From an uncultured Clostridia bacterium (lineage in GTDB: Bacteria; Bacillota; Clostridia; Christensenellales; Borkfalkiaceae), in contig CAMWMZ010000001.1 of assembly GCA_947175485.1 (NCBI GenBank), positions 1 to 64,000 of the forward strand: a stretch of 64,000 nucleotides of DNA. The letters run 5' to 3'. Both the position numbers and the translations under genes were made by a program. Below are positions 1 through 64,000 of this stretch, piece by piece (positions within the stretch are counted from its first letter, which is position 1; each line of letters begins with the position of its first letter). The notes beneath the pieces are model-generated. The model was not told where the DNA came from, searched no databases, and was given only the letters and a program-made list of their open reading frames with translations.

Positions 1-3
1 GGA

Positions 4-3000
4 TTGAATTACGTCGGGCTTTTCGGATATGCACAGACAAGCGGAACGGGAACCGATTCTCTCGGTACGGTTATCGGGTTAAACCTTGACGGCTTTACGG
101 TTAATGCGTATTCGTCTGATACGACGAATTTGTTTGTAGGCTCGTTTATAGGATACGGCGCGGGTGCTAATCTTATCGAATGTTCGGCTACAAACGGAAA
201 ACTCAATATTTTCGGCGGGAATTATTTTTCATACGTGGGAGGAGCCGTCGGGGCACAGCAGTCTGCAAGCGCGGCTACCACGGACGGAGGATTGTATCCT
301 TTCTTTTCAGCCGTTAACAAGGTTCATACGGACGTTGATATTTTCGTAGGCTCGGGCTATGTTCTCGGCGCGGGCGGTATAACGGGATTTGTTTTCTCCG
401 AGCATGAGATGGCACAGTCGATAATTACGAACTGCTATTCGGAAGGAGGCATTTTCGGAGTTCTCCGCGCAGGCGGTATTGCCGGAATACTCGATAATTA
501 TTCGGCAGTGTCGAATTGTTATTCTACAGGCGAAATCGAAGCTTATTCTTCTGTTGCCGCAGACGGGACTTCCGCTGATTTTGCGGCGTATGCGGGAGGG
601 CTTATCGGTTACTCCGGAATGAATACGGTTGTTTCTGATAGTTTTTCAACCGCTTCAACTTATGCGAAATCAACCAACGGCAGTAAATTCGAACATTCTG
701 ACGGATTGGTTGCCGGTTTTACCGAAGCTACGCTTACAGAAAATTCAATAGTAATAAATAATTGCGAGCATCTTAATTCCGCGCCCAATTCGGCCTATAT
801 TAAAAATACTCTGGGTTGGAGAGATTGCGACTGGGTTCTTTCTGACGGAGCGCTTCCGAAAATAAATACTTCAGGCGCAGCACCCAACGCGTTTAACATT
901 ACACTTGATTTCAGCGGTAAATCCGTTGACGGCAAAGCTTCTTCGGACATTACCGTTACGGCAGAAGACGAGGATTTATATTATAGACCTTTGAGCTGGT
1001 ATTTTCTTTGGAGCGACGCTTTGTTTGAAAGAGTTTACAGCTCTGACGACAAGTTTACGTCTTTCGGATATTTCTTTGATAAAGAATTAACCAAAAAGGT
1101 TCCTTACGGTTATGTTCCTTTAAGAGATACAACTATTTATATCGGGTTTGCCGATTATGCGGAAGTTGCCGATACTTATACCTATAGTAATAACAAAGGG
1201 CGTACAATAACTTTGACTTTGGACGTTTCCGGCGAATATATATACGAAGACGGTTTGACACAGTATTCGTCTTATTCTTACGACGGTGAAAAGCTTGTGT
1301 TATACGACGCTTTGTTTGCAAGATATTCAAATAATGAAAGGGGAGATTCTCCCAACCTGTTTTATGACGACTATCATTTTGCGGGAATTAAAGAAGGAAA
1401 TACTTTAAAGCTTTATGACGGAACTTATTTTACGGAAGACAGCCCTATAATCTTTAATAAGGTCGGTTCGTTTACGGCAAATCCGTTTATAGGCGTTTGG
1501 GAAAAGTCTGCAACAATAAATAAAAAGTATGAATTCAAAGGCGATTACAGTTGGACCTTAAAACGCGGCGACGCTTTGATTGAAAGCGGTACCTATACGG
1601 TTACCGACGGCGTTGCCACACTTAAATCCGGCGTAACCGCAACAATCAATTCAAACGGATTGCTTTCTGTAAACGACGAACTGTATTGTTATGAAGACAG
1701 TTATTTCGGAACATGGTTTGATGCAGCTACGGGCGGTTATATTTCATTTAACGGATACGGAAGCAATCTTACCGGTGAAGTTATAGTAAGTTTAAGCAAT
1801 TCCGCACAAAGATTAATATACGTCTACGACGGATTTTTTGACGACGGATCAAGAAGCGTTACGTTGCTCAATCCGGAAGATTTGTCTCTTTTTGGATATC
1901 TTTCATTGAAAAACAACGTTATGAACGGAATTTTATACAGTTCTGCTGCCGGCGGCTTCGTTGAAGCGGGTAATTTCAGGCTCATCGACGATTATACGGG
2001 CGAATGGATAACCGAGAAAGACGGCGGGTATAAAATTATTAATTTCAACGGTTTGGGAATTTACAGCGCCGACCAAAACGGAACGGCTGGAAATCTCGGC
2101 TATGTGGAAATCGACGGAACGAGGTATGAATATACCGTTGATCCGGAAAACCAATTAAAAGGCAGTTTTTATATCGGCGGCGTCAAGTATGAGCTTGAGT
2201 ATAACGACGAGGCGAAAACAGTTACGATAAGCAAAGGCTCGGATAAAGAAGTTTTCGGCAGAAAAGATATTATGTATGAATATCCTTTGATTGACGAAGA
2301 CGGAAATATCTACCGCTTTAACGGCGGAAGCGCTCTTTCAATCGGCGGAGAACTGGAAGTAACAAAAATCGACGGAACTAAAGAAACTTTCAATTATAAA
2401 ATTATCGACAGCAAAACGGACGCCGACAATAATTTAAAAGACGTAACTATTAATCTTAATAACGGCACGGGTTCGATTACGGTTGAAAATAATCTGTTTA
2501 TTTTTAAAGCGTCGGTAAGCGAAGCGGGAACAGAGCTTTATTTGCATTTGCCTTATTCTTCTACAAAGCCTTGGGCGGTAAGCGATAATCCGTATAATTA
2601 CACAATCGGTAAATTCGATTTGTCTTATACCGCAAAGGGTAAGTTTATGAATATGGAAAGCGAGGCAACCTATACCTACAATAAAAACGGCGGTTACGTA
2701 AGCGTTCCTTATATCAGCGGATCAATGACTTCTTATACAACGGAATATCTTATTCTGCTTGACGACGGAAATATAGCTATTTCAACGTATCCTTATCTGG
2801 TTGCGGGCGATTACTTGTATTCGGCTCCCCAAGACGAGATGTACGGCGTTTGGTACTATTCGCAGGATAAAATGCGTACGTTGCGATTCGACGGAATTGC
2901 GGACAGTAAGTATACTTCCGGAGTTATAAGAGAATTTGTTTCGTCTGAAAACGTTAATTCTTATTTCTATACACGGCGGTTCGGTAAAATATATTTGTGG

Positions 3001-3327
3001 CAATATAACGACGACAGTAAGGTTTACGTGCTGGAATCGGTTGCTTATACCGCGGTCGGGGAAAATATCATTAACAACGGTGCGCGCCGTGCTTACAGAA
3101 TTACCGAGTTTGACGCCGACAATACGCCGGTATGCACGGTAAACAACGGGGATACGGAATATTCTTTCTACCTTGACGGCAGCTTGACCGAGAATGGAAA
3201 GAGAGGCTCTTACGAGCTTATAGAAGCAAACGAAAATACAGTAAACCTTATAATCCATATGACGGGCGACGACGACCGCACTGCGGAAATTGATTTTAAA
3301 AACAAAACTATAAGGTTTATCGGTTAA
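4..3327 (+). CDS. Large surface/secreted protein with GLUG-like motifs, 5' truncated by the window edge
   Basis: Open frame from the window start. N-terminal part has GLUG-like repeats (AGGIAGILDNYSAVSNCYSTGEIEA, AYAGGLIGYSGMNTVVSDSFSTAS). C-terminal part has repeated G-x-W modules. Stops 13 nt before the next ORF. Confidence 0.75.
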   Translation: MNYVGLFGYAQTSGTGTDSLGTVIGLNLDGFTVNAYSSDTTNLFVGSFIGYGAGANLIECSATNGKLNIFGGNYFSYVGGAVGAQQSASAATTDGGLYPFFSAVNKVHTDVDIFVGSGYVLGAGGITGFVFSEHEMAQSIITNCYSEGGIFGVLRAGGIAGILDNYSAVSNCYSTGEIEAYSSVAADGTSADFAAYAGGLIGYSGMNTVVSDSFSTASTYAKSTNGSKFEHSDGLVAGFTEATLTENSIVINNCEHLNSAPNSAYIKNTLGWRDCDWVLSDGALPKINTSGAAPNAFNITLDFSGKSVDGKASSDITVTAEDEDLYYRPLSWYFLWSDALFERVYSSDDKFTSFGYFFDKELTKKVPYGYVPLRDTTIYIGFADYAEVADTYTYSNNKGRTITLTLDVSGEYIYEDGLTQYSSYSYDGEKLVLYDALFARYSNNERGDSPNLFYDDYHFAGIKEGNTLKLYDGTYFTEDSPIIFNKVGSFTANPFIGVWEKSATINKKYEFKGDYSWTLKRGDALIESGTYTVTDGVATLKSGVTATINSNGLLSVNDELYCYEDSYFGTWFDAATGGYISFNGYGSNLTGEVIVSLSNSAQRLIYVYDGFFDDGSRSVTLLNPEDLSLFGYLSLKNNVMNGILYSSAAGGFVEAGNFRLIDDYTGEWITEKDGGYKIINFNGLGIYSADQNGTAGNLGYVEIDGTRYEYTVDPENQLKGSFYIGGVKYELEYNDEAKTVTISKGSDKEVFGRKDIMYEYPLIDEDGNIYRFNGGSALSIGGELEVTKIDGTKETFNYKIIDSKTDADNNLKDVTINLNNGTGSITVENNLFIFKASVSEAGTELYLHLPYSSTKPWAVSDNPYNYTIGKFDLSYTAKGKFMNMESEATYTYNKNGGYVSVPYISGSMTSYTTEYLILLDDGNIAISTYPYLVAGDYLYSAPQDEMYGVWYYSQDKMRTLRFDGIADSKYTSGVIREFVSSENVNSYFYTRRFGKIYLWQYNDDSKVYVLESVAYTAVGENIINNGARRAYRITEFDADNTPVCTVNNGDTEYSFYLDGSLTENGKRGSYELIEANENTVNLIIHMTGDDDRTAEIDFKNKTIRFIG

Positions 3328-3339
3328 AGAGGATATTAT

Positions 3340-6300
3340 ATGAGTTTATTGAGGAGAAAAATCAGACGTACGGCAATTGCGGGGCTTTCGTTAACGCTTT
3401 GTGCAACGCTTACGGCAAGCTGTGCAATGATTAATATTGAAAATAAGCCGGAGAACCCTTCTTCGGAAGTTAAGAGCGTGGAATTTACCGACGTTACCGA
3501 TAAGTACGATACAAGCAGTTTAACTGCGCAAAATTTCAATACTTCCGTTTTGCCGGGTGAAAAGTCTTATGAAACGAGGACGGTAATAGTCTATCTTAAC
3601 GGCGAGAGCATTCTCGATAATCTTAACGATACGCAGACTGTCGCGGACTATCTTTCAACAAAGGAAGGGCAGGCACGGCTCAGAAGCATAGACAGAGAGC
3701 AAAGAACCTTCCTTAATAAACTCGATTCGCAGGGTATCGATTATAAGCTTAAAAGCAAATATTCAACAATAGCTAACGCCGTTGCGGTTGAAATTAATAC
3801 TTCTTACGTAAAAAGAATAAAAAATATGGGCGGAGTAAGCAGCGCTGTATTAAGCAATACTTATCTTGCGCCTCAGACGTACGAATCCGCGCAGACGGCA
3901 AATTTGCCTACGAATAATGCAAACGTTTATCCTACAGGTATTTATGATTCTTCTGCTGTAAGCAGCGAAAGCTGGGGTCAAGGACAGGGAATGGTGGTTG
4001 CCATACTCGACACGGGACTTGATTATACCCATAACGCTTTCCAGACGATACCCGACGTTCAAAGCATGACGGTAAACGACGTATCTGCAGTGCTTACGCA
4101 AACGGAAGCTTATAAAAGAACGGCTGCGCTCGGCGGAACGCTTACGGCAGACAGTTTGTACGTGAGCGGTAAAGTGCCTTTCGCATTCGACTATGCGGAT
4201 AACGACGCGGACGTTTATCCTTCTTACTCCAATCACGGAACACACGTTGCCGGTATTGTCGGCGGATATGACGAAGACGGATACGACGATAAAGACGGTA
4301 ATCATATAAATGAAACCTTCAAAGGCGTTGCTCCCCAGTCACAGCTTGTAATTTGCAAAACTTTCACGGATAATCTTGACGATTCCGCTTTGGGCGGCGC
4401 AGAAAGCGAAAACATCATGTCCGCATTGGAGGACTGCGTTGTTTTGGGCGTTGATGTTATCAACATGAGTCTTGGTTCTACCGCAGGCTTCACAACGACC
4501 GACGACGGAGACGACGAGGGAGAGCATTTTAACAGGATTTTTGAAAGCATACGTGAAAGCGGAATAAGCCTTATATGTGCGGCAAGTAACGATTACAGCG
4601 CAGGATTCGGAAGTATTTACGGAACAAACCTTGCAACCAATCCCGATTCGGGCACGGTAGGTTCGCCTTCAACATATTTTGCGGCGCTTTCAGTGGCAAG
4701 TATCAGCGGACAGGAATCAGAGTATTTGGAAGCAAGCGACGGTACGCCGATATTTATTGAAAATTCCACTAACGGCAACGGTGTTTTTTATGATTTCGTT
4801 GACGATATTTTAGACGGTGAAGAAGAAAAAGAACTCGAATACGTAGTTGTTGGTTCAGGACAGCAAAGCAACTATAACGGAGTTGCGGGAAATCTTATTA
4901 AGGGAAGAATCGCGTTAATCAAGCGTGGTATCAATACTTTCCAAGAGAAGGTTGAACTGGCGATAGACGCAGGTGCAAGCGGCATAATTATCTGGAATAA
5001 CGTTTCGGGTACTATAAGAATGTCGCTCGGGGATATTCCCGAAAGCGAATTAAAGCCTGCTGTTTCGGTAACAATGGACGCAGGTAACAAGCTGGTTTCG
5101 CTTGCAAGCAGCGGACAAAACGGAATTGTAGGTAAAATTAAGGTAAAAAGGAGCAATTCCGCCGGTCCTTTTATGAGCCCGTTCTCTTCTTGGGGAACTA
5201 CAAATGATTTAAGAATCAAGCCCGAAATTACTGCGCACGGCGGCGAAATTACTTCTACCGTGCCCGGAGGATACGCCGAACAGAGCGGAACTTCGATGGC
5301 TTCGCCTAATATGGCCGGCTTGACTGCTCTTGTCAGAAATTATATCGTTAACAGCAACGAGCTCAGAACTTATATTACCGATAACGGAACTGTAAGCGGA
5401 AATATAGTTCAAAGTAAAGTTACGCAGCTTGCAAACCAACTCATTATGAGTACGGCTACTACGGTTTATGATGAAACAAATCTTGCATATTCTCCCCGCA
5501 AACAAGGCTCGGGGCTTGCAAGTCTTAATAATATCGTAAATACAAAAGCGTATCTTTTCACCGATAAGGAGAGCGACGGCGCACTTTATTATGAGGAAAA
5601 AGATTGCAGACCTAAAATCGAACTCCAAGACGACAAAGACGAAAAAGGCGAGTATACTTTCAGCTTTAAAGTAAAGAATTTCGGATCGGACGTTCTGAAT
5701 TTTACTCCGCAGTCGATATTTATGACGGAAGAAATCGACAGTACCGGCGTTGCGGTTGCCGAAAAAGCACATATGCTTAACAATAACGCGACGTTTAAAG
5801 TTGACGGTACCGCAGTGAGCGATAAAATTTCCGTGGGTGCAGGCGAAACGAAGCTTATAACCGTTACTTTGAAGCTTACAGAAGAAGAGAAGTCTTATAT
5901 ACGGGCAAATTTCAAAAACGGGATGTTTGTAGAAGGCTTTATTAAGCTTGTGGGAGAAAACGGACAGTGTGATTTGAACGTTCCTTTCCTTTCTTTCTTC
6001 GGCGACTGGAAAAAAGCACCCATGCTTGATTATACGGCTTTTGAGATAGCGGCAAATCAGCAGGATTCTTCGGTTTTGGAAGAAGAAAAAATAAAGGAAA
6101 CCGTTTGGGCTACGCAGCCTTACGGAGCTTATAACGGAGATGATTTCATAATTCCGCTTGGTTCTTACGTTTATACGTTGCCCGATGACGCGGATAAAAT
6201 GTACCCCGATGAAGAGCACTGCGCGATTTCCAGATTCAATGAAATCGTAAGCGATGACGGCAGAGGCAATTATACTACCGTATATGAACTCAGATGCGTA

Positions 6301-9300
6301 TATGCGGGACTTTTGAGAAATGCTCAGAAAGTTAATTATAAGCTTTATGACGCATATACCGGCGAGCTTGTTTATAGCGACGTAAATTACAGAATAAGCA
6401 AAGCGTATGCAAACGGCGGCACTTCGCGCCCGGCATATGTGGAATTAAAATTGGACGCAGAGGAGCTCGGACTGAAATCCAACGGCAAATACCGTTTTGA
6501 TTTTGAGTTCCTGTTTGAAAAAGAGGATACCCCCAAAGAGGAGAACACGTATTCATTCGAGTTCTATGTGGATTACGAGGCACCTGTGCTTCGCGACGCA
6601 AGGTTAAGATATTATAATACTACCGACGAACAGGGAAGAGACGCTCAGCGTATTTACCTTGATTTGGACGTGTTCGATAATCATTATCCGCAGTCCGTTA
6701 TGTTGTGTTATATTGACAATGACGGCGAAACGCAGGAATTAAAGCTTGCAACCGATTATGCAACCCCTGTAAGAAACGCAAACAGAAACGGCGTAACTAC
6801 GGTTTCTGTGGAAGTTACGGATATATGGGAAGATTATAAAGAGTTATTGGCCGTTCAGATTGACGACTATGCGCTTAACCATTCAAGTTATATATTGACG
6901 AATTTAAGCTCCTCCGGACAAATTGAAACCAGCGTGAACAGAGGCACTCTTCCTGATACGTTCGAGCTTGCAGAGGGTGAGGAGAATATTACTCTCAATA
7001 TCAACCAGATGCACAAGTCGAGCCTTGTTTATGAAGGCAACGCGGATCTTTCCAACTTTGAATGGACGTCTCCTTCGCACTATGTTGCGGTTAAAAACGG
7101 TGAAATCGTAGGGCTTGCATGCACAAACGGTAAATCCTATCCGGTACTTGTAAACAACAGAAAAGGCGTTTCAAGGGTTATTAACGTAACTGTTACCGAT
7201 ACCGTTTCCAGTGTTCGAGGGTTATCTTTCGGGTTCGGTACTATTAAAAATACAAACGAAGCGTTACAGAAAGCCGAAGGGACTGTTTCCGTTTACGCGG
7301 GAGAAGATATCAAGCTCGAAGTAGAAGCTACGCCGTGGTATTTTAACGGCGAAACGAAAATTTCGTGGCAAGTCGATAATCCTGTCGGAGAAGTAGTTGC
7401 GACGGTTGACCAGGACGGAAACGTTCATACCAAAAAGAGAGGTACGGCGGTTATTACGGCGCAAATCGAGGCAAACGGAACGAAATACGTTGCAGTGGTT
7501 ACGCTTTCCGTTCAAGATGAATTTACCGTAAACAATATGTCGCTTACGAGATATCGCGGAGAGGGTGAAACTTATACGAACCCTAAAGGCGAAGTCGAGG
7601 AAAACGTAGTTATAGTTCCATCGTCAAAACAGATAATGTCTATTGGCGAGGGTGCTTTCGAGGATAACGACAAAATAAAGAAAATCATAATTCCCAAGAC
7701 GGTAACCCAGATTGATAAAAATGCTTTCAAGGGATGTACGGCGCTTGAAAAGGTATACTTTATGAGCGACGACGAGGCGGAATATGATAAAGATAAAAAC
7801 CCCTCGTTTGTTGCAGACGCGGATTTAACGCTTATAAATAAAAACGCTTTTGAAGGCTGTATCAACTTGGAATTGCTCGATTTGAGATATACTAAGGTCT
7901 TTAGTCTCGGCAGAGAGGTCTTCAAGGATTGTTCGAGCCTTAAAACGATTGTAAAGTCAACCGCTATAGGTACTGCATACGACAGAGCGTTTATGGGTTG
8001 TTCCTCGCTTGAGGAAATAGATATTTCCGGTATGCACGTTGTCGGCGATAACGTTTTCAGCGGTTGCACATCGCTTAAAACCGTAAAGACAAACAGATTT
8101 ACGGCTATCGGCAACGGAATGTTTGCAAATCTTGATTACGTTTATCCTTATTACAGTTATGTAACGGGCGAATGGGAAGTAAGGCAAAAAGATTATGATG
8201 CTTGTACCTCGCTTGAAAGCATAACCTTGAACGGTTATTCCGTAGGAAAAGGCGCTTTTGAAAATTGTTCAGCCCTTGCTACCGTTAATTTCGGCGAAAA
8301 TGTAAAGAGTATCGGTGAAAGAGCTTTTGCAAATACAGCGCTTACTTCGGTAACCTTACCTGCGGGATTGGAAAGTATAGGCGCAGGAGCGTTTGACGGA
8401 ACCGCCGTGTTCAGCGCGGCGGGCGGCATAACGGTTTCAAACAGCGCCGTAATTAAGGGCAATACGTTATTAAATTATTTCGGTAATGCAAGCAGCCTTG
8501 ATTTGTCGGTTTTCGGTGTTACAACAATAGCTCCTTACGCTTTTGCGAATAATACTTCGTTGCAGAGTGTTAGCATCCCTGCAAATATAACCGAAATAGG
8601 AGAGGGCGCGTTCAGCGGATGTAAAAATCTTACGGCGGTTAATTTCGCCTCCGGCAATACGTTAAATTATATTGCGCCTTACACCTTTTATAATACTGGA
8701 TTAACGTCCGTTACTTTGCCTGATACTGTAGGCGAAGTCGGAGATTATGCGTTTGCATTGTCAAAAATTGCAGTTTTCGGCTTTACGCCCCGTGGCAATG
8801 TTGTTTTCGGTAACGGAGTTTTCTATAATTGCAAAGAGCTTGTTAATATAACGCTCGATGAAAAAATTACCGTTATGGGTGATTTGACTTTTGCCGCTTG
8901 CACTTCGCTTAACAGTGTTAAAATGCCTGCGGTGACTTCGCTCGGCGCTAATACTTTTTACAAGACGCCCGCTTTGGCGGTAGCGGAATTTGCAACAGGC
9001 GCTAAAGTAACGGGAACTTATACTTTTGCCGCAGATACCACGACGGACAGAGTTAAGCTTACGCAAGTGGTTTTGGGGAATGCAATTGCAGAAATCGGCG
9101 ATTATGCTTTTTATAACTGTGCTAACCTCGCCGCAATAAACCTAAATTTCGACCCTGCTGGTGCGAAAACGATAGGTAACTATGCGTTCTACAATAACGT
9201 AAAGCTTTCCGAGGTTAAAGGGCTTTCCGACGCAGAAAAAATCGGTAATTATGCTTTTACAAACTGTAATGCGTTGACTGCGCTTAATCTGACTAATGCA

Positions 9301-10671
9301 AAGAAAATAGGAGACGGAGCTTTCCGTATAAGTGAGGGAAAAGCGTATACTTCGGTTGAAATTCCTTCGGCAGAAAAAATCGGTGCGTTCGCATTTTGCG
9401 GCGGAAACGAAAAATCGCTTATTATTCCCGCAAGCCTCAAAGAGGCGGGGATAGGTGCGTTTGCCGCGTCTTCGTCGCTTAAAGAGTTCAAAGTCGAAGA
9501 AGGGAATAAATATTTCTTTGTAGACGACGGAGTGCTTTACAGAAATATTAAAAACGTAGTTGAAATCAACGGAGAAGAGCAGGATACAGGTTTATACGGT
9601 CTTGTAGCTTATCCCGCAGAAAAGAGCGCTGACGTTTATACCGTTTTGGACAATACGGCAAGGATAGAAGGCGGAGCATTCTACGGTATGCACGCTAAAA
9701 TTAACAAAGTAGTTATGCCCTATAGTCTTAAATCGGTGGGCGCAATGGCGTTTTTCCAGAGCGGAATAACCGAATATGAGTTTAAAGGGGTAACCGCACC
9801 CGCTCTTGAAACGGAATATTCTTTACTTGTTGATAATTTCGCCGAAGCAAATAACATTAATTTCCGCGGATATTATTACGCAAATTTTGAAAACTACTTC
9901 ATTTATTATTCCGAGCTCGGAACGGGAGTATCAGTAACTCCTCTTACAATGATTTATCCCGAAAACGGAACAGGATACGAAAACAATATTTATTCACAGT
10001 ATTTTGCAACACGCAATAAAGCGGAAATCGCGTTGGACGCCAATGCTTATGCGTTTGTGGAATTCTTGGATAACTGTCCTTCCGTTTCTGAAATATCAGC
10101 CTGGAAAGAGCCCGAAGTTACAAAGGCAGACGTAGAAAAGTTTGCCGCCGCGGTTAAACAGGCTCACGAGTATTATGATAATTTCAGCTCTGACAGCGCG
10201 CAGGTAGCACTTGTCGGCAATGAAAGACTTGAGTTGTTTAATCAAATAGAAGCCGTTATGCGTGAAGTAAAACCCAGATTCGGAATAAGCGTCAGGGTTA
10301 TGAGACTCAAAGCAAGCGGAGATTACCGTACTGAATACCGCGTTGGCGAAAAATTCGATATGACCGGACTTAAAGTTATATTGGTCTATGACGATTATTC
10401 CACCGCTGAAGCAGATATGAGCCAGATAAAGCTTGAGTATCCTACCGAAGGATTACAAGAGCTTGACGTTGAAGTAATTTTATCGGGCTATGGACGTACG
10501 CTTAATATACGCGTTTACGTTACCGAAAACGGCGGTCCCGGTTCGGGATGTGCAGCTGGTTGCGGAAGCGTTGATACTATGGGCGGTACGATGCTGTTAA
10601 CGTTTACTTCGGTTGGCGTTTTGATTGCGGCTTATGCGATATTCCGTAAAAAATCAAGAGGTTGCAAATGA
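3340..10671 (+). CDS. S8 family (subtilisin, lactocepin-like) serine peptidase with PA insert, Ig-like domains and BspA-type leucine-rich repeats; C-terminal TM anchor
   Basis: Catalytic motifs VVAILDTGLDYTH (Asp), NHGTHVAGIVGG (His), SGTSMASPNMAGL (Ser). PA-like segment (GNLIKGRIALIKRGINTFQEKVELAIDAGASGIIIWNN). Many LRR_5/BspA repeats (AFEGCINLELLDL..., IGEGAFSGCKNLTAVNF). C-terminal hydrophobic segment plus RKKSRGCK. Confidence 0.92.
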   Translation: MSLLRRKIRRTAIAGLSLTLCATLTASCAMINIENKPENPSSEVKSVEFTDVTDKYDTSSLTAQNFNTSVLPGEKSYETRTVIVYLNGESILDNLNDTQTVADYLSTKEGQARLRSIDREQRTFLNKLDSQGIDYKLKSKYSTIANAVAVEINTSYVKRIKNMGGVSSAVLSNTYLAPQTYESAQTANLPTNNANVYPTGIYDSSAVSSESWGQGQGMVVAILDTGLDYTHNAFQTIPDVQSMTVNDVSAVLTQTEAYKRTAALGGTLTADSLYVSGKVPFAFDYADNDADVYPSYSNHGTHVAGIVGGYDEDGYDDKDGNHINETFKGVAPQSQLVICKTFTDNLDDSALGGAESENIMSALEDCVVLGVDVINMSLGSTAGFTTTDDGDDEGEHFNRIFESIRESGISLICAASNDYSAGFGSIYGTNLATNPDSGTVGSPSTYFAALSVASISGQESEYLEASDGTPIFIENSTNGNGVFYDFVDDILDGEEEKELEYVVVGSGQQSNYNGVAGNLIKGRIALIKRGINTFQEKVELAIDAGASGIIIWNNVSGTIRMSLGDIPESELKPAVSVTMDAGNKLVSLASSGQNGIVGKIKVKRSNSAGPFMSPFSSWGTTNDLRIKPEITAHGGEITSTVPGGYAEQSGTSMASPNMAGLTALVRNYIVNSNELRTYITDNGTVSGNIVQSKVTQLANQLIMSTATTVYDETNLAYSPRKQGSGLASLNNIVNTKAYLFTDKESDGALYYEEKDCRPKIELQDDKDEKGEYTFSFKVKNFGSDVLNFTPQSIFMTEEIDSTGVAVAEKAHMLNNNATFKVDGTAVSDKISVGAGETKLITVTLKLTEEEKSYIRANFKNGMFVEGFIKLVGENGQCDLNVPFLSFFGDWKKAPMLDYTAFEIAANQQDSSVLEEEKIKETVWATQPYGAYNGDDFIIPLGSYVYTLPDDADKMYPDEEHCAISRFNEIVSDDGRGNYTTVYELRCVYAGLLRNAQKVNYKLYDAYTGELVYSDVNYRISKAYANGGTSRPAYVELKLDAEELGLKSNGKYRFDFEFLFEKEDTPKEENTYSFEFYVDYEAPVLRDARLRYYNTTDEQGRDAQRIYLDLDVFDNHYPQSVMLCYIDNDGETQELKLATDYATPVRNANRNGVTTVSVEVTDIWEDYKELLAVQIDDYALNHSSYILTNLSSSGQIETSVNRGTLPDTFELAEGEENITLNINQMHKSSLVYEGNADLSNFEWTSPSHYVAVKNGEIVGLACTNGKSYPVLVNNRKGVSRVINVTVTDTVSSVRGLSFGFGTIKNTNEALQKAEGTVSVYAGEDIKLEVEATPWYFNGETKISWQVDNPVGEVVATVDQDGNVHTKKRGTAVITAQIEANGTKYVAVVTLSVQDEFTVNNMSLTRYRGEGETYTNPKGEVEENVVIVPSSKQIMSIGEGAFEDNDKIKKIIIPKTVTQIDKNAFKGCTALEKVYFMSDDEAEYDKDKNPSFVADADLTLINKNAFEGCINLELLDLRYTKVFSLGREVFKDCSSLKTIVKSTAIGTAYDRAFMGCSSLEEIDISGMHVVGDNVFSGCTSLKTVKTNRFTAIGNGMFANLDYVYPYYSYVTGEWEVRQKDYDACTSLESITLNGYSVGKGAFENCSALATVNFGENVKSIGERAFANTALTSVTLPAGLESIGAGAFDGTAVFSAAGGITVSNSAVIKGNTLLNYFGNASSLDLSVFGVTTIAPYAFANNTSLQSVSIPANITEIGEGAFSGCKNLTAVNFASGNTLNYIAPYTFYNTGLTSVTLPDTVGEVGDYAFALSKIAVFGFTPRGNVVFGNGVFYNCKELVNITLDEKITVMGDLTFAACTSLNSVKMPAVTSLGANTFYKTPALAVAEFATGAKVTGTYTFAADTTTDRVKLTQVVLGNAIAEIGDYAFYNCANLAAINLNFDPAGAKTIGNYAFYNNVKLSEVKGLSDAEKIGNYAFTNCNALTALNLTNAKKIGDGAFRISEGKAYTSVEIPSAEKIGAFAFCGGNEKSLIIPASLKEAGIGAFAASSSLKEFKVEEGNKYFFVDDGVLYRNIKNVVEINGEEQDTGLYGLVAYPAEKSADVYTVLDNTARIEGGAFYGMHAKINKVVMPYSLKSVGAMAFFQSGITEYEFKGVTAPALETEYSLLVDNFAEANNINFRGYYYANFENYFIYYSELGTGVSVTPLTMIYPENGTGYENNIYSQYFATRNKAEIALDANAYAFVEFLDNCPSVSEISAWKEPEVTKADVEKFAAAVKQAHEYYDNFSSDSAQVALVGNERLELFNQIEAVMREVKPRFGISVRVMRLKASGDYRTEYRVGEKFDMTGLKVILVYDDYSTAEADMSQIKLEYPTEGLQELDVEVILSGYGRTLNIRVYVTENGGPGSGCAAGCGSVDTMGGTMLLTFTSVGVLIAAYAIFRKKSRGCK

Positions 10672-12032
10672 TTAAAAAATATAAACTCATTCTGATTTCG
10701 GTTTTTGCGGCGTTGGCGGCGCTATGCCTGGTTGCGGGTTGTAAGCTTTCCACCAGTCTTGACGACGTAGTGCAAAAATATAAGCTCGAATGCAGAGTAA
10801 CTTATTTTCTGAACGACGGATATTTTGAAAACGAATCGAAAATAAAAGAAATGTATTATACCGCCAACAGTCGTCCGTTAAAAATTACTACGGAAACCCT
10901 TGCGAGCAACGGCGGCAGCGGAAGCGCGCAGATAAATCCGGACAGCCGCAGAGGATACAGGCTTTTGGGTTGGTATGAGGTTGAAACCAATTCGGAGGGT
11001 GCGCCGCTTTATACGGACGGTACCGCATATGACGAGGTTGCCGGTCTTGATACAACAAAATCGATTAGCACTAAAGATACTCTTTACGATTTTAATACGG
11101 TTTTGCAGAAAGGCGACCATCATTATGTATGCGCCAAGTGGGAGAAGCTTTCCAGCCTGCAAGTTTATTTGATTTGCGACGGCTTCGATAAAATCGACGT
11201 TGAAGACAATTCCGGCAATATAACAACGTACAATCACGGCGATATGATTAAAGAATATCCTTTGGATTTGAATATATCTTCGCCCGGGTCAGGGGTTTTA
11301 AATGCAAAAGGTTTCAGTTTTGTATCTTTCTATAAAGATTTGGAAGCAACGGAACGTTTTACCGATTGGCCTGTCAGAGTTCCGGAAACAATTCAGGAAA
11401 TAAAGATATATGCAAAATATATCAAGGGTACGTGGGAAATAATCGAAAACTCTTCCGGCATTGCCAAAATGTTCCAAAACGGATTTAATAACTATTATTT
11501 CTTGCCTGAAGTACAAGAAATAGATTGTAGCGATTTGGCACCGGTAACCGCGCTGTCTCTTTTGGAAGGAGAGATAAAAGGGAACGGTTGTACGGTTAAA
11601 AATTTAAAAATATCCGGGACGGTCGGGAACGGAGGAATAGGTTCTGTTTTCGGCTCTATAGGTAACGATGCTAAAATAAGCAATTTGACTTTTGAAAATA
11701 TAAACGTTACTTATACGGTAAACAGGGGTTCTGCCAATATCTATTTTGTTTGTAATTCTTTGGCCGGAGGCGCGACGTTTGATAATTTCAAAATCGGCGG
11801 TACTGTTAACGTTAAATTGCAGCCCGGCTGTGAGCTTGAAAAAGAAAGCGGTGAAAGCCACTGGATATACGGCGGTTTTGAAACCGACTCCGATTGCAAC
11901 GCAAATATAAATATTGCAGACGGAACATGTTATAATGTAATTCGGTTGAGTAACTACCATGCAAATGAAAACAATGAATGGGTTTACGACGAAACTGTTG
12001 AACAAACTTACACATATAAATCAAATCAATAA
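10662..12032 (+). CDS. Lipoprotein with InlB/Flg_new-like repeats and a GLUG-like C-terminal region
   Basis: Lipobox LVAGC. RRGYRLLGWYEVE...DTLYDFNTVLQKGDHHYVCAKWE resembles InlB repeats. C-terminal EGEIKGNGCTVKNLKISGTVGNGGIGSVFGSIGNDAKISNLTFENINV. Overlaps the preceding ORF by 10 nt. Confidence 0.7.
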   Translation: MQMIKKYKLILISVFAALAALCLVAGCKLSTSLDDVVQKYKLECRVTYFLNDGYFENESKIKEMYYTANSRPLKITTETLASNGGSGSAQINPDSRRGYRLLGWYEVETNSEGAPLYTDGTAYDEVAGLDTTKSISTKDTLYDFNTVLQKGDHHYVCAKWEKLSSLQVYLICDGFDKIDVEDNSGNITTYNHGDMIKEYPLDLNISSPGSGVLNAKGFSFVSFYKDLEATERFTDWPVRVPETIQEIKIYAKYIKGTWEIIENSSGIAKMFQNGFNNYYFLPEVQEIDCSDLAPVTALSLLEGEIKGNGCTVKNLKISGTVGNGGIGSVFGSIGNDAKISNLTFENINVTYTVNRGSANIYFVCNSLAGGATFDNFKIGGTVNVKLQPGCELEKESGESHWIYGGFETDSDCNANINIADGTCYNVIRLSNYHANENNEWVYDETVEQTYTYKSNQ

Positions 12033-12054
12033 TAAAACGGAGGACTAATAAAAA

Positions 12055-14655
12055 ATGAAAAAAGCTCTGCGGAAAATATTAATCGGCGCAGTTTGCTGCG
12101 CAACGGTATTACCTATGGCTGTTCCTTTGGCTGCTTGCGGACAAGCAAACGACCCGGAAACGCGTGCGGTTTCTCTTGCATTGGGCGCTGTGGACCAGAA
12201 CTTCAACCCGTTCTTTTATACCCAGCAAAACGACGGCGAAGTTGTAAGTCTTACACAAATTCCTTTGATTACGGCAAACAGAAACGCGGAAGTGGCTTGC
12301 GGTGACAACGAAGCTACCGTTGCGCTTGCATACAAAGAGGTTATGTATGACGTTAACGGAAACGTAACCACGACGGGTGACGAAAACGGAAGAACTGAAT
12401 ATGAATTCGTTATTAAAAACGGAATAAAATTCAGCGACGGCGTTGATTTAACCATTAAGGACGTTTTGTTCAATCTTTATGTTTATCTTGACCCTATGTA
12501 TACAGGTTCGTCTACGATTTATGCGACGAAAATAAAGGGGCTTGCAGCATATCGTGCGCAAAATCCTACTATGGGTGAAGATGAAGACGATAACTTTACC
12601 GGTCAATTTATAGGTCAGGTTAACGCCAGATTCAGCACGCTTTTATCTTATGATACCTCGCCTTATAACAACCCGAAACCCGCAGAAGACTTGTTGCTTG
12701 TTGCGGAAGAGTTTGAGAGTGAATTGAAAAGTGACTGGACGAGTAACGTCGGAACGGTAAAATCTTATGAAGAAAATTACAGATTTACCGAAGATTGGGA
12801 AATTTTCTACTTTAACGAAAATCTTATCGATTATCAGCGTGATGCTAACGGCGTAAGGAAAAAGGACGAAAACAATAAATATCTTACAACCTTGGACGCC
12901 GGTGCAACCAACGACCAAACTCATTTGAGAACAAATATGGAAGCTGCGTTATCGGATGAAAAAATCTCCGCATACGCATCGGCTAATAAATGTTCAAATG
13001 AAGAGGCAAGGGAAGCGTTGATGCAAAAGGAAGCCGTACAAACTTTGTTTGACGAATATCTTCGCGCTGAAAAGAACGAAGACGGCGAGTTCATATCCGC
13101 AGACCGCAGAAGCAACGGTTCTTTATATAAATTACTGACGCAGTGGAATACGGGTTCTTCTGTAAGACAGAGAATTTTGAACAAAATTATGAGCGACGAG
13201 TATTCTTCGTCTTCCGAACTTGCGGTAAAGAGTATTTCCGGTATTACGACTTATAATACTGCAGAAAAACCTTTCAGCGGTGCTACGGCAGGTTCTCCCC
13301 TTAAAAGCGGTGAAAATTACGACGTTTTGAAAATAGTTATAAGCGGCGTAGACCCTGCGGCAAAATGGAATTTCGGATTTACCGTTGCGCCCATGCACTA
13401 TTATTCCAATGAAGAAATGACGAAGATAGCTATGGAAACTCCGTCGAACGCTGATGTTTCCAACAGATTCGGCGTTAAATTTTCAAACGACGAATTCTTT
13501 AATACGGTATTAAAAGCGTCTAATAAAACGGCTAAACCCGTAGGTGCAGGTGCATACAAATCTCTTAACAACCTTATTTATAACAATAAAGAAGCAAATT
13601 ACGAGCGTAACGAATATTTCCACACGGTTGGGGACGGTTTGGAGAATGCTAAAATTAAGTATCTTAAATACAAAACCGTTTCCGACGCGCAGCTTGTAAA
13701 TACGTTGGCGACGAACGGAATAGATTTCGGTATGCCTAACTGTTCTAAAGATAATATTCAGGAGCTTACAGGCAAAAACCATTTGACGCAAATTCCTTTT
13801 GAGGCAAACGGCTTTGGTTACGTTGGAATAAACCCCAAATATGTTCCCGAGCTTGGCGTAAGACGGGCAATTATGAAATCAATGAACGTTAATTCAATAA
13901 CAATGAATTACTACGGCAGTGATTATGCATCAGTAATCTATCGTCCTATTTCTAAAACTTCCTGGGCTTACCCCAAAAATTCAAGCGCGACAGACGAGCA
14001 TTATTCTAAGGTTGCTTATACTACCGACCTTGACGAAATAGACAAGCTTGTACGCTCTTCCGGATACACCAAAAGCGGAGATATTTACGTAAGCAACAGA
14101 ACGGGACAACCGCTTAAGCTTACTTTTACGATTGCGGGCGAATCAACTGACCACCCTGCATATCAGATGTTTTTGGCGGCAGCGCAAAAATTAAACGAAA
14201 TAGGTTTCGATATTACCGTTCAGTATGATATTCAGGCGCTTGCAAAGCTTGCAACCGGTAAGCTTGCAGTATGGGCAGCGGCGTGGTCAACGGGTATAGA
14301 CCCCGATATGTATCAGGTCTATCATAAGGACAGTAAAGCTTCAAGCGTCAAAAACTGGGGCTACGACGTTATATTAAACGATACGCAAAATATTTACGGT
14401 ACCGAAAAATCTATAATTGAAGCTCTTTCAAAAGATATTATAAGTGCGCGTTCAACGAATAACCGTGAAAAGCGTACGGAAATTTATGCAAATGCATATG
14501 ACAAAGTTATGGATTTGGCGGTAGAGCTTCCTACCTATCAAAGAAAGGACATTGCCGTTTATAATAATAATATAATAGACGGAAAAACGCTGAATACGAA
14601 CGCCAACGCAAACGAAGGCGTGCTCAGCAGAATCTGGGAACTCAATTACGTTTAA
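12055..14655 (+). CDS. oppA: Oligopeptide ABC transporter substrate-binding lipoprotein (SBP family 5)
   Basis: Lipobox PLAAC. SBP_bac_5-like pattern (EFVIKNGIKFSDGVDLTIKDVLFNL, GAGAYKS, KMNVNSIT, IGFDITVQYD) and position immediately upstream of oppBCDF homologues. SD ggagg. Confidence 0.88.
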   Translation: MKKALRKILIGAVCCATVLPMAVPLAACGQANDPETRAVSLALGAVDQNFNPFFYTQQNDGEVVSLTQIPLITANRNAEVACGDNEATVALAYKEVMYDVNGNVTTTGDENGRTEYEFVIKNGIKFSDGVDLTIKDVLFNLYVYLDPMYTGSSTIYATKIKGLAAYRAQNPTMGEDEDDNFTGQFIGQVNARFSTLLSYDTSPYNNPKPAEDLLLVAEEFESELKSDWTSNVGTVKSYEENYRFTEDWEIFYFNENLIDYQRDANGVRKKDENNKYLTTLDAGATNDQTHLRTNMEAALSDEKISAYASANKCSNEEAREALMQKEAVQTLFDEYLRAEKNEDGEFISADRRSNGSLYKLLTQWNTGSSVRQRILNKIMSDEYSSSSELAVKSISGITTYNTAEKPFSGATAGSPLKSGENYDVLKIVISGVDPAAKWNFGFTVAPMHYYSNEEMTKIAMETPSNADVSNRFGVKFSNDEFFNTVLKASNKTAKPVGAGAYKSLNNLIYNNKEANYERNEYFHTVGDGLENAKIKYLKYKTVSDAQLVNTLATNGIDFGMPNCSKDNIQELTGKNHLTQIPFEANGFGYVGINPKYVPELGVRRAIMKSMNVNSITMNYYGSDYASVIYRPISKTSWAYPKNSSATDEHYSKVAYTTDLDEIDKLVRSSGYTKSGDIYVSNRTGQPLKLTFTIAGESTDHPAYQMFLAAAQKLNEIGFDITVQYDIQALAKLATGKLAVWAAAWSTGIDPDMYQVYHKDSKASSVKNWGYDVILNDTQNIYGTEKSIIEALSKDIISARSTNNREKRTEIYANAYDKVMDLAVELPTYQRKDIAVYNNNIIDGKTLNTNANANEGVLSRIWELNYV

Positions 14656-14681
14656 TAAAATTTCGGAGCAACTTATACAAA

Positions 14682-15683
14682 ATGTTCAAATATGTAGTAA
14701 AAAGACTGTTGCTTGCGTTGTTTATACTTGTTGGCGTTTCGCTTATTCTTTATACGATTATTAGAATAATGCCGGTTAACGTAATTGTTAACAAGTATAA
14801 CTCGACGCATCAGGGCAGCACATACGACGAGGCAGAGCTGCAAGCTATACTCGACAGGTACAATCTTGGTGATAATTCGTTCTGGGGAATAATTTACGGT
14901 TGGTGGAAGTGGATTTCCGCTTTCGCCACCGGAGACCTCGGCGTGAGCCTTGTATCCGAAGGAAGAAACGTAAGCGAGCTTATATTCGAGAATATGGGCG
15001 TATCGTTTGCCGTATCTCTTATCGCGCTTGTTTTAGAGCTTATTATCGCAATACCTCTTGGTATAAAGTGCGCATGCAATCAATACGGTAAGCTCGATTA
15101 TACGGTGACGGTGTTGACGATGATAGGTATTTCGTTCCCGTCGTTCTTCTTTGCCAGTATAATAATTAAAATCTTTGCGGTAGATCTCGGTTGGTTTGAT
15201 ACGCAGGGTTTGCATTCGGGATATTTGTCGCCGGCTAACAGCGGTTGGGAATGGTTTATAGATACAGCCTGGCACCTTGTTTTGCCCATTTTCGTTCTGA
15301 CAATTCTTTCAATCGGTTCGATGATGCGTTATACCAGAACGAATACTCTTGAAGTGCTTAACGCCGATTACATAAGAACGGCACGCGCAAAGGGGCTTTC
15401 TGAAAATAAGGTTGTTTATAAGCATGTATTCAGAAATACGCTTATTCCTCTTGTTACTACGCTTGCGGGAGTTTTGCCCGGGCTTTTCGGCGGTTCGATG
15501 ATTGTTGAACAAATATTTGCTTTGCCCGGCATAGGAAATCTCGCATACGATTTAACACGGCAAGGCGATATACCTTTTATAATGGGCTATGATATGTTTA
15601 TAGCAGTGCTCACGGTTATCGGTATATTGTTGACAGACATTATGTACGCGATTGTCGACCCGCGCGTAAAACTCGGAAAGTAG
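14682..15683 (+). CDS. oppB: Oligopeptide ABC transporter permease
   Basis: OppB-type permease: RIMPVN..., YIRTARAKGLSENKVVYKHVFRNTLIPLVTTL, GGSMIVEQIFALPGIGNLAYD. Confidence 0.93.
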   Translation: MFKYVVKRLLLALFILVGVSLILYTIIRIMPVNVIVNKYNSTHQGSTYDEAELQAILDRYNLGDNSFWGIIYGWWKWISAFATGDLGVSLVSEGRNVSELIFENMGVSFAVSLIALVLELIIAIPLGIKCACNQYGKLDYTVTVLTMIGISFPSFFFASIIIKIFAVDLGWFDTQGLHSGYLSPANSGWEWFIDTAWHLVLPIFVLTILSIGSMMRYTRTNTLEVLNADYIRTARAKGLSENKVVYKHVFRNTLIPLVTTLAGVLPGLFGGSMIVEQIFALPGIGNLAYDLTRQGDIPFIMGYDMFIAVLTVIGILLTDIMYAIVDPRVKLGK

Positions 15684-15693
15684 GGAGGAGATT

Positions 15694-16773
15694 ATGGAAG
15701 ACAATAAAAATAACCTCATTCCCGAAAGCGGGGAAGAGATTGTTGAAACACAGACCGACGTCAAGTTTGACGACCTTCATGGTGAAAATCTCAGCGACAG
15801 AGTTAAAACGTTATCGCCTACAAGGACGATTTTAAAACGGTTTTTCCGTTCAAAGCTTTCGGTAATCGGGCTTGTAACGATTATTTTGTTGTTTTTGATT
15901 GCTTTTATCGGACCTTTGTTTTCTCCCTGGGGAGAAACGGAAGTTGACTATTCGGGAAAAGTGATAGTAAACTATGAAGAAACAAGATATCTGGACGAGC
16001 AGGGCAACCTTGTTACAGGCTTTGAAATTACCGTTGAAAAGAACGACGTAAACAGCCGTGCCGATTGTTCCGCACAGCATTGGCTCGGAACGGACAACAA
16101 CGGTTACGATATTTTAACAAGGCTTATGTACGGCGGACGAGTTTCGCTTACGTTAGGCTTTCTTGTAGTATTGCTGGAAACGCTTATAGGCGTAATATTG
16201 GGCGGGCTTGCCGGATATTTCGGCGGTAAAATCGATATGGTTATAATGCGTATTACAGATATTTTGTATTGTATTCCGCAGTTGCCGTTAATGTTGATAT
16301 TTTCAGCGATATTTGCAGAGCTTGGTATGGTTTCGGTAGTCCGCCTGTATTACATGATGGGTATCCTGACTTTAATAGGTTGGGCGGGCATTGCAAGACT
16401 TGTGCGCGGACAAATACTTTCTTTGCGCGAGCAGGATTTTATGCTTGCGGCGAAATGCTCGGGGCTTTCTGTTAAAAGAAAGATTTTCAAGCATCTTATT
16501 CCAAACGTTTTGCCCCAGTTAATAGTTTCCATGACGCTTGGGCTCGGCAGTATAATCCTTACCGAGGCTACCCTTGGATTCTTAGGAATAGGCGCTCCGC
16601 CTGAAGCGGCAACATGGGGCGCAATGATAAGTACAGCCATGGATACAACTTATCTTAACAATTTCCCCAATTTCTGGGTACCGCCCGGAGTTTGTATCAC
16701 ACTAGCAATATTGGCGTTTAACTTTGTGGGGGACGGTCTGAGGGATGCGTTTGACCCTAAAATGAAGAGGTAA
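15694..16773 (+). CDS. oppC: Oligopeptide ABC transporter permease
   Basis: OppC-type: HWLGTDNNGYDILTRLMYGGRVSL, EQDFMLAAKCSGLSVKRKIFKHLIPNVLPQLIV, EATLGFLGIGAPPEAATWGAM. Confidence 0.93.
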   Translation: MEDNKNNLIPESGEEIVETQTDVKFDDLHGENLSDRVKTLSPTRTILKRFFRSKLSVIGLVTIILLFLIAFIGPLFSPWGETEVDYSGKVIVNYEETRYLDEQGNLVTGFEITVEKNDVNSRADCSAQHWLGTDNNGYDILTRLMYGGRVSLTLGFLVVLLETLIGVILGGLAGYFGGKIDMVIMRITDILYCIPQLPLMLIFSAIFAELGMVSVVRLYYMMGILTLIGWAGIARLVRGQILSLREQDFMLAAKCSGLSVKRKIFKHLIPNVLPQLIVSMTLGLGSIILTEATLGFLGIGAPPEAATWGAMISTAMDTTYLNNFPNFWVPPGVCITLAILAFNFVGDGLRDAFDPKMKR

Positions 16774-16775
16774 CT

Positions 16776-18128
16776 ATGTCCGAAATTAAAAACGAGAAAA
16801 AATCACATTACATTTCGGGCGCGGAAAGCCGCCGCATTGCTAAGGAAAACGCGAAAGCTACGCGCTATTATGAAAAGCAGAAGAAAAGAAAGGTAAAAGA
16901 AGAAGAATTTATTACGGAAATGAAGGATTCGAGGAACATTATCGAATTCGACGATTTGCATACCTATTTCTTTACTGATGCGGGAGTTGTTAAAGCTGTT
17001 GACGGTGTAACGTTTTCAATACCCGAAGGCGCTACAGTGGGCGTCGTCGGTGAAAGCGGTTGCGGTAAATCCGTAACTTCGCTTTCAACCATGCAACTTG
17101 TTCAAGGACCTAGCGGACAAATTGTCAGCGGGTCTATAAGGTTTAAATCCAATACCTTTGACCGTGATGAAAAGGGAAGAAAAATCCCGGTTTATGAAAC
17201 GGAAAAAGATGAAAACGGTGAAGAAAAGCCGGTTTTGGACAAAAAAGGTAAACCTATAATAAAAAAGGACAGCCTTGGCGGCAATATGTACAGGCGGTCT
17301 GAAAAGGTTGTGGATATAGCAAAAATGCCTACGGAGGCAATGCGCAGTATAAGGGGAAGGGAAATTGCGATGATTTTCCAGGAACCTATGACGTCGCTTA
17401 ATCCCGTATTTACTATCGGCAATCAGCTTGACGAGGTTGCGCTTTTGCATATAGAGGGGATTTCCAAGCAAAAAGCGAAAGAAAGAAGTTTGGAGATGCT
17501 TAACCTTGTAGGAATGGCTGATCCGGAAAGCATTTATAAAAAATATCCGCATGAATTATCCGGCGGTATGCGTCAAAGAGTTATGATTGCTATGGCTCTT
17601 TTGTGTAATCCCCGCCTTATTATCGCCGACGAGCCTACGACTGCTCTTGACGTGACTATACAAGCCCAGATTTTGGACTTGCTGCGCAATATCAAACAGA
17701 AAATCAACGGCAGTATTATGCTTATTACGCACGACTTGGGCGTTGTAGCGGAAATGGCGGATTTCGTCGTTGTTATGTATGCGGGCAGAATAATTGAGAT
17801 GGGCACTGCGGAAGATATTTTTGACAGACCTATGCACCCTTACACGATTGGTTTACAAAAAAGCAAGCCCACCGTTGACGGAAATGTGGATTCATTATAT
17901 TGTATTCCCGGTTTTGTTCCTAATCCGGTGGATATGCCTAATTATTGTTATTTCCGTGACAGATGCGACAAGTGCCTTGAAAAGTGCGCGGGCGATTATC
18001 CGCAATTGGTAAAAGTTACCGATACGCACAGCGTTTCTTGTTATTTGTATCACGATATTCAAAGTAAAAAAGAAGAGAAGGAGGTTTTAAATGTCGGAAA
18101 ACGCACAAAACGTTCAAGTCAGTCCTGA
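16776..18128 (+). CDS. oppD: Oligopeptide ABC transporter ATP-binding protein, with charged insertion after Walker A
   Basis: Walker A GESGCGKS, signature LSGGMRQRV, Walker B LIIADEPTTALD, and the OppD/DppD C-terminal Cys-containing oligopeptide domain. Confidence 0.93.
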   Translation: MSEIKNEKKSHYISGAESRRIAKENAKATRYYEKQKKRKVKEEEFITEMKDSRNIIEFDDLHTYFFTDAGVVKAVDGVTFSIPEGATVGVVGESGCGKSVTSLSTMQLVQGPSGQIVSGSIRFKSNTFDRDEKGRKIPVYETEKDENGEEKPVLDKKGKPIIKKDSLGGNMYRRSEKVVDIAKMPTEAMRSIRGREIAMIFQEPMTSLNPVFTIGNQLDEVALLHIEGISKQKAKERSLEMLNLVGMADPESIYKKYPHELSGGMRQRVMIAMALLCNPRLIIADEPTTALDVTIQAQILDLLRNIKQKINGSIMLITHDLGVVAEMADFVVVMYAGRIIEMGTAEDIFDRPMHPYTIGLQKSKPTVDGNVDSLYCIPGFVPNPVDMPNYCYFRDRCDKCLEKCAGDYPQLVKVTDTHSVSCYLYHDIQSKKEEKEVLNVGKRTKRSSQS

Positions 18129-19272
18129 CGAAGTAAAGCAATACGATGAACCCCTTCTCAGAGTAAAGGATTTAAAGCAGTATTTTACGGTAGATACAAA
18201 TCTTTTCGGCAAGCCGACTAAGTTTCTGCATGCGGTAGACGGCGTTTCATTTTCCTTGGAAAAGGGAAAAACGTTGGGTATCGTAGGAGAAAGCGGTTGC
18301 GGAAAAACCACGATGGGCAGAACTATTTTGCGCCTTTACGACGTTACCGGCGGTGAAATCTGGTTCAAAGGACAAGAGGTTTCTAAAATAAAGAACAGCG
18401 AGTTCAACAAGCTTCGTCCGAATATGCAAATGATATTTCAGGACCCTTATGCAAGCCTTTCGCCTCGTCTTACGGTAGGTGAAATTATCGGCGAAGCTGT
18501 GCGCGAACATGGAATAGTGCCCAAAGAGGAGCATCAGGATTATATTTTAAGCGTAATGAAAATGTGCGGGCTGCAACCGCATTATTATGAAAGGTATCCG
18601 CACGAATTTTCGGGCGGACAACGTCAAAGAATATGTATTGCGCGTGCGCTTGCGCTTAAACCTGAACTCGTTGTTTGCGACGAGCCCGTTTCAGCGCTTG
18701 ATGTTTCGATACAGGCGCAAATAATTAATATGTTGAAAGAGCTGCAAAAATCGCTCAATTTAACGTATATTTTCATATCTCACGATTTGTCGGTTGTAAA
18801 ACATATATCCGATTACGTCGGCGTTATGTATCTTGGGACTATGGTCGAATACGGATCAAAGGAAAATATTTTTGAAAATACTTTGCATCCTTATACAAAG
18901 GCGCTGTTTTCTGCCGTTCCCGTGCCTAATCCGCATGTGAAGATGAACAGGATATTGCTTAAAGGAGATATTCCTTCGCCGGTAAATCCGCCCAAGGGCT
19001 GTAAGTTTCATACACGCTGTGAACACTGTATGGATATTTGCACAATGGTTCCGCCTGCTTATAAAGAGGTGGAAAACGGGCATTACTGTGCTTGTCACCT
19101 TTATAATTCTCCTCAAGAAAACGCCGAGTGTGAACAAGAACTTAAAAAGTTAAAAGAGCTTGAGAGGATAACGGCGCTTGCCAAGGGATATATGAAAGTT
19201 ATAAAAATGAAAAAGTCCGATAATCAAACCGGCGGACAAGAAAAGGAAACCGATGTCGAAGAAAAGGCGTGA
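18091..19272 (+). CDS. oppF: Oligopeptide ABC transporter ATP-binding protein
   Basis: Walker A GESGCGKTT, signature FSGGQRQRI, Walker B LVVCDEPVSALD. Start overlaps the oppD 3' end; SD aaggagg. Confidence 0.93.
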   Translation: MSENAQNVQVSPDEVKQYDEPLLRVKDLKQYFTVDTNLFGKPTKFLHAVDGVSFSLEKGKTLGIVGESGCGKTTMGRTILRLYDVTGGEIWFKGQEVSKIKNSEFNKLRPNMQMIFQDPYASLSPRLTVGEIIGEAVREHGIVPKEEHQDYILSVMKMCGLQPHYYERYPHEFSGGQRQRICIARALALKPELVVCDEPVSALDVSIQAQIINMLKELQKSLNLTYIFISHDLSVVKHISDYVGVMYLGTMVEYGSKENIFENTLHPYTKALFSAVPVPNPHVKMNRILLKGDIPSPVNPPKGCKFHTRCEHCMDICTMVPPAYKEVENGHYCACHLYNSPQENAECEQELKKLKELERITALAKGYMKVIKMKKSDNQTGGQEKETDVEEKA

Positions 19273-19504
19273 CGACGACCTTGACACCACTACAACCTTT
19301 GCCGATATGAATATTGAAGGGTTTCGGTGGTATGATCCGATTTTAAAAAAAGAGGGTAAGCGTCGTAAAGAGAAGCTTAATATAAACAGAAAAGAGTATT
19401 GGGCTATGGTCAAAGGAATGATTTTGGCAATAGGTCCGTATATTTTGGGCGCAATACTTGTTTTTAGTTTGGTATTTCTCGGCGCATATTTTTGGCTCAA
19501 ATAA
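19253..19504 (+). CDS. Small membrane protein of unknown function, last gene of the opp operon
   Basis: 83 aa, charged N-terminus followed by one or two hydrophobic stretches (MILAIGPYILGAILVFSLVFLGAYFWLK). Overlaps the oppF stop by 20 nt and ends directly before the terminator. Confidence 0.65.
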   Translation: MSKKRRDDDLDTTTTFADMNIEGFRWYDPILKKEGKRRKEKLNINRKEYWAMVKGMILAIGPYILGAILVFSLVFLGAYFWLK

Positions 19505-19507
19505 AAT

Positions 19508-19541
19508 AAAAAGCCTTTCGCAACTGCGAAAGGCTTTTTTA
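19508..19541. terminator. Bidirectional intrinsic terminator (opp operon / pyk)
   Basis: aaaaagcctttcgca-act-tgcgaaaggcttttttat; sits between convergent genes. Confidence 0.9.
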
Positions 19542-19548
19542 TACGATA

Positions 19549-20988
19549 TTAAATGGATACGTTTGTTTCCGTTATTGTTTCAACGTTTATAAGATTGGAA
19601 TTACCGCTCTTTCCGTTCGGCGTTCCTCCCGTGAGAACAATTGTATCTCCTTTTTCAACTAATCCGGTTCTTATAGCCGCGCGTTTTGCATAGTGGAAGA
19701 GAACGTCAACCGAATAAAATTCTTCGCTCATTACGGGAATAACGCCCCAGCTCAATGCAAGTTTTCTGTAAGCACGTTCATCCGTTGTCATTCCTATAAT
19801 GTCAATCATAGGACGGAACCTGGAAACCGTACGTGCCGTGCCGCCTGTTCTGGTGCATACTACTATAACTTTAGCTCCTATGTCCTGTGCCAAAGTGCAT
19901 GCGGAATGGGCGAGAGCCTCGGAAAGTCTGGTAATTTTATAATCACTTTCTTTAATATGTGCAATATAGGAAGTGTTTGCTTCAGCCTGCCTTGCTATTT
20001 TAGCCATTGCTTTTACGGCTTCCACGGGGTAAGCGCCCGCCGCAGTTTCGCCGGAGAGCATAATTGCCGATGAGCCGTCGTATACCGCGTTTGCCACGTC
20101 TGAAATTTCCGCACGCGTGGGGCGGGGTTGTTTAATCATAGATTCAAGCATTTCAGTAGCCGTTATGCTTCTTTTACCGACAATACGGCAAGCTTTTATA
20201 ATAGACTTTTGTATGCTGGGTAATTCTTCAAAAGGAACTTCGACACCCAAATCTCCGCGCGCAACCATTACTCCGTCGCACACTTTTAAAATTTCGGGAA
20301 GGTTATTTACGCCTGCACGGCTTTCAATTTTTGCAATAATTTCAATTTCTCCGTCAGGAGAGCCGCATTTCCTTAGCCAGTTTCTTATATCAACAACATC
20401 CTGAGCTTTGGAAACAAAAGACGCGGCGATAAAGTCAACTCCTTGCTCGACGCCGAATTTCAAATCGGCTTTGTCTTGTTCTGAGAGGTAGACCATATCC
20501 AATTCTTTATCAGGGAAAAACATGGATTTTCTGTTTGAAAGCTCGCCGCCGACAATCGTTTTGCATATGACGTTGGGGCTTTCAACTTTTGTAACTTCAA
20601 AAATCATCAGCCCGTTATTTAAAAGAATTCTATCGCCGGGGCGCATTTGCTCGCATATGCCTTTAAACGAAACGGAAACACGTGATTTATCGCCTATTAT
20701 TTCTTCTGTTGTAAAAGTAAAGGTATCTCCGTCTTTAAGCTTGATTTTACCTTCTTTGAAGGTTTTAATACGAAATTCGGGACCTTTTGTATCAAGCATA
20801 ATGGGTAAAGGAACTTTCTTTTTGTTCCTCAGGTTTTTAATCATTGCGATTTTCGCCGCATGCTCATCATGCGTACCGTGAGAAAAGTTCAACCTTGCAA
20901 CGTTCATTCCTGCGTCGATTAATTCCGATAAAACCTTTTCGCTATCGCTTGCGGGGCCTAATGTGCAAATAATTTTAGTCTTTTTCAT
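19549..20988 (-). CDS. pyk: Pyruvate kinase
   Basis: MKKTKIICTLGPASDSEKVLSELIDAGMNVARLNFSHG; IAKIESRAGVNNL; VMVARGDLGVEVP; RPTRAEISDVANAVYDGSSAIMLSGETAAG. Confidence 0.97.
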   Translation of the reverse strand: MKKTKIICTLGPASDSEKVLSELIDAGMNVARLNFSHGTHDEHAAKIAMIKNLRNKKKVPLPIMLDTKGPEFRIKTFKEGKIKLKDGDTFTFTTEEIIGDKSRVSVSFKGICEQMRPGDRILLNNGLMIFEVTKVESPNVICKTIVGGELSNRKSMFFPDKELDMVYLSEQDKADLKFGVEQGVDFIAASFVSKAQDVVDIRNWLRKCGSPDGEIEIIAKIESRAGVNNLPEILKVCDGVMVARGDLGVEVPFEELPSIQKSIIKACRIVGKRSITATEMLESMIKQPRPTRAEISDVANAVYDGSSAIMLSGETAAGAYPVEAVKAMAKIARQAEANTSYIAHIKESDYKITRLSEALAHSACTLAQDIGAKVIVVCTRTGGTARTVSRFRPMIDIIGMTTDERAYRKLALSWGVIPVMSEEFYSVDVLFHYAKRAAIRTGLVEKGDTIVLTGGTPNGKSGNSNLINVETITETNVSI

Positions 20989-21103
20989 TTTATAAACCTC
21001 GAATTTATCTAACTATGCTATTTTAAAATAATTTACGAAAAAAATCAACTTTTAGTTTAAAATAGTTGCCCATATAATATGAAAATGTTAAAATGACGGT
21101 AAT

Positions 21104-21455
21104 TTGAGTTAATTTTACGGTCGCGGGCTATGGAAGTAGCGTGAGGAAAGTCCGAGCATCACAGGGCAAGGGTGCCTGTCAACGGCAGGTGGAGGCGACT
21201 TCAAGGAAAGTGAACAGAAATATACCGCGGTTTTACCGTAAGGTTGGAATGGCGAGGTAAGAGCTCACCGTCCCTTTGGCAACAAGGGGAGCCAATTAAA
21301 CCCCACCCGATGCAAGATTGGGTTGTCGGCTGCTTGAATGCAAAAGCTGCCCGTTTGCCGGCAATCGTTAATATCGCTTGAGCTTGCAGGCGACTGCAAG
21401 ATTAGATAGATGACCGTACACGACAGAACTCGGCTTACAGATTAATCTCAGATTA
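21104..21455 (+). ncRNA. rnpB: RNase P RNA
   Basis: Conserved P4-region core gaggaaagtccgagcatcacagggcaagggtgcc and distal cagaactcggcttacag. Also conserved ggaatggcgaggtaagagctcaccg. A plausible promoter ttgccc-N17-taaaat lies upstream. Ends are approximate. Confidence 0.95.
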
Positions 21456-21459
21456 TTAT

Positions 21460-21497
21460 GACCGCCATGGCGTAAATCCGCCGTGGCGGTTTTTTAT
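21460..21497 (+). terminator. Intrinsic terminator of rnpB
   Basis: gaccgccatggcgtaaatccgccgtggcggttttttat. Confidence 0.85.
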
Positions 21498-21506
21498 TTA
21501 AAATGT

Positions 21507-21564
21507 TTGACAGTATTAATAATTAATGTTATAATAACAATTGTTATTAATAACTTTTGTTATT
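21507..21564 (+). promoter_or_regulatory. Sigma-A promoter with tandem 16-bp operator for the TetR-ABC operon
   Basis: TTGACA (21507-21512), N17, TATAAT (21530-21535), overlapped by perfect palindrome AATAACAATTGTTATT (21533-21548) and adjacent near-copy AATAACTTTTGTTATT (21549-21564). Confidence 0.8.
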
Positions 21565-21579
21565 TATAAGAGGTGAAAA

Positions 21580-22143
21580 TTGCCTGCAAAAAAGATTATT
21601 ACAAAATCACAAATTGTTGAAGCGGCGGTGAATATAGTGAGGCAGAGCGGAATCACCGCTCTGAATGTACGCACGCTTGCACAAGCGTGCAAATGCTCTA
21701 CCCAGCCGATTTATTTATCTTTCAGCGGAACAGACGAGTTAAAGCAAGAGGTTGCCCGTGCGGTATTAAAAATATTCAACGAATATATTGAAAGGGAAAT
21801 TAAAAACGGCGAATATCCCGAATATAAGGCGGTGGGTATGGGATATATACGCTTTGCAAAAGAAGAAAAGCAGTTATTTAAGTATCTTTTAATGAACGAC
21901 GGAATGTCTGAAAGCGGAATGAAGAATGAAAGTTTTGAGCAGTCCGTATTTATGATAATTAAAAATTACGGTCTTTATCGGGATGAGGCAAGTAAGCTTC
22001 ATTTGCAGATGTGGATTTTTGTCCACGGCATTGCGAGTATGTTTGCCACAGAGTATTTGGATTGGGATTACGATACCGTCAGCCAATTAGTTACAGACGC
22101 GTATAAAAGTTTTATTGAAAATCTAAAAGGAGAGAATAAATGA
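21580..22143 (+). CDS. TetR/AcrR family transcriptional regulator
   Basis: N-terminal HTH pattern ITKSQIVEAAVNIVRQSGITALNVRTLAQACKCSTQPIYLSF. TTG start with aagaggtg SD. Confidence 0.88.
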   Translation: MPAKKIITKSQIVEAAVNIVRQSGITALNVRTLAQACKCSTQPIYLSFSGTDELKQEVARAVLKIFNEYIEREIKNGEYPEYKAVGMGYIRFAKEEKQLFKYLLMNDGMSESGMKNESFEQSVFMIIKNYGLYRDEASKLHLQMWIFVHGIASMFATEYLDWDYDTVSQLVTDAYKSFIENLKGENK

Positions 22144-23048
22144 TTATAGAAATTGAAAATCTGCAAAAGTCTTTTAAAGATATAAAAGCTGTGGACGGAG
22201 TTTCTTTTAAAGTAAAAGAAGGTGAGCTGTTTGCCTTTCTTGGCGTTAACGGCGCGGGAAAATCGACTACCATAAACATAATCAGCGGTATTTTACAAAA
22301 AGACGGCGGTATAGTTAAAGTTTGCGGGCATGATCTTGATAAAGAAACCGAACAAGTCAAAAACGACCTTGGAATAGTATTTCAGAATTCCGTATTGGAT
22401 AAAAAAATGAGCGTATATGATAATTTGAAATCCCGTGCAAATCTTTACGGGATTTTCGGCGCTGAATTCAAAAAACGGCTTGAAGAAATAACCGAGCTTT
22501 TAGATTTGAAAGATATTTTAAAACGTCCGATTAGTAAGCTTTCCGGCGGACAAAAAAGGCGCATAGATATTGCCCGCGCGCTATTTCATAATCCAAAGCT
22601 TTTAATACTTGACGAGCCAACTACCGGACTCGATCCTAAAACAAGGATAACCGTTTGGAGCGTTATAGAAAAATTGAGAAAAGAAAGCGGTTTGACCGTG
22701 TTTTTAACAACGCACTATATGGAAGAAGCGTCTACTGCAGATTACGTAGTAATTTTAGACGGCGGTAAAAAGGTTGCCGAGGGTACTCCGCACGAACTGA
22801 AGAATAAATACGCAAGCGATTATATAAGATTTTACAATCAAACGGAGCAAGCGGAGAAGGCGGCTTCCGCGTTCGGTTTGCCGATTAAAAGGGAAAGAGA
22901 TTATCTGGAAGTGGAACTTAAAAATACCGCTCAGGTTGCGGATATATTTAAAAAGAACCCTGAAGTTTTTGAAGATTTTGAAGTATTAAAGGGTAACATG
23001 GATAACGTTTTTTTAAAGGTTACCGGCAAGGATTTGAGCGAGGTGTAA
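22140..23048 (+). CDS. ABC transporter ATP-binding protein (drug/DrrA type)
   Basis: GVNGAGKSTT, LSGGQKRRIDIARAL, LLILDEPTTGLDP. Start overlaps the TetR stop. Confidence 0.93.
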   Translation: MIIEIENLQKSFKDIKAVDGVSFKVKEGELFAFLGVNGAGKSTTINIISGILQKDGGIVKVCGHDLDKETEQVKNDLGIVFQNSVLDKKMSVYDNLKSRANLYGIFGAEFKKRLEEITELLDLKDILKRPISKLSGGQKRRIDIARALFHNPKLLILDEPTTGLDPKTRITVWSVIEKLRKESGLTVFLTTHYMEEASTADYVVILDGGKKVAEGTPHELKNKYASDYIRFYNQTEQAEKAASAFGLPIKRERDYLEVELKNTAQVADIFKKNPEVFEDFEVLKGNMDNVFLKVTGKDLSEV

Positions 23049-23049
23049 A

Positions 23050-23979
23050 ATGAACGGAAAAATTATCGAGTGCAGAAAACTCGTTTCACTAATAAGGCGC
23101 AATACAAAATGTTATTTTAAAGATAAATTTATGTTCTTTATTTCTATGATTACGCCTCTTATACTTTTGATTTTATTTGCAACTTTTCTCAGAAACGTTT
23201 ATATAGAGAGCTTTAAATCGGCGTTTCCGGAAAATTTCACGGTTGATAACAGAATTCTGGAAGGAATAACCGGCGCGTGGCTTATGTCATCAATACTATC
23301 GGTAAGCTCAGTAACAGTTGCATTTTGTTCAAACGTTATAATGATAAACGATAAAATCGACGGTAATTTAAACGATTTACGAGTTTCTCCCGTAAAGGGA
23401 ACTACCGTTTCTCTCGCTTATTTTATTTCAAATTTTTTTGTTACGTTTATTGTGATGATGTGTCTTATGCTTATCGGGCATATTTATCTTGCTTGTGTAG
23501 GCTGGTACATATCGGTGGGTGACGCGTTTATGATTATTGTGGACGTGTTTTGCGGGGTGCTTTTCGGGACTTTGCTGGCGGGGGTAGTGGAAAGCTTTAT
23601 TTCTAATCAGGGCGGGCTTTCGGCAGTTTCAACGCTTGTATCTTCAATGTACGGTTTTATTTGCGGTGCTTATATGCCGCTTTCGACTTTTGCTGCGGGG
23701 CTGAGAAACGTTCTCGGCTGTCTCCCCGGGACTTACGGGGTCGGAATATTAAGAAATCACTATATGAGCGGATATCTTGACGCTCTTGCCGACGCGGGGC
23801 TTCCTTCCGAAGCGATTGAAGGAATAAGGGCATCGTTTGACGCTAAAATTGAAGTGTTCGGGACGGAAATTCCTCTTGGCGCTATGTATGGAATATTGTT
23901 GGGAACGTGCGCGGTTTTGTTGGCGGCATATATTTTAATCGTAGTGTTCAAAAATAAAAAGAAAAAGGCAGCCGTATAA
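23050..23979 (+). CDS. ABC-2 type transporter permease
   Basis: Multi-TM protein; DLRVSPVKGTTVSLAYFISNF and C-terminal ABC-2 pattern, directly after its ATPase. Confidence 0.88.
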   Translation: MNGKIIECRKLVSLIRRNTKCYFKDKFMFFISMITPLILLILFATFLRNVYIESFKSAFPENFTVDNRILEGITGAWLMSSILSVSSVTVAFCSNVIMINDKIDGNLNDLRVSPVKGTTVSLAYFISNFFVTFIVMMCLMLIGHIYLACVGWYISVGDAFMIIVDVFCGVLFGTLLAGVVESFISNQGGLSAVSTLVSSMYGFICGAYMPLSTFAAGLRNVLGCLPGTYGVGILRNHYMSGYLDALADAGLPSEAIEGIRASFDAKIEVFGTEIPLGAMYGILLGTCAVLLAAYILIVVFKNKKKKAAV

Positions 23980-24020
23980 ATGAAAAAATACGAATTCATA
24001 AATTTGAAGTAAAAAAATAA

Positions 24021-24093
24021 CTATGTTGCAACCGCTGTCTCGGCAGAGGCAGAATAATAAGTGAAATGGCGGATTAATGATTTTGTTACATAG
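24021..24093. other. Candidate structured noncoding element (nested inverted repeat)
   Basis: CTATGT...ACATAG outer stem, CCGC...GCGG inner stem, apical tCTCggcaGAG hairpin, in an otherwise unexplained 250-nt intergenic region. Confidence 0.3.
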
Positions 24094-24171
24094 GGTGTGC
24101 CTTCAAAACAAGGACTAAGAGGTAAAATTTTTGAAATGGATTTGATTTTTGAAACCGAGGCTTAGATTTTG

Positions 24172-24200
24172 TTGATTTAAAAGTTTTGAAATGCTATAAT
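24172..24200 (+). promoter_or_regulatory. Sigma-A promoter of the M29 aminopeptidase
   Basis: TTGATT-N17-TATAAT. Confidence 0.7.
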
Positions 24201-24229
24201 TTACGCAAATTAAAGCCAAGGTGATTTAT

Positions 24230-25456
24230 ATGCAAAAAGAAAGATTACAAAAATACGCAGAGTTGATTATTAAGTGTGGTTTAAATGTTCAAAACGGACA
24301 GGAAGTAATTATACGTTGCGGACTTGACCAACCGGAATTCGTTGCGATGTGTGTTGAAGAGTGTTACAAACGCGGTGCGGAAAGAGTAAAGGTTGAATGG
24401 TCTTATATGCCCGTTACGAAAATTAATTATAATTACAGAAGTCTTGAAACGCTTTCCGAATTTACTGCGGTGGAAAAAGCCGAATGGGAAAGAAAGGTAG
24501 AAAAGCTTTCTTGCCTTTTATGGTTAGATTCCGATGATCCGGACGGGCTTAACGGCACGGACAGTGAAAAAATTTCAAAGGCAAATCAGGCGCGTTTTCC
24601 TTTTATCAAACCGTATCGCGATGCGATTGAAAATAAGTATCAATGGTGCATTGCCGCTGTTCCGGGAAAAGAATGGGCAAAAAAGATTTATCCTGAGCTT
24701 AATGACGAGCAAGCTGTTGAAAAGCTTTGGGAAGATATTTTGCTTTGTTCGCGTGTTGACGACGACCCCATTAAGGCATGGAAAAATCATAATGAAAATC
24801 TTGCCGGGCATTGTGCGGTGCTGAACAAATATAAGTTTGAAAGGCTTGAATACAAAAGCAAAAACGGAACTGATTTTAAAGTAGGATTAAACCCGAAAGG
24901 TATTTTTATGGGCGGCGGCGAAAACGCGCTCGGAAGCAACATTTATTATAATCCCAATATACCGAGCGAAGAAGTTTTTACCTCTCCTATGCGCGGGGTT
25001 GCCGACGGAAAAGTTGTTGCGACAAAACCTCTGTCTTATCAGGGAAAATTAATTGAAAATTTTTGGTTGCGTTTTGAAAACGGTAAGGCGGTAGAAGTAT
25101 ATGCGGAGAGAAATCAGGAGCTTCTTGAAAAAATGATTTCTATGGACGAGGGCGCGGCTTATCTCGGCGAGGTTGCCTTAATTGCATATAACTCGCCTAT
25201 AAACAACACGGGAATTTTGTTTTACAACACTCTTTTTGACGAAAACGCAAGTTGTCATTTGGCTTTGGGCAGAGGCTTCAGCAACTGCCTTGAAAATTAC
25301 GAAAGCTATTCCGTTGAAGAATGTGAAAAGCTTGGTATCAACAGCTCGATGATCCACGTGGATTTTATGATAGGCAGTGAGGATATGGATATCGTTGGCG
25401 TAACCGCCGACGGAAAACGCGTTCAGATTTTCAAAAACGGGAATTGGGCTATATAA
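24230..25456 (+). CDS. M29 family aminopeptidase (AmpS-like)
   Basis: MQKERLQKYAELIIKCGLNVQNGQEVIIRCGLDQPEFVAMCVEECYKRGAERVKVEW; HLALGRGFSNC; MIHVDFMIGSEDMDIVGVTADGKRVQIFKNGNW. ATG preceded by ccaagg SD. Confidence 0.93.
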   Translation: MQKERLQKYAELIIKCGLNVQNGQEVIIRCGLDQPEFVAMCVEECYKRGAERVKVEWSYMPVTKINYNYRSLETLSEFTAVEKAEWERKVEKLSCLLWLDSDDPDGLNGTDSEKISKANQARFPFIKPYRDAIENKYQWCIAAVPGKEWAKKIYPELNDEQAVEKLWEDILLCSRVDDDPIKAWKNHNENLAGHCAVLNKYKFERLEYKSKNGTDFKVGLNPKGIFMGGGENALGSNIYYNPNIPSEEVFTSPMRGVADGKVVATKPLSYQGKLIENFWLRFENGKAVEVYAERNQELLEKMISMDEGAAYLGEVALIAYNSPINNTGILFYNTLFDENASCHLALGRGFSNCLENYESYSVEECEKLGINSSMIHVDFMIGSEDMDIVGVTADGKRVQIFKNGNWAI

Positions 25457-25477
25457 TTAAAATCAATAATCAAAAAG

Positions 25478-25510
25478 AAGCCCCGTCGCAAATGCGACGG
25501 GGCTTTATTA
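25478..25510. terminator. Bidirectional intrinsic terminator
   Basis: aagccccgtcgca-aa-tgcgacggggctttatt between convergent genes. Confidence 0.85.
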
Positions 25511-25515
25511 TTTTA

Positions 25516-26679
25516 TTATATAACTTGTAAAACAAAAAATTTCAGATATTGAGTTTCTTCTGCGGATAAGAGTGCGGGATGATCGGGTGACTGGGTTTTT
25601 ATTTCTACATATCTGACAATTCGTCCGCTTTCCTTAGCGGCTTCTATAAGCATTTTTTCAAATAAAGCGGAGGACATATAGTGCGAACAAGAACAGGTTA
25701 TTAAAAATCCGCCTTTTTTGACGATTTTCATTGCGGTTAAGTTTATATCTTTATAACCGCGGTAAGCGTCTTTGACTTCGTTTGCAGATTTGCAAAAAGC
25801 GGGCGGATCCAGAATAACCGTATCAAATTGGGTTTTCTCTTTACGGAAATTGCGCAAAACCTCAAAAACATCGCCCTGTAACGTCGTAATGTTTTTTATT
25901 CCGTTAAGCTTAGCGTTGTCACGCACGTTTTTCAATGCAAGTTCGGAAATATCGCATGCGGTTACCTTATCTGCGACGGTTGAAGCGTTCAGCGAAAAAC
26001 CGCCGCTGTTGCAAAAGCAGTCCAAAACATTACCTTTACTATATTTTCTTACGGCGAAGCGATTTTCTTTTTGATCCAAGAAATAACCTGTTTTTTGTCC
26101 GTTCTTTACATCGACGAGCATTTTCAGTCCGTTTTCTTCTATTTCAATATAGTCCGGTACTTCACCGTATAAAGTTTGTTTTACTTCGGTTAAACCTTCT
26201 TTTTTTCTGACGGAAACGTCGCTGCGTTCATAAATTCCTTTAGGATTGAAAAGGTTAACGAGTATTTTGCACAGCATGTTTTTGCGCATGTCTATACCAA
26301 GAGAAAGACATTGCATAACAAGGTAATCGCCGTATTTATCGACTATCAGTGCAGGTATATTATCCGCTTCCGCAAAAACCATACGGTAACAGTTTTTATA
26401 TCCCAACCGCAGCCGATATTCGTTTGCGGCTTGTATTGTGTTTTTATAAAACTCTTCGCCGTCGGTTTCGTTGTTGCGGATAAATATTCTAACAAGAATT
26501 TTAGAAGCGTGGTTTATGTATCCTTTTCCGATGTATCTTCCGTCGTGAGAAAATACAGAGGCTATAGATCCGTTTTTATCTTTACCCTCGATTTTTGCAA
26601 CTTCGTTTGCGTAAACCCAACTGTGCCCCGCGTTAATTCGTTTTTCTTCGCCCTTTTTAAGGTATATGCTGTAAGCCAT
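25516..26679 (-). CDS. Class I SAM-dependent rRNA methyltransferase with PUA domain (RlmI-like)
   Basis: N-terminal PUA-like (LKKGEEKRINAGHSWVYANEVAKIEG); GYFLDQKENR; VLDCFCNSGGFSLNA; VILDPPAFCKS; SCSHYMS. Confidence 0.92.
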   Translation of the reverse strand: MAYSIYLKKGEEKRINAGHSWVYANEVAKIEGKDKNGSIASVFSHDGRYIGKGYINHASKILVRIFIRNNETDGEEFYKNTIQAANEYRLRLGYKNCYRMVFAEADNIPALIVDKYGDYLVMQCLSLGIDMRKNMLCKILVNLFNPKGIYERSDVSVRKKEGLTEVKQTLYGEVPDYIEIEENGLKMLVDVKNGQKTGYFLDQKENRFAVRKYSKGNVLDCFCNSGGFSLNASTVADKVTACDISELALKNVRDNAKLNGIKNITTLQGDVFEVLRNFRKEKTQFDTVILDPPAFCKSANEVKDAYRGYKDINLTAMKIVKKGGFLITCSCSHYMSSALFEKMLIEAAKESGRIVRYVEIKTQSPDHPALLSAEETQYLKFFVLQVI

Positions 26680-26685
26680 ATTTTA

Positions 26686-26749
26686 AGTTTAGCAAATTGT
26701 GATAATAATTGCAATAAATTTGCTTTTTATTTCCGCATTATGGTATAAT
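26686..26749. promoter_or_regulatory. Divergent sigma-A promoters for the methyltransferase (-) and ABC exporter (+)
   Basis: Minus strand: TTGCAA (26714-26709), N17, TAAACT (26691-26686). Plus strand: TTGCTT (26720-26725), N18, TATAAT (26744-26749). Confidence 0.65.
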
Positions 26750-26757
26750 TCAAAAGT

Positions 26758-28485
26758 ATGCGTAAGCTGTTGAAGTATTTAAAACATTATAAAGTTCAAG
26801 CGGTTCTTGCGCCGCTTTTCAAATTGTTGGAGGCGAGCTTCGAGCTTATTGTTCCGCTTGTTGTTTCTGCGATTATAAATCAAATCGATACCGGCGAGGG
26901 AAGCACTTCATACGTAATCTACGCCTGTTTAATTTTAGTTGCGTTAGGATTGGTTGGCCTTGTCAGTGCGGTTGCCGCGCAATATTTTGCCGCAAAAGCC
27001 GCCGTAGGCTTTTCCAAGGAGTTGAGGCACGATTTGTTTAAGAAAATGCAGTCTCTTTCTTATAGCGACATAGACAAGCTTGGAACAGGTAAAATGATTA
27101 CGCGTATGACGAGCGACGTTAACCAGGTGCAGTCTGGCGTTAATATGGTTTTAAGGCTGTTTATGCGTTCGCCGTTTATTGTTTTCGGCGCAATGATTAT
27201 GGCTTTTACTATAAGCTCGCTTGCGGGCGGAATATTTGCCGCGGCGATTGCGGTTTTATGTATCGTTGTGTTCGGAATTATGCTGATAAGCATACCGCTC
27301 TATAAAAAAGTTCAGGGGAATCTCGATAACGTAACTGTTGCAACAAGAGAAACTCTTGCGGGAGCAAGAGTATTGCGCGCTTTCTGCAAAGAAGATGACG
27401 AAATAGATAAATATAATGCAAAAAACGCCGAGCTGACGAAATCACAGCTTTTTGTCGGTAAAATATCTGCTTTAATGAACCCTTTGACTTTTGCTATTAT
27501 AAACGTTGCGATAATAATTTTATTATACGTCGGAGCAATTAAGTTTGAAGCGGGGGTATTGAATCGCGGGCAAGTGGTTGCGCTTTACAACTATATGTCG
27601 CAAATTCTTATAGAGCTTATTAAGCTTGCAAATCTAATAATAACTGTAACGAAGTCGTTTGCCTGTGCGGGAAGAATCAGCGAAATTTTAGATATGAATC
27701 CTTCGCTTAAAAACGGTATTAAGACGCTTGCCGATAATGCGAATTTTATTGAATACAGAAACGTGACCGTAAATTATTCGGATTCTCCGTTAAACGCGCT
27801 TGAAAACGTTAATTTTTCTGTAAAACGCGGAGAAACGGTTGGTATCATCGGCGGAACCGGTGCGGGTAAAACAACTTTGGTAAACGTTTTGCCTCATTTT
27901 TATGACGTTAACGGCGGAGAAGTGATTTTAGACGGTATTAACGTAAATGCTTACGGTGACGAACAGCTGCGGGAAATTTGCGGCGTTGTTCCGCAACGCG
28001 CCGTTTTGTTTGAGGGAACTATCAGAGATAATCTCAGGTGGGGCAACGAGAATGCGACCGACGACGATATTATGTCGGCGGTTAACGCGGCGCAGGCTGC
28101 AGACGTAATAAACGCTAAAAGCAATGGGCTTGATGAAATAGTAGAGCAAGGCGGTAAAAATTTTTCCGGCGGACAACGGCAAAGACTTACAATTGCCCGC
28201 GCTCTTGTTAAAAAGCCTCAAATATTAATTCTTGACGACAGCGCGTCTGCACTTGATTACGCGACGGACGCAAAGTTAAGGCAGTCTATCAAAAATCTTG
28301 AATATAAACCTACCGTGTTTATAGTATCGCAACGCACTTCGTCAATACGCCATGCCGATAAAATTATCGTGCTTGACGGCGGTAAAATGGTGGGGGCGGG
28401 CACGCACGACGAATTGCTAAAAAACAACGAGGTCTATAGGGAAATACATTTTTCACAGTTTGAGAAGGGGGGCGGCAATGGCTAA
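26758..28485 (+). CDS. Heterodimeric ABC exporter half-transporter (degenerate nucleotide site)
   Basis: TMD plus NBD: GGTGAGKTT, NFSGGQRQRLTIARAL, Walker B LILDDSASALD (E to D), H-loop VSQRTSS (H to Q). Confidence 0.92.
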   Translation: MRKLLKYLKHYKVQAVLAPLFKLLEASFELIVPLVVSAIINQIDTGEGSTSYVIYACLILVALGLVGLVSAVAAQYFAAKAAVGFSKELRHDLFKKMQSLSYSDIDKLGTGKMITRMTSDVNQVQSGVNMVLRLFMRSPFIVFGAMIMAFTISSLAGGIFAAAIAVLCIVVFGIMLISIPLYKKVQGNLDNVTVATRETLAGARVLRAFCKEDDEIDKYNAKNAELTKSQLFVGKISALMNPLTFAIINVAIIILLYVGAIKFEAGVLNRGQVVALYNYMSQILIELIKLANLIITVTKSFACAGRISEILDMNPSLKNGIKTLADNANFIEYRNVTVNYSDSPLNALENVNFSVKRGETVGIIGGTGAGKTTLVNVLPHFYDVNGGEVILDGINVNAYGDEQLREICGVVPQRAVLFEGTIRDNLRWGNENATDDDIMSAVNAAQAADVINAKSNGLDEIVEQGGKNFSGGQRQRLTIARALVKKPQILILDDSASALDYATDAKLRQSIKNLEYKPTVFIVSQRTSSIRHADKIIVLDGGKMVGAGTHDELLKNNEVYREIHFSQFEKGGGNG

Positions 28486-30232
28486 ACCTTCGCAGAAACT
28501 AATTTTGAAACGTGTGTTAAAACAGCTGAAGCCTTACGGATTTTTACTTGCGGCAACCATATTTTTTGCGCTTATATCCGTTGCGGGAGCTTTGATTGTT
28601 CCGATTTTCTTCGGTCAGGTGATAGATTTACTGATAGACGGCGCGGCGGTTGATTTTTCTAAAATTTTTGAAAAGTTTATTGCTATAGGCGCTACGTTAG
28701 CCGTTACCTGCCTTGCGCAGTGGCTGATGAACGCTATAAACAACAAAATTACTTATAACGTAGTACGGGATATCAGGGAGGAAGCGTTTTCTAAAATTCA
28801 GGTTTTGCCGCTGAAATTTATCGATGCTCACTCATACGGAGATATAGTCGGGCGCAACGTTGCCGACGTGGATCAGTTTGCCGACGGACTTTTGATGGGT
28901 TTTACCCAACTGTTTACCGGTATTCTTACAATCGTAGGCACGCTTGGCATAATGATTGCCATAAACTGGGTTATTGCGTTGATTGTTTTCGTAATCACTC
29001 CGCTTTCGCTTTTCGTTGCCAAATTCATAGCTACGAGGACATATTCTTTATTCAGAAAAGCTTCCGAAATTAGAGGCGAGCAAACTGCGTTTATCGATGA
29101 AATGATAGGTAATTTAAAGGTCGTTAAAGCATTTAACCGTGAGGATGAAAATCTTGAAAAATTCGACGGTATAAACGAACGGCTTACAAAAGCTTCGCTT
29201 AAATCTATATTCTATTCTTCGCTTACAAATCCGTGTACGAGATTTGTTAATGCGGTGGTTTATGCGGCGGTTGCGCTATCGGGAGCTTTAATGCTGGTAT
29301 GGAGCACGCCTTTACCCGTTGTGTTTTCGGTTGGTATGCTTACAAGCCTTTTGTCTTATGCAAACCAGTACACAAAGCCGTTTAACGAGATTTCGGGAGT
29401 AATAACCGAATTGCAAAACGCAGTAGCGTGCGCCGGCAGAATATACGAAGTTATTGATGAAGAACCGCAGAAGCCCGACAATGAAAATGCTTTGACACTT
29501 GAAAACGTAAAAGGCGATATAAGTTTCGAGGGAGTGTACTTTTCTTATACGCAGGACAGGAAGCTTATTGAAAATCTGAATATTTCTGCGCGTGCCGGCC
29601 AAAGGATAGCAATAGTAGGTCCTACAGGTTGCGGCAAAACAACTTTAATTAATCTTTTAATGCGTTTTTATGATCCCGACAGCGGAAATATTTACGTTGA
29701 CGGAAACGATATAATGGACGTTACCCGTAAGTCTTTGCGTAAAAACTATGGAATGGTTTTGCAGGAAACATGGTTGAAGAGCGGAACCGTTTCTGAAAAC
29801 ATTGCTATGGGTAACCCTTCTGCAAGCCGCGAGGAAATAGAGGCTGCCGCGAGAGCCGCGCATGCGCATAATTTTATTATGCAGTTGCCGTACGGATATG
29901 ATACTGTTATATCCGAGGACGGACTGTCACAAGGGCAAAAGCAGCTTTTGTGTATTGCGCGCATAATGCTTTGTTTGCCGCCTATGCTCATTTTGGACGA
30001 GGCTACTTCATCAATAGATACGCGCACCGAGAAAAAGATACAGAATGCGTTTTCAAAGCTAATGAACGGACGAACGAGTTTTATAGTAGCGCACAGGCTT
30101 TCGACTATTAAAGAGGCGGATTTAATACTCGTTATGAATAACGGAAATATTATCGAGCAGGGTACGCACGACGAGCTTTTGGCAAAAGACGGATTTTATT
30201 CTAAACTATACAACAGTCAATTTGCAATATAA
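28478..30232 (+). CDS. Heterodimeric ABC exporter half-transporter (canonical catalytic residues, LSQGQ signature)
   Basis: GPTGCGKTT, GLSQGQKQLLCIAR, LILDEATSSIDTRTE, VAHRLST. ATG at 28478 preceded by aaggggggcgg SD; overlaps the previous gene. Confidence 0.92.
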   Translation: MAKPSQKLILKRVLKQLKPYGFLLAATIFFALISVAGALIVPIFFGQVIDLLIDGAAVDFSKIFEKFIAIGATLAVTCLAQWLMNAINNKITYNVVRDIREEAFSKIQVLPLKFIDAHSYGDIVGRNVADVDQFADGLLMGFTQLFTGILTIVGTLGIMIAINWVIALIVFVITPLSLFVAKFIATRTYSLFRKASEIRGEQTAFIDEMIGNLKVVKAFNREDENLEKFDGINERLTKASLKSIFYSSLTNPCTRFVNAVVYAAVALSGALMLVWSTPLPVVFSVGMLTSLLSYANQYTKPFNEISGVITELQNAVACAGRIYEVIDEEPQKPDNENALTLENVKGDISFEGVYFSYTQDRKLIENLNISARAGQRIAIVGPTGCGKTTLINLLMRFYDPDSGNIYVDGNDIMDVTRKSLRKNYGMVLQETWLKSGTVSENIAMGNPSASREEIEAAARAAHAHNFIMQLPYGYDTVISEDGLSQGQKQLLCIARIMLCLPPMLILDEATSSIDTRTEKKIQNAFSKLMNGRTSFIVAHRLSTIKEADLILVMNNGNIIEQGTHDELLAKDGFYSKLYNSQFAI

Positions 30233-30251
30233 ATAAATTAACGGAGAAAAT

Positions 30252-31829
30252 ATGTTACAGGTAAATAACGTTTCACTTCAATACGGCAGTAAAAAGCTCT
30301 TTGAGGAAGTAAATCTCAAATTTACAAAGGGCAATTGTTATGGCATAATCGGCGCAAACGGGGCGGGCAAATCTACTTTTTTAAAGGTTTTGAGCGGTGA
30401 AATCGAACCCAATAAGGGTGACGTAACCATGGATAAAACGGAAAGAATGTCCGTATTGCAACAAAACCAGAACGCATACGATAACGTTAACGTTCTGCGT
30501 GCTGTTATGCTTGGGCATAAGCGCCTTGTAGATATAATGGATCAAAAGGACGCGCTTTACGCTAAATCGGATTTTACTGAGGCGGACGGTATCCGCGCGA
30601 GCGAGCTGGAAAGCGAATTTGCGGAGCTGGGAGGCTGGGAGGCTGAGTATGAGGCGCAAACGCTTTTAAATGCTCTTGATATAACAGAGGAATATTATTA
30701 TACGCCTATGGCGGAGCTTGACGCTAAATACAAGGTTAAAGTTTTGCTTGCTCAAGCGCTTTTCGGCAATCCTGATATCTTGCTTTTGGACGAGCCTACG
30801 AACAACCTTGATATTAAAACGGTGCGTTGGCTTGAAAATTACCTGATGGATTTTGAGAACACTATTATAATAGTTTCCCACAACCGTCACTTTTTAAATA
30901 AGGTATGTACTCATATCTGCGACGTGGATTACGGCAAAATCAATATGATGCTTGGAAATTACGATTTCTGGTATGAAACAAGCCAGCTTTTAGCTCGCCA
31001 GCAAAAAGACCAAAACAAAAAGAACGAACAGCGCGCAAAAGAGTTGCAGGAATTTATAACGCGGTTTGCCGCGAACGCGTCTAAGTCCCGCCAGGCTACT
31101 TCCAGAAAAAAGGAGCTTGAAAAGCTTACGATTGCGGATTTCAAGCCGTCTTTACGGAAATATCCTTATATCGATTTTAAATATGAAAAGGATATCGGTA
31201 ACGATATTTTAATGGTAGAGGGGCTTACTAAAAAAGGTTATTTTGAAAACGTTTCTTTTACCGTTCAGAAGGATGAAAAAATAGGAATCGTAAGCGATAA
31301 AAGTACTACCGTATCTATGCTTTACGATGTTTTAACGGGCAAAGCTCAGCCCGACAGTGGAACGATACGTTGGGGCAAAACAATTTCCGTTTCTTATTTC
31401 CCCGAAAACAATAACGAATATTTTCAGGGGTGCGACTATACGCTTGTTCAGTGGCTTAGCCAATATTCCAAAGACCATTATGAAGAATATCTTCGCGGTT
31501 GGCTTGGCAGAATGCTTTTTTCCGGCGAAGAGGCATTGAAACAGGCAAAGGTGCTATCCGGCGGTGAAAAAGTGCGTTGCATGCTTGCTAAAATGATGTT
31601 GGAAGGCGGAAATTTCCTTATTATGGACGAGCCGACCAACCACCTCGATTTGGAAAGTATAACGGCGCTAAACAACGGAATGAAGAATTTTAAAGGCTGT
31701 ATGTTGTTTACTTCTCACGACCAGGAATTAATGAATACCGTTGCAAATAGAATCATAGAAATCAACGGAACGAAAAAATTTGACAAATGCGTCAATTATG
31801 ACGAGTATTTAGACATCATATCACAGTAA
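30252..31829 (+). CDS. ABC-F family ATPase (YbiT/YkpA-like)
   Basis: Two NBDs; MLQVNNVSLQYGSKKLFEEVNLKFTKGNCYGIIGANGAGKSTFLKVLSG; LLLDEPTNNLDIKTVRWLENYL; FLIMDEPTNHLDLESITALN. Confidence 0.93.
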   Translation: MLQVNNVSLQYGSKKLFEEVNLKFTKGNCYGIIGANGAGKSTFLKVLSGEIEPNKGDVTMDKTERMSVLQQNQNAYDNVNVLRAVMLGHKRLVDIMDQKDALYAKSDFTEADGIRASELESEFAELGGWEAEYEAQTLLNALDITEEYYYTPMAELDAKYKVKVLLAQALFGNPDILLLDEPTNNLDIKTVRWLENYLMDFENTIIIVSHNRHFLNKVCTHICDVDYGKINMMLGNYDFWYETSQLLARQQKDQNKKNEQRAKELQEFITRFAANASKSRQATSRKKELEKLTIADFKPSLRKYPYIDFKYEKDIGNDILMVEGLTKKGYFENVSFTVQKDEKIGIVSDKSTTVSMLYDVLTGKAQPDSGTIRWGKTISVSYFPENNNEYFQGCDYTLVQWLSQYSKDHYEEYLRGWLGRMLFSGEEALKQAKVLSGGEKVRCMLAKMMLEGGNFLIMDEPTNHLDLESITALNNGMKNFKGCMLFTSHDQELMNTVANRIIEINGTKKFDKCVNYDEYLDIISQ

Positions 31830-31838
31830 TTTTATCAC

Positions 31839-31945
31839 TTCGACAAATACTGACATAATTTTGTAAAAAAGTCGGTTATTTTTGTAAAAAAATCCTCGAA
31901 TTATTTACAAAAATGCTTTACAACTTTGATTTTGTGTAATATAAT
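31839..31945 (+). promoter_or_regulatory. spo0A upstream region: 0A-box, phased TTTTGTAAAAAA repeats and sigma-A promoter
   Basis: TTCGACAA (31839-31846); TTTTGTAAAAAA at 31859-31870 and 31880-31891; TTTACAAAAA at 31904-31913; TTTACA (31917-31922), N17, TATAAT (31940-31945). Confidence 0.65.
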
Positions 31946-31978
31946 CACTTCACATCACAAAAAAAGAGGAGCGATTAC

Positions 31979-32746
31979 ATGAAAGCGGAGAGTATAGCGG
32001 TTTTTGCAAATAACGAGGATTTTTTAGAAGAAATCAAAAATTACATATCTGACGCGGAAGGTTACAGCATTTGTGCGGAGTCGTCTAACGGCAATACCGC
32101 GGTGGAATTAATCAAGCGCAGTAATCCCGATGTAGCCGTGGTTGACCTGGTTCTTGCCGGCATGGACGGCTTTGGCGTGCTCGATTATATAAAAGAAAAC
32201 AATCCAGAATGTCTTACGATTGCGATAGGCGGATTTATAGATGATAAAATTGTAGACCGCGCGATAGAACACGGAGCGATTTATTATCTGGCAAAGCCCG
32301 TGAACTCGAAAACCGTTCTGGACAGAATAAAAGAACTTTCCGCAGGGCGCGCAGTAAACTATAAGGTTACTACTGATATAAGGGACAAGCGCAAAGCGGC
32401 TTCTCTTGACGAAAAGATAAGCAACATCTTTATTACTATAGGTATACCGCCGCATATAAAGGGATTTTCATATTTGAGGGAAGGCATTAAATTTGCGGTT
32501 GAAGATCCTTCGATTATAAATAAAGTAACTAAAGAGCTTTATCCGAAAATTGCTGAAAAATTCGTTACCACGGCAAGCAAGGTTGAAAGAGCTATCCGCC
32601 ATGCGATAGAAGTTGCGTGGAACCGCGGAAGAACGGACGCGATAAGTTCTATTTTCGGAGCAAGAGTATATATCGGCAGCGAGCGCCCTACAAACAGCGA
32701 ATTTATTGCACTTGTTGCGGACAAGCTAATTTTAGAAAGTTTATAG
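31979..32746 (+). CDS. spo0A: Sporulation master response regulator Spo0A
   Basis: REC domain with VVDLVLAGMDGFGVLD. C-terminal Spo0A DNA-binding domain: IGIPPHIKGFSYLREGIKFAVEDPSIINKVTKELYPKIAEKFVTTASKVERAIRHAIEVAWNRG. Confidence 0.97.
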   Translation: MKAESIAVFANNEDFLEEIKNYISDAEGYSICAESSNGNTAVELIKRSNPDVAVVDLVLAGMDGFGVLDYIKENNPECLTIAIGGFIDDKIVDRAIEHGAIYYLAKPVNSKTVLDRIKELSAGRAVNYKVTTDIRDKRKAASLDEKISNIFITIGIPPHIKGFSYLREGIKFAVEDPSIINKVTKELYPKIAEKFVTTASKVERAIRHAIEVAWNRGRTDAISSIFGARVYIGSERPTNSEFIALVADKLILESL

Positions 32747-32896
32747 CTTTGAATTATATTGATTTCTGAAAATATTTTTCAAAAATCAAAAATAATTTTC
32801 AAAACCTCTTGAAATATCTTGCAATATGTAATATAATAAGTTAGACGAAGAAATTCGCCGCAATTTAATATTGTTTTGATTTTTATGGAGGAAGAG

Positions 32897-35026
32897 ATGA
32901 GAAAATCAAAAGTTTTAAAGGCACTGCTCGTTTTCGGAATGAGCGTTGCTACGGCTACGTCCGTAGTTGGAATGACGGCTTGTAACCCGGAAGAAGAGCA
33001 TCAGCATACGTATAAAAGCGGTTGGTCGACCAGTTCCGAAAAGCATTGGCACGACGCTGATTGCGGACATGATGTAAAATCTGACGAAGGAGCGCATACC
33101 GCGCCTAATGCTGAAGGCAAATGCGATACCTGCGGTTATCAGTTACAGGAAGTTAATTCACATACGCATAATTATGCTACGACCTGGGAAAAAGATGCTA
33201 ACGGACATTGGTATGAATGTACGTCGACTACAGGTTCATGCCTTGCACCTATAAAAGATTATTCTTCGCATGTTGACGAAGATAAAGACAACGTATGCGA
33301 TGTGTGCGAATATGCAGATACCGTTGCGCTTCCTGAACAATATATTGAACTTAAAAATTCCGAAAATAATATTTTAGCTGAATCTTTCTTTGTTTCCAAA
33401 GATAAGCTCGACGATTTTGCCGGCTGGGGAACAAGAGGTATATATTCCGAATTTAACGGAAAAGGCGACGGCACAGCCGAAACCAACTATGTAAAAGTTG
33501 AAAACGGAATAGCAGAAATGATTGATACTTCAAGCGGCGGAACAAGCCTTGTTGTTGATTTCGGAAAGGTATTGGGCGTGGTTGAAGGCTATATGGAGGT
33601 AACTCTTGTATCCAGCGGCAACAGTTGGACGTTCCTTCAATTTAACGGCTATTCGGCAAATAAACAGAATGCAGAAGTATTCGGATTGAGAACTGACGGC
33701 GGTAAAATCAAATACCGTTTGGACGGCGGCACTGTAACCGAAGGCACGACGGCTCCCGCTACGGCAGATACGACGTATAAAATTTATTATAAATTTGATT
33801 TATTAAGCGGTAAAGTTACATTAACAATTAACAATGAAACGGTTGTTTCAGAGTTGTCGACATCTATAAACGGTTTAACAGGATTAAAAATCGTTTCAAG
33901 CGATTCCGGTTCTAAGACGGCAAAGGTTGATAATATAGCGGTTGTTAATACTCCGCCCAGCGTTGACGCATATAAGGCAACCGTAATTGCTAAAGTTGAC
34001 AGCCTTGTTGCTTTGCTTCCTTCAGAAGTTGACGTAACGGCAAAAACCGCAACGGCGAAAAGTGAAATAAATGCGGCAACAACAATAGAAGGTTGTGATA
34101 CGGCTTATAGCAATTATGAGCTTGGAGTTTGCGGAGATTATAAAGCATACATAATGCAATATATGAACGTAACTAATTATCCTGCAAGCAATTATACTAA
34201 GCAAGAAAACGGCGAGGCCTTCGGTAAAGCTCAGGCGGCAGGCGAAAAAGCCGTGAACGAGGCAACATCCGTAGCATCGTTGAAAAAAGCGTTTATCGCA
34301 TGGGAAGATTCGGTTAAAGATATTAAGCCCGACAGTTATTATAATAAGGCAGACGTAACGATTACGGTCAGCGACGGAACGAATACTAAAGAGTTAACGG
34401 TAAAAGAGGGAGATACTGTTACAAAGGCTCAGCTTGACGAGTTGATTAAGGATATTATTCCTGCGGCGAACAGAATAGAAGGATATTATACTGATTCTGC
34501 TTGCACGACGGCTGCGGTTTTACCTTTGACGGCTGCCACGGCACAAACTATTTATGTTAAGTTCGAAACATTCTCTTCCGAATTGATTAGCGCTGATACT
34601 GCTGAAGCGTTCGCCTTTGAGGGAACTTTAATTAAAACCGAATTGAACGGTATTTCTCCTTCTATAGTTGAGAGAGCCGCTACGGTGGACGGCGATTCTT
34701 CAAAGAGTTTCAGCAAAGTATTTTTACCTGCTGGCGGAACAACTGCAAGCTCAAAATCTTATAAAATAACGGCAAAAGATTCCGTTACTATTAAAGTTTA
34801 TTATTCTGTAGGTGATAGCGGATTTACTTCAACAGATGTAAAAACTAAAACCGGTACCTTGACATGGGTGATAAACGAAGGAGCGGCTCAGCAAAGTGCA
34901 AATACTGCGAATAAAGCAAATAATATTGCTTATGTTCAGGAAATTACTTTAAACAAAGATGATGTGTTAAATTTATATGTAAGCTCGAACAGACTTTGTA
35001 TATTTGCAATCGAAGCAATAGTTTAA
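32897..35026 (+). CDS. Lipoprotein with N-terminal His/Cys-rich repeats and C-terminal carbohydrate-binding-like domains
   Basis: Lipobox GMTAC. HTYKSGWSTSSEKHWHDADCGH / CDTCGY / HNYATTWEKDANGHWYECT / DEDKDNVCDVCEY. SD ggaggaagag before ATG 32897. Confidence 0.7.
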   Translation: MRKSKVLKALLVFGMSVATATSVVGMTACNPEEEHQHTYKSGWSTSSEKHWHDADCGHDVKSDEGAHTAPNAEGKCDTCGYQLQEVNSHTHNYATTWEKDANGHWYECTSTTGSCLAPIKDYSSHVDEDKDNVCDVCEYADTVALPEQYIELKNSENNILAESFFVSKDKLDDFAGWGTRGIYSEFNGKGDGTAETNYVKVENGIAEMIDTSSGGTSLVVDFGKVLGVVEGYMEVTLVSSGNSWTFLQFNGYSANKQNAEVFGLRTDGGKIKYRLDGGTVTEGTTAPATADTTYKIYYKFDLLSGKVTLTINNETVVSELSTSINGLTGLKIVSSDSGSKTAKVDNIAVVNTPPSVDAYKATVIAKVDSLVALLPSEVDVTAKTATAKSEINAATTIEGCDTAYSNYELGVCGDYKAYIMQYMNVTNYPASNYTKQENGEAFGKAQAAGEKAVNEATSVASLKKAFIAWEDSVKDIKPDSYYNKADVTITVSDGTNTKELTVKEGDTVTKAQLDELIKDIIPAANRIEGYYTDSACTTAAVLPLTAATAQTIYVKFETFSSELISADTAEAFAFEGTLIKTELNGISPSIVERAATVDGDSSKSFSKVFLPAGGTTASSKSYKITAKDSVTIKVYYSVGDSGFTSTDVKTKTGTLTWVINEGAAQQSANTANKANNIAYVQEITLNKDDVLNLYVSSNRLCIFAIEAIV

Positions 35027-35035
35027 GCTTTAACA

Positions 35036-35069
35036 AAAAAAAGGATATGCTTAGTGCATATCCTTTTTT
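35036..35069 (+). terminator. Intrinsic terminator
   Basis: aaaaaggatatgc-ttagt-gcatatccttttttatt. Confidence 0.85.
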
Positions 35070-35170
35070 ATTATCTTTTTAATATATCATTAGATGAAAT
35101 ATTAAGATGGGACTGCTTAAAGGGTGATATTAATTTTGTGTTTTTAAGTTAAGAGATATCTTGGATATAA

Positions 35171-35205
35171 AAAAGCAACCACACGGTAGCTGTGGTTGCT
35201 TTTTT
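35171..35205 (-). terminator. Intrinsic terminator of the pectate lyase gene
   Basis: aaaaagcaaccaca-cggtagc-tgtggttgctttttt; A-run upstream gives a U-tract on the minus strand. Confidence 0.85.
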
Positions 35206-35216
35206 GTTGTGAATTT

Positions 35217-38200
35217 TTATTTTGCGGGGGAAAGCTCTACGATAAATACTGCGTTTGTACCGTCTTTGCCTTTACTGATTGTATGTGTGCCGGCATTTAA
35301 ATCAACAGTTACCGTATAATAGTTTTCGACAGCTTCACCGCTATATTGAACGTTGTCGATATTTATTCTGGATTTTCTTCCGTAGTAAATTTTTAACGTC
35401 ATTTTTGCGGTAACGGTAAAGCTTAATGTGTTGCTGCTGTCAAGCTTTAAACCGTAAGAGTAAGCCGTTCCGTTAATATTAGCTTTTGTATCCTTTTCCC
35501 ATGAAGCGTTATATTTCCAGAAACTGCTATCGTCTGTTGTTGCGTTGCTGTTGTTGAAAACAATAACTTTCTTTTGCTTTGCTATTTCGGAATAAGCCTT
35601 ATTAATTTCGTTATATTTAGTTTTATCGGCTTCGGAAAGCTCGTTTTTCTGCTTTTCGGTTAATTCGTTGTATAATCCCGAAAGCTTAGCTCCGTCTGTT
35701 TCCGCTGTTGCAACCGATGCGGCGCCTAAAGCGTCTTTAAAGTCAAACAGTTTTTCTATCTGAACCAGCTCGGAAAGTCCGTCGGTAAGCCGCTTATACG
35801 TTGCGCCGCCGTTATGAGCTTTTACCTGCCCTTGCTGGCCTGTGCCGTCCTCGTTGGTGGCAAGTCCGTCAAATGCGCCGGATACTGCGCCGAACCAGTC
35901 GTTGAGTTTGCTTAAAGCTTCTCTTGATTTTACTTTTGCTTGCGTTAAATCGGGTAAATCCAATATGCGGTTAATTACGTTTTGTGCGGCAAAACTTGAA
36001 TATGTGTTCCAAGCTGCTACGAGTGTCGAATAATTGGTTACTTCGGATTGTCTGTTTGCCGGTAGTTTATTGTATGAAGTTTGTGCGGTATTGATTTTGT
36101 TATAGGAAGAGGAGTCAACCGTTCCTATGTGGTTAATTCTTGCTATAACGTAATCTACGTGCAATTCTTCAAAAGCTTCTACGGCTTTTGCATAGCGTTG
36201 GAATAACTCATCGGGGATTTCGGCCTTTTCGTTTCCGAGTAATGCCCCGTAGGCTTTTTGTGCTTCTGCAATAACGTTTTCACTGCTCATTGTGATAGTC
36301 GACGGTATTGAAGTAAGAGCGGTTTTTGCCGCTTCAATTCTTGCCTTTGACGATGCTTCGGTATCGGCAAATTCAAGCTTTGAAATGGTGGCTTCTTTAT
36401 CTTTTTGACCCGAAGCTATTACATAAGTTCCTGCAGGGAGAACGATTGTTAGCGTTCCTGTAAATTTACTTGCCCAAACCTTACCGTTAGACTGAATTAG
36501 TTCGGGAGCGGAGTCGCCTGTTGTAGATGTTGTTACAGTGAGCTGAACGGGCGCGGTTACCATAAACGTTATTATCTGACCTTTGCCCTTAATGGTTCCG
36601 CTTGAAGTTCCGGTTATGCCGTTAAACAAAACTCCGTTTGCGGTTGCGCTCGGTTTTGTTGAGGGGAGAGTAACGGCTCCATTAGAAACGGCTTGAGTAG
36701 GAGTGTAGTTATTAATCGAGGTTTCGTTTGTGCCGAAATTGTGTACTCCGGCATGCTGCATAACTCTGGTTCTTGCACCGACTGCAGTATCCAACAAACA
36801 GTCGCTCACCTGATTTACACTGTCGTAATAAAATTTGTCGGATTCAATATAGAACTTGGTATAGTCGATATTTCTGCCGATAAATTTACATTCGTTTGCT
36901 ACCGTTTCCGTACGTTCGGATAATTCGGTATAATTGTTTTCGCTGTAACAAGCGTAATATATATTGTTCCAGGCAACGCCTTCGCCGTTCTTTTTCTGGG
37001 TAACGTTTTTGCAACCGTCGAAATAATTGGCTTCGCTGAATACAAGGCAGTTTGCTCTGAAAGAGGTAACGTAGTCTGTTGCATCTGAAATATAATTGTT
37101 ATAGTAATGGACGTTTGCGCGCCTTGTAAGCGGTTGACGCGATTGTACTTTATTATACCAATTGTGGTGTATCGATACGTTATAGGTTAACGAGGTATCG
37201 GAAGACCCCAACAGGTTGGTTTTATGGCAATCGGTAAAATAATTATAAGATAATGTATAATACTGTCCGCGCTTGAAGTCGCAGCTTCCGTCACCTTCTT
37301 TTTTGTCGCTTTCAGCAGCGTTTTCGCATCCGCCCTGATTGAAAACGTTGTTATGTATCCAACATCTTTCAACCGGTGATATCAAGTCTCCGCTTGCGTC
37401 CGACGCTCCGCCGGTTATGCTGCCAGTAGAGGGGTCTACTTTTGTACCTTGTGTGCCTTCCATGCCGAGCGCGTCTTCCGGATAACTTGTAAACGTGAGG
37501 TTTCTTGCTTCAAATCCTTTGCCTGAGCCTGCGTATTTATGAAGGTTGTCGTTTGATACGAAGTGGATACCCCAGCCCCAGAATTCCGCATCTTCGCCTA
37601 CGCCTTCAACGGTAATATTTTTGGCGTTCGTAATTCTTGCCATTCTGCCGTTGTCGCCTTCGGTGCCCCCGAAATCGGTTGAATTGTAAGCGGTAAGCCC
37701 CAAAATAAGCTTTGAGACGTTGCTTTCTGTTGCGGGATCTTCGGCAACGATTTTACCCGAAAACCTTATTGCGACGGCACCGTACTTGTAGCTTAATGCT
37801 TGTATGCCGTATTTTTCACGCTCGGTATTGCTTCTGTATTGTCTGTTGTTTAAAAGGTATCCGATTCCTTTTTGAACTTTATTATTTAAATCTGTCCAAA
37901 AATATTGTGAAATATCTTCTTTAATCAATCCGTTTGCGGTGTTTTTATAAACACTGTCGGATATATCGTTTTTATTGGTATCGTTGACGTATATGACAAG
38001 CGCGCCGTCTTTAAGCGAGCCGTTATCATTGTATGCGCCGACGCCTTCATTATATTTAAAATGCGCATAACCTGAACGATCGTAAGCTTCTACGGTGACG
38101 GGAGCAGGAAGAGTATAAGCCGAACCGGAGGAGGGGGTTATTTTTACGTTGTAATCTCCTGCAGGAAGCCCGATTATATCTACCCTTGCATTGCCGTTGA

Positions 38201-38867
38201 CTTTACGGATAAGAGGTTTGTCTACGCTAAGCCAGGCGGTACTTGAAACGGGCTTATATTCAACGCTTGCACCGTCGGGATTGCTGTCAGTCCAAGTTAC
38301 GGCTAAACTTTCGTTAAAACCTTTAACGCTTTGAATTAAATTTCCTACAGTTTCCCACTTTGCGTAAAGGTTGAGGTTTTTTGTTACTGCCGAATTGAAA
38401 TCATATTTAGCGGAGTATGTATCGTCAACATACCAGCCTGTAAACATGGCTCCGTTTTTTTCGGGCGTTGCCGGCATAACGGCCATGCTGTCTTTTTCAA
38501 CTATCTGGGAGGGAACTCCGTCGCTGAATTTTACAGTAAAATTCTGGTTCGGACCTTCGTTTATATCGGGAACAAATTCTCCCGAAACGGATCCGATTTC
38601 TTTACTGCCGGTGAATTTAAAGTTATCTGCCGACGATTCCGTATTCAGAACCCCGTCCCAGTACTTCGACCAGTCGATACCTTCAGTTCCGTCATCGGGC
38701 GGGTTAAAGATATTGTTATCGTCGTCGCCTCCCGTATTACCGGGAACATCTATTTTGTCATCGGGGATTTCGTCCTCGTCAACACTGCACGCCGTAGCTG
38801 AAACGCCTATAGAGCAAACCAGCACGGCACAAACCAGCGCATTAAGCGCTTTTTTAAAAAATCTCAT
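35217..38867 (-). CDS. Multidomain PL1-like pectate lyase lipoprotein
   Basis: Lipobox SATAC; InlB repeat (GAMFTGWYVDDTYSAKYDFNSAVTKNLNLYAKW). Parallel beta-helix pectate lyase core (DGSCDFKRGQYYTLSYNYFTDCHKTNLLGSSD...VSIHHNWYNKVQSRQPLTRRANVHYYNNYISDA). C-terminal CBM-like domain. Confidence 0.85.
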   Translation of the reverse strand: MRFFKKALNALVCAVLVCSIGVSATACSVDEDEIPDDKIDVPGNTGGDDDNNIFNPPDDGTEGIDWSKYWDGVLNTESSADNFKFTGSKEIGSVSGEFVPDINEGPNQNFTVKFSDGVPSQIVEKDSMAVMPATPEKNGAMFTGWYVDDTYSAKYDFNSAVTKNLNLYAKWETVGNLIQSVKGFNESLAVTWTDSNPDGASVEYKPVSSTAWLSVDKPLIRKVNGNARVDIIGLPAGDYNVKITPSSGSAYTLPAPVTVEAYDRSGYAHFKYNEGVGAYNDNGSLKDGALVIYVNDTNKNDISDSVYKNTANGLIKEDISQYFWTDLNNKVQKGIGYLLNNRQYRSNTEREKYGIQALSYKYGAVAIRFSGKIVAEDPATESNVSKLILGLTAYNSTDFGGTEGDNGRMARITNAKNITVEGVGEDAEFWGWGIHFVSNDNLHKYAGSGKGFEARNLTFTSYPEDALGMEGTQGTKVDPSTGSITGGASDASGDLISPVERCWIHNNVFNQGGCENAAESDKKEGDGSCDFKRGQYYTLSYNYFTDCHKTNLLGSSDTSLTYNVSIHHNWYNKVQSRQPLTRRANVHYYNNYISDATDYVTSFRANCLVFSEANYFDGCKNVTQKKNGEGVAWNNIYYACYSENNYTELSERTETVANECKFIGRNIDYTKFYIESDKFYYDSVNQVSDCLLDTAVGARTRVMQHAGVHNFGTNETSINNYTPTQAVSNGAVTLPSTKPSATANGVLFNGITGTSSGTIKGKGQIITFMVTAPVQLTVTTSTTGDSAPELIQSNGKVWASKFTGTLTIVLPAGTYVIASGQKDKEATISKLEFADTEASSKARIEAAKTALTSIPSTITMSSENVIAEAQKAYGALLGNEKAEIPDELFQRYAKAVEAFEELHVDYVIARINHIGTVDSSSYNKINTAQTSYNKLPANRQSEVTNYSTLVAAWNTYSSFAAQNVINRILDLPDLTQAKVKSREALSKLNDWFGAVSGAFDGLATNEDGTGQQGQVKAHNGGATYKRLTDGLSELVQIEKLFDFKDALGAASVATAETDGAKLSGLYNELTEKQKNELSEADKTKYNEINKAYSEIAKQKKVIVFNNSNATTDDSSFWKYNASWEKDTKANINGTAYSYGLKLDSSNTLSFTVTAKMTLKIYYGRKSRINIDNVQYSGEAVENYYTVTVDLNAGTHTISKGKDGTNAVFIVELSPAK

Positions 38868-38986
38868 CTCTTCTCCTATTATATCATTGTTATTATTATA
38901 CTACCGCAGATTAAAATAGTCAATCAAGATTGTAAAATATTTTCGTAATTTGTAATTTATTTACAATATTTGACTTTGATTAAATA

Positions 38987-39015
38987 TTGACATTCACCTT
39001 GAAAAATGTTAGATT
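38987..39015 (+). promoter_or_regulatory. Sigma-A promoter of the DUF697-like gene
   Basis: TTGACA (38987-38992), N17, TAGATT (39010-39015). Confidence 0.6.
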
Positions 39016-39026
39016 ATATATTAATT

Positions 39027-40076
39027 ATGAAAGATAAAGACTTAAAAAACAGCGTACACGGCAATGTGCCGGAAAATAGCGAAAGCGTTACGCAAACATC
39101 TATGACTATTTACGATTATGAACAAAAATACGTGAAACGGCAGAACGTTCGCGGCGCAAAAATTATTATAAAGTTATTTGCGGCGGCAATCGGCGTGTTT
39201 TTGTTTGCTTGTTTGTTTTTTATTTCGCTTCGCATATGGGAGCTTAACGAATATGCAGGCTACGCGGCTGCCGCGCTATGTGTGCTTGTTTACATATTGC
39301 TTTTTATAGTTCCGCTTGTGAAAATTTTCAAATCCAGTTATTTTATAGTTAATGTTAACGCTTATACTGCGGGAAAAGCAAAATCACATAACAAAAAGGT
39401 GCGCCGTGAAATAGCGGATAAGATAATTGACCTTACTGCAAAAGTCGAAGGCGTGGGGTGGTATGATTCAAAAATAGTGGGCGAAATGGCTATTGCCTTA
39501 AAAACCAACGATGATAAAGGCGTAATGCGCAGTCTTACGGCGTTATATACCGGCAGTGTAAAAAAATCGGCAAGGGATTTGATTTTCAAGAGTTCTATGA
39601 AGTCGGCTATGTATTCTGCGCTCTCCCAAACAAGTAAAGTAGACGCGGCGTTGGTCGTTGTTATGAATTTGCAGCTTATAAAAGATTTGGTGTTTTTATA
39701 CGGGTTCAGACCGTCGGACGCAAAGCTTGTAAAAATTTTCGGAAGAGTTCTGCAAAATTCGTTGGTGGCTTATGGCTTGGGCGGCATGAAAATAGGTAAC
39801 AGTATTGTAAAAACTATGGGCGACGCGGTTAAAGGCATACCTATTTTAGGTACGGCAATTTCTGTTTTGGTGGATTCTTCTGTGCAGGGGCTGACAAACG
39901 GAGTTCTGACCGCAGTTATGGGCTATCAGACTATTAAATATTTAAATCAGGAATATAAGCTTCAGGAAATTTTAGACGGAATACAGCTTGAAGAAACCGA
40001 AGAAGAATTGCAAGAAACCTGTGCCGAGATTGAAAAGCAACTGAAGAGCACTAAAAAAGCTCCTCAGGCGGCATAG
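39027..40076 (+). CDS. DUF697-like membrane protein
   Basis: Two N-terminal TMs; ALVVVMNLQLIKDLVFLYGFRPSDAKLVKIFGRVLQNSLVAYGLGGM...GTAISVLVDSSVQGLTNGVLTAVMGYQTIKYLN resembles DUF697 (YcjF-type) proteins. Confidence 0.6.
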   Translation: MKDKDLKNSVHGNVPENSESVTQTSMTIYDYEQKYVKRQNVRGAKIIIKLFAAAIGVFLFACLFFISLRIWELNEYAGYAAAALCVLVYILLFIVPLVKIFKSSYFIVNVNAYTAGKAKSHNKKVRREIADKIIDLTAKVEGVGWYDSKIVGEMAIALKTNDDKGVMRSLTALYTGSVKKSARDLIFKSSMKSAMYSALSQTSKVDAALVVVMNLQLIKDLVFLYGFRPSDAKLVKIFGRVLQNSLVAYGLGGMKIGNSIVKTMGDAVKGIPILGTAISVLVDSSVQGLTNGVLTAVMGYQTIKYLNQEYKLQEILDGIQLEETEEELQETCAEIEKQLKSTKKAPQAA

Positions 40077-40091
40077 ATAATTAAGTATAAT

Positions 40092-40128
40092 AAAAAACCC
40101 GTAGCTGAGTGCTACAGGTTTTTTTTAT
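40092..40128 (+). terminator. Intrinsic terminator
   Basis: aaaaaacccgtagc-tgagt-gctacaggtttttttt. Confidence 0.8.
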
Positions 40129-40159
40129 TTTAATAATCGGTTAATCCGTTTTAAATTGT

Positions 40160-40191
40160 AAAGAACTCCTTTAAGGGGGTTCTTTTTTTTT
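40160..40191 (+). terminator. Second terminator-like hairpin before spoIIIAA
   Basis: aagaactcctttaagggggttcttttttttt. Confidence 0.7.
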
Positions 40192-40213
40192 GTGAAGATA
40201 AATAGATTAAAGT

Positions 40214-41116
40214 ATGAGTTTGTCCTTTCTTCCCGAAGATGTAAAAGCGGCGGTAAATCATCTCAATTATAATTTTCTTTCGGAAATTCGTTTGAGGCGC
40301 GGACAACCAGTCATAATCGAATACAAAGGAAAATATATTTATTTGGGAAAGTACGGGATATCATCGGGAGAACACGACAGAATTGCCGTCGGTGACATTA
40401 CAGCTGTTTTAACTGCTGCGACAAGCGGATGTATATACAATTATACAGAACAAATGAAAAGCGGCTTTATTACTGTTGAGCACGGCGTGAGAATAGGTAT
40501 AGCCGGTGAATATGTAACCGAAAGAGGCAGTGTAAATACCATTAAATGTATAACGTCGCTCAATATACGTATTCCTCACAATATTAACGGCTGTGCGTCT
40601 TTGATTTGCGAAACGCTTTACAAAGAAAGCCCTAAAAGTACCTTACTCTTTTCAAAACCGGGATTGGGGAAGACTACAATGCTGAGGGATATAGCGCGCT
40701 TTCTTTCAAAAAATTCAATCTGCAATATACTTATTTTTGACGAGCGCAGCGAAATCGCCGCAATGGACGGCTTTGGAGACGGTTTTGATTTGGGTGCGGT
40801 TGACGTTGTTCGTTGTTATAACAAGCTCGGTGCAATAGCGAGCGCGGTGCGGGCTATGAAGCCGGACGTTATTATTACAGACGAGCTATACGGCGCCGAT
40901 GATTTCAAAGCAATGGAATACGCCTGCGATTGCGGTATTGCCGTTATTGCTTCGTCACATATTACGGATAAAATGAAATTGCGTTCTATGCCGTTCGATT
41001 TTTTTGCGGAGCTTGTTTCTATTAATGCCCCACCTTTAATATATGATAAAAATTTTAATCCTTATAGCGATAATTGCATTGACAACTACGATAGGAGTAT
41101 TCCTTTCGGCCAATAA
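40214..41116 (+). CDS. spoIIIAA: Stage III sporulation protein AA (ATPase)
   Basis: SEIRLRRGQPVIIEYKGKYIYLG; KPGLGKTTMLRDIARFLS; IFDERSEIAAMDG; DVVRCYNKLGAIASAVRAMKPDVIITDELYG. First gene of the spoIIIA operon. Confidence 0.95.
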   Translation: MSLSFLPEDVKAAVNHLNYNFLSEIRLRRGQPVIIEYKGKYIYLGKYGISSGEHDRIAVGDITAVLTAATSGCIYNYTEQMKSGFITVEHGVRIGIAGEYVTERGSVNTIKCITSLNIRIPHNINGCASLICETLYKESPKSTLLFSKPGLGKTTMLRDIARFLSKNSICNILIFDERSEIAAMDGFGDGFDLGAVDVVRCYNKLGAIASAVRAMKPDVIITDELYGADDFKAMEYACDCGIAVIASSHITDKMKLRSMPFDFFAELVSINAPPLIYDKNFNPYSDNCIDNYDRSIPFGQ

Positions 41117-41468
41117 GAAGAAAAGGATGACGGTGTTTTCCGAATTGTACGAGTTTAACGAACAATTAATTCTCAACCTTAAATTCGACCGAAAGCCGTT
41201 GGATAAGGTTGCCGAAAAATACAAATATATTCCCGCTGTTCTTTCGGGAGAGAAAATTCTTGAGGGGAAAGACGGCGAAACAATAACAGAATATGCGGTA
41301 AATCTTGGTAAAAGCGACGCCTTGTCGCAGATTGATTATCTTAACGGCAGAAAGTCTGCGCTTTCAAAACTGAAGGATGAAAGCTTTTCCGATTATAAAA
41401 GATACAGTTCGCTTTACGTCAAAATATTTTTAATGATAGGCGTTCTGATGGCAGTTTTAATAGCTTAA
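41043..41468 (+). CDS. spoIIIAB: Stage III sporulation protein AB
   Basis: Position between AA and AC, N-terminal TM, C-terminal RYSSLYVKIFLMIGVLMAVLI. Confidence 0.8.
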   Translation: MIKILILIAIIALTTTIGVFLSANKKKRMTVFSELYEFNEQLILNLKFDRKPLDKVAEKYKYIPAVLSGEKILEGKDGETITEYAVNLGKSDALSQIDYLNGRKSALSKLKDESFSDYKRYSSLYVKIFLMIGVLMAVLIA

Positions 41469-41487
41469 CGGTGTTAGTCTGAACTTT

Positions 41488-41685
41488 ATGGATATAAGTA
41501 TAATTTTTAAAATCGCCGCTATCGGCATAATAATTACGATAATATGTCAGGTGCTGAAAAAATCCGACCGCGACGATATTGCAACGCTTGTAAGCCTTGT
41601 TGGGTTAATCATCGTTTTGACGGTAGTTATAACCATGATTGCAGATTTGTTTTCACAAATCCGGCAACTCTTCGATATGTTCTGA
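41488..41685 (+). CDS. spoIIIAC: Stage III sporulation protein AC
   Basis: MDISIIFKIAAIGIIITIICQVLKKSDRDDIATLVSLVGLIIVLTVVI...; 65 aa. Confidence 0.95.
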   Translation: MDISIIFKIAAIGIIITIICQVLKKSDRDDIATLVSLVGLIIVLTVVITMIADLFSQIRQLFDMF

Positions 41686-42077
41686 TGTACGTTTTTCGTC
41701 TTTGCTGTATAGCCGTGATAACTGCGGTGAGCGCGTTAATTTTAAAAAGTCATAAATCCGAGCTTGTGCCGTTATGCTTAACTGCGGGCGGAGTAATTAT
41801 ATTTTTATATGTTTTCGATTATCTTTCGGAAAGTATAGAATTTATAAAAACATTTACTCAAAGCACGGGAATAGATAACGAAATAATCCGCACCGTTTTC
41901 AAAATAATCGGTATAGGTTTTTTGGTTGAACTTACGGCGGGCTCTGTTAAAGAACTGGGTTTCGAGGGGGTGGCGGACAAGCTTATTATATGCGGGAAAA
42001 TAATTTTATTCGTGGCGGCTATACCCGTTCTTTCAAGTACGTACAAAATAATAGTTTCGCTCATAAATCTTGTTTAA
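41685..42077 (+). CDS. spoIIIAD: Stage III sporulation protein AD
   Basis: Start ATG overlaps the AC stop (TGATG); FEGVADKLIICGKIILFVAAIPVLSSTYKIIVSLINLV. Confidence 0.9.
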   Translation: MYVFRLCCIAVITAVSALILKSHKSELVPLCLTAGGVIIFLYVFDYLSESIEFIKTFTQSTGIDNEIIRTVFKIIGIGFLVELTAGSVKELGFEGVADKLIICGKIILFVAAIPVLSSTYKIIVSLINLV

Positions 42078-43252
42078 AAAAATTAATAATTTTATTGCTG
42101 CTGGTCGTTACATTGTTAATACTTGCCGGCGCCGGCGCAACGGCTTTCGCCGCCGATGACGGCGTCGGAGAATTAAATGAGAATATCGCGAAGCTTCTTG
42201 AAAAGCTGGATTTATCGGAATTGCAGAAATTTCTTGAAGATAATCCAGACAGTTATCTTTTTAACTTTGGAAACACCGCGTCCGAAATAGTAAATTATCT
42301 TATAAACGGCAACCTTTCTGCGGATTATAGCGGTTATCTTAACGAGTTGTTTTCATTAATTTTCAAGGACGTAATAAGTTTAATTCCGGCTTTTGCAACG
42401 GTTACCGCCGTTGCGCTGCTTTCTGCGGTGGTGAGCTCTGCGGAAGGAAATATAATAGGAAAGTCAACGGCAAAAATCGTTCATCTTGCTTGTTATTCGG
42501 TGATTATACTTATCGTATCTTCCATGCTTATAGGTATAGTCGGCGGTTGTACGGAGTGCATAGATAATGTAAAAAAACAAATCGAAGTAATTACCCCAAT
42601 ACTTGCAACGCTGACGGTTCTTACGGGCGGCACGGGTTCGGCGGCAATATATCAGCCTTCGGCAATTTTTTTGTCCGGCGGGGCAGTTGAGATAGTAAGC
42701 AATTTCATATTTCCTGCAGCTATGGGTGTTATAGTGCTGAATTTTATGTCTGGGCTGAACAATCAAATGTCTTTCACCGGCGTTACGGCGCTTTTGAAAA
42801 GCCTAATGAAATGGGTAATCGGTATTACCGTAACCGTATTCAGCATATTTATTACGGCGCAAAGTTCCGCGTCCTCGCTGTTCGACGGCATTATTTTCAA
42901 GGCAACAAAATATGTTATAGGCAATTCCGTGCCCATTGTAGGCAATTTTTTATCAAGCGGCTTCGATATGCTGCAATCGGCGGGGTTACTGATAAAAAGT
43001 TCCGTGGGGTTATGCGGTATAGTAATGCTGCTTTTTGAAATAATTAAGCCCGTAATATTGTTAATATCGTTTTCGGTAATTTTGAAAATTGTCGGCGCGA
43101 TAGTGCAACCGATAGGTGAAAGTACGCTTTACGGCTTACTTTCCGACCTTTCCAAAGATTCAGAATATTTTATTGCGGGTTTATTGACCGTCGCTTTTAT
43201 GTATGCGTTAGTCGTAATGCTGATAGTCAATTCCGCCAACAGTTTTATATGA
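41990..43252 (+). CDS. spoIIIAE: Stage III sporulation protein AE
   Basis: Polytopic; YLNELFSLIFKDVISLIPAFATVTAVALLSAVVSS...TVLTGGTGSAAIYQPSAIFLSGGAVEIVSNFIFPAAMG. The start overlaps spoIIIAD by about 88 nt and is uncertain. Confidence 0.93.
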   Translation: MRENNFIRGGYTRSFKYVQNNSFAHKSCLKKLIILLLLVVTLLILAGAGATAFAADDGVGELNENIAKLLEKLDLSELQKFLEDNPDSYLFNFGNTASEIVNYLINGNLSADYSGYLNELFSLIFKDVISLIPAFATVTAVALLSAVVSSAEGNIIGKSTAKIVHLACYSVIILIVSSMLIGIVGGCTECIDNVKKQIEVITPILATLTVLTGGTGSAAIYQPSAIFLSGGAVEIVSNFIFPAAMGVIVLNFMSGLNNQMSFTGVTALLKSLMKWVIGITVTVFSIFITAQSSASSLFDGIIFKATKYVIGNSVPIVGNFLSSGFDMLQSAGLLIKSSVGLCGIVMLLFEIIKPVILLISFSVILKIVGAIVQPIGESTLYGLLSDLSKDSEYFIAGLLTVAFMYALVVMLIVNSANSFI

Positions 43253-43689
43253 AAATTTATTTGCTTTCCGCGGCGGGCGTAATATTTCTTTCGGTTATTG
43301 TATCGCTGCTGATTCCGGAAGGGAAACTGCATAAGAGTATAACTTTTATAATGAGGCTGATATGTATTTTTGTTTTGATACAGCCTTTAACAGGAATTTT
43401 TAAAATAGGGGATGGCGATACCGCACAGACGGGGAATTTTATAGATTATACTTATGTTAGTTCGGTATATTCAGAACATCAAAGCGCAGAGCTTGAAAAA
43501 TTGATTGATAAGGAATTTGGAGTTGAGACGGTTTGCTCAATAAAAGTCGAGTATATTGACGGTAATTTCAAAGTCACCGAAACGGAGGTCGGGCTTGCGG
43601 AAAATAATGTGAAATTAATTGATGCAATTTACGCATATTTGGTCAAGCTCGGATATATAAATATAACAGTATATGCGCAAAGTACTTAA
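43249..43689 (+). CDS. spoIIIAF: Stage III sporulation protein AF
   Basis: ATGA overlap with AE; two N-terminal TMs; operon position. Confidence 0.8.
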   Translation: MKIYLLSAAGVIFLSVIVSLLIPEGKLHKSITFIMRLICIFVLIQPLTGIFKIGDGDTAQTGNFIDYTYVSSVYSEHQSAELEKLIDKEFGVETVCSIKVEYIDGNFKVTETEVGLAENNVKLIDAIYAYLVKLGYINITVYAQST

Positions 43690-44035
43690 TTTCGTGAACG
43701 ACAATAAAAAAATAATCGTAGTCGTGATACTCATTATTGTGCTTGTAGGGACAATTTATTTTATAAATAAGTCTCAAAAAGACGAAGATACCAAACAGCC
43801 CGCCGCTGTTCAAAAAAGTGCGGCGGAAGTTAAATTGACTGGTATTTTAAGCTCCATTGAGGGCGTGGGTGCGACTGACGTTATGATTAACGAAGGAGAA
43901 AACGGCATTCTCGGTGTTGTGATTGTGTGCGAGGGGGCAAACAATCTGATGACGAGAAACGATATTTTGAACGCCGTTTCAACGGCGCTGAACGTAGATA
44001 AAAAAATAATAGCAATATATTCAATGAATAATTAA
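43673..44035 (+). CDS. spoIIIAG: Stage III sporulation protein AG
   Basis: Single N-terminal TM then ring-forming-type domain (KLTGILSSIEGVGATDVMINEGENGILGVVIVCEGANNLMTRNDILNAVSTALNVDKKIIAIYSMNN). Confidence 0.85.
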   Translation: MRKVLNFVNDNKKIIVVVILIIVLVGTIYFINKSQKDEDTKQPAAVQKSAAEVKLTGILSSIEGVGATDVMINEGENGILGVVIVCEGANNLMTRNDILNAVSTALNVDKKIIAIYSMNN

Positions 44036-44045
44036 GGAGACCATT

Positions 44046-44534
44046 ATGTCAAAGAAGAAAAAAATTATTATCATGTCCTCACTTGTATTTTTACTTGCGC
44101 TGACCGCCGTTTTAAACGTGCTTCTTGCCACAAACGTGATTGCTTCAGGCGATAATTCCGCTGTAACGACGTCGAATTATTTCACAACGTTCCGTTCTGA
44201 AAGAACAACGACGAGAAGTGAAGAACTCGTACAGCTTGACAGCGTAATTGCCCTTTATGAAGAGGGCAGCGAAAAGTATCAGGAAGCAGTTGACCTCAAA
44301 CTTAAAATAGTTGAAATGATGGAAAACGAACTTCTTCTTGAAACTCTTATTAAGTCACGCGGATTTACCGACGCGGTTGTATCGATTGGTATGGATTCCA
44401 ATAACGTGAACGTTTTCGTAAATTCAAGCGAGCTCGATTATAATACGGCGCTTTCTATATACACAATGCTTAAAGACGAAGTAGGCGTAGCCCCCGGCAG
44501 CATAATAATTTTGCCCGTTTATTCACAAGTTTAA
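44046..44534 (+). CDS. spoIIIAH: Stage III sporulation protein AH
   Basis: N-terminal TM; SAVTTSNYFTTFRSERTTTRSEELVQLDSVIA...GFTDAVVSIGMDSNNVNVFVNSSELDYNTALSIYTMLKDEVGV. Confidence 0.93.
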   Translation: MSKKKKIIIMSSLVFLLALTAVLNVLLATNVIASGDNSAVTTSNYFTTFRSERTTTRSEELVQLDSVIALYEEGSEKYQEAVDLKLKIVEMMENELLLETLIKSRGFTDAVVSIGMDSNNVNVFVNSSELDYNTALSIYTMLKDEVGVAPGSIIILPVYSQV

Positions 44535-44542
44535 CGAAATAT

Positions 44543-44571
44543 TTGCAAAATTTCCGAATATGTGTTATACT
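44543..44571 (+). promoter_or_regulatory. Sigma-A promoter of the asp23-family gene
   Basis: TTGCAA-N17-TATACT. Confidence 0.6.
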
Positions 44572-44590
44572 ACCTTTAAGGAGATAGATT

Positions 44591-44926
44591 ATGGCACACA
44601 TAAGGCACGACCCTACGGCTACCCAAAAGGGTAAAATAACTTATAACTCGAATATAGTAAGCGGCATTGTTGCATTGGCTATATCCGAAGTCGAAGGGGT
44701 TTCGCTTTTAAATAATAAGAACAAGGGCGTTAAGCTTAATTTTGAAAAGCAGGGTATAGTCGCCGATATAAGCGTAAAGGTTGACAGTACGTGTAACGTT
44801 TCTTCACTGGCTTACAAAATTCAGCAGTCGATAAAACATAATGTGGAATCGATGACTAAATATCAGGTGGCAAAAGTTGACGTTCATATTCAAGACGTTA
44901 ACTTTCAAGACAATCCGGCAATATAA
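44591..44926 (+). CDS. Asp23/Gls24 family envelope stress protein
   Basis: GKITYNSNIVSGIVALAISEVEGVSLL...ADISVKVDSTCNVSSLAYKIQQSIKHNVESMTKYQVAKVDVHIQDVNF. Confidence 0.92.
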   Translation: MAHIRHDPTATQKGKITYNSNIVSGIVALAISEVEGVSLLNNKNKGVKLNFEKQGIVADISVKVDSTCNVSSLAYKIQQSIKHNVESMTKYQVAKVDVHIQDVNFQDNPAI

Positions 44927-44929
44927 TTA

Positions 44930-44964
44930 AAAATATTCCCTTATATTTTAAGGGAATATTTTGT
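44930..44964 (+). terminator. Intrinsic terminator / hairpin
   Basis: aatattccctta-tattt-taagggaatatttt, 12-bp stem. Confidence 0.7.
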
Positions 44965-44983
44965 ATGTTAAACAGGTAATTTT

Positions 44984-45373
44984 ATGAGAACTAAAGCAAG
45001 AGAAGCAGTATTCCAGATCGTTTTCGCGTCGCAATTCGGCGGTGCGGATAACGGACTTAAATCAGTGCTCTATAAAAAGGAAAAACTTACGGACGACGAT
45101 ATTGCTTACGCCGATAACGTTTTATCGCTTATATGCGAACATAGGGAGGAGTTTACCGATATTATCGATAAGCGTTCAACCGCTTTCCCCGAATCGGGGT
45201 TATTTCCCGCGGATAAAAGCATTTTATTGGTTGCGCTTGCCGAAATGCTTTATATCGGCGATATTCCGCGGGCAGTATCGATTAACGAGGCGGCTAATAT
45301 AGCTTCAACTTATTCTTCTGAAAAGAGCGCTTCGTTTATAAGCGGTATACTTTCTGAGGTAAATAAAAATTAA
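44984..45373 (+). CDS. nusB: Transcription antitermination factor NusB
   Basis: MRTKAREAVFQIVFASQF...FPADKSILLVALAEMLYIGDIPRAVSINEAANIASTYSSEKSASFISGILSEV. Confidence 0.9.
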   Translation: MRTKAREAVFQIVFASQFGGADNGLKSVLYKKEKLTDDDIAYADNVLSLICEHREEFTDIIDKRSTAFPESGLFPADKSILLVALAEMLYIGDIPRAVSINEAANIASTYSSEKSASFISGILSEVNKN

Positions 45374-46218
45374 TGTACACTTTGTTAGACGGAAAAGCCG
45401 TTTCCGCCAAATTGCGCGGACAAATTAAAATTAATGTAGATAAATATAAAAAAGCAACCGGTAACGATATAGGGCTTGCCGTAGTTATGGTCGGTGAAAA
45501 TCCGGCTTCGGCTATTTATGTTCGAAATAAAATTAAGGCGTGTGAAGAAGTAGGCATAAAATCTTATGCGTATTATCTAAAAGAAAATACAAGCCAGTCC
45601 GATGTGGAAAATTTGGTTTGCTGTCTTGCCGAAGATAAAAAAGTAAACGGAATACTTGTGCAGTTGCCTTTGCCGAAGCATTTAAACGAGGAAAAGATTT
45701 TAAGCTTAATTCCCGCGGTAAAAGATGTTGACGGATTTTCTTTGGAAAATACGGGAAAACTTTGTTTGGGTGTAAATTGTCTTGCCGCTTGTACTCCGCA
45801 TGGCGTGATGAAAATACTTGAAGAATACAAAATAGACGTAAAGGGTAAACGGGCTGTGGTAGTCGGTCGTTCAAATATCGTAGGCAAGCCGATGGCTATG
45901 TTGCTTTTGAATGCAGACGCTACCGTTACGGTATGTCACAGTAGAACGCAAAATCTTCAAGAAGAATGTAAAAACGCCGATATTTTAGTAGCGGCAATAG
46001 GAAAGCCTAAATTTATAAAAAGCCAAATGATAAAAGACGGCGCGATTGTTATCGACGTGGGAATGAACCGTGATGAAAACGGTAAATTATGCGGAGACGT
46101 GGACTTTGATAACATAAAAGATAAATGCTCTTATATTACTCCGGTCCCCGGCGGGGTCGGTCCTATGACTATAACAATGCTTATGTATAATACTTTGCAG
46201 TCGGCTGAAAGGGAATAA
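45373..46218 (+). CDS. folD: Bifunctional methylene-THF dehydrogenase/cyclohydrolase
   Basis: VMVGENPASAIYVRNKIKACEEVGI; GILVQLPLPKHLNEEKI; PAVKDVDGFSLENTGKL; AVVVGRSNIVGKPMAMLLLNADATVTVCHSRT; PVPGGVGPMTITMLMYNT. Confidence 0.97.
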   Translation: MYTLLDGKAVSAKLRGQIKINVDKYKKATGNDIGLAVVMVGENPASAIYVRNKIKACEEVGIKSYAYYLKENTSQSDVENLVCCLAEDKKVNGILVQLPLPKHLNEEKILSLIPAVKDVDGFSLENTGKLCLGVNCLAACTPHGVMKILEEYKIDVKGKRAVVVGRSNIVGKPMAMLLLNADATVTVCHSRTQNLQEECKNADILVAAIGKPKFIKSQMIKDGAIVIDVGMNRDENGKLCGDVDFDNIKDKCSYITPVPGGVGPMTITMLMYNTLQSAERE

Positions 46219-46220
46219 CG

Positions 46221-47096
46221 TTGGAATTTAAAGAAAAGTACAATTTTTATCTCAAAGAATTTGAACGAATTTTGGAATGCTTTTGCAATGAAATTAATTG
46301 CAGACCGGAGATATTGGGTGACAGTCTTAAATATAGCTTGTTACTCGGGGGGAAACGTATACGTCCCGTATTAACCTTTGCGACAGCCGATTTGCTTGGG
46401 TTAGAAAGGCGCAAAGCGGTAAATTTTGCACTTGCGATAGAGTTAATTCATACCTATTCACTGATTCATGATGATTTGCCGGAAATGGATAACGACGATT
46501 TCAGACGCGGAAAACCTTCTAATCACAAGGTTTTTGGTGCGGGGAACGCTGTTTTGGCCGGTGACGGACTTTTAAATACGGCGTATTCGGTTTTGCTTAA
46601 AGAATGTAAAAACGGTGCCGAGTATATTTCGGCGGCGCAATTTATTTGCGATTGTGCAGGCATTTACGGAATGATTGCAGGGCAATCCGCCGATCTTTTG
46701 CATGAACACGAAACGAGTTTTAATGAAGCCACGTTGAACTTTATTTATGAAAATAAAACTGGTAAGCTTCTCATGTCTTCGGTTGTTGTTCCGTCTATAC
46801 TAAACGGCGGAAGATGCTATTCGGAATTAAAGACCTTTGGCAGGGACTTAGGCTTGTTGTTTCAGATTACCGATGATATTTTAGACGTTGAGGGGGAATT
46901 CCGTTCGCTCGGAAAGAGTATAGGAAAGGATGAAGCGGAAGGAAAATATACTTCCGTAAGTCTTTACGGGCTTGACGGTGCTAAGCTTCGCGCAGATGTC
47001 CTTGCACAAAGATGCAGGGCTGTTCTGGAGGGAATTGACGGCGACAGGGAATTTATGTTGCAGTTGGTTGATTACGTTCGTTCCCGAAAAAATTGA
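46221..47096 (+). CDS. ispA: Polyprenyl synthetase (farnesyl/geranyl diphosphate synthase)
   Basis: LLLGGKRIRPVLTF; ELIHTYSLIHDDLPEMDNDDFRRGKPSNHKVF; FQITDDILDVEGEFRSLGKSIGKDEAEGK. Confidence 0.95.
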   Translation: MEFKEKYNFYLKEFERILECFCNEINCRPEILGDSLKYSLLLGGKRIRPVLTFATADLLGLERRKAVNFALAIELIHTYSLIHDDLPEMDNDDFRRGKPSNHKVFGAGNAVLAGDGLLNTAYSVLLKECKNGAEYISAAQFICDCAGIYGMIAGQSADLLHEHETSFNEATLNFIYENKTGKLLMSSVVVPSILNGGRCYSELKTFGRDLGLLFQITDDILDVEGEFRSLGKSIGKDEAEGKYTSVSLYGLDGAKLRADVLAQRCRAVLEGIDGDREFMLQLVDYVRSRKN

Positions 47097-47102
47097 AAAG
47101 TA

Positions 47103-47131
47103 TTGACATTTTGACGCGTATATGTTATAAT
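47103..47131 (+). promoter_or_regulatory. Perfect-consensus sigma-A promoter of the large ncRNA
   Basis: TTGACA (47103-47108), N17, TATAAT (47126-47131). Confidence 0.85.
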
Positions 47132-47137
47132 TTTAGC

Positions 47138-47735
47138 AAACTTGTATAGTGGTGCAGTATTCTAGTCAATTTCCACTGAAACGAAGACGGGGGTAAAATA
47201 CCGTTAAAGGGCATATCGATGAAGTTTCTGGTGTTTGCTTGCTTTGCCAAAAGTGGGTGAATGCTGGGAGTAAAGGTGTATGGGAGCTAGGTAACGGCAT
47301 ACCGCAGCCCTCCCCATTCACCGTGGAGGCGCGCAGCCTTAAACGGAGGCGCGTATAAACCTGCTATCAGGCGAAAGCTTGGTACAGAGTAGCCTGCCTT
47401 GAGTGAAAACAGCGGATAACGGAACACGGTTTATTTCGTTCGGCCGGACGAAAGCAACCTATTGCCGTTTGAAATTGATTTTTGCAAAAGAGGATTAGCT
47501 CATTGAAAATTGTCAAGGAAAGCTTCTAGACTGTCTTTATATTAGAGATTAAGGTGTGGACTAAGTGGTGATTCGGTTATGCTTTGCATTCGCGCCCTTA
47601 AAAGGAAACTGCTTCTTCGGCGACGGGAAGTGGGCGTTGAGGGAAATCCTACCGAACCTAAGCCGCAAAGTTTATTTAATATAAACCACTATATTTGTTT
47701 TTATTACGCACGAGAAGAAGTGCGTATTATTTTTA
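47138..47735 (+). ncRNA. ole: OLE (ornate, large, extremophilic) RNA
   Basis: About 600-nt noncoding, GC-richer, structured region between ispA and dxs, directly upstream of a membrane-protein gene. This is the known ole-oapA context in Bacillus halodurans-type loci (nusB-folD-ispA-ole-oapA-dxs-tlyA-argR-recN-spoIVB). Internal helices visible by eye include GGTGAATG..GGGAG / CTCCC-CATTCACC (47256-47322) and AGTGG/CCACT. Ends are approximate. Confidence 0.87.
47705..47734 (+). terminator. Terminator-like hairpin at the 3' end of the OLE RNA
   Basis: TACGCAC-gagaagaa-GTGCGTA followed by ttatttttt-like U-rich tract. Confidence 0.6.
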
Positions 47736-47739
47736 AATT

Positions 47740-48360
47740 ATGGATACTGATACACAAAGATTGCAAACAAAAAAAGAAAACAAGGAAGAGCCGCCAAGTC
47801 GCGGCGTAAAAAAGAAAAAACACAAAAAAAAGCATAAGTACGCTTGGTTAACGTGGGGAATTACTGTATTCTTCATATCGTTTGCCTTGACCGTGCTTTT
47901 TAGTTTTTTAACGGAAATTGCGGTAAAAGACAGCGCGGCGTTCGTTTGCGTTATGGTTTTATTCGTATTGCTGATATTAAATATCGGTTGTGATTTGCTT
48001 GCGAACGCGATTATGTCGTGCAGTCCCGAAGCGTATCACGCAATGGCTTCCAAGAAAATCAAGGGGGCAAAGCGTGCAGTGGTTTTTTGCCGTAATGCAA
48101 GTAAGCTTTCAAGCATTTTTGCAGACGTAATAGGAGATATTTGCGGAATTGTAAGCGGTGCCGCAGGTGCGGCGCTTGCCGTTCATCTTGCTTTTAACGG
48201 CACAACGGGACAGCTTATCGCTTCTATAGGAGTAAGTGCGGTAATAGGCGCGTTAACTGTAGGAGGCAAGGCGCTTTTTAAGCACTTTGCCGTGACTTTC
48301 AATAAACAGATAGTATTCGGCTTTGCCAGATTTACTACCTTCTTTATAAAGGAAAGGTAA
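47740..48360 (+). CDS. oapA: OLE-associated membrane protein (OapA-like)
   Basis: 206 aa; Lys-rich basic N-terminus (KKKKHKKKHKYAW) then several TM segments (WGITVFFISFALTVLFSFLTEI, AAFVCVMVLFVLLILNIGCDLLANAIM). Located directly downstream of the OLE RNA and abutting dxs. Confidence 0.85.
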   Translation: MDTDTQRLQTKKENKEEPPSRGVKKKKHKKKHKYAWLTWGITVFFISFALTVLFSFLTEIAVKDSAAFVCVMVLFVLLILNIGCDLLANAIMSCSPEAYHAMASKKIKGAKRAVVFCRNASKLSSIFADVIGDICGIVSGAAGAALAVHLAFNGTTGQLIASIGVSAVIGALTVGGKALFKHFAVTFNKQIVFGFARFTTFFIKER

Positions 48361-50091
48361 ATGCTTGAAAATATAACGGGTGCGCAGCTCAAAAAAATGA
48401 CTTTGAAAGAGCTTTTGGCTCTTTGCGAGGAAGCGAGAGAAATTATTACACGAACCGTTTTAAAAAACGGCGGACATTTGTCTTCCAACCTCGGAACGGT
48501 CGAGCTTTCTGTTGCGCTTAATTATGTATTTGATTTTCCTAAGGATAAGCTTGTTTTTGATGTCGGGCATCAGTGCTATACTCATAAACTGCTTACGGGA
48601 AGATATTTCGAATTCGATACCATTAGGCAGAAAGGCGGAATATCAGGCTTTCCAAAGAGAGCGGAGAGCGAATATGATTGCTATAATGTTGGGCACGCGG
48701 GGACTTCGGTTTCCGCGGCTTTAGGTATTGCAAAAGCAAGAGATATTAACGGCGAAAATTTCAACGTTATTGCATTAATCGGCGACGGTTCGTTTAATAA
48801 CGGGCTGATTTATGAGGCTTTTAACAGCTTAAGACTTCTTAATACTAATATTTTACTTATTTTAAATGATAACGGAATGTCTATTGCTCCGACGGTTGGC
48901 AGCATGCACGAGTATCTGGAAATCTTAAGCGAGGATATTACACAAAAACATAAAAAAGACCGTCATGCAAAAATTTTTGAAAGATTCGGTTTCGAATATG
49001 ACGGCGTTTACGACGGTAACGACCTTGAAAAAATGATTTCAAAACTTGAGGAAATCAAGGAAAAACTTAAAACGCAATCTGTTATTTTGCATGTTTTGAC
49101 AAAAAAAGGTAAGGGATATTCGTTTTGTGAAGAAAATCCCGAGGTTACACACGGCATAACCAATTCTACGGAAAAGGTTGATGAATATTCTGAAATTTTA
49201 GGTAAAACGTTAACCCGCCTTGCTGAAAAGGATAAAAGAATAGTTGCCGTTACTGCGGCGATGACGTCGAGTCTTGGGCTTTCGGAATTTTTTGAAAAAT
49301 ATCCTGACCGTTCGGTTGACGTTGGTATATGCGAAGAACACGCTGCGATTTTATGTGCATCGATGGCGACGGAAGGATTAAAGCCCTATTACGCGGTTTA
49401 TTCTACTTTTTTGCAAAGATCGTTTGACGAAATAATAATAGATATTTGCAGCCAGAATTTACCTGTGACGCTTTGCATTGACCGTGCCGGGATTTCCGGT
49501 TCTGACGGCGAAACGCATCAGGGCGTTTTTGATTTGTCTTTTTTGAGTTTTATACCAAATTTGACTATTGCCGTACCGAAAGATATAAGCGAATTTGAAA
49601 AAATGCTTGAATTCAGTGCTGAATTTAACGCCCCCTTAGCGATAAGGTATCCGCGCTCGGGTAATAAGATTTTTAATAAAAGAGACGAAATATTATGCGG
49701 TCAATGGGAGAAATTAACCGAGGGTGACGGAAAGTATGCTTTAATCGCTTGCGGTGAAAGGGCGATAAACTGTGCTTTAAATGCAGAAAGTTTATTGCGT
49801 GAAAAAGGAGTGCGTCTTTCGGTTATCAACGCTTGTTTTGTGAAGCCAATGGATACGGAAACGCTTGATAGCTTAAAGGAAAAATTTATTTTAACCGTTG
49901 AAGATAATATGCTTATCGGCGGTTTAGGTTCTTTAATAAACACTTATTTTTCGGCGGAAAATAAAATAATTAAGAATTTCGCATATGCGGATGACTTTAT
50001 TCCGCAAGGCGGGGTATCCGAGCTTATGGAAGAATTAGGATTAAGCGCGGAGAAAATCGTTGATTATATTTTAACAAATGAGAATAGATAA
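48361..50091 (+). CDS. dxs: 1-deoxy-D-xylulose-5-phosphate synthase
   Basis: GGHLSSNLGTVELSVALNYVFDFPKDKLVFDVGHQCYTHKLLTGR; IGDGSFNNGLIYEAFN; CIDRAGISGSDGETHQGVFDLSFL. Confidence 0.97.
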   Translation: MLENITGAQLKKMTLKELLALCEEAREIITRTVLKNGGHLSSNLGTVELSVALNYVFDFPKDKLVFDVGHQCYTHKLLTGRYFEFDTIRQKGGISGFPKRAESEYDCYNVGHAGTSVSAALGIAKARDINGENFNVIALIGDGSFNNGLIYEAFNSLRLLNTNILLILNDNGMSIAPTVGSMHEYLEILSEDITQKHKKDRHAKIFERFGFEYDGVYDGNDLEKMISKLEEIKEKLKTQSVILHVLTKKGKGYSFCEENPEVTHGITNSTEKVDEYSEILGKTLTRLAEKDKRIVAVTAAMTSSLGLSEFFEKYPDRSVDVGICEEHAAILCASMATEGLKPYYAVYSTFLQRSFDEIIIDICSQNLPVTLCIDRAGISGSDGETHQGVFDLSFLSFIPNLTIAVPKDISEFEKMLEFSAEFNAPLAIRYPRSGNKIFNKRDEILCGQWEKLTEGDGKYALIACGERAINCALNAESLLREKGVRLSVINACFVKPMDTETLDSLKEKFILTVEDNMLIGGLGSLINTYFSAENKIIKNFAYADDFIPQGGVSELMEELGLSAEKIVDYILTNENR

Positions 50092-50833
50092 GTATTTGGC
50101 GGATAGCTTTGGCTCGCGCACCAAAGCCGCGGCAGCCGTCGAAAAAGGGCTTGTAACCGTTAACGGTAAGATTGTGTCCGCGGCTTACGAGGTGAAGGAT
50201 TGCGACGAAATCAAAATAGAAAAGGCAGAGCAGTCGTTTGTTTCTGCGGGCGGGTTTAAGCTTCAGAAAGCATTGAAAGACTTTGATTTTTGCGTGTCGG
50301 ATAAAATTTTTGCCGATATAGGTGCCAGTACCGGCGGGTTTACTGATTGTCTGCTGCAGAACGGCGCAAAAAAGGTTTATTGTATTGACGTCGGCGAAAG
50401 CCAGTTGGATAAAAGTTTATTTAGTAAAAATATCATTGTAATAGATAATTTTAACGCAAGAAATCTCACTGCTGATTTATTTTCGGAAAAGCTTGACGGC
50501 GTTGTGGTTGATGTTAGTTTTATATCTTTGACTTACATTTTGGGCGCTGTTGCGGAAGTGCTTGAAAACGGTAAACACGTTATTGCGCTTATAAAACCTC
50601 AGTTTGAGTGCGAAAACAGGTCGGTTGGTAAAAATGGGATAGTGAAAGATAAAAAGACGCATGAAAAAATTATTAAAAAGATTTATGATTTTGCGGTTTC
50701 GGTAGGACTTGCGCCTTGCGGTATAACTAATGCGCCCATAATCAAAGGTAAAAATATTGAATATGTTGCTTTATTTGAAAAGGGAGCAACCCCTATAAAT
50801 TTGCAATATTTATTAAAAAACGTCGTTTTATAA
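50078..50833 (+). CDS. tlyA: TlyA family rRNA methyltransferase/S4-domain protein (YqxC)
   Basis: S4 domain MRIDKYLADSFGSRTKAAAAVEKGLVTVNGK; ADIGASTGGFTDCLLQNGAKKVYCIDVG; ALIKPQFE. Confidence 0.95.
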   Translation: MRIDKYLADSFGSRTKAAAAVEKGLVTVNGKIVSAAYEVKDCDEIKIEKAEQSFVSAGGFKLQKALKDFDFCVSDKIFADIGASTGGFTDCLLQNGAKKVYCIDVGESQLDKSLFSKNIIVIDNFNARNLTADLFSEKLDGVVVDVSFISLTYILGAVAEVLENGKHVIALIKPQFECENRSVGKNGIVKDKKTHEKIIKKIYDFAVSVGLAPCGITNAPIIKGKNIEYVALFEKGATPINLQYLLKNVVL

Positions 50834-50844
50834 CGACGTTTTTT
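50815..50844 (+). terminator. Intrinsic terminator overlapping the tlyA stop codon
   Basis: aaaaaacgtcgtt-ttat-aacgacgtttttt. Confidence 0.8.
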
Positions 50845-50875
50845 GTATATTAATAAAAAATATTCATAAAAATCC

Positions 50876-50904
50876 TTGCATTTTTGAATAAATGCGGTTA
50901 TAAT
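50876..50904 (+). promoter_or_regulatory. Sigma-A promoter of nadK
   Basis: TTGCAT-N17-TATAAT. Confidence 0.7.
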
Positions 50905-50913
50905 ACATTTAAT

Positions 50914-51717
50914 ATGAATGTGGGGATATATTTAAATAAAAGATATTTCTCTGACGAAAAGATATATACCGAAACAATCAGCCGAGTTTTTGGAGGGCTT
51001 TGCAAAACGGTCAACGGCTTTAAAGATCTTAACGGGCTTGACGTTTTGTTTGTATTGGGCGGTGACGGTACGATACTTTCTGTCGCCTCAGAATGTGCGA
51101 AACGCGGAGTTAAAATTATCGGTATAAATTACGGACATATGGGTTTTTTGTCGGAATTTGAACCGGACAAGCTTGATGACGCCGTGAGATTGGTTAAAGG
51201 CGGAGAATTTATTACGCAGAGCCGAAGTATGCTCGATATTGTTTGCGGAGATAAAAAATATCTTGCCTTGAACGACGTTGTAATTCAACGTAACACCAGC
51301 GGAACGGATTTTACAAATACGGTAAGTGTTCACGCGGAAATAGACGGTACAACTGTTGATAATTTTTCTTCGGACGGAATAATCGTTTCAACGCCTACGG
51401 GATCGACGGCATATTCGCTGGCTGCGGGCGGTTCTGTTTTAACACCGGATATTTCGGCTTTTATTCTGACGCCGATTTGCGCTCATTCGCTTCATTCCCG
51501 TCCGGTTGTTTTTAGCGATGATTCGGTTTTGAAAATATCTCCGGTAAATGCGGTTTCTCCGCTTGCGCTTATCGTTGACGGTAAAGCGGTAGGGAAAGTG
51601 CAGATTGGGGATGAAGTTATCATAACAAAGTCTGAACATACTGTTGATTTTATTACGAAAGACGATAAGAATTTTTTCAGTAAATTATTAATTAAGTTAA
51701 ATATTTGGAGCAAATAA
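50914..51717 (+). CDS. nadK: NAD kinase
   Basis: LFVLGGDGTILSVASE; GINYGHMGFLSEFEPDKLDD; NDVVIQRNTSGT; DGIIVSTPTGSTAYSLAAGGSVLTPD. Confidence 0.95.
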   Translation: MNVGIYLNKRYFSDEKIYTETISRVFGGLCKTVNGFKDLNGLDVLFVLGGDGTILSVASECAKRGVKIIGINYGHMGFLSEFEPDKLDDAVRLVKGGEFITQSRSMLDIVCGDKKYLALNDVVIQRNTSGTDFTNTVSVHAEIDGTTVDNFSSDGIIVSTPTGSTAYSLAAGGSVLTPDISAFILTPICAHSLHSRPVVFSDDSVLKISPVNAVSPLALIVDGKAVGKVQIGDEVIITKSEHTVDFITKDDKNFFSKLLIKLNIWSK

Positions 51718-51719
51718 AA

Positions 51720-52172
51720 ATGCAAAGATCATTGAGACAACAAAAAATTCTTGAAATTATCGCAACTAAAGAAATCGATACGCAGGAAGAGCTTTGCGAA
51801 GAACTCAATAAAGCTAATTTTAACGTAACGCAGGCTACTATTTCGCGTGACGTTAAAGATTTGAAGCTTTATAAGGTTGCCGGTACTTCAAAAAAATATA
51901 AATATGCAAGTTTTGACAGCTACGTGGATAGTGTTACGAACAGAATGACAAACCTTTTTAAAGGTTGTGTTTTGGGTATACGTGCGGCAAACAATCTTAT
52001 TTTGGTTAAAACTATGCGCGGCAACGGATCTACGGTCGGTGTTTTCGTGGATTCGCTTAATATTGAGGATATAATAGGAAGCGTTGCGGGCGACGATACG
52101 CTTTTAATAGTTGTTGACAGTAACGATCACACTCAGACTGTTGTTGACATTCTTAAAGAATATTTGAGCTGA
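51720..52172 (+). CDS. argR: Arginine repressor ArgR/AhrC
   Basis: RQQKILEIIATKEIDTQEELCEELNKANFNVTQATISRDVKDLKLYKV; GSVAGDDTLLIVV. ATG 51720 with ggag SD. Confidence 0.95.
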   Translation: MQRSLRQQKILEIIATKEIDTQEELCEELNKANFNVTQATISRDVKDLKLYKVAGTSKKYKYASFDSYVDSVTNRMTNLFKGCVLGIRAANNLILVKTMRGNGSTVGVFVDSLNIEDIIGSVAGDDTLLIVVDSNDHTQTVVDILKEYLS

Positions 52173-53851
52173 TGTTACATAGGTTGCAGATAAAAAACGT
52201 TGCCTTGATATCCGAAGCGGATATTAAGTTTAGCGAAAAACTCAATATTTTATCCGGCGAAACCGGCTCCGGTAAGTCGGTTATACTCGATTCAATAAAT
52301 TTTGTATTGGGTTCAAAGGCGGATAAATCAATGATACGATACGGCGAGCAGGAACTTTCGGTGCGCGCCGAGTTTATTGTTGACGCGGAAAGCGACGCGG
52401 CAAAAACTTTACGTGAATACGATATAGAAACAGACGGCGAAATTATTATTACCAGAAAATACAACGCTGACGGCAAGGGCGGAATAAAAATTAACGGCGA
52501 TACGGTGACTGCCGCAATGCTTAAAAACGTGACGCAGCATCTTGTAGACGTGCACGGTCAGAGCGAGCATTTCTTTTTATTGAGCGAAGAAAACCAGTTA
52601 AAGGTTTTGGACGGTTTAATCGGAGAAAGTGCGCGCGAAATAAAAAGCGAATTAGCAGAGCTTATTTCTGAAAAACGCGTATTAAAACATAAAATTGCAG
52701 ATTTGGGCGGGAGCGAGGCAGAGAGAGAACGTCAGCTCGACTTGTTGAACTATCAAATAAACGAAATTGAAAGCGCCGCTTTAAAAGAGGGCGAATTTGA
52801 AGAACTGAAGACAAAACAAAATATAATTGCAAATACCGAAAAAATTTTAACTGCTTTGAATGCCGTACAATCGGTCTTGACTGTTGACGGCGGAGCGGTT
52901 GACGGAATTACGGCGGCAAAACACAGTTTAAGCCCGATTACCGGTTTGAGCGCCGATTATTCGGAAATTTTTGATAGACTTGAAAGCGTAAGGCTTGAAA
53001 TTTCAGATATTTCCGAAATAGTTTCCGATTTTGCCGAAAACCTCGCGTTCGATGCAAGAGAGGCTCAGGAAATTGATGAGCGTATTACATTAATAAAAAG
53101 TTTGATAAAAAAATATGGAGCCGATGAAAAGGAAATTCTTGAATTTTGTGTAAAAGCCAAAGAAAAGGCTGATGCTATTTCTGACAGCGCGGCGACAATT
53201 AAAAAATACACGTCAGCTATTGCCGATGCGGATAAAAAAATATTTTTATTATGCAGAAAGCTTACCGAGATACGCAAAAAAACTGCTGAAAATTTCTGTA
53301 ATGCCGTCGTTTCCGAGTTAAAGACCTTAAATATCCCAAATGCTCAGTTTTCTGTGGAATTTAACAACTATGACGAAAATTCCGCTGATTTGAATTCTGC
53401 CGACGGATCGGATAAAATTTGTTTTATGTTTTCAGCGAACAAAGGTGAGCCGCAAAAGCCTTTAAGTAAGGTTATCAGCGGCGGTGAAATGTCGCGTTTT
53501 ATGTTGGCGGTCAAAACCCGGCTCAAAGATATAAACGGCATTTCAACTTACATATTCGATGAAATCGATGCGGGGATAAGCGGTTTTACCGCAAACACTG
53601 TAGCTGAAAAATTTATTGCAATTTCTAAGGATACACAGATTTTGGCTGTTTCTCATTTGCCGCAAGTTTGTGCGGCAAGCGACGCTCAGTTTCTTATTTA
53701 TAAGACGGAAGAGAAAGGAAAGACATATACATTTGTAAAACGGCTGGATGAAGAAAGTAAAATAAAAGAAATAATGAGATTAACAGGCAGTTTAAATTCC
53801 GAGGCATCAAGATTACATGCGGAAGAGTTAATAAAAGGATTTAAAAAATAA
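52172..53851 (+). CDS. recN: DNA repair protein RecN
   Basis: MLHRLQIKNVALISEADIKFSEKLNILSGETGSGKSVILDSINFVLG; VHGQSEHFFLL; VISGGEMSRFMLAVKT; YIFDEIDAGISG. Confidence 0.97.
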   Translation: MLHRLQIKNVALISEADIKFSEKLNILSGETGSGKSVILDSINFVLGSKADKSMIRYGEQELSVRAEFIVDAESDAAKTLREYDIETDGEIIITRKYNADGKGGIKINGDTVTAAMLKNVTQHLVDVHGQSEHFFLLSEENQLKVLDGLIGESAREIKSELAELISEKRVLKHKIADLGGSEAERERQLDLLNYQINEIESAALKEGEFEELKTKQNIIANTEKILTALNAVQSVLTVDGGAVDGITAAKHSLSPITGLSADYSEIFDRLESVRLEISDISEIVSDFAENLAFDAREAQEIDERITLIKSLIKKYGADEKEILEFCVKAKEKADAISDSAATIKKYTSAIADADKKIFLLCRKLTEIRKKTAENFCNAVVSELKTLNIPNAQFSVEFNNYDENSADLNSADGSDKICFMFSANKGEPQKPLSKVISGGEMSRFMLAVKTRLKDINGISTYIFDEIDAGISGFTANTVAEKFIAISKDTQILAVSHLPQVCAASDAQFLIYKTEEKGKTYTFVKRLDEESKIKEIMRLTGSLNSEASRLHAEELIKGFKK

Positions 53852-53880
53852 TTAAAAGCGGCAAGTTTGCCGCTTTTTTT
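53852..53880 (+). terminator. Intrinsic terminator of recN
   Basis: aaagcggca-agt-ttgccgcttttttt. Confidence 0.85.
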
Positions 53881-53917
53881 GAATACAATTTACCGCATTG
53901 CACAAGATACTGTTGTT

Positions 53918-54934
53918 ATGTTTTACAAAAAGAAAGGTTTTAAAGCTTTAATCTTAGCAATAGCTGTTTTAATATGTTCGTTTGCATTTGCGCCGCTTGG
54001 CGCGTCGGCGGATAATACCGACGGACTTTATCTTGGCGGTTTTCCCGCAGGATTTGTATTGAGCACAACGAAAGTCGAAGTAGTGGGTTTGTGTGACGTT
54101 CTGACAGAAAACGGAATGTGTTCTCCTGCAAGAGAAGCAGGCATAAAGGCCGGAGACGTCATAGACAAAATTAATGGAGAAGAAGTTAACAAAACGACTG
54201 ATATTAACGAGTTTGTTGCCCGCGAGTATAAAAAATACGATTTTGAAATAATAAGAGACGGTGAAACGTTAACCTTGCCTGTAAAGCCTGTAAAAGAGCT
54301 TTCGTCTGGCGGTAAGAGAGTCGGAGTATTGGTAAAAGACAGTATTAACGGCATAGGTACCGTGACTTACATCGATAAAACAAATAATAAGTTTGCATCT
54401 TTAGGTCACCCGATAACCGACGCTAACGGCAATTTAATGGAAATAAACGGCGGAACAGTATATAACAGCATAATTTACGATGTAAAAAAGGGAGTAAGGG
54501 GTACGCCTGGCGAACTTCGGGGGGCTTTTGAAAGCTCAGTATTAGGAGACGCAAAAATTAACTGCGCGTGCGGCGTTTTTGGGACGCTTTCAGACAAGTT
54601 TGCATGTTCTAAGCTTATTAAAGTTGAAAAAGCATCTATGGATGAAGTAACAATAGGTACGGCTTATATTTATTCGACGGTATACGGTAAAGAAGCGAAA
54701 ATGTATAAAATATCTATTGTAAAAGTAGATAAAAACAATAAAGACAATAGAAATTTCGTAATAAAAGTAGACGACAAAGAGCTTTTGGATAAGACGGGCG
54801 GAATTGTTCAGGGAATGAGTGGAAGTCCGATTCTCCAAAATGGCAAATTAATCGGTGCCGTTACCCATGTATTCATAAATGACCCGACGAGAGGTTATGG
54901 CATCGGGATAGACAAAATGATGAGTTCATATTAA
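53918..54934 (+). CDS. spoIVB: SpoIVB peptidase (S55)
   Basis: PDZ-like SPAREAGIKAGDVIDKINGEEV; SLGHPITDANG; GSVLGDAKINCACGVFG; GGIVQGMSGSPILQNGKLIGAVTHVFINDPTRGYGI. Start placed after the recN terminator. Confidence 0.95.
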   Translation: MFYKKKGFKALILAIAVLICSFAFAPLGASADNTDGLYLGGFPAGFVLSTTKVEVVGLCDVLTENGMCSPAREAGIKAGDVIDKINGEEVNKTTDINEFVAREYKKYDFEIIRDGETLTLPVKPVKELSSGGKRVGVLVKDSINGIGTVTYIDKTNNKFASLGHPITDANGNLMEINGGTVYNSIIYDVKKGVRGTPGELRGAFESSVLGDAKINCACGVFGTLSDKFACSKLIKVEKASMDEVTIGTAYIYSTVYGKEAKMYKISIVKVDKNNKDNRNFVIKVDDKELLDKTGGIVQGMSGSPILQNGKLIGAVTHVFINDPTRGYGIGIDKMMSSY

Positions 54935-54940
54935 TTTTTT

Positions 54941-54973
54941 ATTCCTCATATAATTGTATATGAGGAATTTTTC
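54941..54973 (+). terminator. Terminator-like hairpin after spoIVB, overlapping the next ORF start
   Basis: attcctcatata-attg-tatatgaggaattttt. Confidence 0.6.
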
Positions 54974-55502
54974 GTCCTGCACGAAATGCAGGGATAAAAA
55001 GTATCTTTTGGCGTTTTTAATAACGCTTGTCTGTTCCGTATTATGCGGAGTTGTATTATATAAGCCTGTAACCACAAATATTTATTTTGTGAATATGGGA
55101 TACGAATACGTATATAACGTATTCAATTTCAATAATACGCCTTTATTTTTTTCGCATTTTCTTGGCAGTATATTAACTTTTTACGTATTTTTTTTGATTT
55201 GTTATTTTACTAAATTCAAGTATCTGACCTTAATATTTTTATATTTACGCGGATTGTTTTTTGGTATTTATATTGTAATTCTGGTTTGCGCAAACTCTTT
55301 GGGCGGTATATTGGTAGCCGTATTTGTTTTTGTGCCTGCTACTTTGATTTCTTTTGCCGTATGTGCGGTTATTTCGGAGCTTTGTAAAAAGTTTGATAAA
55401 CGCTTTGCTTTAATCGTTCCGGCTGTGCTTGCACTTGCAGACGGTATAATCTTAATGATCTTAATTAACGTTGTTTTTCGAGTTGTTATAATAATAGTAT
55501 AA
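54960..55502 (+). CDS. Stage II sporulation protein M-like membrane protein
   Basis: About 180 aa, five or so TM segments (FLITLVCSVLCGVVLYKP..., FLGSILTFYVFFLICYFTKFKYLTLIFLYLRGLFFGIYIVIL...); sits between spoIVB and dacF. Confidence 0.55.
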   Translation: MRNFSSCTKCRDKKYLLAFLITLVCSVLCGVVLYKPVTTNIYFVNMGYEYVYNVFNFNNTPLFFSHFLGSILTFYVFFLICYFTKFKYLTLIFLYLRGLFFGIYIVILVCANSLGGILVAVFVFVPATLISFAVCAVISELCKKFDKRFALIVPAVLALADGIILMILINVVFRVVIIIV

Positions 55503-55530
55503 TTTTTACCGCGCTTCACATACTGCGAGT

Positions 55531-56685
55531 ATGAAAAGGTTATGTGTTTTAGGTATTGCTGCATGTTTTGCCGCATCGGGTGCGATTACGTCTGGATTTA
55601 CCGTTGAAACATCGCGTTCGCTTGTTTCAGGATGTAAATCTGCATATCTTATGGATTATGCATCGGGCGAATGTATTTATAAAGAAAATGAAACAGCGCG
55701 TATGCCGATTGCCAGTGTTTGTAAAGTAATGACTTTGACGCTTGTTTTCGATGCGATAAGTGCTGGAAAGCTTGCGCTTTCGGATACGGTTACCGTTAGT
55801 GAAAACGCTGCGGGAATGGGCGGTTCACAAGTTTTTTTGGATAAAAACTGCGAGTACAATGTTGAACAACTTATAAAAAGTATTATTGTATGTTCCGCTA
55901 ACGACAGCTGTGTTGCGCTTTCGGAAACGGTTGCGGGAGGCGAAGACGCTTTTGTTGTTCAAATGAACAAAAAGGCAACTGAACTTGGTTGTACGGATAC
56001 GTTATTTGCAAATTGCACGGGATTGCCGCGAGAAACGCAGTATTCGTGCGCAAAAGACGTTGCTGTGATGTTCTCGAATTTAATTAAAAATCAGGATTAC
56101 TTCAAATACAGTAAAATATGGCTTGAAGATTTTTCACATCCGAACGACAGGAAAACTTCTATGACTAATACCAATAAGCTGATAAGAAAATATTCTTTCT
56201 GTGACGGAGGTAAAACAGGTTTTACAAATGAAGCGGGTTTTTGCCTTGCGTCAACGGCAAAGAAAAATAATATGCGCCTTGTCGGCGTAGTTTTGGGTGC
56301 CGCGTCAAGCGACGATAGATTTAAGTCGACAATTAATATGTTCGAATACGGTTTTGCAAATTACAAAAATAAAATTGTTTTAGATAAGGATATAACGTTA
56401 AACGACGAATTTTTTGTCCGCGGAGGTAAAAAAGATACCTTTGCGGTTCGCCCCGAACGTAATTCATATGTATTTTCAGCAATTGATAAAAATCCGGAAA
56501 TAAGCTATTATATGGTTGCATATGATGTGAAAGCTCCTGTAGCGGAAAACAGTATTGTCGGATATATTGAAGTTTATAAAGACAATATATTGATTGACAA
56601 TGTGAATATTGTTTCAGCAGAAAACGTAGAAAAAGCAAGCTTTGGTGATTTTCTTAAACAGAATGCAGGGCAATGGGCTTTGTAA
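55531..56685 (+). CDS. dacF: D-alanyl-D-alanine carboxypeptidase (DacF-like)
   Basis: PBP5-family motifs SVCK (SxxK), SAND (SxN), KTGFT (KTG); signal peptide. Confidence 0.9.
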   Translation: MKRLCVLGIAACFAASGAITSGFTVETSRSLVSGCKSAYLMDYASGECIYKENETARMPIASVCKVMTLTLVFDAISAGKLALSDTVTVSENAAGMGGSQVFLDKNCEYNVEQLIKSIIVCSANDSCVALSETVAGGEDAFVVQMNKKATELGCTDTLFANCTGLPRETQYSCAKDVAVMFSNLIKNQDYFKYSKIWLEDFSHPNDRKTSMTNTNKLIRKYSFCDGGKTGFTNEAGFCLASTAKKNNMRLVGVVLGAASSDDRFKSTINMFEYGFANYKNKIVLDKDITLNDEFFVRGGKKDTFAVRPERNSYVFSAIDKNPEISYYMVAYDVKAPVAENSIVGYIEVYKDNILIDNVNIVSAENVEKASFGDFLKQNAGQWAL

Positions 56686-56697
56686 ACCGATATTTTT

Positions 56698-56732
56698 TAC
56701 CCCGACGGGCGACGTTACCGTTGGGGTTTTTA
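56698..56732 (+). terminator. Intrinsic terminator
   Basis: accccgacgggcgacgttaccgttggggttttt. Confidence 0.75.
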
Positions 56733-56771
56733 CTTGACTTTTTTTTAATATTTTTGCAAAATTTAATAGAT

Positions 56772-58259
56772 ATGTCTTTTATACAATTAGAAAATTTAAT
56801 GTTTTCATACTCCGATTCTTTAAAACCTATTTTTTCGGGATTAAATATTCGGTTTGATACTGATTGGAAACTTGCCCTTATCGGCGCAAACGGAGTTGGA
56901 AAAACTACTTTTTTGGAGTTGCTTTGCGGTAAGCTGAAAGCGACTTCAGGCCGTATTTCGGCAAACGTAAATTTTTGCCGTTTCCCATGCAAAATATCGG
57001 ATTATAACAAAACCGCGTATGAGATTTCCGAAGAAATTGCGCCCGAAGCGGAGTTTTGGCAAATCGAGCGCGAAGTAAATCTTCTGGGTCTTGACGCTGA
57101 ACTATTTTTCAGACCTTTCTTTACGCTTTCAGGCGGAGAGCGTACAAAATTTTTGCTTGCCGTTCTGTTTGCGGGAGAGGGATTTCCTTTGCTTGACGAG
57201 CCTACCGATCACCTCGATTTGGAGGGCAGAAGAAAATTAGCCGAATATTTGAAATCGAAAAAAGGTTTTTTGGTTGTATCGCACGACCGCGCTTTTCTTG
57301 ATAACTGTTGCGACCATATTCTTTCTATAACAAACACGGGAACGGAGCTTGTACGGGGTAATTATTCTGTTTGGCGCCAGGAAAGAGATAAAAAAGAAGC
57401 AAACGACGCCGCTCGCAGAGAGAATCTGGAAAGAGAGCGCGCAAGGTTGGAAAGAGCTTCTGAAAAACTGCAAAGATGGGCGGATAAATCGGAAAACGCA
57501 AAGTGGAGACAGGGCGGGGAACGCGATAGTTCGAATATTGACCGCGGCTTTGTGAGCGCAAGGGCGGCTAAAATACAAAAACGCTCTATAGCCGCATTTG
57601 AACGCAGAGAGAACGCCGAACGTAATATTAAAGAGCTTTTAAAAGATTTTTCAGACAGGGAAGAATTAAAAATATTTTCAGAAAAGTATTTTAAATCCGA
57701 GCTTTTTCATTCGGAGCAATTATCGGTAACGGCTGAAGGTAAAACTATATTGCCACCGACCGATTTTGTTATATCTTCGGGAGAACGTATAGCTGTATGC
57801 GGAAAAAACGGTGCGGGTAAAAGTACTTTTTTAAAAGTAGTTGCCGGTGAAATTAAAGATTTTAGCGGAACGCTTAATATTTCTCCCAGACTGAAAATTT
57901 CATATGTTCCGCAAATCGCCGATTACGCGGGAAGCTTATCGGATTATGCATCTTTATACGGTGTTGACGAAAGCTATTTTAAAGCTATCCTTGCAAAGTT
58001 TGGGTTTGATGAAAGAGATTTTTCCCGTGATATGAGAAATTTCAGCGAGGGGCAAAAGAAAAAAGCGGCGCTCGCAAGAAGTCTATGCGAGCGTGCACAT
58101 TTATACGTTTGGGACGAGCCGTTAAACTATCTTGATATTCAGGCAAGAGAACAACTTGCACAAGCAGTTAAATCTTCAAACGTTTCTATACTGTTTGTCG
58201 AACATGACGAAGCCTTTATAACTGACGTTGCGACGTCTGTTTATACAGTTGGCTCTTAA
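56772..58259 (+). CDS. ABC-F ATPase resembling Lsa/Vga-type ribosomal protection proteins
   Basis: MSFIQLENLMFSYSDSLKPIFSGLNIRFDTDWKLALIGANGVGKTTFLELL; LLDEPTDHLDLEGR; LYVWDEPLNYLDIQAREQL; ILFVEHDEAFITDVAT. These are Lsa-like motif patterns. Confidence 0.88.
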   Translation: MSFIQLENLMFSYSDSLKPIFSGLNIRFDTDWKLALIGANGVGKTTFLELLCGKLKATSGRISANVNFCRFPCKISDYNKTAYEISEEIAPEAEFWQIEREVNLLGLDAELFFRPFFTLSGGERTKFLLAVLFAGEGFPLLDEPTDHLDLEGRRKLAEYLKSKKGFLVVSHDRAFLDNCCDHILSITNTGTELVRGNYSVWRQERDKKEANDAARRENLERERARLERASEKLQRWADKSENAKWRQGGERDSSNIDRGFVSARAAKIQKRSIAAFERRENAERNIKELLKDFSDREELKIFSEKYFKSELFHSEQLSVTAEGKTILPPTDFVISSGERIAVCGKNGAGKSTFLKVVAGEIKDFSGTLNISPRLKISYVPQIADYAGSLSDYASLYGVDESYFKAILAKFGFDERDFSRDMRNFSEGQKKKAALARSLCERAHLYVWDEPLNYLDIQAREQLAQAVKSSNVSILFVEHDEAFITDVATSVYTVGS

Positions 58260-58330
58260 ATAAAAATCGGGAAAAATGTAATTGACTAATCTATCGTTTT
58301 TTGTTAAAATTTTATAAGGAGATGTTTAAT

Positions 58331-59659
58331 ATGAATTTTCGCGAAACCCTTAAAGTAAACGGGAAAGGGCATCTTGAGATAGGCGGTATGGATACCGTTG
58401 AAATTGCAGAAAAATTCGGAACTCCTTTGTATGTATTTGATGAAGATTATATACGAAAGATGATTCGCGTGTATAAAGACACTATAGAAAGAGAGTACGA
58501 CGGCAACGGATTGGTGCTTTATGCTTCAAAAGCTTTTTCTTGCGAGGCAGTCTATGCAATAGCAAGGCAGGAAGAAATAGGCGTTGACGTTGTTTCGGGC
58601 GGAGAGCTGTATACTGCATTGAAAGCGGGTTTTTCGCTTAAAAAAGCATATATGCACGGTAACAATAAGCTTTTCAGAGAGCTTGAATTTGCGATTGAAA
58701 ACGGAATCGGCAATATTGTGGTTGACAGCTTTCGTGAGGCGGACATAATCGAGGAGATTGCTGGCAGTAAAGGAATCAAACAGAATGTTTTAATAAGAAT
58801 TAATCCTGGCGTGGAAGCCCATACGCATGCGTTTATTCAAACGGCAAGAACTGACAGTAAATTCGGATTTTCTATTTCAGATGGCTCCGCGGAAGAACTT
58901 ATTTTACATATTTTAAATAAGAAAAACATTGTTTTAAAGGGTTATCATTGCCATATCGGTTCGCAAATTTTTGAAAAGCGGTCGTTTGAGCTTGCAGCCC
59001 ATAAAGTAATGGATTTTTCTGCGAAGATAAAGAGAACGCTTGGTTTTGAGGCTGCCGAACTTAATATGGGCGGCGGCTTTGGCGTTTGGTATAATGATGA
59101 GGATCCGCGTTTTAAACCTGCCGATTACGCCGAATATTTGACTGTTCTGATAAAGGCGATTAAAGAAAAAGCGTTGGAGCACGGTTTAAAATTGCCTTAT
59201 TTGCTGATCGAGCCGGGACGCTCCATAATTGGTGAAGCGGGAATAACTCTTTATACCGTTGGCGCCATCAAAGATATAAAAGGCGTAAAAAAATATGTTG
59301 CCGTAGACGGCGGCATGTTTGATAATCCCAGATATGCGCTTTATCAATCAAAGTATTCCGTGCTTTTGGCTAATAAAGCAAACGAAGCTTGCACTGATAA
59401 GGTTACCGTTGCCGGGAAGTGCTGCGAAAGCGGAGATATAATTGCGGTAGACGTTCCGTTGCCTACGGCAAAAGAGGGCGACATTATGGCGGTGCTTACC
59501 ACCGGCGCATATAATTATTCGATGGCGAGTAATTATAACAGAAATTTTGTTCCGGCAGCGGTTCTTGTTAAAGACGGGAGAGCAGATTACATAATAAAAC
59601 CTCAAAATTATGAAGACATAGTAAGGAATGATTGTATTCCCGAAAGACTTAAAAAATGA
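58331..59659 (+). CDS. lysA: Diaminopimelate decarboxylase
   Basis: FGTPLYVFDEDYIRKMIRVYKDTI; VLYASKAFSCEAVYAIA; VDVVSGGELYTAL; GYHCHIGSQIF; NMGGGFGVWY; EPGRSIIGEAG; CCESGDI. Promoter ttgact-N17-taaaat and ggag SD. Confidence 0.96.
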   Translation: MNFRETLKVNGKGHLEIGGMDTVEIAEKFGTPLYVFDEDYIRKMIRVYKDTIEREYDGNGLVLYASKAFSCEAVYAIARQEEIGVDVVSGGELYTALKAGFSLKKAYMHGNNKLFRELEFAIENGIGNIVVDSFREADIIEEIAGSKGIKQNVLIRINPGVEAHTHAFIQTARTDSKFGFSISDGSAEELILHILNKKNIVLKGYHCHIGSQIFEKRSFELAAHKVMDFSAKIKRTLGFEAAELNMGGGFGVWYNDEDPRFKPADYAEYLTVLIKAIKEKALEHGLKLPYLLIEPGRSIIGEAGITLYTVGAIKDIKGVKKYVAVDGGMFDNPRYALYQSKYSVLLANKANEACTDKVTVAGKCCESGDIIAVDVPLPTAKEGDIMAVLTTGAYNYSMASNYNRNFVPAAVLVKDGRADYIIKPQNYEDIVRNDCIPERLKK

Positions 59660-60393
59660 CTCATCTTGTGGAAATTATAGCCGGCCTTATAGCTGTTATA
59701 TTTATATTCGCTCCGCACGAATTCGCGCATGCGTTCGTTGCTTATAAGTGCGGCGACGGCACTGCAAAAATGCAAGGAAGGATGACCCTTAATCCTATAA
59801 AGCATATTGACCCTGCAGGTTTTTTGTTATGTGCCGTTACCGGGTTCGGTTGGGCAAAACCTGTGCCGATTTATCCGAGTAATTTCCGCAATTACAGAAA
59901 AGGTTTATTTTTTACGGCAGTAGCGGGCGTAATTACTAATTATATAATTGCATTTATAGCGTATCCGTTATATCTCGTTATATTTCATTACGTTTATTAT
60001 GCAAATGCAGGGTTTTTCTTTGATAATCCATGGCTTTCTTATATAGTTGAAATAATATATACCGCGTTATTCTTTATTTATGCTTATGGCTTGAGCATAG
60101 TTGTTTTTAATCTGTTGCCCTTATATCCGCTTGACGGGTTCAGGGTGGTTGAATCATTAACCAGGCAAGTTAATCCGGTACGCAGATTTTTGAAAACTTA
60201 CGGAATGTATATTTTGATTTTGCTTGTTTTGGAAAGCTTTATCTGCGATTTGCTTATTAGGTATACAGATTTGCCGTATGTATCATATTTCGATATTATG
60301 GGTTGGGTTGGTTGGTTTGCGCAAAATATTTTAGGTTTTCCCATTACGGCGTTATGGAATGCTATATTCGGGTTGCCGATACCGTTTATTTAA
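59656..60393 (+). CDS. Site-2 protease family (M50) membrane metalloprotease
   Basis: HEFAHAFVAYKCGDGTAKMQGRMTLNPIKHIDPAG; NLLPLYPLDGFRV. Confidence 0.93.
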   Translation: MTHLVEIIAGLIAVIFIFAPHEFAHAFVAYKCGDGTAKMQGRMTLNPIKHIDPAGFLLCAVTGFGWAKPVPIYPSNFRNYRKGLFFTAVAGVITNYIIAFIAYPLYLVIFHYVYYANAGFFFDNPWLSYIVEIIYTALFFIYAYGLSIVVFNLLPLYPLDGFRVVESLTRQVNPVRRFLKTYGMYILILLVLESFICDLLIRYTDLPYVSYFDIMGWVGWFAQNILGFPITALWNAIFGLPIPFI

Positions 60394-60408
60394 GTTTTGG
60401 TAATACTT

Positions 60409-61221
60409 ATGGCGAATAATTATGATAATTTTGAATCGGTAGTTGATTATAATACCGTGCTGGATGACTTTGAAGGTCCTTTGGATTTGCTTTTGCATCT
60501 TATTAATATCGCGCAGATAAAGATAGAGGACGTATTTGTTTCCAAGGTGACGGAGCAATTTCTTAACTATATCGAATATATGAAATCGCAGCCACGACGC
60601 GACGTCGATAAAGAAAGCGAATATCTTGCCCTTGCCGCGCAAATCATTTATATAAAATCCAAAAGTATGGTGCCGGTAGTGGAAGTTGCCGGCGAAGATA
60701 TGGGCGGTGACGAAGAAGAGAAAAAGGCATTAATTGAACAGCTTAAGCAACGCGAGTATGAGTTAATTAAGAGTGAAACGCCGAAATTAAAGGATTTGGA
60801 AACGGTAGGTTATATTTTTAAAGAACCTGACCCTTCGCTGAACACCGTGCGTGTGGTTTATAAAGATTTTACCGTCAGCGCTCTTTTGGAAGCGTTTGCA
60901 AAAATGATGCTCAAAAATGAGAGCATGAGCCGTGAAAAGGAAAAGGTAAGGGAGATCCCCAAAGACGTTTATACTGTTGAAGAAAAAGTAGCGTTTATCC
61001 GTGATAAGCTTGCGCAGGAAAAAGAAATTATGTTTGAGAATTTGTTTTCAACCTTTTCCAGAAATGAGGTCGTAACAACTTTTCAAGCGCTTTTGGAAAT
61101 GCTCAAACACCAATATATAACCGTTCGGCAAGAAGTAACGTTCGGGGAGATTACAATTTTACTTAATCCAGACTGGGATTTAAAGGATGTTTCAAGTGAA
61201 CAATTTGACGAATATAATTGA
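60409..61221 (+). CDS. scpA: Segregation and condensation protein A
   Basis: VLDDFEGPLDLLLHLINIAQIKIEDVFVSKVTEQFLNYIE...EYLALAAQIIYIKSKSMVP. Confidence 0.95.
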   Translation: MANNYDNFESVVDYNTVLDDFEGPLDLLLHLINIAQIKIEDVFVSKVTEQFLNYIEYMKSQPRRDVDKESEYLALAAQIIYIKSKSMVPVVEVAGEDMGGDEEEKKALIEQLKQREYELIKSETPKLKDLETVGYIFKEPDPSLNTVRVVYKDFTVSALLEAFAKMMLKNESMSREKEKVREIPKDVYTVEEKVAFIRDKLAQEKEIMFENLFSTFSRNEVVTTFQALLEMLKHQYITVRQEVTFGEITILLNPDWDLKDVSSEQFDEYN

Positions 61222-61903
61222 GGCTATAATATTTGCTTCAGGTGAAGCGGTACCGGTAAAGTTTATCGTGGAAAAGCTGGGCTGTTCTGTTAAGGACGTG
61301 AACAAATGCGTTGATGAACTTAAAGAAAAATATAATGAAGATAGCGGGATTCAGATTTTAGTTTTTAACGGAAAGCTGCAATTTGCGTCCAATCCCAAAT
61401 ATAAGCAACAGATTTCCGAGGTTTTAATACCGATAAAGGAAAAAGAATTTACTAAAACGATTCTGGAATGTGCCGCGATAATTGCTTATAAACAGCCGAT
61501 TACAAAGCCTGAGCTTGAGGAAATACGCCAAGTAAGCTGTGATTATGCTATACATACGCTTTTAGAGCTTGAAATGATAGTTGCCTGCGGCAGAAAGGAT
61601 GCTGTTGGTAAGCCGATAATGTATGCTACTACGGATAATTTTTTAAAGCGGTTTAAACTTAATTCGATTGATGAATTGCCTGATTATGATGAGCTTATGG
61701 CACAAATTGCCGAGCTTAACAACAATATGCTGGCAGACGAAGAGGATGAAAATTACCTTTATAAAAAGGACGTTTATGTTGAAGAGCAGGCAGAAAAAAA
61801 GGAAAATTTAAAAAGTGAACAAAAACCGCATAAGGTTGATGAAGACGGATTTGAAATTCCTGAATTTATTGCGGATGATGAAGATGTTATAAAAATTGAT
61901 TAA
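61187..61903 (+). CDS. scpB: Segregation and condensation protein B
   Basis: NIIEAIIFASGEAVPVKFIVEKLG...TILECAAIIAYKQPITKPELEEIRQVSCDYAIHTLLELEMIVACGRKDAVGKPIMYATTDNFLKRF. Confidence 0.95.
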   Translation: MFQVNNLTNIIEAIIFASGEAVPVKFIVEKLGCSVKDVNKCVDELKEKYNEDSGIQILVFNGKLQFASNPKYKQQISEVLIPIKEKEFTKTILECAAIIAYKQPITKPELEEIRQVSCDYAIHTLLELEMIVACGRKDAVGKPIMYATTDNFLKRFKLNSIDELPDYDELMAQIAELNNNMLADEEDENYLYKKDVYVEEQAEKKENLKSEQKPHKVDEDGFEIPEFIADDEDVIKID

Positions 61904-61923
61904 ATTTGAATATCAAAAATATC

Positions 61924-61952
61924 AAAAGACGGCTTAAAGCCGTCTTTTTTTG
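61924..61952 (+). terminator. Intrinsic terminator
   Basis: aaaagacggcttaaagccgtctttttttg. Confidence 0.85.
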
Positions 61953-61985
61953 TATATTAAATTATTTATTTCAAATAATATTTTT

Positions 61986-62510
61986 ATGAGCAGCGCTTTA
62001 GTGTATTTAGGTGCGGCGGGTTTTTTATTGGCAGTGTTTCCGTTTCATATATACAATTATCTGTATATTAACACAGCGGATAAGTATGCAAGCATTAACG
62101 CCGGAGTATTTAAATTCAATTTTTTCAATGCGAACACAATTGAAGACGATCCTACGGGAATGCAGATAAACGGCAAAAACAAAAAAATCAATGCAAAAAG
62201 CTTTAATTTAAGTGTATATAAAATTTTTAATCAGCTATGCATTTATAAAATAGTTCAGCTGGGTGATTTTGGGATGAAAAACCAAAATAATGCTTATGTG
62301 GCGTTGGCTCAATACGGATTTACTACAGCAATATATAAATTCATTCAGATGAACGGCAATTATTGTAAGTTAAGGAATTATACGATTTTTAATGAGGAAC
62401 ATTCCGGAATACGATATTACGCAAAAGCAGTTACGATAATCAATCTTATCGTCGTTGCTAAAATTATATTAATAATTATTATGGAGAAAATACATGCGCA
62501 CAAAAATTAG
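61986..62510 (+). CDS. Conserved membrane protein, possibly DUF2953 (scpB-gerW intergenic gene)
   Basis: N- and C-terminal hydrophobic segments; G.KNQNNAYVALAQYGFTTAIYKFIQ core; gene order scpB-(DUF2953)-gerW common in Clostridia. Confidence 0.5.
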   Translation: MSSALVYLGAAGFLLAVFPFHIYNYLYINTADKYASINAGVFKFNFFNANTIEDDPTGMQINGKNKKINAKSFNLSVYKIFNQLCIYKIVQLGDFGMKNQNNAYVALAQYGFTTAIYKFIQMNGNYCKLRNYTIFNEEHSGIRYYAKAVTIINLIVVAKIILIIIMEKIHAHKN

Positions 62511-62868
62511 TAAAAATAAAGAAAAAGAATTTAATTCTCCCGCAATTTCAATAGAAAAGGTTGCCGGGGCGGATACGGTTATAGGGAAGTCGATTATTAC
62601 GGTAAGCGGAACGGAAGTTATACCTCTTTCATCGGTAACCGTAGTAAATTTAAGCGGCGGCGGAGAATACGGTGATGTTAAAACGTTCAAAGAAGCCGAT
62701 GGCTTCCAGATGGCAGGCGGTAACGGAACGGTTATCACTGTTAAACCTCGCGGTTTTTTAATTGACGATGGCAAAGGATGCAGGCTTTTAAGGCTTGACG
62801 AGGGCGCAATCGATACGCTTATAGACAAAACGGGAGAATTAGTTCATAAAATAACCGACAATGCGTAA
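62494..62868 (+). CDS. Spore germination protein GerW family (YtfJ)
   Basis: VAGADTVIGKSIITVSGTEVIPLSSVTVVNLSGGGEYGD...GGNGTVITVKPRGFLI. Confidence 0.88.
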   Translation: MRTKISKNKEKEFNSPAISIEKVAGADTVIGKSIITVSGTEVIPLSSVTVVNLSGGGEYGDVKTFKEADGFQMAGGNGTVITVKPRGFLIDDGKGCRLLRLDEGAIDTLIDKTGELVHKITDNA

Positions 62869-63883
62869 AAGACATTATTTACTGTTATCTTTATCAATAC
62901 TTGCTTTATTTGCCGCAACGATAAAATTTCAATCTGTAAATGCACAGGCGGGAGCTGTTTCAGAAATTGCTATGGAGCTTGCCTCAGAAACAGTTCTTAT
63001 TGAAAGTAATGCGGACCAACGTCTTCCAATGGCAAGCACTACCAAAATAATGACGGCGTTAATTATTGTTGAGGATTGCGATCTTGACGAGGTTATAACC
63101 GTTCCCGACGCAGCCGTAGGAGTAGAGGGTTCAAGCATATATCTCAAAAAAGATGAGCAGATTGACGTACGTGATTTAGTATATGGCTTAATGTTGCGTT
63201 CGGGGAACGATAGCGCGGCGGCATTAGCTATTCATCATAGCGGAAGCATAGATAATTTTGTTAAAGTTATGAATGAACGGGCAAATCGAATAGGCGCCAA
63301 AAATACCAATTTCAAAAATCCGAGCGGTTTGCCCGACGACGAACATTATACAACCGCCAGAGATTTATGTGCTATTGCTTGCAGAGCCATGAAAAACGAA
63401 ACTTTTAAACAAATAGTTTCTTCCAAAAGCTACAGTGGAAAATTCAGAAGCTTTGAAAATAAAAATAAAATGCTGCGCAATTATGATGGTGCTAACGGCG
63501 TAAAAACAGGTTATACCGTAAAGGCGGGGAGATGTTTGGTTTCTTCAGCCGAGCGCAACGGTATGGATGTTGTTACGGTTGTATTGAATTGCTACGATAT
63601 GTATGAAAGAAGTTCACAGCTTTTGGATAAATGCTTTTCGGATTATAAAGTATTGAATTTAGACGAAAACAGTATATTTATGTCTGACAAAGTACTTTGT
63701 AAATTATTAAAAAGCGAAAGAATTATAGTAAAAAGTATTGAAAATTTAAGTTTTAAGGTAATTCCCTGTGAAAACGGTAAAAAATTAAAGGCGGGAGATT
63801 ATGCGGGTAAACTTGAAATTTATAATCAAAACAACTTGATTTTTCAGGCGGATTTATATAGTATAATGAGTACAGAAAATTAA
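62861..63883 (+). CDS. dacB: D-alanyl-D-alanine carboxypeptidase
   Basis: PBP5-family motifs MASTTKIMT, RSGNDSA, VKTGYTVKAGRCLVSSA; next to gerW and rluB. Confidence 0.9.
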   Translation: MRKRHYLLLSLSILALFAATIKFQSVNAQAGAVSEIAMELASETVLIESNADQRLPMASTTKIMTALIIVEDCDLDEVITVPDAAVGVEGSSIYLKKDEQIDVRDLVYGLMLRSGNDSAAALAIHHSGSIDNFVKVMNERANRIGAKNTNFKNPSGLPDDEHYTTARDLCAIACRAMKNETFKQIVSSKSYSGKFRSFENKNKMLRNYDGANGVKTGYTVKAGRCLVSSAERNGMDVVTVVLNCYDMYERSSQLLDKCFSDYKVLNLDENSIFMSDKVLCKLLKSERIIVKSIENLSFKVIPCENGKKLKAGDYAGKLEIYNQNNLIFQADLYSIMSTEN

Positions 63884-63898
63884 GTTGGTATAGTAATA

Positions 63899-64000
63899 AT
63901 GCGTATAAATAAATTCCTTGCGTCGGCAGGGGTTGCTTCGCGCCGTGAGTGCGATAAACTGATAACTGAAGGCAGGGTTAAGATTAACGGCAAAACTGCG
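63899..64000 (+). CDS. 23S rRNA pseudouridine synthase RluB-type, truncated by window end
   Basis: S4 domain [34 protein letters not shown]; conserved scpAB-dacB-rluB order. Confidence 0.85.

Follow-up and report, generated by a model that had tools for sequence, protein, structure and literature searches.

An OLE RNA gene between ispA and oapA

The locus described here raises the question of what is encoded between ispA and dxs, and what close relatives carry when they lack it. Note that "the window" is the whole stretch of DNA analysed (64,000 nucleotides), part of the 1.6 Mb genome of an uncultured Clostridia bacterium. The upstream neighbour, ispA (46221-47096, + strand), encodes a polyprenyl synthetase (Pfam PF00348, 4.5e-52). 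Downstream is dxs (48361-50091, +; Pfam PF13292/PF02779/PF02780). A preliminary description proposed that the DNA from 47138 to 47735 specifies OLE, a large structured RNA. Consistent with this, Rfam cmscan matched OLE (RF01071) to positions 47133-47705 of the forward strand. The match scored 393.2 bits (E 5.2e-112), where the curated cut-off is 50 bits, and covered the model in full (positions 1-616). No other Rfam family reached its cut-off there. Hence, neither an absent OLE match nor a better fit to another family, which the description had named as grounds for doubt, was found. Elsewhere in the window, cmscan detected RNase P only, and the genome has a single copy of OLE. The neighbouring genes agree in part with the order that had been claimed. 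The arrangement ispA-ole-oapA-dxs is present, with recN-spoIVB further downstream, but xseAB is not between folD and ispA, which are 2 nt apart.

Other features of the interval were also as first described. Open reading frames within it are short (51 and 76 aa). The G+C content is 44.7%, compared to 27-32% in the immediately flanking DNA. The folding z-score is -3.5 and none of 100 shuffled sequences was as stable. A sigma-A-type promoter is located at 47103-47131 (+). This has the -35 hexamer TTGACA (47103-47108), a 17 nt spacer, and the -10 hexamer TATAAT (47126-47131), so 12 of 12 positions match, and a TG motif precedes the -10 element. At the other end of the interval is a probable intrinsic terminator (47705-47734, +). 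It consists of a 7 bp hairpin (TACGCAC/GTGCGTA, 47705-47726) and then the U-rich tract TTATTTTT, predicting an RNA end near 47734. Given a promoter that ends at 47131, and the position of the hairpin and U-rich tail, we predict an ole transcript of about 597 nt (47138-47734, +). These ends coincide with those first suggested. Congeners with OLE have a recognisable -35/-10 pair at the same position, while the surrounding DNA differs, and a comparable hairpin after the RNA gene. The ACGCAC/GTGCGT stem is kept in most of them and the loop is variable. The hairpin may have a role beyond termination. The oapA start in the window has no clear Shine-Dalgarno sequence upstream.

Structure and class of the RNA

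The Rfam consensus structure, with helix P1 added, was mapped onto the window sequence. Base pairs were then counted in an alignment of 31 OLE sequences, drawn both from within the genus and from other families of the order. Changes on both sides were evident for 107 of the 150 pairs, and 87.5% of cells were paired. The covariation score was 0.502, compared to 0.204 for shuffled alignments; none of 500 shuffles reached the observed value and all slid controls were also lower. In P1, an 8 bp helix, the 5' strand UAUAGUGG (47145-47152, +) pairs with the 3' strand CCACUAUA (47686-47693, +), and four pairs have changed on both sides. Note that helix numbers, besides P5 and P6, were assigned by order along the RNA. 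In P6, the duplex to which bS21 binds in the known system, the G-C pairs between alignment columns 152-154 and 183-185 are invariant. The anti-Shine-Dalgarno-like stretch of P6 (CCUCC) is not conserved in the genus: it occurs in the window and in one congener, G315, and is absent from the other congeners of the alignment.

The RNA shares its full-length architecture and conserved core with OLE of Halalkalibacterium halodurans (RF01071), which works with OapA, OapB, OapC, and bS21. The ispA-ole-oapA-dxs neighbourhood, and genes for OapA and OapB, are also common to both. Differences from the H. halodurans system are shorter P7 and P12.2 elements, the retention of CCUCC in P6 by the window and G315 but not by the other aligned congeners, and the lack of a detectable L7Ae/OapC gene in the genome of the window. 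Published OLE variants from uncultured Bacillota, with small genomes, resemble the window in their hosts and in having a shortened P7. Variant 1 (TANB77) has short P7, P8, and P9 segments and no OapB site; variant 2 (RF39) is without P7 and P8 (PMC11332333).

Two other readings of the interval bear on these observations. Logically, an RNA of variant 1 or variant 2 type, having dropped the part that binds OapB, might work with OapA alone. The genome is indeed small and has no OapC, P7 is 28 nt (mostly 31-69 in the order), and the P12.2-P13 region is 71 nt (mostly 79-82 in others). However, P8 and P9 have lengths inside the range for other OLE RNAs of the order, the P13 loop region is retained, and an oapB gene is present. 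Hence, of the segments that define variant 1, only P7 is short, together with P12.2, while P7 and P8, which variant 2 lacks, are both here. We consider this reading very unlikely. Alternatively, the interval might not specify an independent RNA but act in cis as a regulatory leader for oapA, since it sits directly upstream of that gene, with a terminator-like hairpin close in front of the start codon. Against this, the match is full-length, and the large RNA family concerned is known to function as a ribonucleoprotein. Furthermore, OLE can be kilobases from oapA in other lineages (about 3.6 kb upstream in locus L051), and OLE sequences of congeners are 84-92% identical to that of the window, far above the flanking genes. 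A leader is thus extremely improbable. We conclude that the window encodes an ordinary, full-length OLE RNA with a shortened P7, which adds one more member to an established class.

Protein partners

The gene that follows ole, oapA (47740-48360, +), encodes OLE-associated membrane protein A (206 aa). In all 30 of the OLE loci listed from the order, oapA is directly 3' of the RNA gene. There are metagenome-assembled genomes (MAGs) in which oapA does not adjoin OLE: L061 (OapA at 4004-4531), L050, and L051. In L061 and L050, OLE was not found. The protein has a DxxxD motif at residues 129-133, and both D129 and D133 are invariant in a family alignment of 20 sequences. A search of NCBIfam returned no name for OapA or for OapB.

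Several comparisons identify OapA as a distant relative of the CNNM domain found in MpfA/CorC/CNNM Mg2+ exporters. Briefly, the Pfam CNNM match (1.6e-4) is below cut-off, profile comparison with the MpfA proteins of relatives gives a weak match (hhalign probability 40, E 3e-4), and the structures nearest to the predicted model are CNNM/CorB transmembrane domains (7M1T, 7M1U, and 7CFF), at E values above 0.02 and probabilities of 0.94-1.00. Unlike those transporters, OapA is without CBS and CorC_HlyC domains and has the DxxxD motif, while congeners that lack OLE carry a full MpfA. With 206 aa, and only a sub-threshold CNNM match, OapA was not assigned to the MpfA/CNNM transporters. That OapA might work like them rests on the similarity of predicted folds.

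The oapB gene was found by reading the interval between map and infA (G000:C3:69055-69351). The open reading frame there matches PDB chain 7k9b, OLE-associated protein B, with E 2.9e-6. The KOW domain (PF00467), also tried as a means of finding OapB, gave a single match (G000:C3:62245). This falls in a 142-aa open reading frame (L197:4231-4659), whose location in a ribosomal-protein cluster leads us to regard it as ribosomal protein L24. For OapC, no PF01248 (L7Ae) match was detected in the genome, which is about 97% complete. OapC is optional, being present in about 45% of species with OLE. Binding of OapC, and of bS21, has been described (PMC9723947, PMC12054373).

OLE and MpfA exclude one another among close relatives

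At the level of clades, OLE is anticorrelated with MpfA and is paired near-obligately with OapA (PMC11332333). We detected MpfA-type transporters as CorC_HlyC (PF03471). Among 200 sampled genomes of the order, 100 have OLE and 99 have PF03471. Both are found in 22, OLE only in 78, MpfA only in 77, and neither in 23 (Fisher p 4e-15, with no correction for relatedness). Among the sampled genomes of the family, MpfA is encoded by none of 13 with OLE and by 99 of 138 without. Within the genus, OLE is present in 56 of 94 species genomes, or 38 of 62 when completeness is at least 90%. In a sample of 19 genus genomes, all 11 with OLE have oapA and none has MpfA; all eight without OLE also lack oapA, and seven have MpfA, the exception being G269. 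That OLE-OapA and MpfA are alternatives has been proposed in print, and these data support the proposal within a single genus. Neither OLE nor PF03471 is found in the sampled genomes of genus g3 (G064, G084, G102, G118, G132, and G182), nor in G269. Hence, possession of one of the two systems is not obligatory.

Inheritance, loss, and exchange of the RNA gene

When OLE presence is traced on a tree built from ten neighbouring proteins, its state must change five times. Four independent pairs can be compared across supported branches. In these, MpfA changes in the opposite direction to OLE in 3.5 cases on average and in the same direction in none, though with four pairs a sign test cannot reach 0.05. 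Where congeners lack OLE, the site of ole-oapA is a junction of 9-101 nt, between ispA and dxs or ispA and tlyA. In one of these, G193, the 66-nt gap between ispA and tlyA contains TACGCAC...GTGCGTATTTTTTT, the same stem as in the OLE terminator hairpin. A chance origin is unlikely because ACGCAC-N3..14-GTGCGT has one match in the 64-kb window, the OLE hairpin itself, with 0.03 expected by chance. From its sequence, the G193 hairpin seems to be a scar of lost OLE. For G223, no OLE match was found in the 1.4-kb stretch scanned around the ispA-dxs gap. The dxs gene is missing from the ispA-tlyA cluster of G158, G297, G315, and G193 (L119, L210, L208, and L198, respectively); in G158 and G193, a diverged dxs lies on a different stretch. 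For MpfA, transfer between genera was assessed by holding the genus rows together (AU p 0.11), and the gene neighbourhoods of MpfA differ between several members without OLE.

Inheritance of OLE has been largely vertical. The tree of OLE agrees broadly with that of the neighbouring genes, except that G315 is placed with the genome of the window (G000). The OLE sequences of these two genomes (the locus in G315 being L138/L208) share a 551-bp block (47145-47695), bounded at P1, within which 540 of 542 core positions are identical (99.6%). By comparison, identity between the two genomes is only 71-74% for ispA and oapA, and OLE sequences of the other congeners are 84-92% identical. The RNA gene may have been exchanged recently, or the block may be an artefact of MAG assembly. 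In several genomes of the genus, OLE is split over two contigs. That near-identity, between otherwise diverged genomes, would also suit a scenario in which ole-oapA was gained horizontally within the genus, rather than lost by members without OLE. Similarly, OLE is rare in the family outside the genus, being found only in G207 and G208 in our sample. We regard such gain as unlikely, given the congruent trees, the constant ispA-ole-oapA position across families, and the terminator-like relic in G193. Hence, loss of an ancestral ole-oapA unit remains our preferred interpretation.

OapB proteins of the core OLE-containing group are 59% identical to those of the deep OLE-containing pair and 42% identical to those of the main clade without OLE. 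For residues 58-90, in the C-terminal half, the equivalent values are 59% and 27%. Note that the main clade without OLE is no farther than the deep pair from the core group on the species tree. For map, adk, infA, and rpsM, there is no comparable drop. In G193 and G261, which represent single OLE losses, most of the OapB C-terminal half is still kept. We take the divergence after the main loss to reflect relaxation of an OLE-dependent constraint on this part of the protein; other causes are possible.

Implications

We propose that OLE RNA (47138-47734) has a strong promoter of its own, from which transcription would proceed as far as the hairpin that precedes oapA. Judging by homology with H. 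halodurans, the RNA would form a membrane ribonucleoprotein with OapA and OapB, without OapC, and this would help cells withstand Mg2+ and other stresses. The ole-oapA unit was probably ancestral in the genus and lost several times. Since most of the species that lost it have an MpfA-type Mg2+ exporter, the needs met by the two systems probably overlap. We hold this explanation, as a whole, with high confidence. More tentatively, and at a little under even chances, the ribonucleoprotein of OLE and OapA may, within the genus, be interchangeable with MpfA, an exporter made of protein only. Losses of ole-oapA would then be paired with MpfA, and OapB freed afterwards from an OLE-specific constraint on its C-terminal half. 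The OLE gene may also be exchanged between species by itself, judging by the 551-bp block that is almost identical in G315.

The host is plausibly a gut bacterium because named relatives of its OapA are mostly from MAGs of Clostridia and Bacilli. The preliminary description overstated the novelty of OLE in such an organism. Previously, OLE was reported in the uncultured gut Bacillota TANB77 and RF39 (PMC11332333, mSphere 2024), so neither the class of RNA nor the niche is new. Instead, the value of the locus is its comparative setting: in one genus, and at one site, ole-oapA is present or absent, MpfA has the opposite distribution, and OapB is left behind. A fine-scale comparison of OLE and MpfA of this kind was not found in PMC11332333, PMC9723947, or PMC12054373. 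The anticorrelation published for clades is here resolved into several comparisons between close relatives. Attention is also drawn to the C-terminal half of OapB, where constraint may depend on OLE. With almost all of its OLE-lacking members carrying mpfA, the genus is a natural test of mutual replacement between OLE and mpfA.

Follow-up and report, generated by a model that had tools for sequence, protein, structure and literature searches.

The open reading frame at positions 47740 to 48360 of the window (the whole 64,000-nt stretch of DNA analysed here) very probably encodes the established membrane partner of OLE RNA, OapA, and comparison with its relatives points to the cytoplasmic loop between TM2 and TM3, not to the polybasic N-terminal tail, as the part tied to OLE and thus the better candidate for docking it. 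The OapA identity, proposed earlier in a sequence-only reading of this DNA, is well supported by synteny, the DxxxD signature, a CNNM-like profile and fold, and co-occurrence with OLE, and is as firm as sequence allows. By size, OLE ranks near the top among bacterial RNAs whose function is unknown. According to the literature, OapA binds OLE and is required to localise it to the membrane, and the OLE ribonucleoprotein (RNP) helps cells cope with cold, alcohol, Mg2+ and poor carbon sources; corresponding functions of the present protein are predicted from its sequence. The locus comprises the following features:

46221 to 47096, plus strand: ispA-type polyprenyl synthetase gene, upstream flank of the OLE-oapA slot
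47103 to 47131, plus strand: sigma-70 type promoter, TTGACA-17-TATAAT with TG extension, 12/12 match, directly 5′ of OLE and conserved in the genus
47133 to 47705, plus strand: OLE RNA (RF01071), full model 1-616, 393 bits
47705 to 47735, plus strand: intrinsic terminator-like hairpin, TACGCAC (8-nt loop) GTGCGTA with U-tract, between OLE and oapA
47740 to 48360, plus strand: oapA, 206-aa four-helix membrane protein adjacent to OLE
47809 to 47838, plus strand: polybasic juxtamembrane block KKKKHKKKHK (residues 24-33), within the 35-residue N-terminal tail
47992 to 47994, plus strand: D85, invariant in 116/116 OapAs and retained in OLE-less OapAs
48043 to 48093, plus strand: cytoplasmic loop M102-R118 (MASKKIKGAKRAVVFCR), whose conserved basic patch follows OLE presence; proposed main OLE-docking element
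48124 to 48138, plus strand: DxxxD signature of OapA (D129, D133), equivalent to D100/D104 of H. halodurans
48268 to 48282, plus strand: K177 and K181, both invariant, on the last of the long helices
48361 to 50091, plus strand: dxs, abutting oapA

The gene had been described as lying immediately 3′ of the RNA and abutting dxs, and this is confirmed: its coordinates are exact, the ATG follows the OLE RNA end by 35 nt (47705 to 47740), and the TAA stop touches the dxs ATG at 48361. No Shine-Dalgarno sequence was seen upstream of this ATG, and an SD-like 4-mer precedes oapA in 8 of 42 related genes, compared with 59% of ORFs in the source genome; with the alternative in-frame TTG start at 47761 the basic block would be retained, too. 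Gene order in the window is typical of an OLE operon (spoIIIAG-like, spoIIIAH, asp23, nusB, folD, ispA, OLE RNA, oapA, dxs, tlyA-like), and genes resembling nadK, argR and recN, judged by their translations only, lie 3′ of the tlyA-like gene. Both spoIIIAH (44046-44534) and the spoIIIAG-like gene (43673-44035) are retained near OLE in this 1.6-Mb genome. The window also holds an intact class A RNase P RNA (21105-21454, 238 bits). An ORF at 47579-47809 overlapping the 3′ half of OLE was judged to be an accidental product of the conserved RNA. In OLE-bearing members of the genus such as G242, G283, G366, G370 and G156, a divergent dxs located elsewhere in the genome, away from oapA, gives the best dxs match.

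Comparison with a family HMM had been proposed for checking the identity, and no OapA model was found in Pfam or NCBIfam; we therefore tested the published defining traits of OapA instead and searched for homologues with a profile built from 20 relatives. The homologues lie mostly beside OLE: the RNA adjoins oapA in 77 of the 80 profile-found loci scanned, and of the three exceptions one locus is cut by a contig end within OLE, and another belongs to a genome whose OLE lies on a different contig. Of 121 genomes of the order, 77 contain OapA, 67 contain OLE and 65 both (Fisher p=4e-19, not corrected for phylogeny). OLE and oapA sit on separate contigs and are apparently unlinked in family f14 (L347, L348, L349), and in two genomes (G041, G083) OLE is present with oapA undetected. 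Five residues, D85, D129, D133, K177 and K181, are identical in 116/116 OapAs from genus to phylum; published work singles out the DxxxD pair as a hallmark of OapA, with D100A/D104A mutants made in H. halodurans.

Basic conservation in OapA is concentrated in the TM2-TM3 loop (K106, K111, R118) and the last helix (K177, K181). Within the loop, which includes MASKKIKGAKR as residues 102-112, position 106 is K or R in 100% of 116 homologues, position 111 in 92% and position 118 in 88%. To our knowledge, the site at which OapA grips OLE has been mapped on the RNA side only. A natural comparison is offered by OapAs that lack the RNA. In families f6 (5 genomes) and f8 (2 genomes) of the order, oapA still lies 3′ of an ispA-type gene, with 3 to ~90 nt from the end of the ispA frame to the oapA frame, and OLE was found neither genome-wide (strict filters) nor near oapA at E-values up to 0.1. 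Family f28 has a second, OLE-less oapA copy 3′ of a proS-like gene, and genome G052 holds two oapA copies, of which only the first is adjoined by OLE. These OLE-less loci (L334-L343, L350) indicate that OapA can occur apart from OLE, contrary to the near-exclusive pairing published, according to which OLE and OapA may never appear independently.

OLE-less OapAs retain D85, D129, D133, K177 and K181 without exception. What they lose is the loop motif MAxKKxxGAK: on a six-point score, 108 of 116 OLE-linked OapAs reach 5-6, whereas the 11 OLE-less ones score 1-4. Loop net charge is still positive in most of them (median +4 vs +5), so that the motif was lost rather than the charge. Basic tails are mostly retained (e.g., MDKRSKKSRNARRKRRNV in f6). 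Compared with OLE-linked relatives of the order, no significant difference was seen in tail charge (p=0.08), whereas loop charge differs (p=1e-4), neither value being corrected for kinship. The two f8 proteins are exceptional on both counts, with a tail net charge of -2 and much of the loop kept. Since OLE-less relatives mostly keep basic tails and lose the loop motif, the loop is preferred over the tail as the putative docking element. In a tree of core columns the OLE-less OapAs fall into three groups, strongly supported branches forcing only one origin; the OLE-less lineages number only ~3, and divergent OLE may have gone undetected elsewhere in them. With an assurance slightly below an even chance, we suggest that the CNNM-like OapA outlives its RNA, that at least two lineages lost OLE from this operon but retained oapA, that the decay of loop residues 102-112 marks the docking site, and that the tail is separate and independent of OLE. 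If so, OapA would have an RNA-independent function. OLE-less OapAs allow asking what the membrane module does alone, and the comparison of OapAs with and without OLE pinpoints a short segment (102-118) for mutation.

The N-terminal tail had been noted as highly basic and Lys-rich ahead of the TM segments, and it is indeed extreme: among 63 multi-TM ORFs with an N-terminal helix in stretches totalling 452 kb, our background for genome statistics, the segment before TM1 of OapA ranks first in basicity, with 8 K/R per 11 residues (next best 6, median 3). The last 15 residues ahead of TM1 carry a net charge of +4 to +10 in 43/43 homologues of the genus, the distal part of the tail is mostly acidic (median net -3), and identity among these 43 members is 32% in the tail vs 72% in the core. 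The median tail grows from 10 aa with 3 K/R across the phylum (69 homologues) to 26 aa with 7 K/R within the order (29 homologues) and 38 aa with 11 K/R in the family set, lengths that are approximate because start codons were picked by rule. This increase supports the view that the tail arose by lineage-level expansion from a short and weakly basic N-terminus common across the phylum. Of the suggestion that the tail is a lineage-specific RNA-contact element, the lineage-level elaboration is thus borne out; a specific contact with OLE is not supported, as no position is conserved and OLE-less OapAs mostly keep basic tails.

Two narrower readings of the tail were weighed. It may serve purely for topology and as a lipid anchor (positive-inside rule, anionic lipids) with no role for RNA, a reading that we regard as possible but somewhat doubtful: the tail adjoins TM1 directly, and OLE-less OapAs of the order have similar tails (median 5 vs 6 K/R in 15 residues; net charge, Mann-Whitney p=0.08), but it far exceeds that of other membrane proteins in the genome (rank 1 of 63) and is strongest in the OLE-bearing genus. 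Conversely, the tail itself might contact OLE, e.g., at P2/P4a. Its extreme rank within the genome, the retention of charge rather than sequence among the 43 genus members (32% vs 72%), which is the pattern expected for an electrostatic contact, and its position on the same membrane side as the loop, if TM1 begins in the cytoplasm, would fit. Nevertheless, we consider such a contact unlikely, given that the tail has no conserved positions, that many OLE-bearing lineages have short or almost uncharged tails, and that OLE-less OapAs mostly keep a basic tail, such as KRSKKSRNARRKRRN in f6.

OLE itself occurs as a single copy in the 1.6-Mb genome (97% complete). The promoter directly upstream matches the consensus at 10-12 of 12 positions at every readable locus of the genus; across the order and phylum, 51 of 78 loci have at least 10 matches, compared with 3% of shuffles. 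At the other end, the terminator-like hairpin (fold z-score -3.1), whose core occurs only once in 452 kb of the source genome, is found in 41 of 43 genus loci (among L175-L241), with a conserved stem sequence and a free loop sequence, and oapA begins immediately 3′ of its U-tract. The hairpin is absent from the sister genus (G128) and rare beyond the genus (12 of 78 loci, the window counted). Own promoter and conserved hairpin together suggest that the genus makes OLE as a separate, terminated transcript, an arrangement of which we found no description in the literature consulted on OLE. Alternatively, the hairpin could be a 3′-end stabiliser or processing site, with OLE and oapA always co-transcribed. 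This corresponds to the H. halodurans cluster, which is reported to be polycistronic with OLE processed at its 3′ end; however, stem and U-tract at 41 of 43 genus loci, the conserved stem with its free loop, and the separate upstream promoter make it rather improbable here. Two OLE matches of only ~410-420 nt, L201 (G344) and L049 (G129), both lie at contig ends and are probably truncated there, not real variants.

In Pfam, the ORF showed one similarity of note, to CNNM (PF01595), at 20-21.8 bits, which is below the cut-off of 28.4 (E=1.6e-4); true CNNM proteins of the genus score 141-194 bits. A sub-cut-off CNNM similarity of OapA was also reported by Fernando and Breaker (PMC11332333). Searches of PDB sequences with the protein and with its profile gave no match. 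The structural comparison proposed in the sequence-only reading agrees with OapA: an AlphaFold2 model (pLDDT 84) predicts four long helices (H35-64, H67-93, H120-153, H156-186), and the fold search against PDB returned first the archaeal CNNM protein MtCorB (7m1t; probability 1.00, TM-score 0.41, at a weak E-value of 0.07) and nothing else credible. Dali likewise gave MtCorB for H. halodurans OapA (PMC11332333). OapA is further marked by lack of the proline conserved in CNNM domains, which may also hold here: in the protein as read by itself, unaligned to the CNNM column, no proline follows the P95-P97 region. That the ORF is instead a fragment or relative of an MpfA/CorC transporter is hardly credible in spite of CNNM being its one notable Pfam similarity, given the score far under that of the CNNM proteins of the genus (20 vs 141-194 bits), the invariant DxxxD, the four long helices, and the absence of a CBS or CorC_HlyC domain, for neither of which there is space ahead of dxs.

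MpfA was proposed as a functional stand-in for the OLE RNP (PMC11332333), and its distribution in the genus fits this proposal. Among 93 genomes, OLE was found in 50, and OLE or oapA in ~54 after inspection of contig ends, with four genomes that were initially OLE-negative (G313, G333, G349, G369) counted as positive as their contigs end inside OLE. Thirty genus genomes, none of them OLE-bearing, contain CNNM proteins as long as a full MpfA, and the proteins examined have CBS and CorC_HlyC domains. No complete MpfA was found in the source genome or in the ~54 genus genomes bearing OLE or oapA; 26 of the 30 OLE-less genus genomes placed in the tree contain one. At 31 OLE-less loci ispA directly continues into dxs, as though OLE-oapA had been excised. 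About 12 OLE-bearing genus genomes carry a shorter CNNM protein, L283-L290 being such proteins of 307-360 aa in genomes with OLE or oapA, and CorC_HlyC was absent in all five of the shorter proteins scanned (four with OLE, one with oapA and a cut OLE). On the genus tree the exclusion amounts to ~1-3 events (three changes, at most three independent pairs), so that, despite an overwhelming-looking Fisher test, it is consistent with the published anticorrelation rather than independent proof of it. With OLE and MpfA in alternate members, OLE-oapA cleanly absent from the MpfA bearers and OLE apparently its own transcription unit, the genus constitutes a compact system for testing the equivalence of OLE and MpfA.

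Of the further RNP partners for which a genome search had been suggested, OapB was found and OapC was not. OapB was located by synteny as a 99-aa protein between map and infA, with 7k9b, ‘OLE-associated protein B’, as its best PDB match (E=2.9e-6). The KOW domain (PF00467) was rejected as a route to OapB, since its one clear match is to the L24-type ribosomal gene in the spc operon, the others being weak. The L7Ae family (PF01248) had no match in the source genome or in four other genus members, hence no OapC; it is not required, being present in only ~45% of OLE organisms according to published data. Growth of the tail in compensation for the loss of OapC is an unsupported idea, since tails in the L7Ae-less order genomes G009, G052 and G113 range from ordinary to very long. 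Apart from OapA, no CNNM protein was found in the source genome.

Taken as a whole, the following account appears quite probable to us. OapA would be the membrane anchor of the OLE RNP, a CNNM-like membrane module built on D85, the DxxxD pair and two invariant lysines, and this D/K core may perform metal handling. OLE RNA would be held at the cytoplasmic face chiefly via the conserved basic TM2-TM3 loop (M102-R118), with the enlarged polybasic tail contributing electrostatic attraction of an unspecific kind to anionic lipids and perhaps RNA. OLE would be transcribed from a consensus promoter of its own up to the putative terminator, and the oapA-dxs mRNA would arise by read-through; we propose that the levels of an abundant OLE and a scarcer oapA mRNA are thereby set separately. 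The OLE RNP would substitute for CorC-type MpfA proteins.

Among known systems, the closest is OapA of Halalkalibacterium halodurans, which shares the gene position directly 3′ of OLE, the small multi-TM architecture, DxxxD, the CNNM-like character and a conserved cytoplasmic basic cluster (PMC12265935, PMC11332333, PMC9723947). Different here are the 29 additional residues before DxxxD (D129 vs D100), the strongly polybasic tail, the terminator-like hairpin that parts OLE from oapA in the source genus, and the lack of a detectable OapC in the source genome. The MpfA/CorC/CorB family of Mg2+ transporters (CNNM-CBS-CorC_HlyC) is distantly similar in the membrane domain, both in sequence and in predicted fold; the ORF, with DxxxD and an RNA partner and without CBS or CorC_HlyC, is not a member of it. 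The OLE-less OapAs of f6, f8 and f28 share D85, DxxxD, K177 and K181 and, in f6 and f8, the same ispA-oapA slot, but differ in that OLE is gone and loop residues 102-112 are degraded, the f28 protein being a second-copy paralogue near a proS-like gene.
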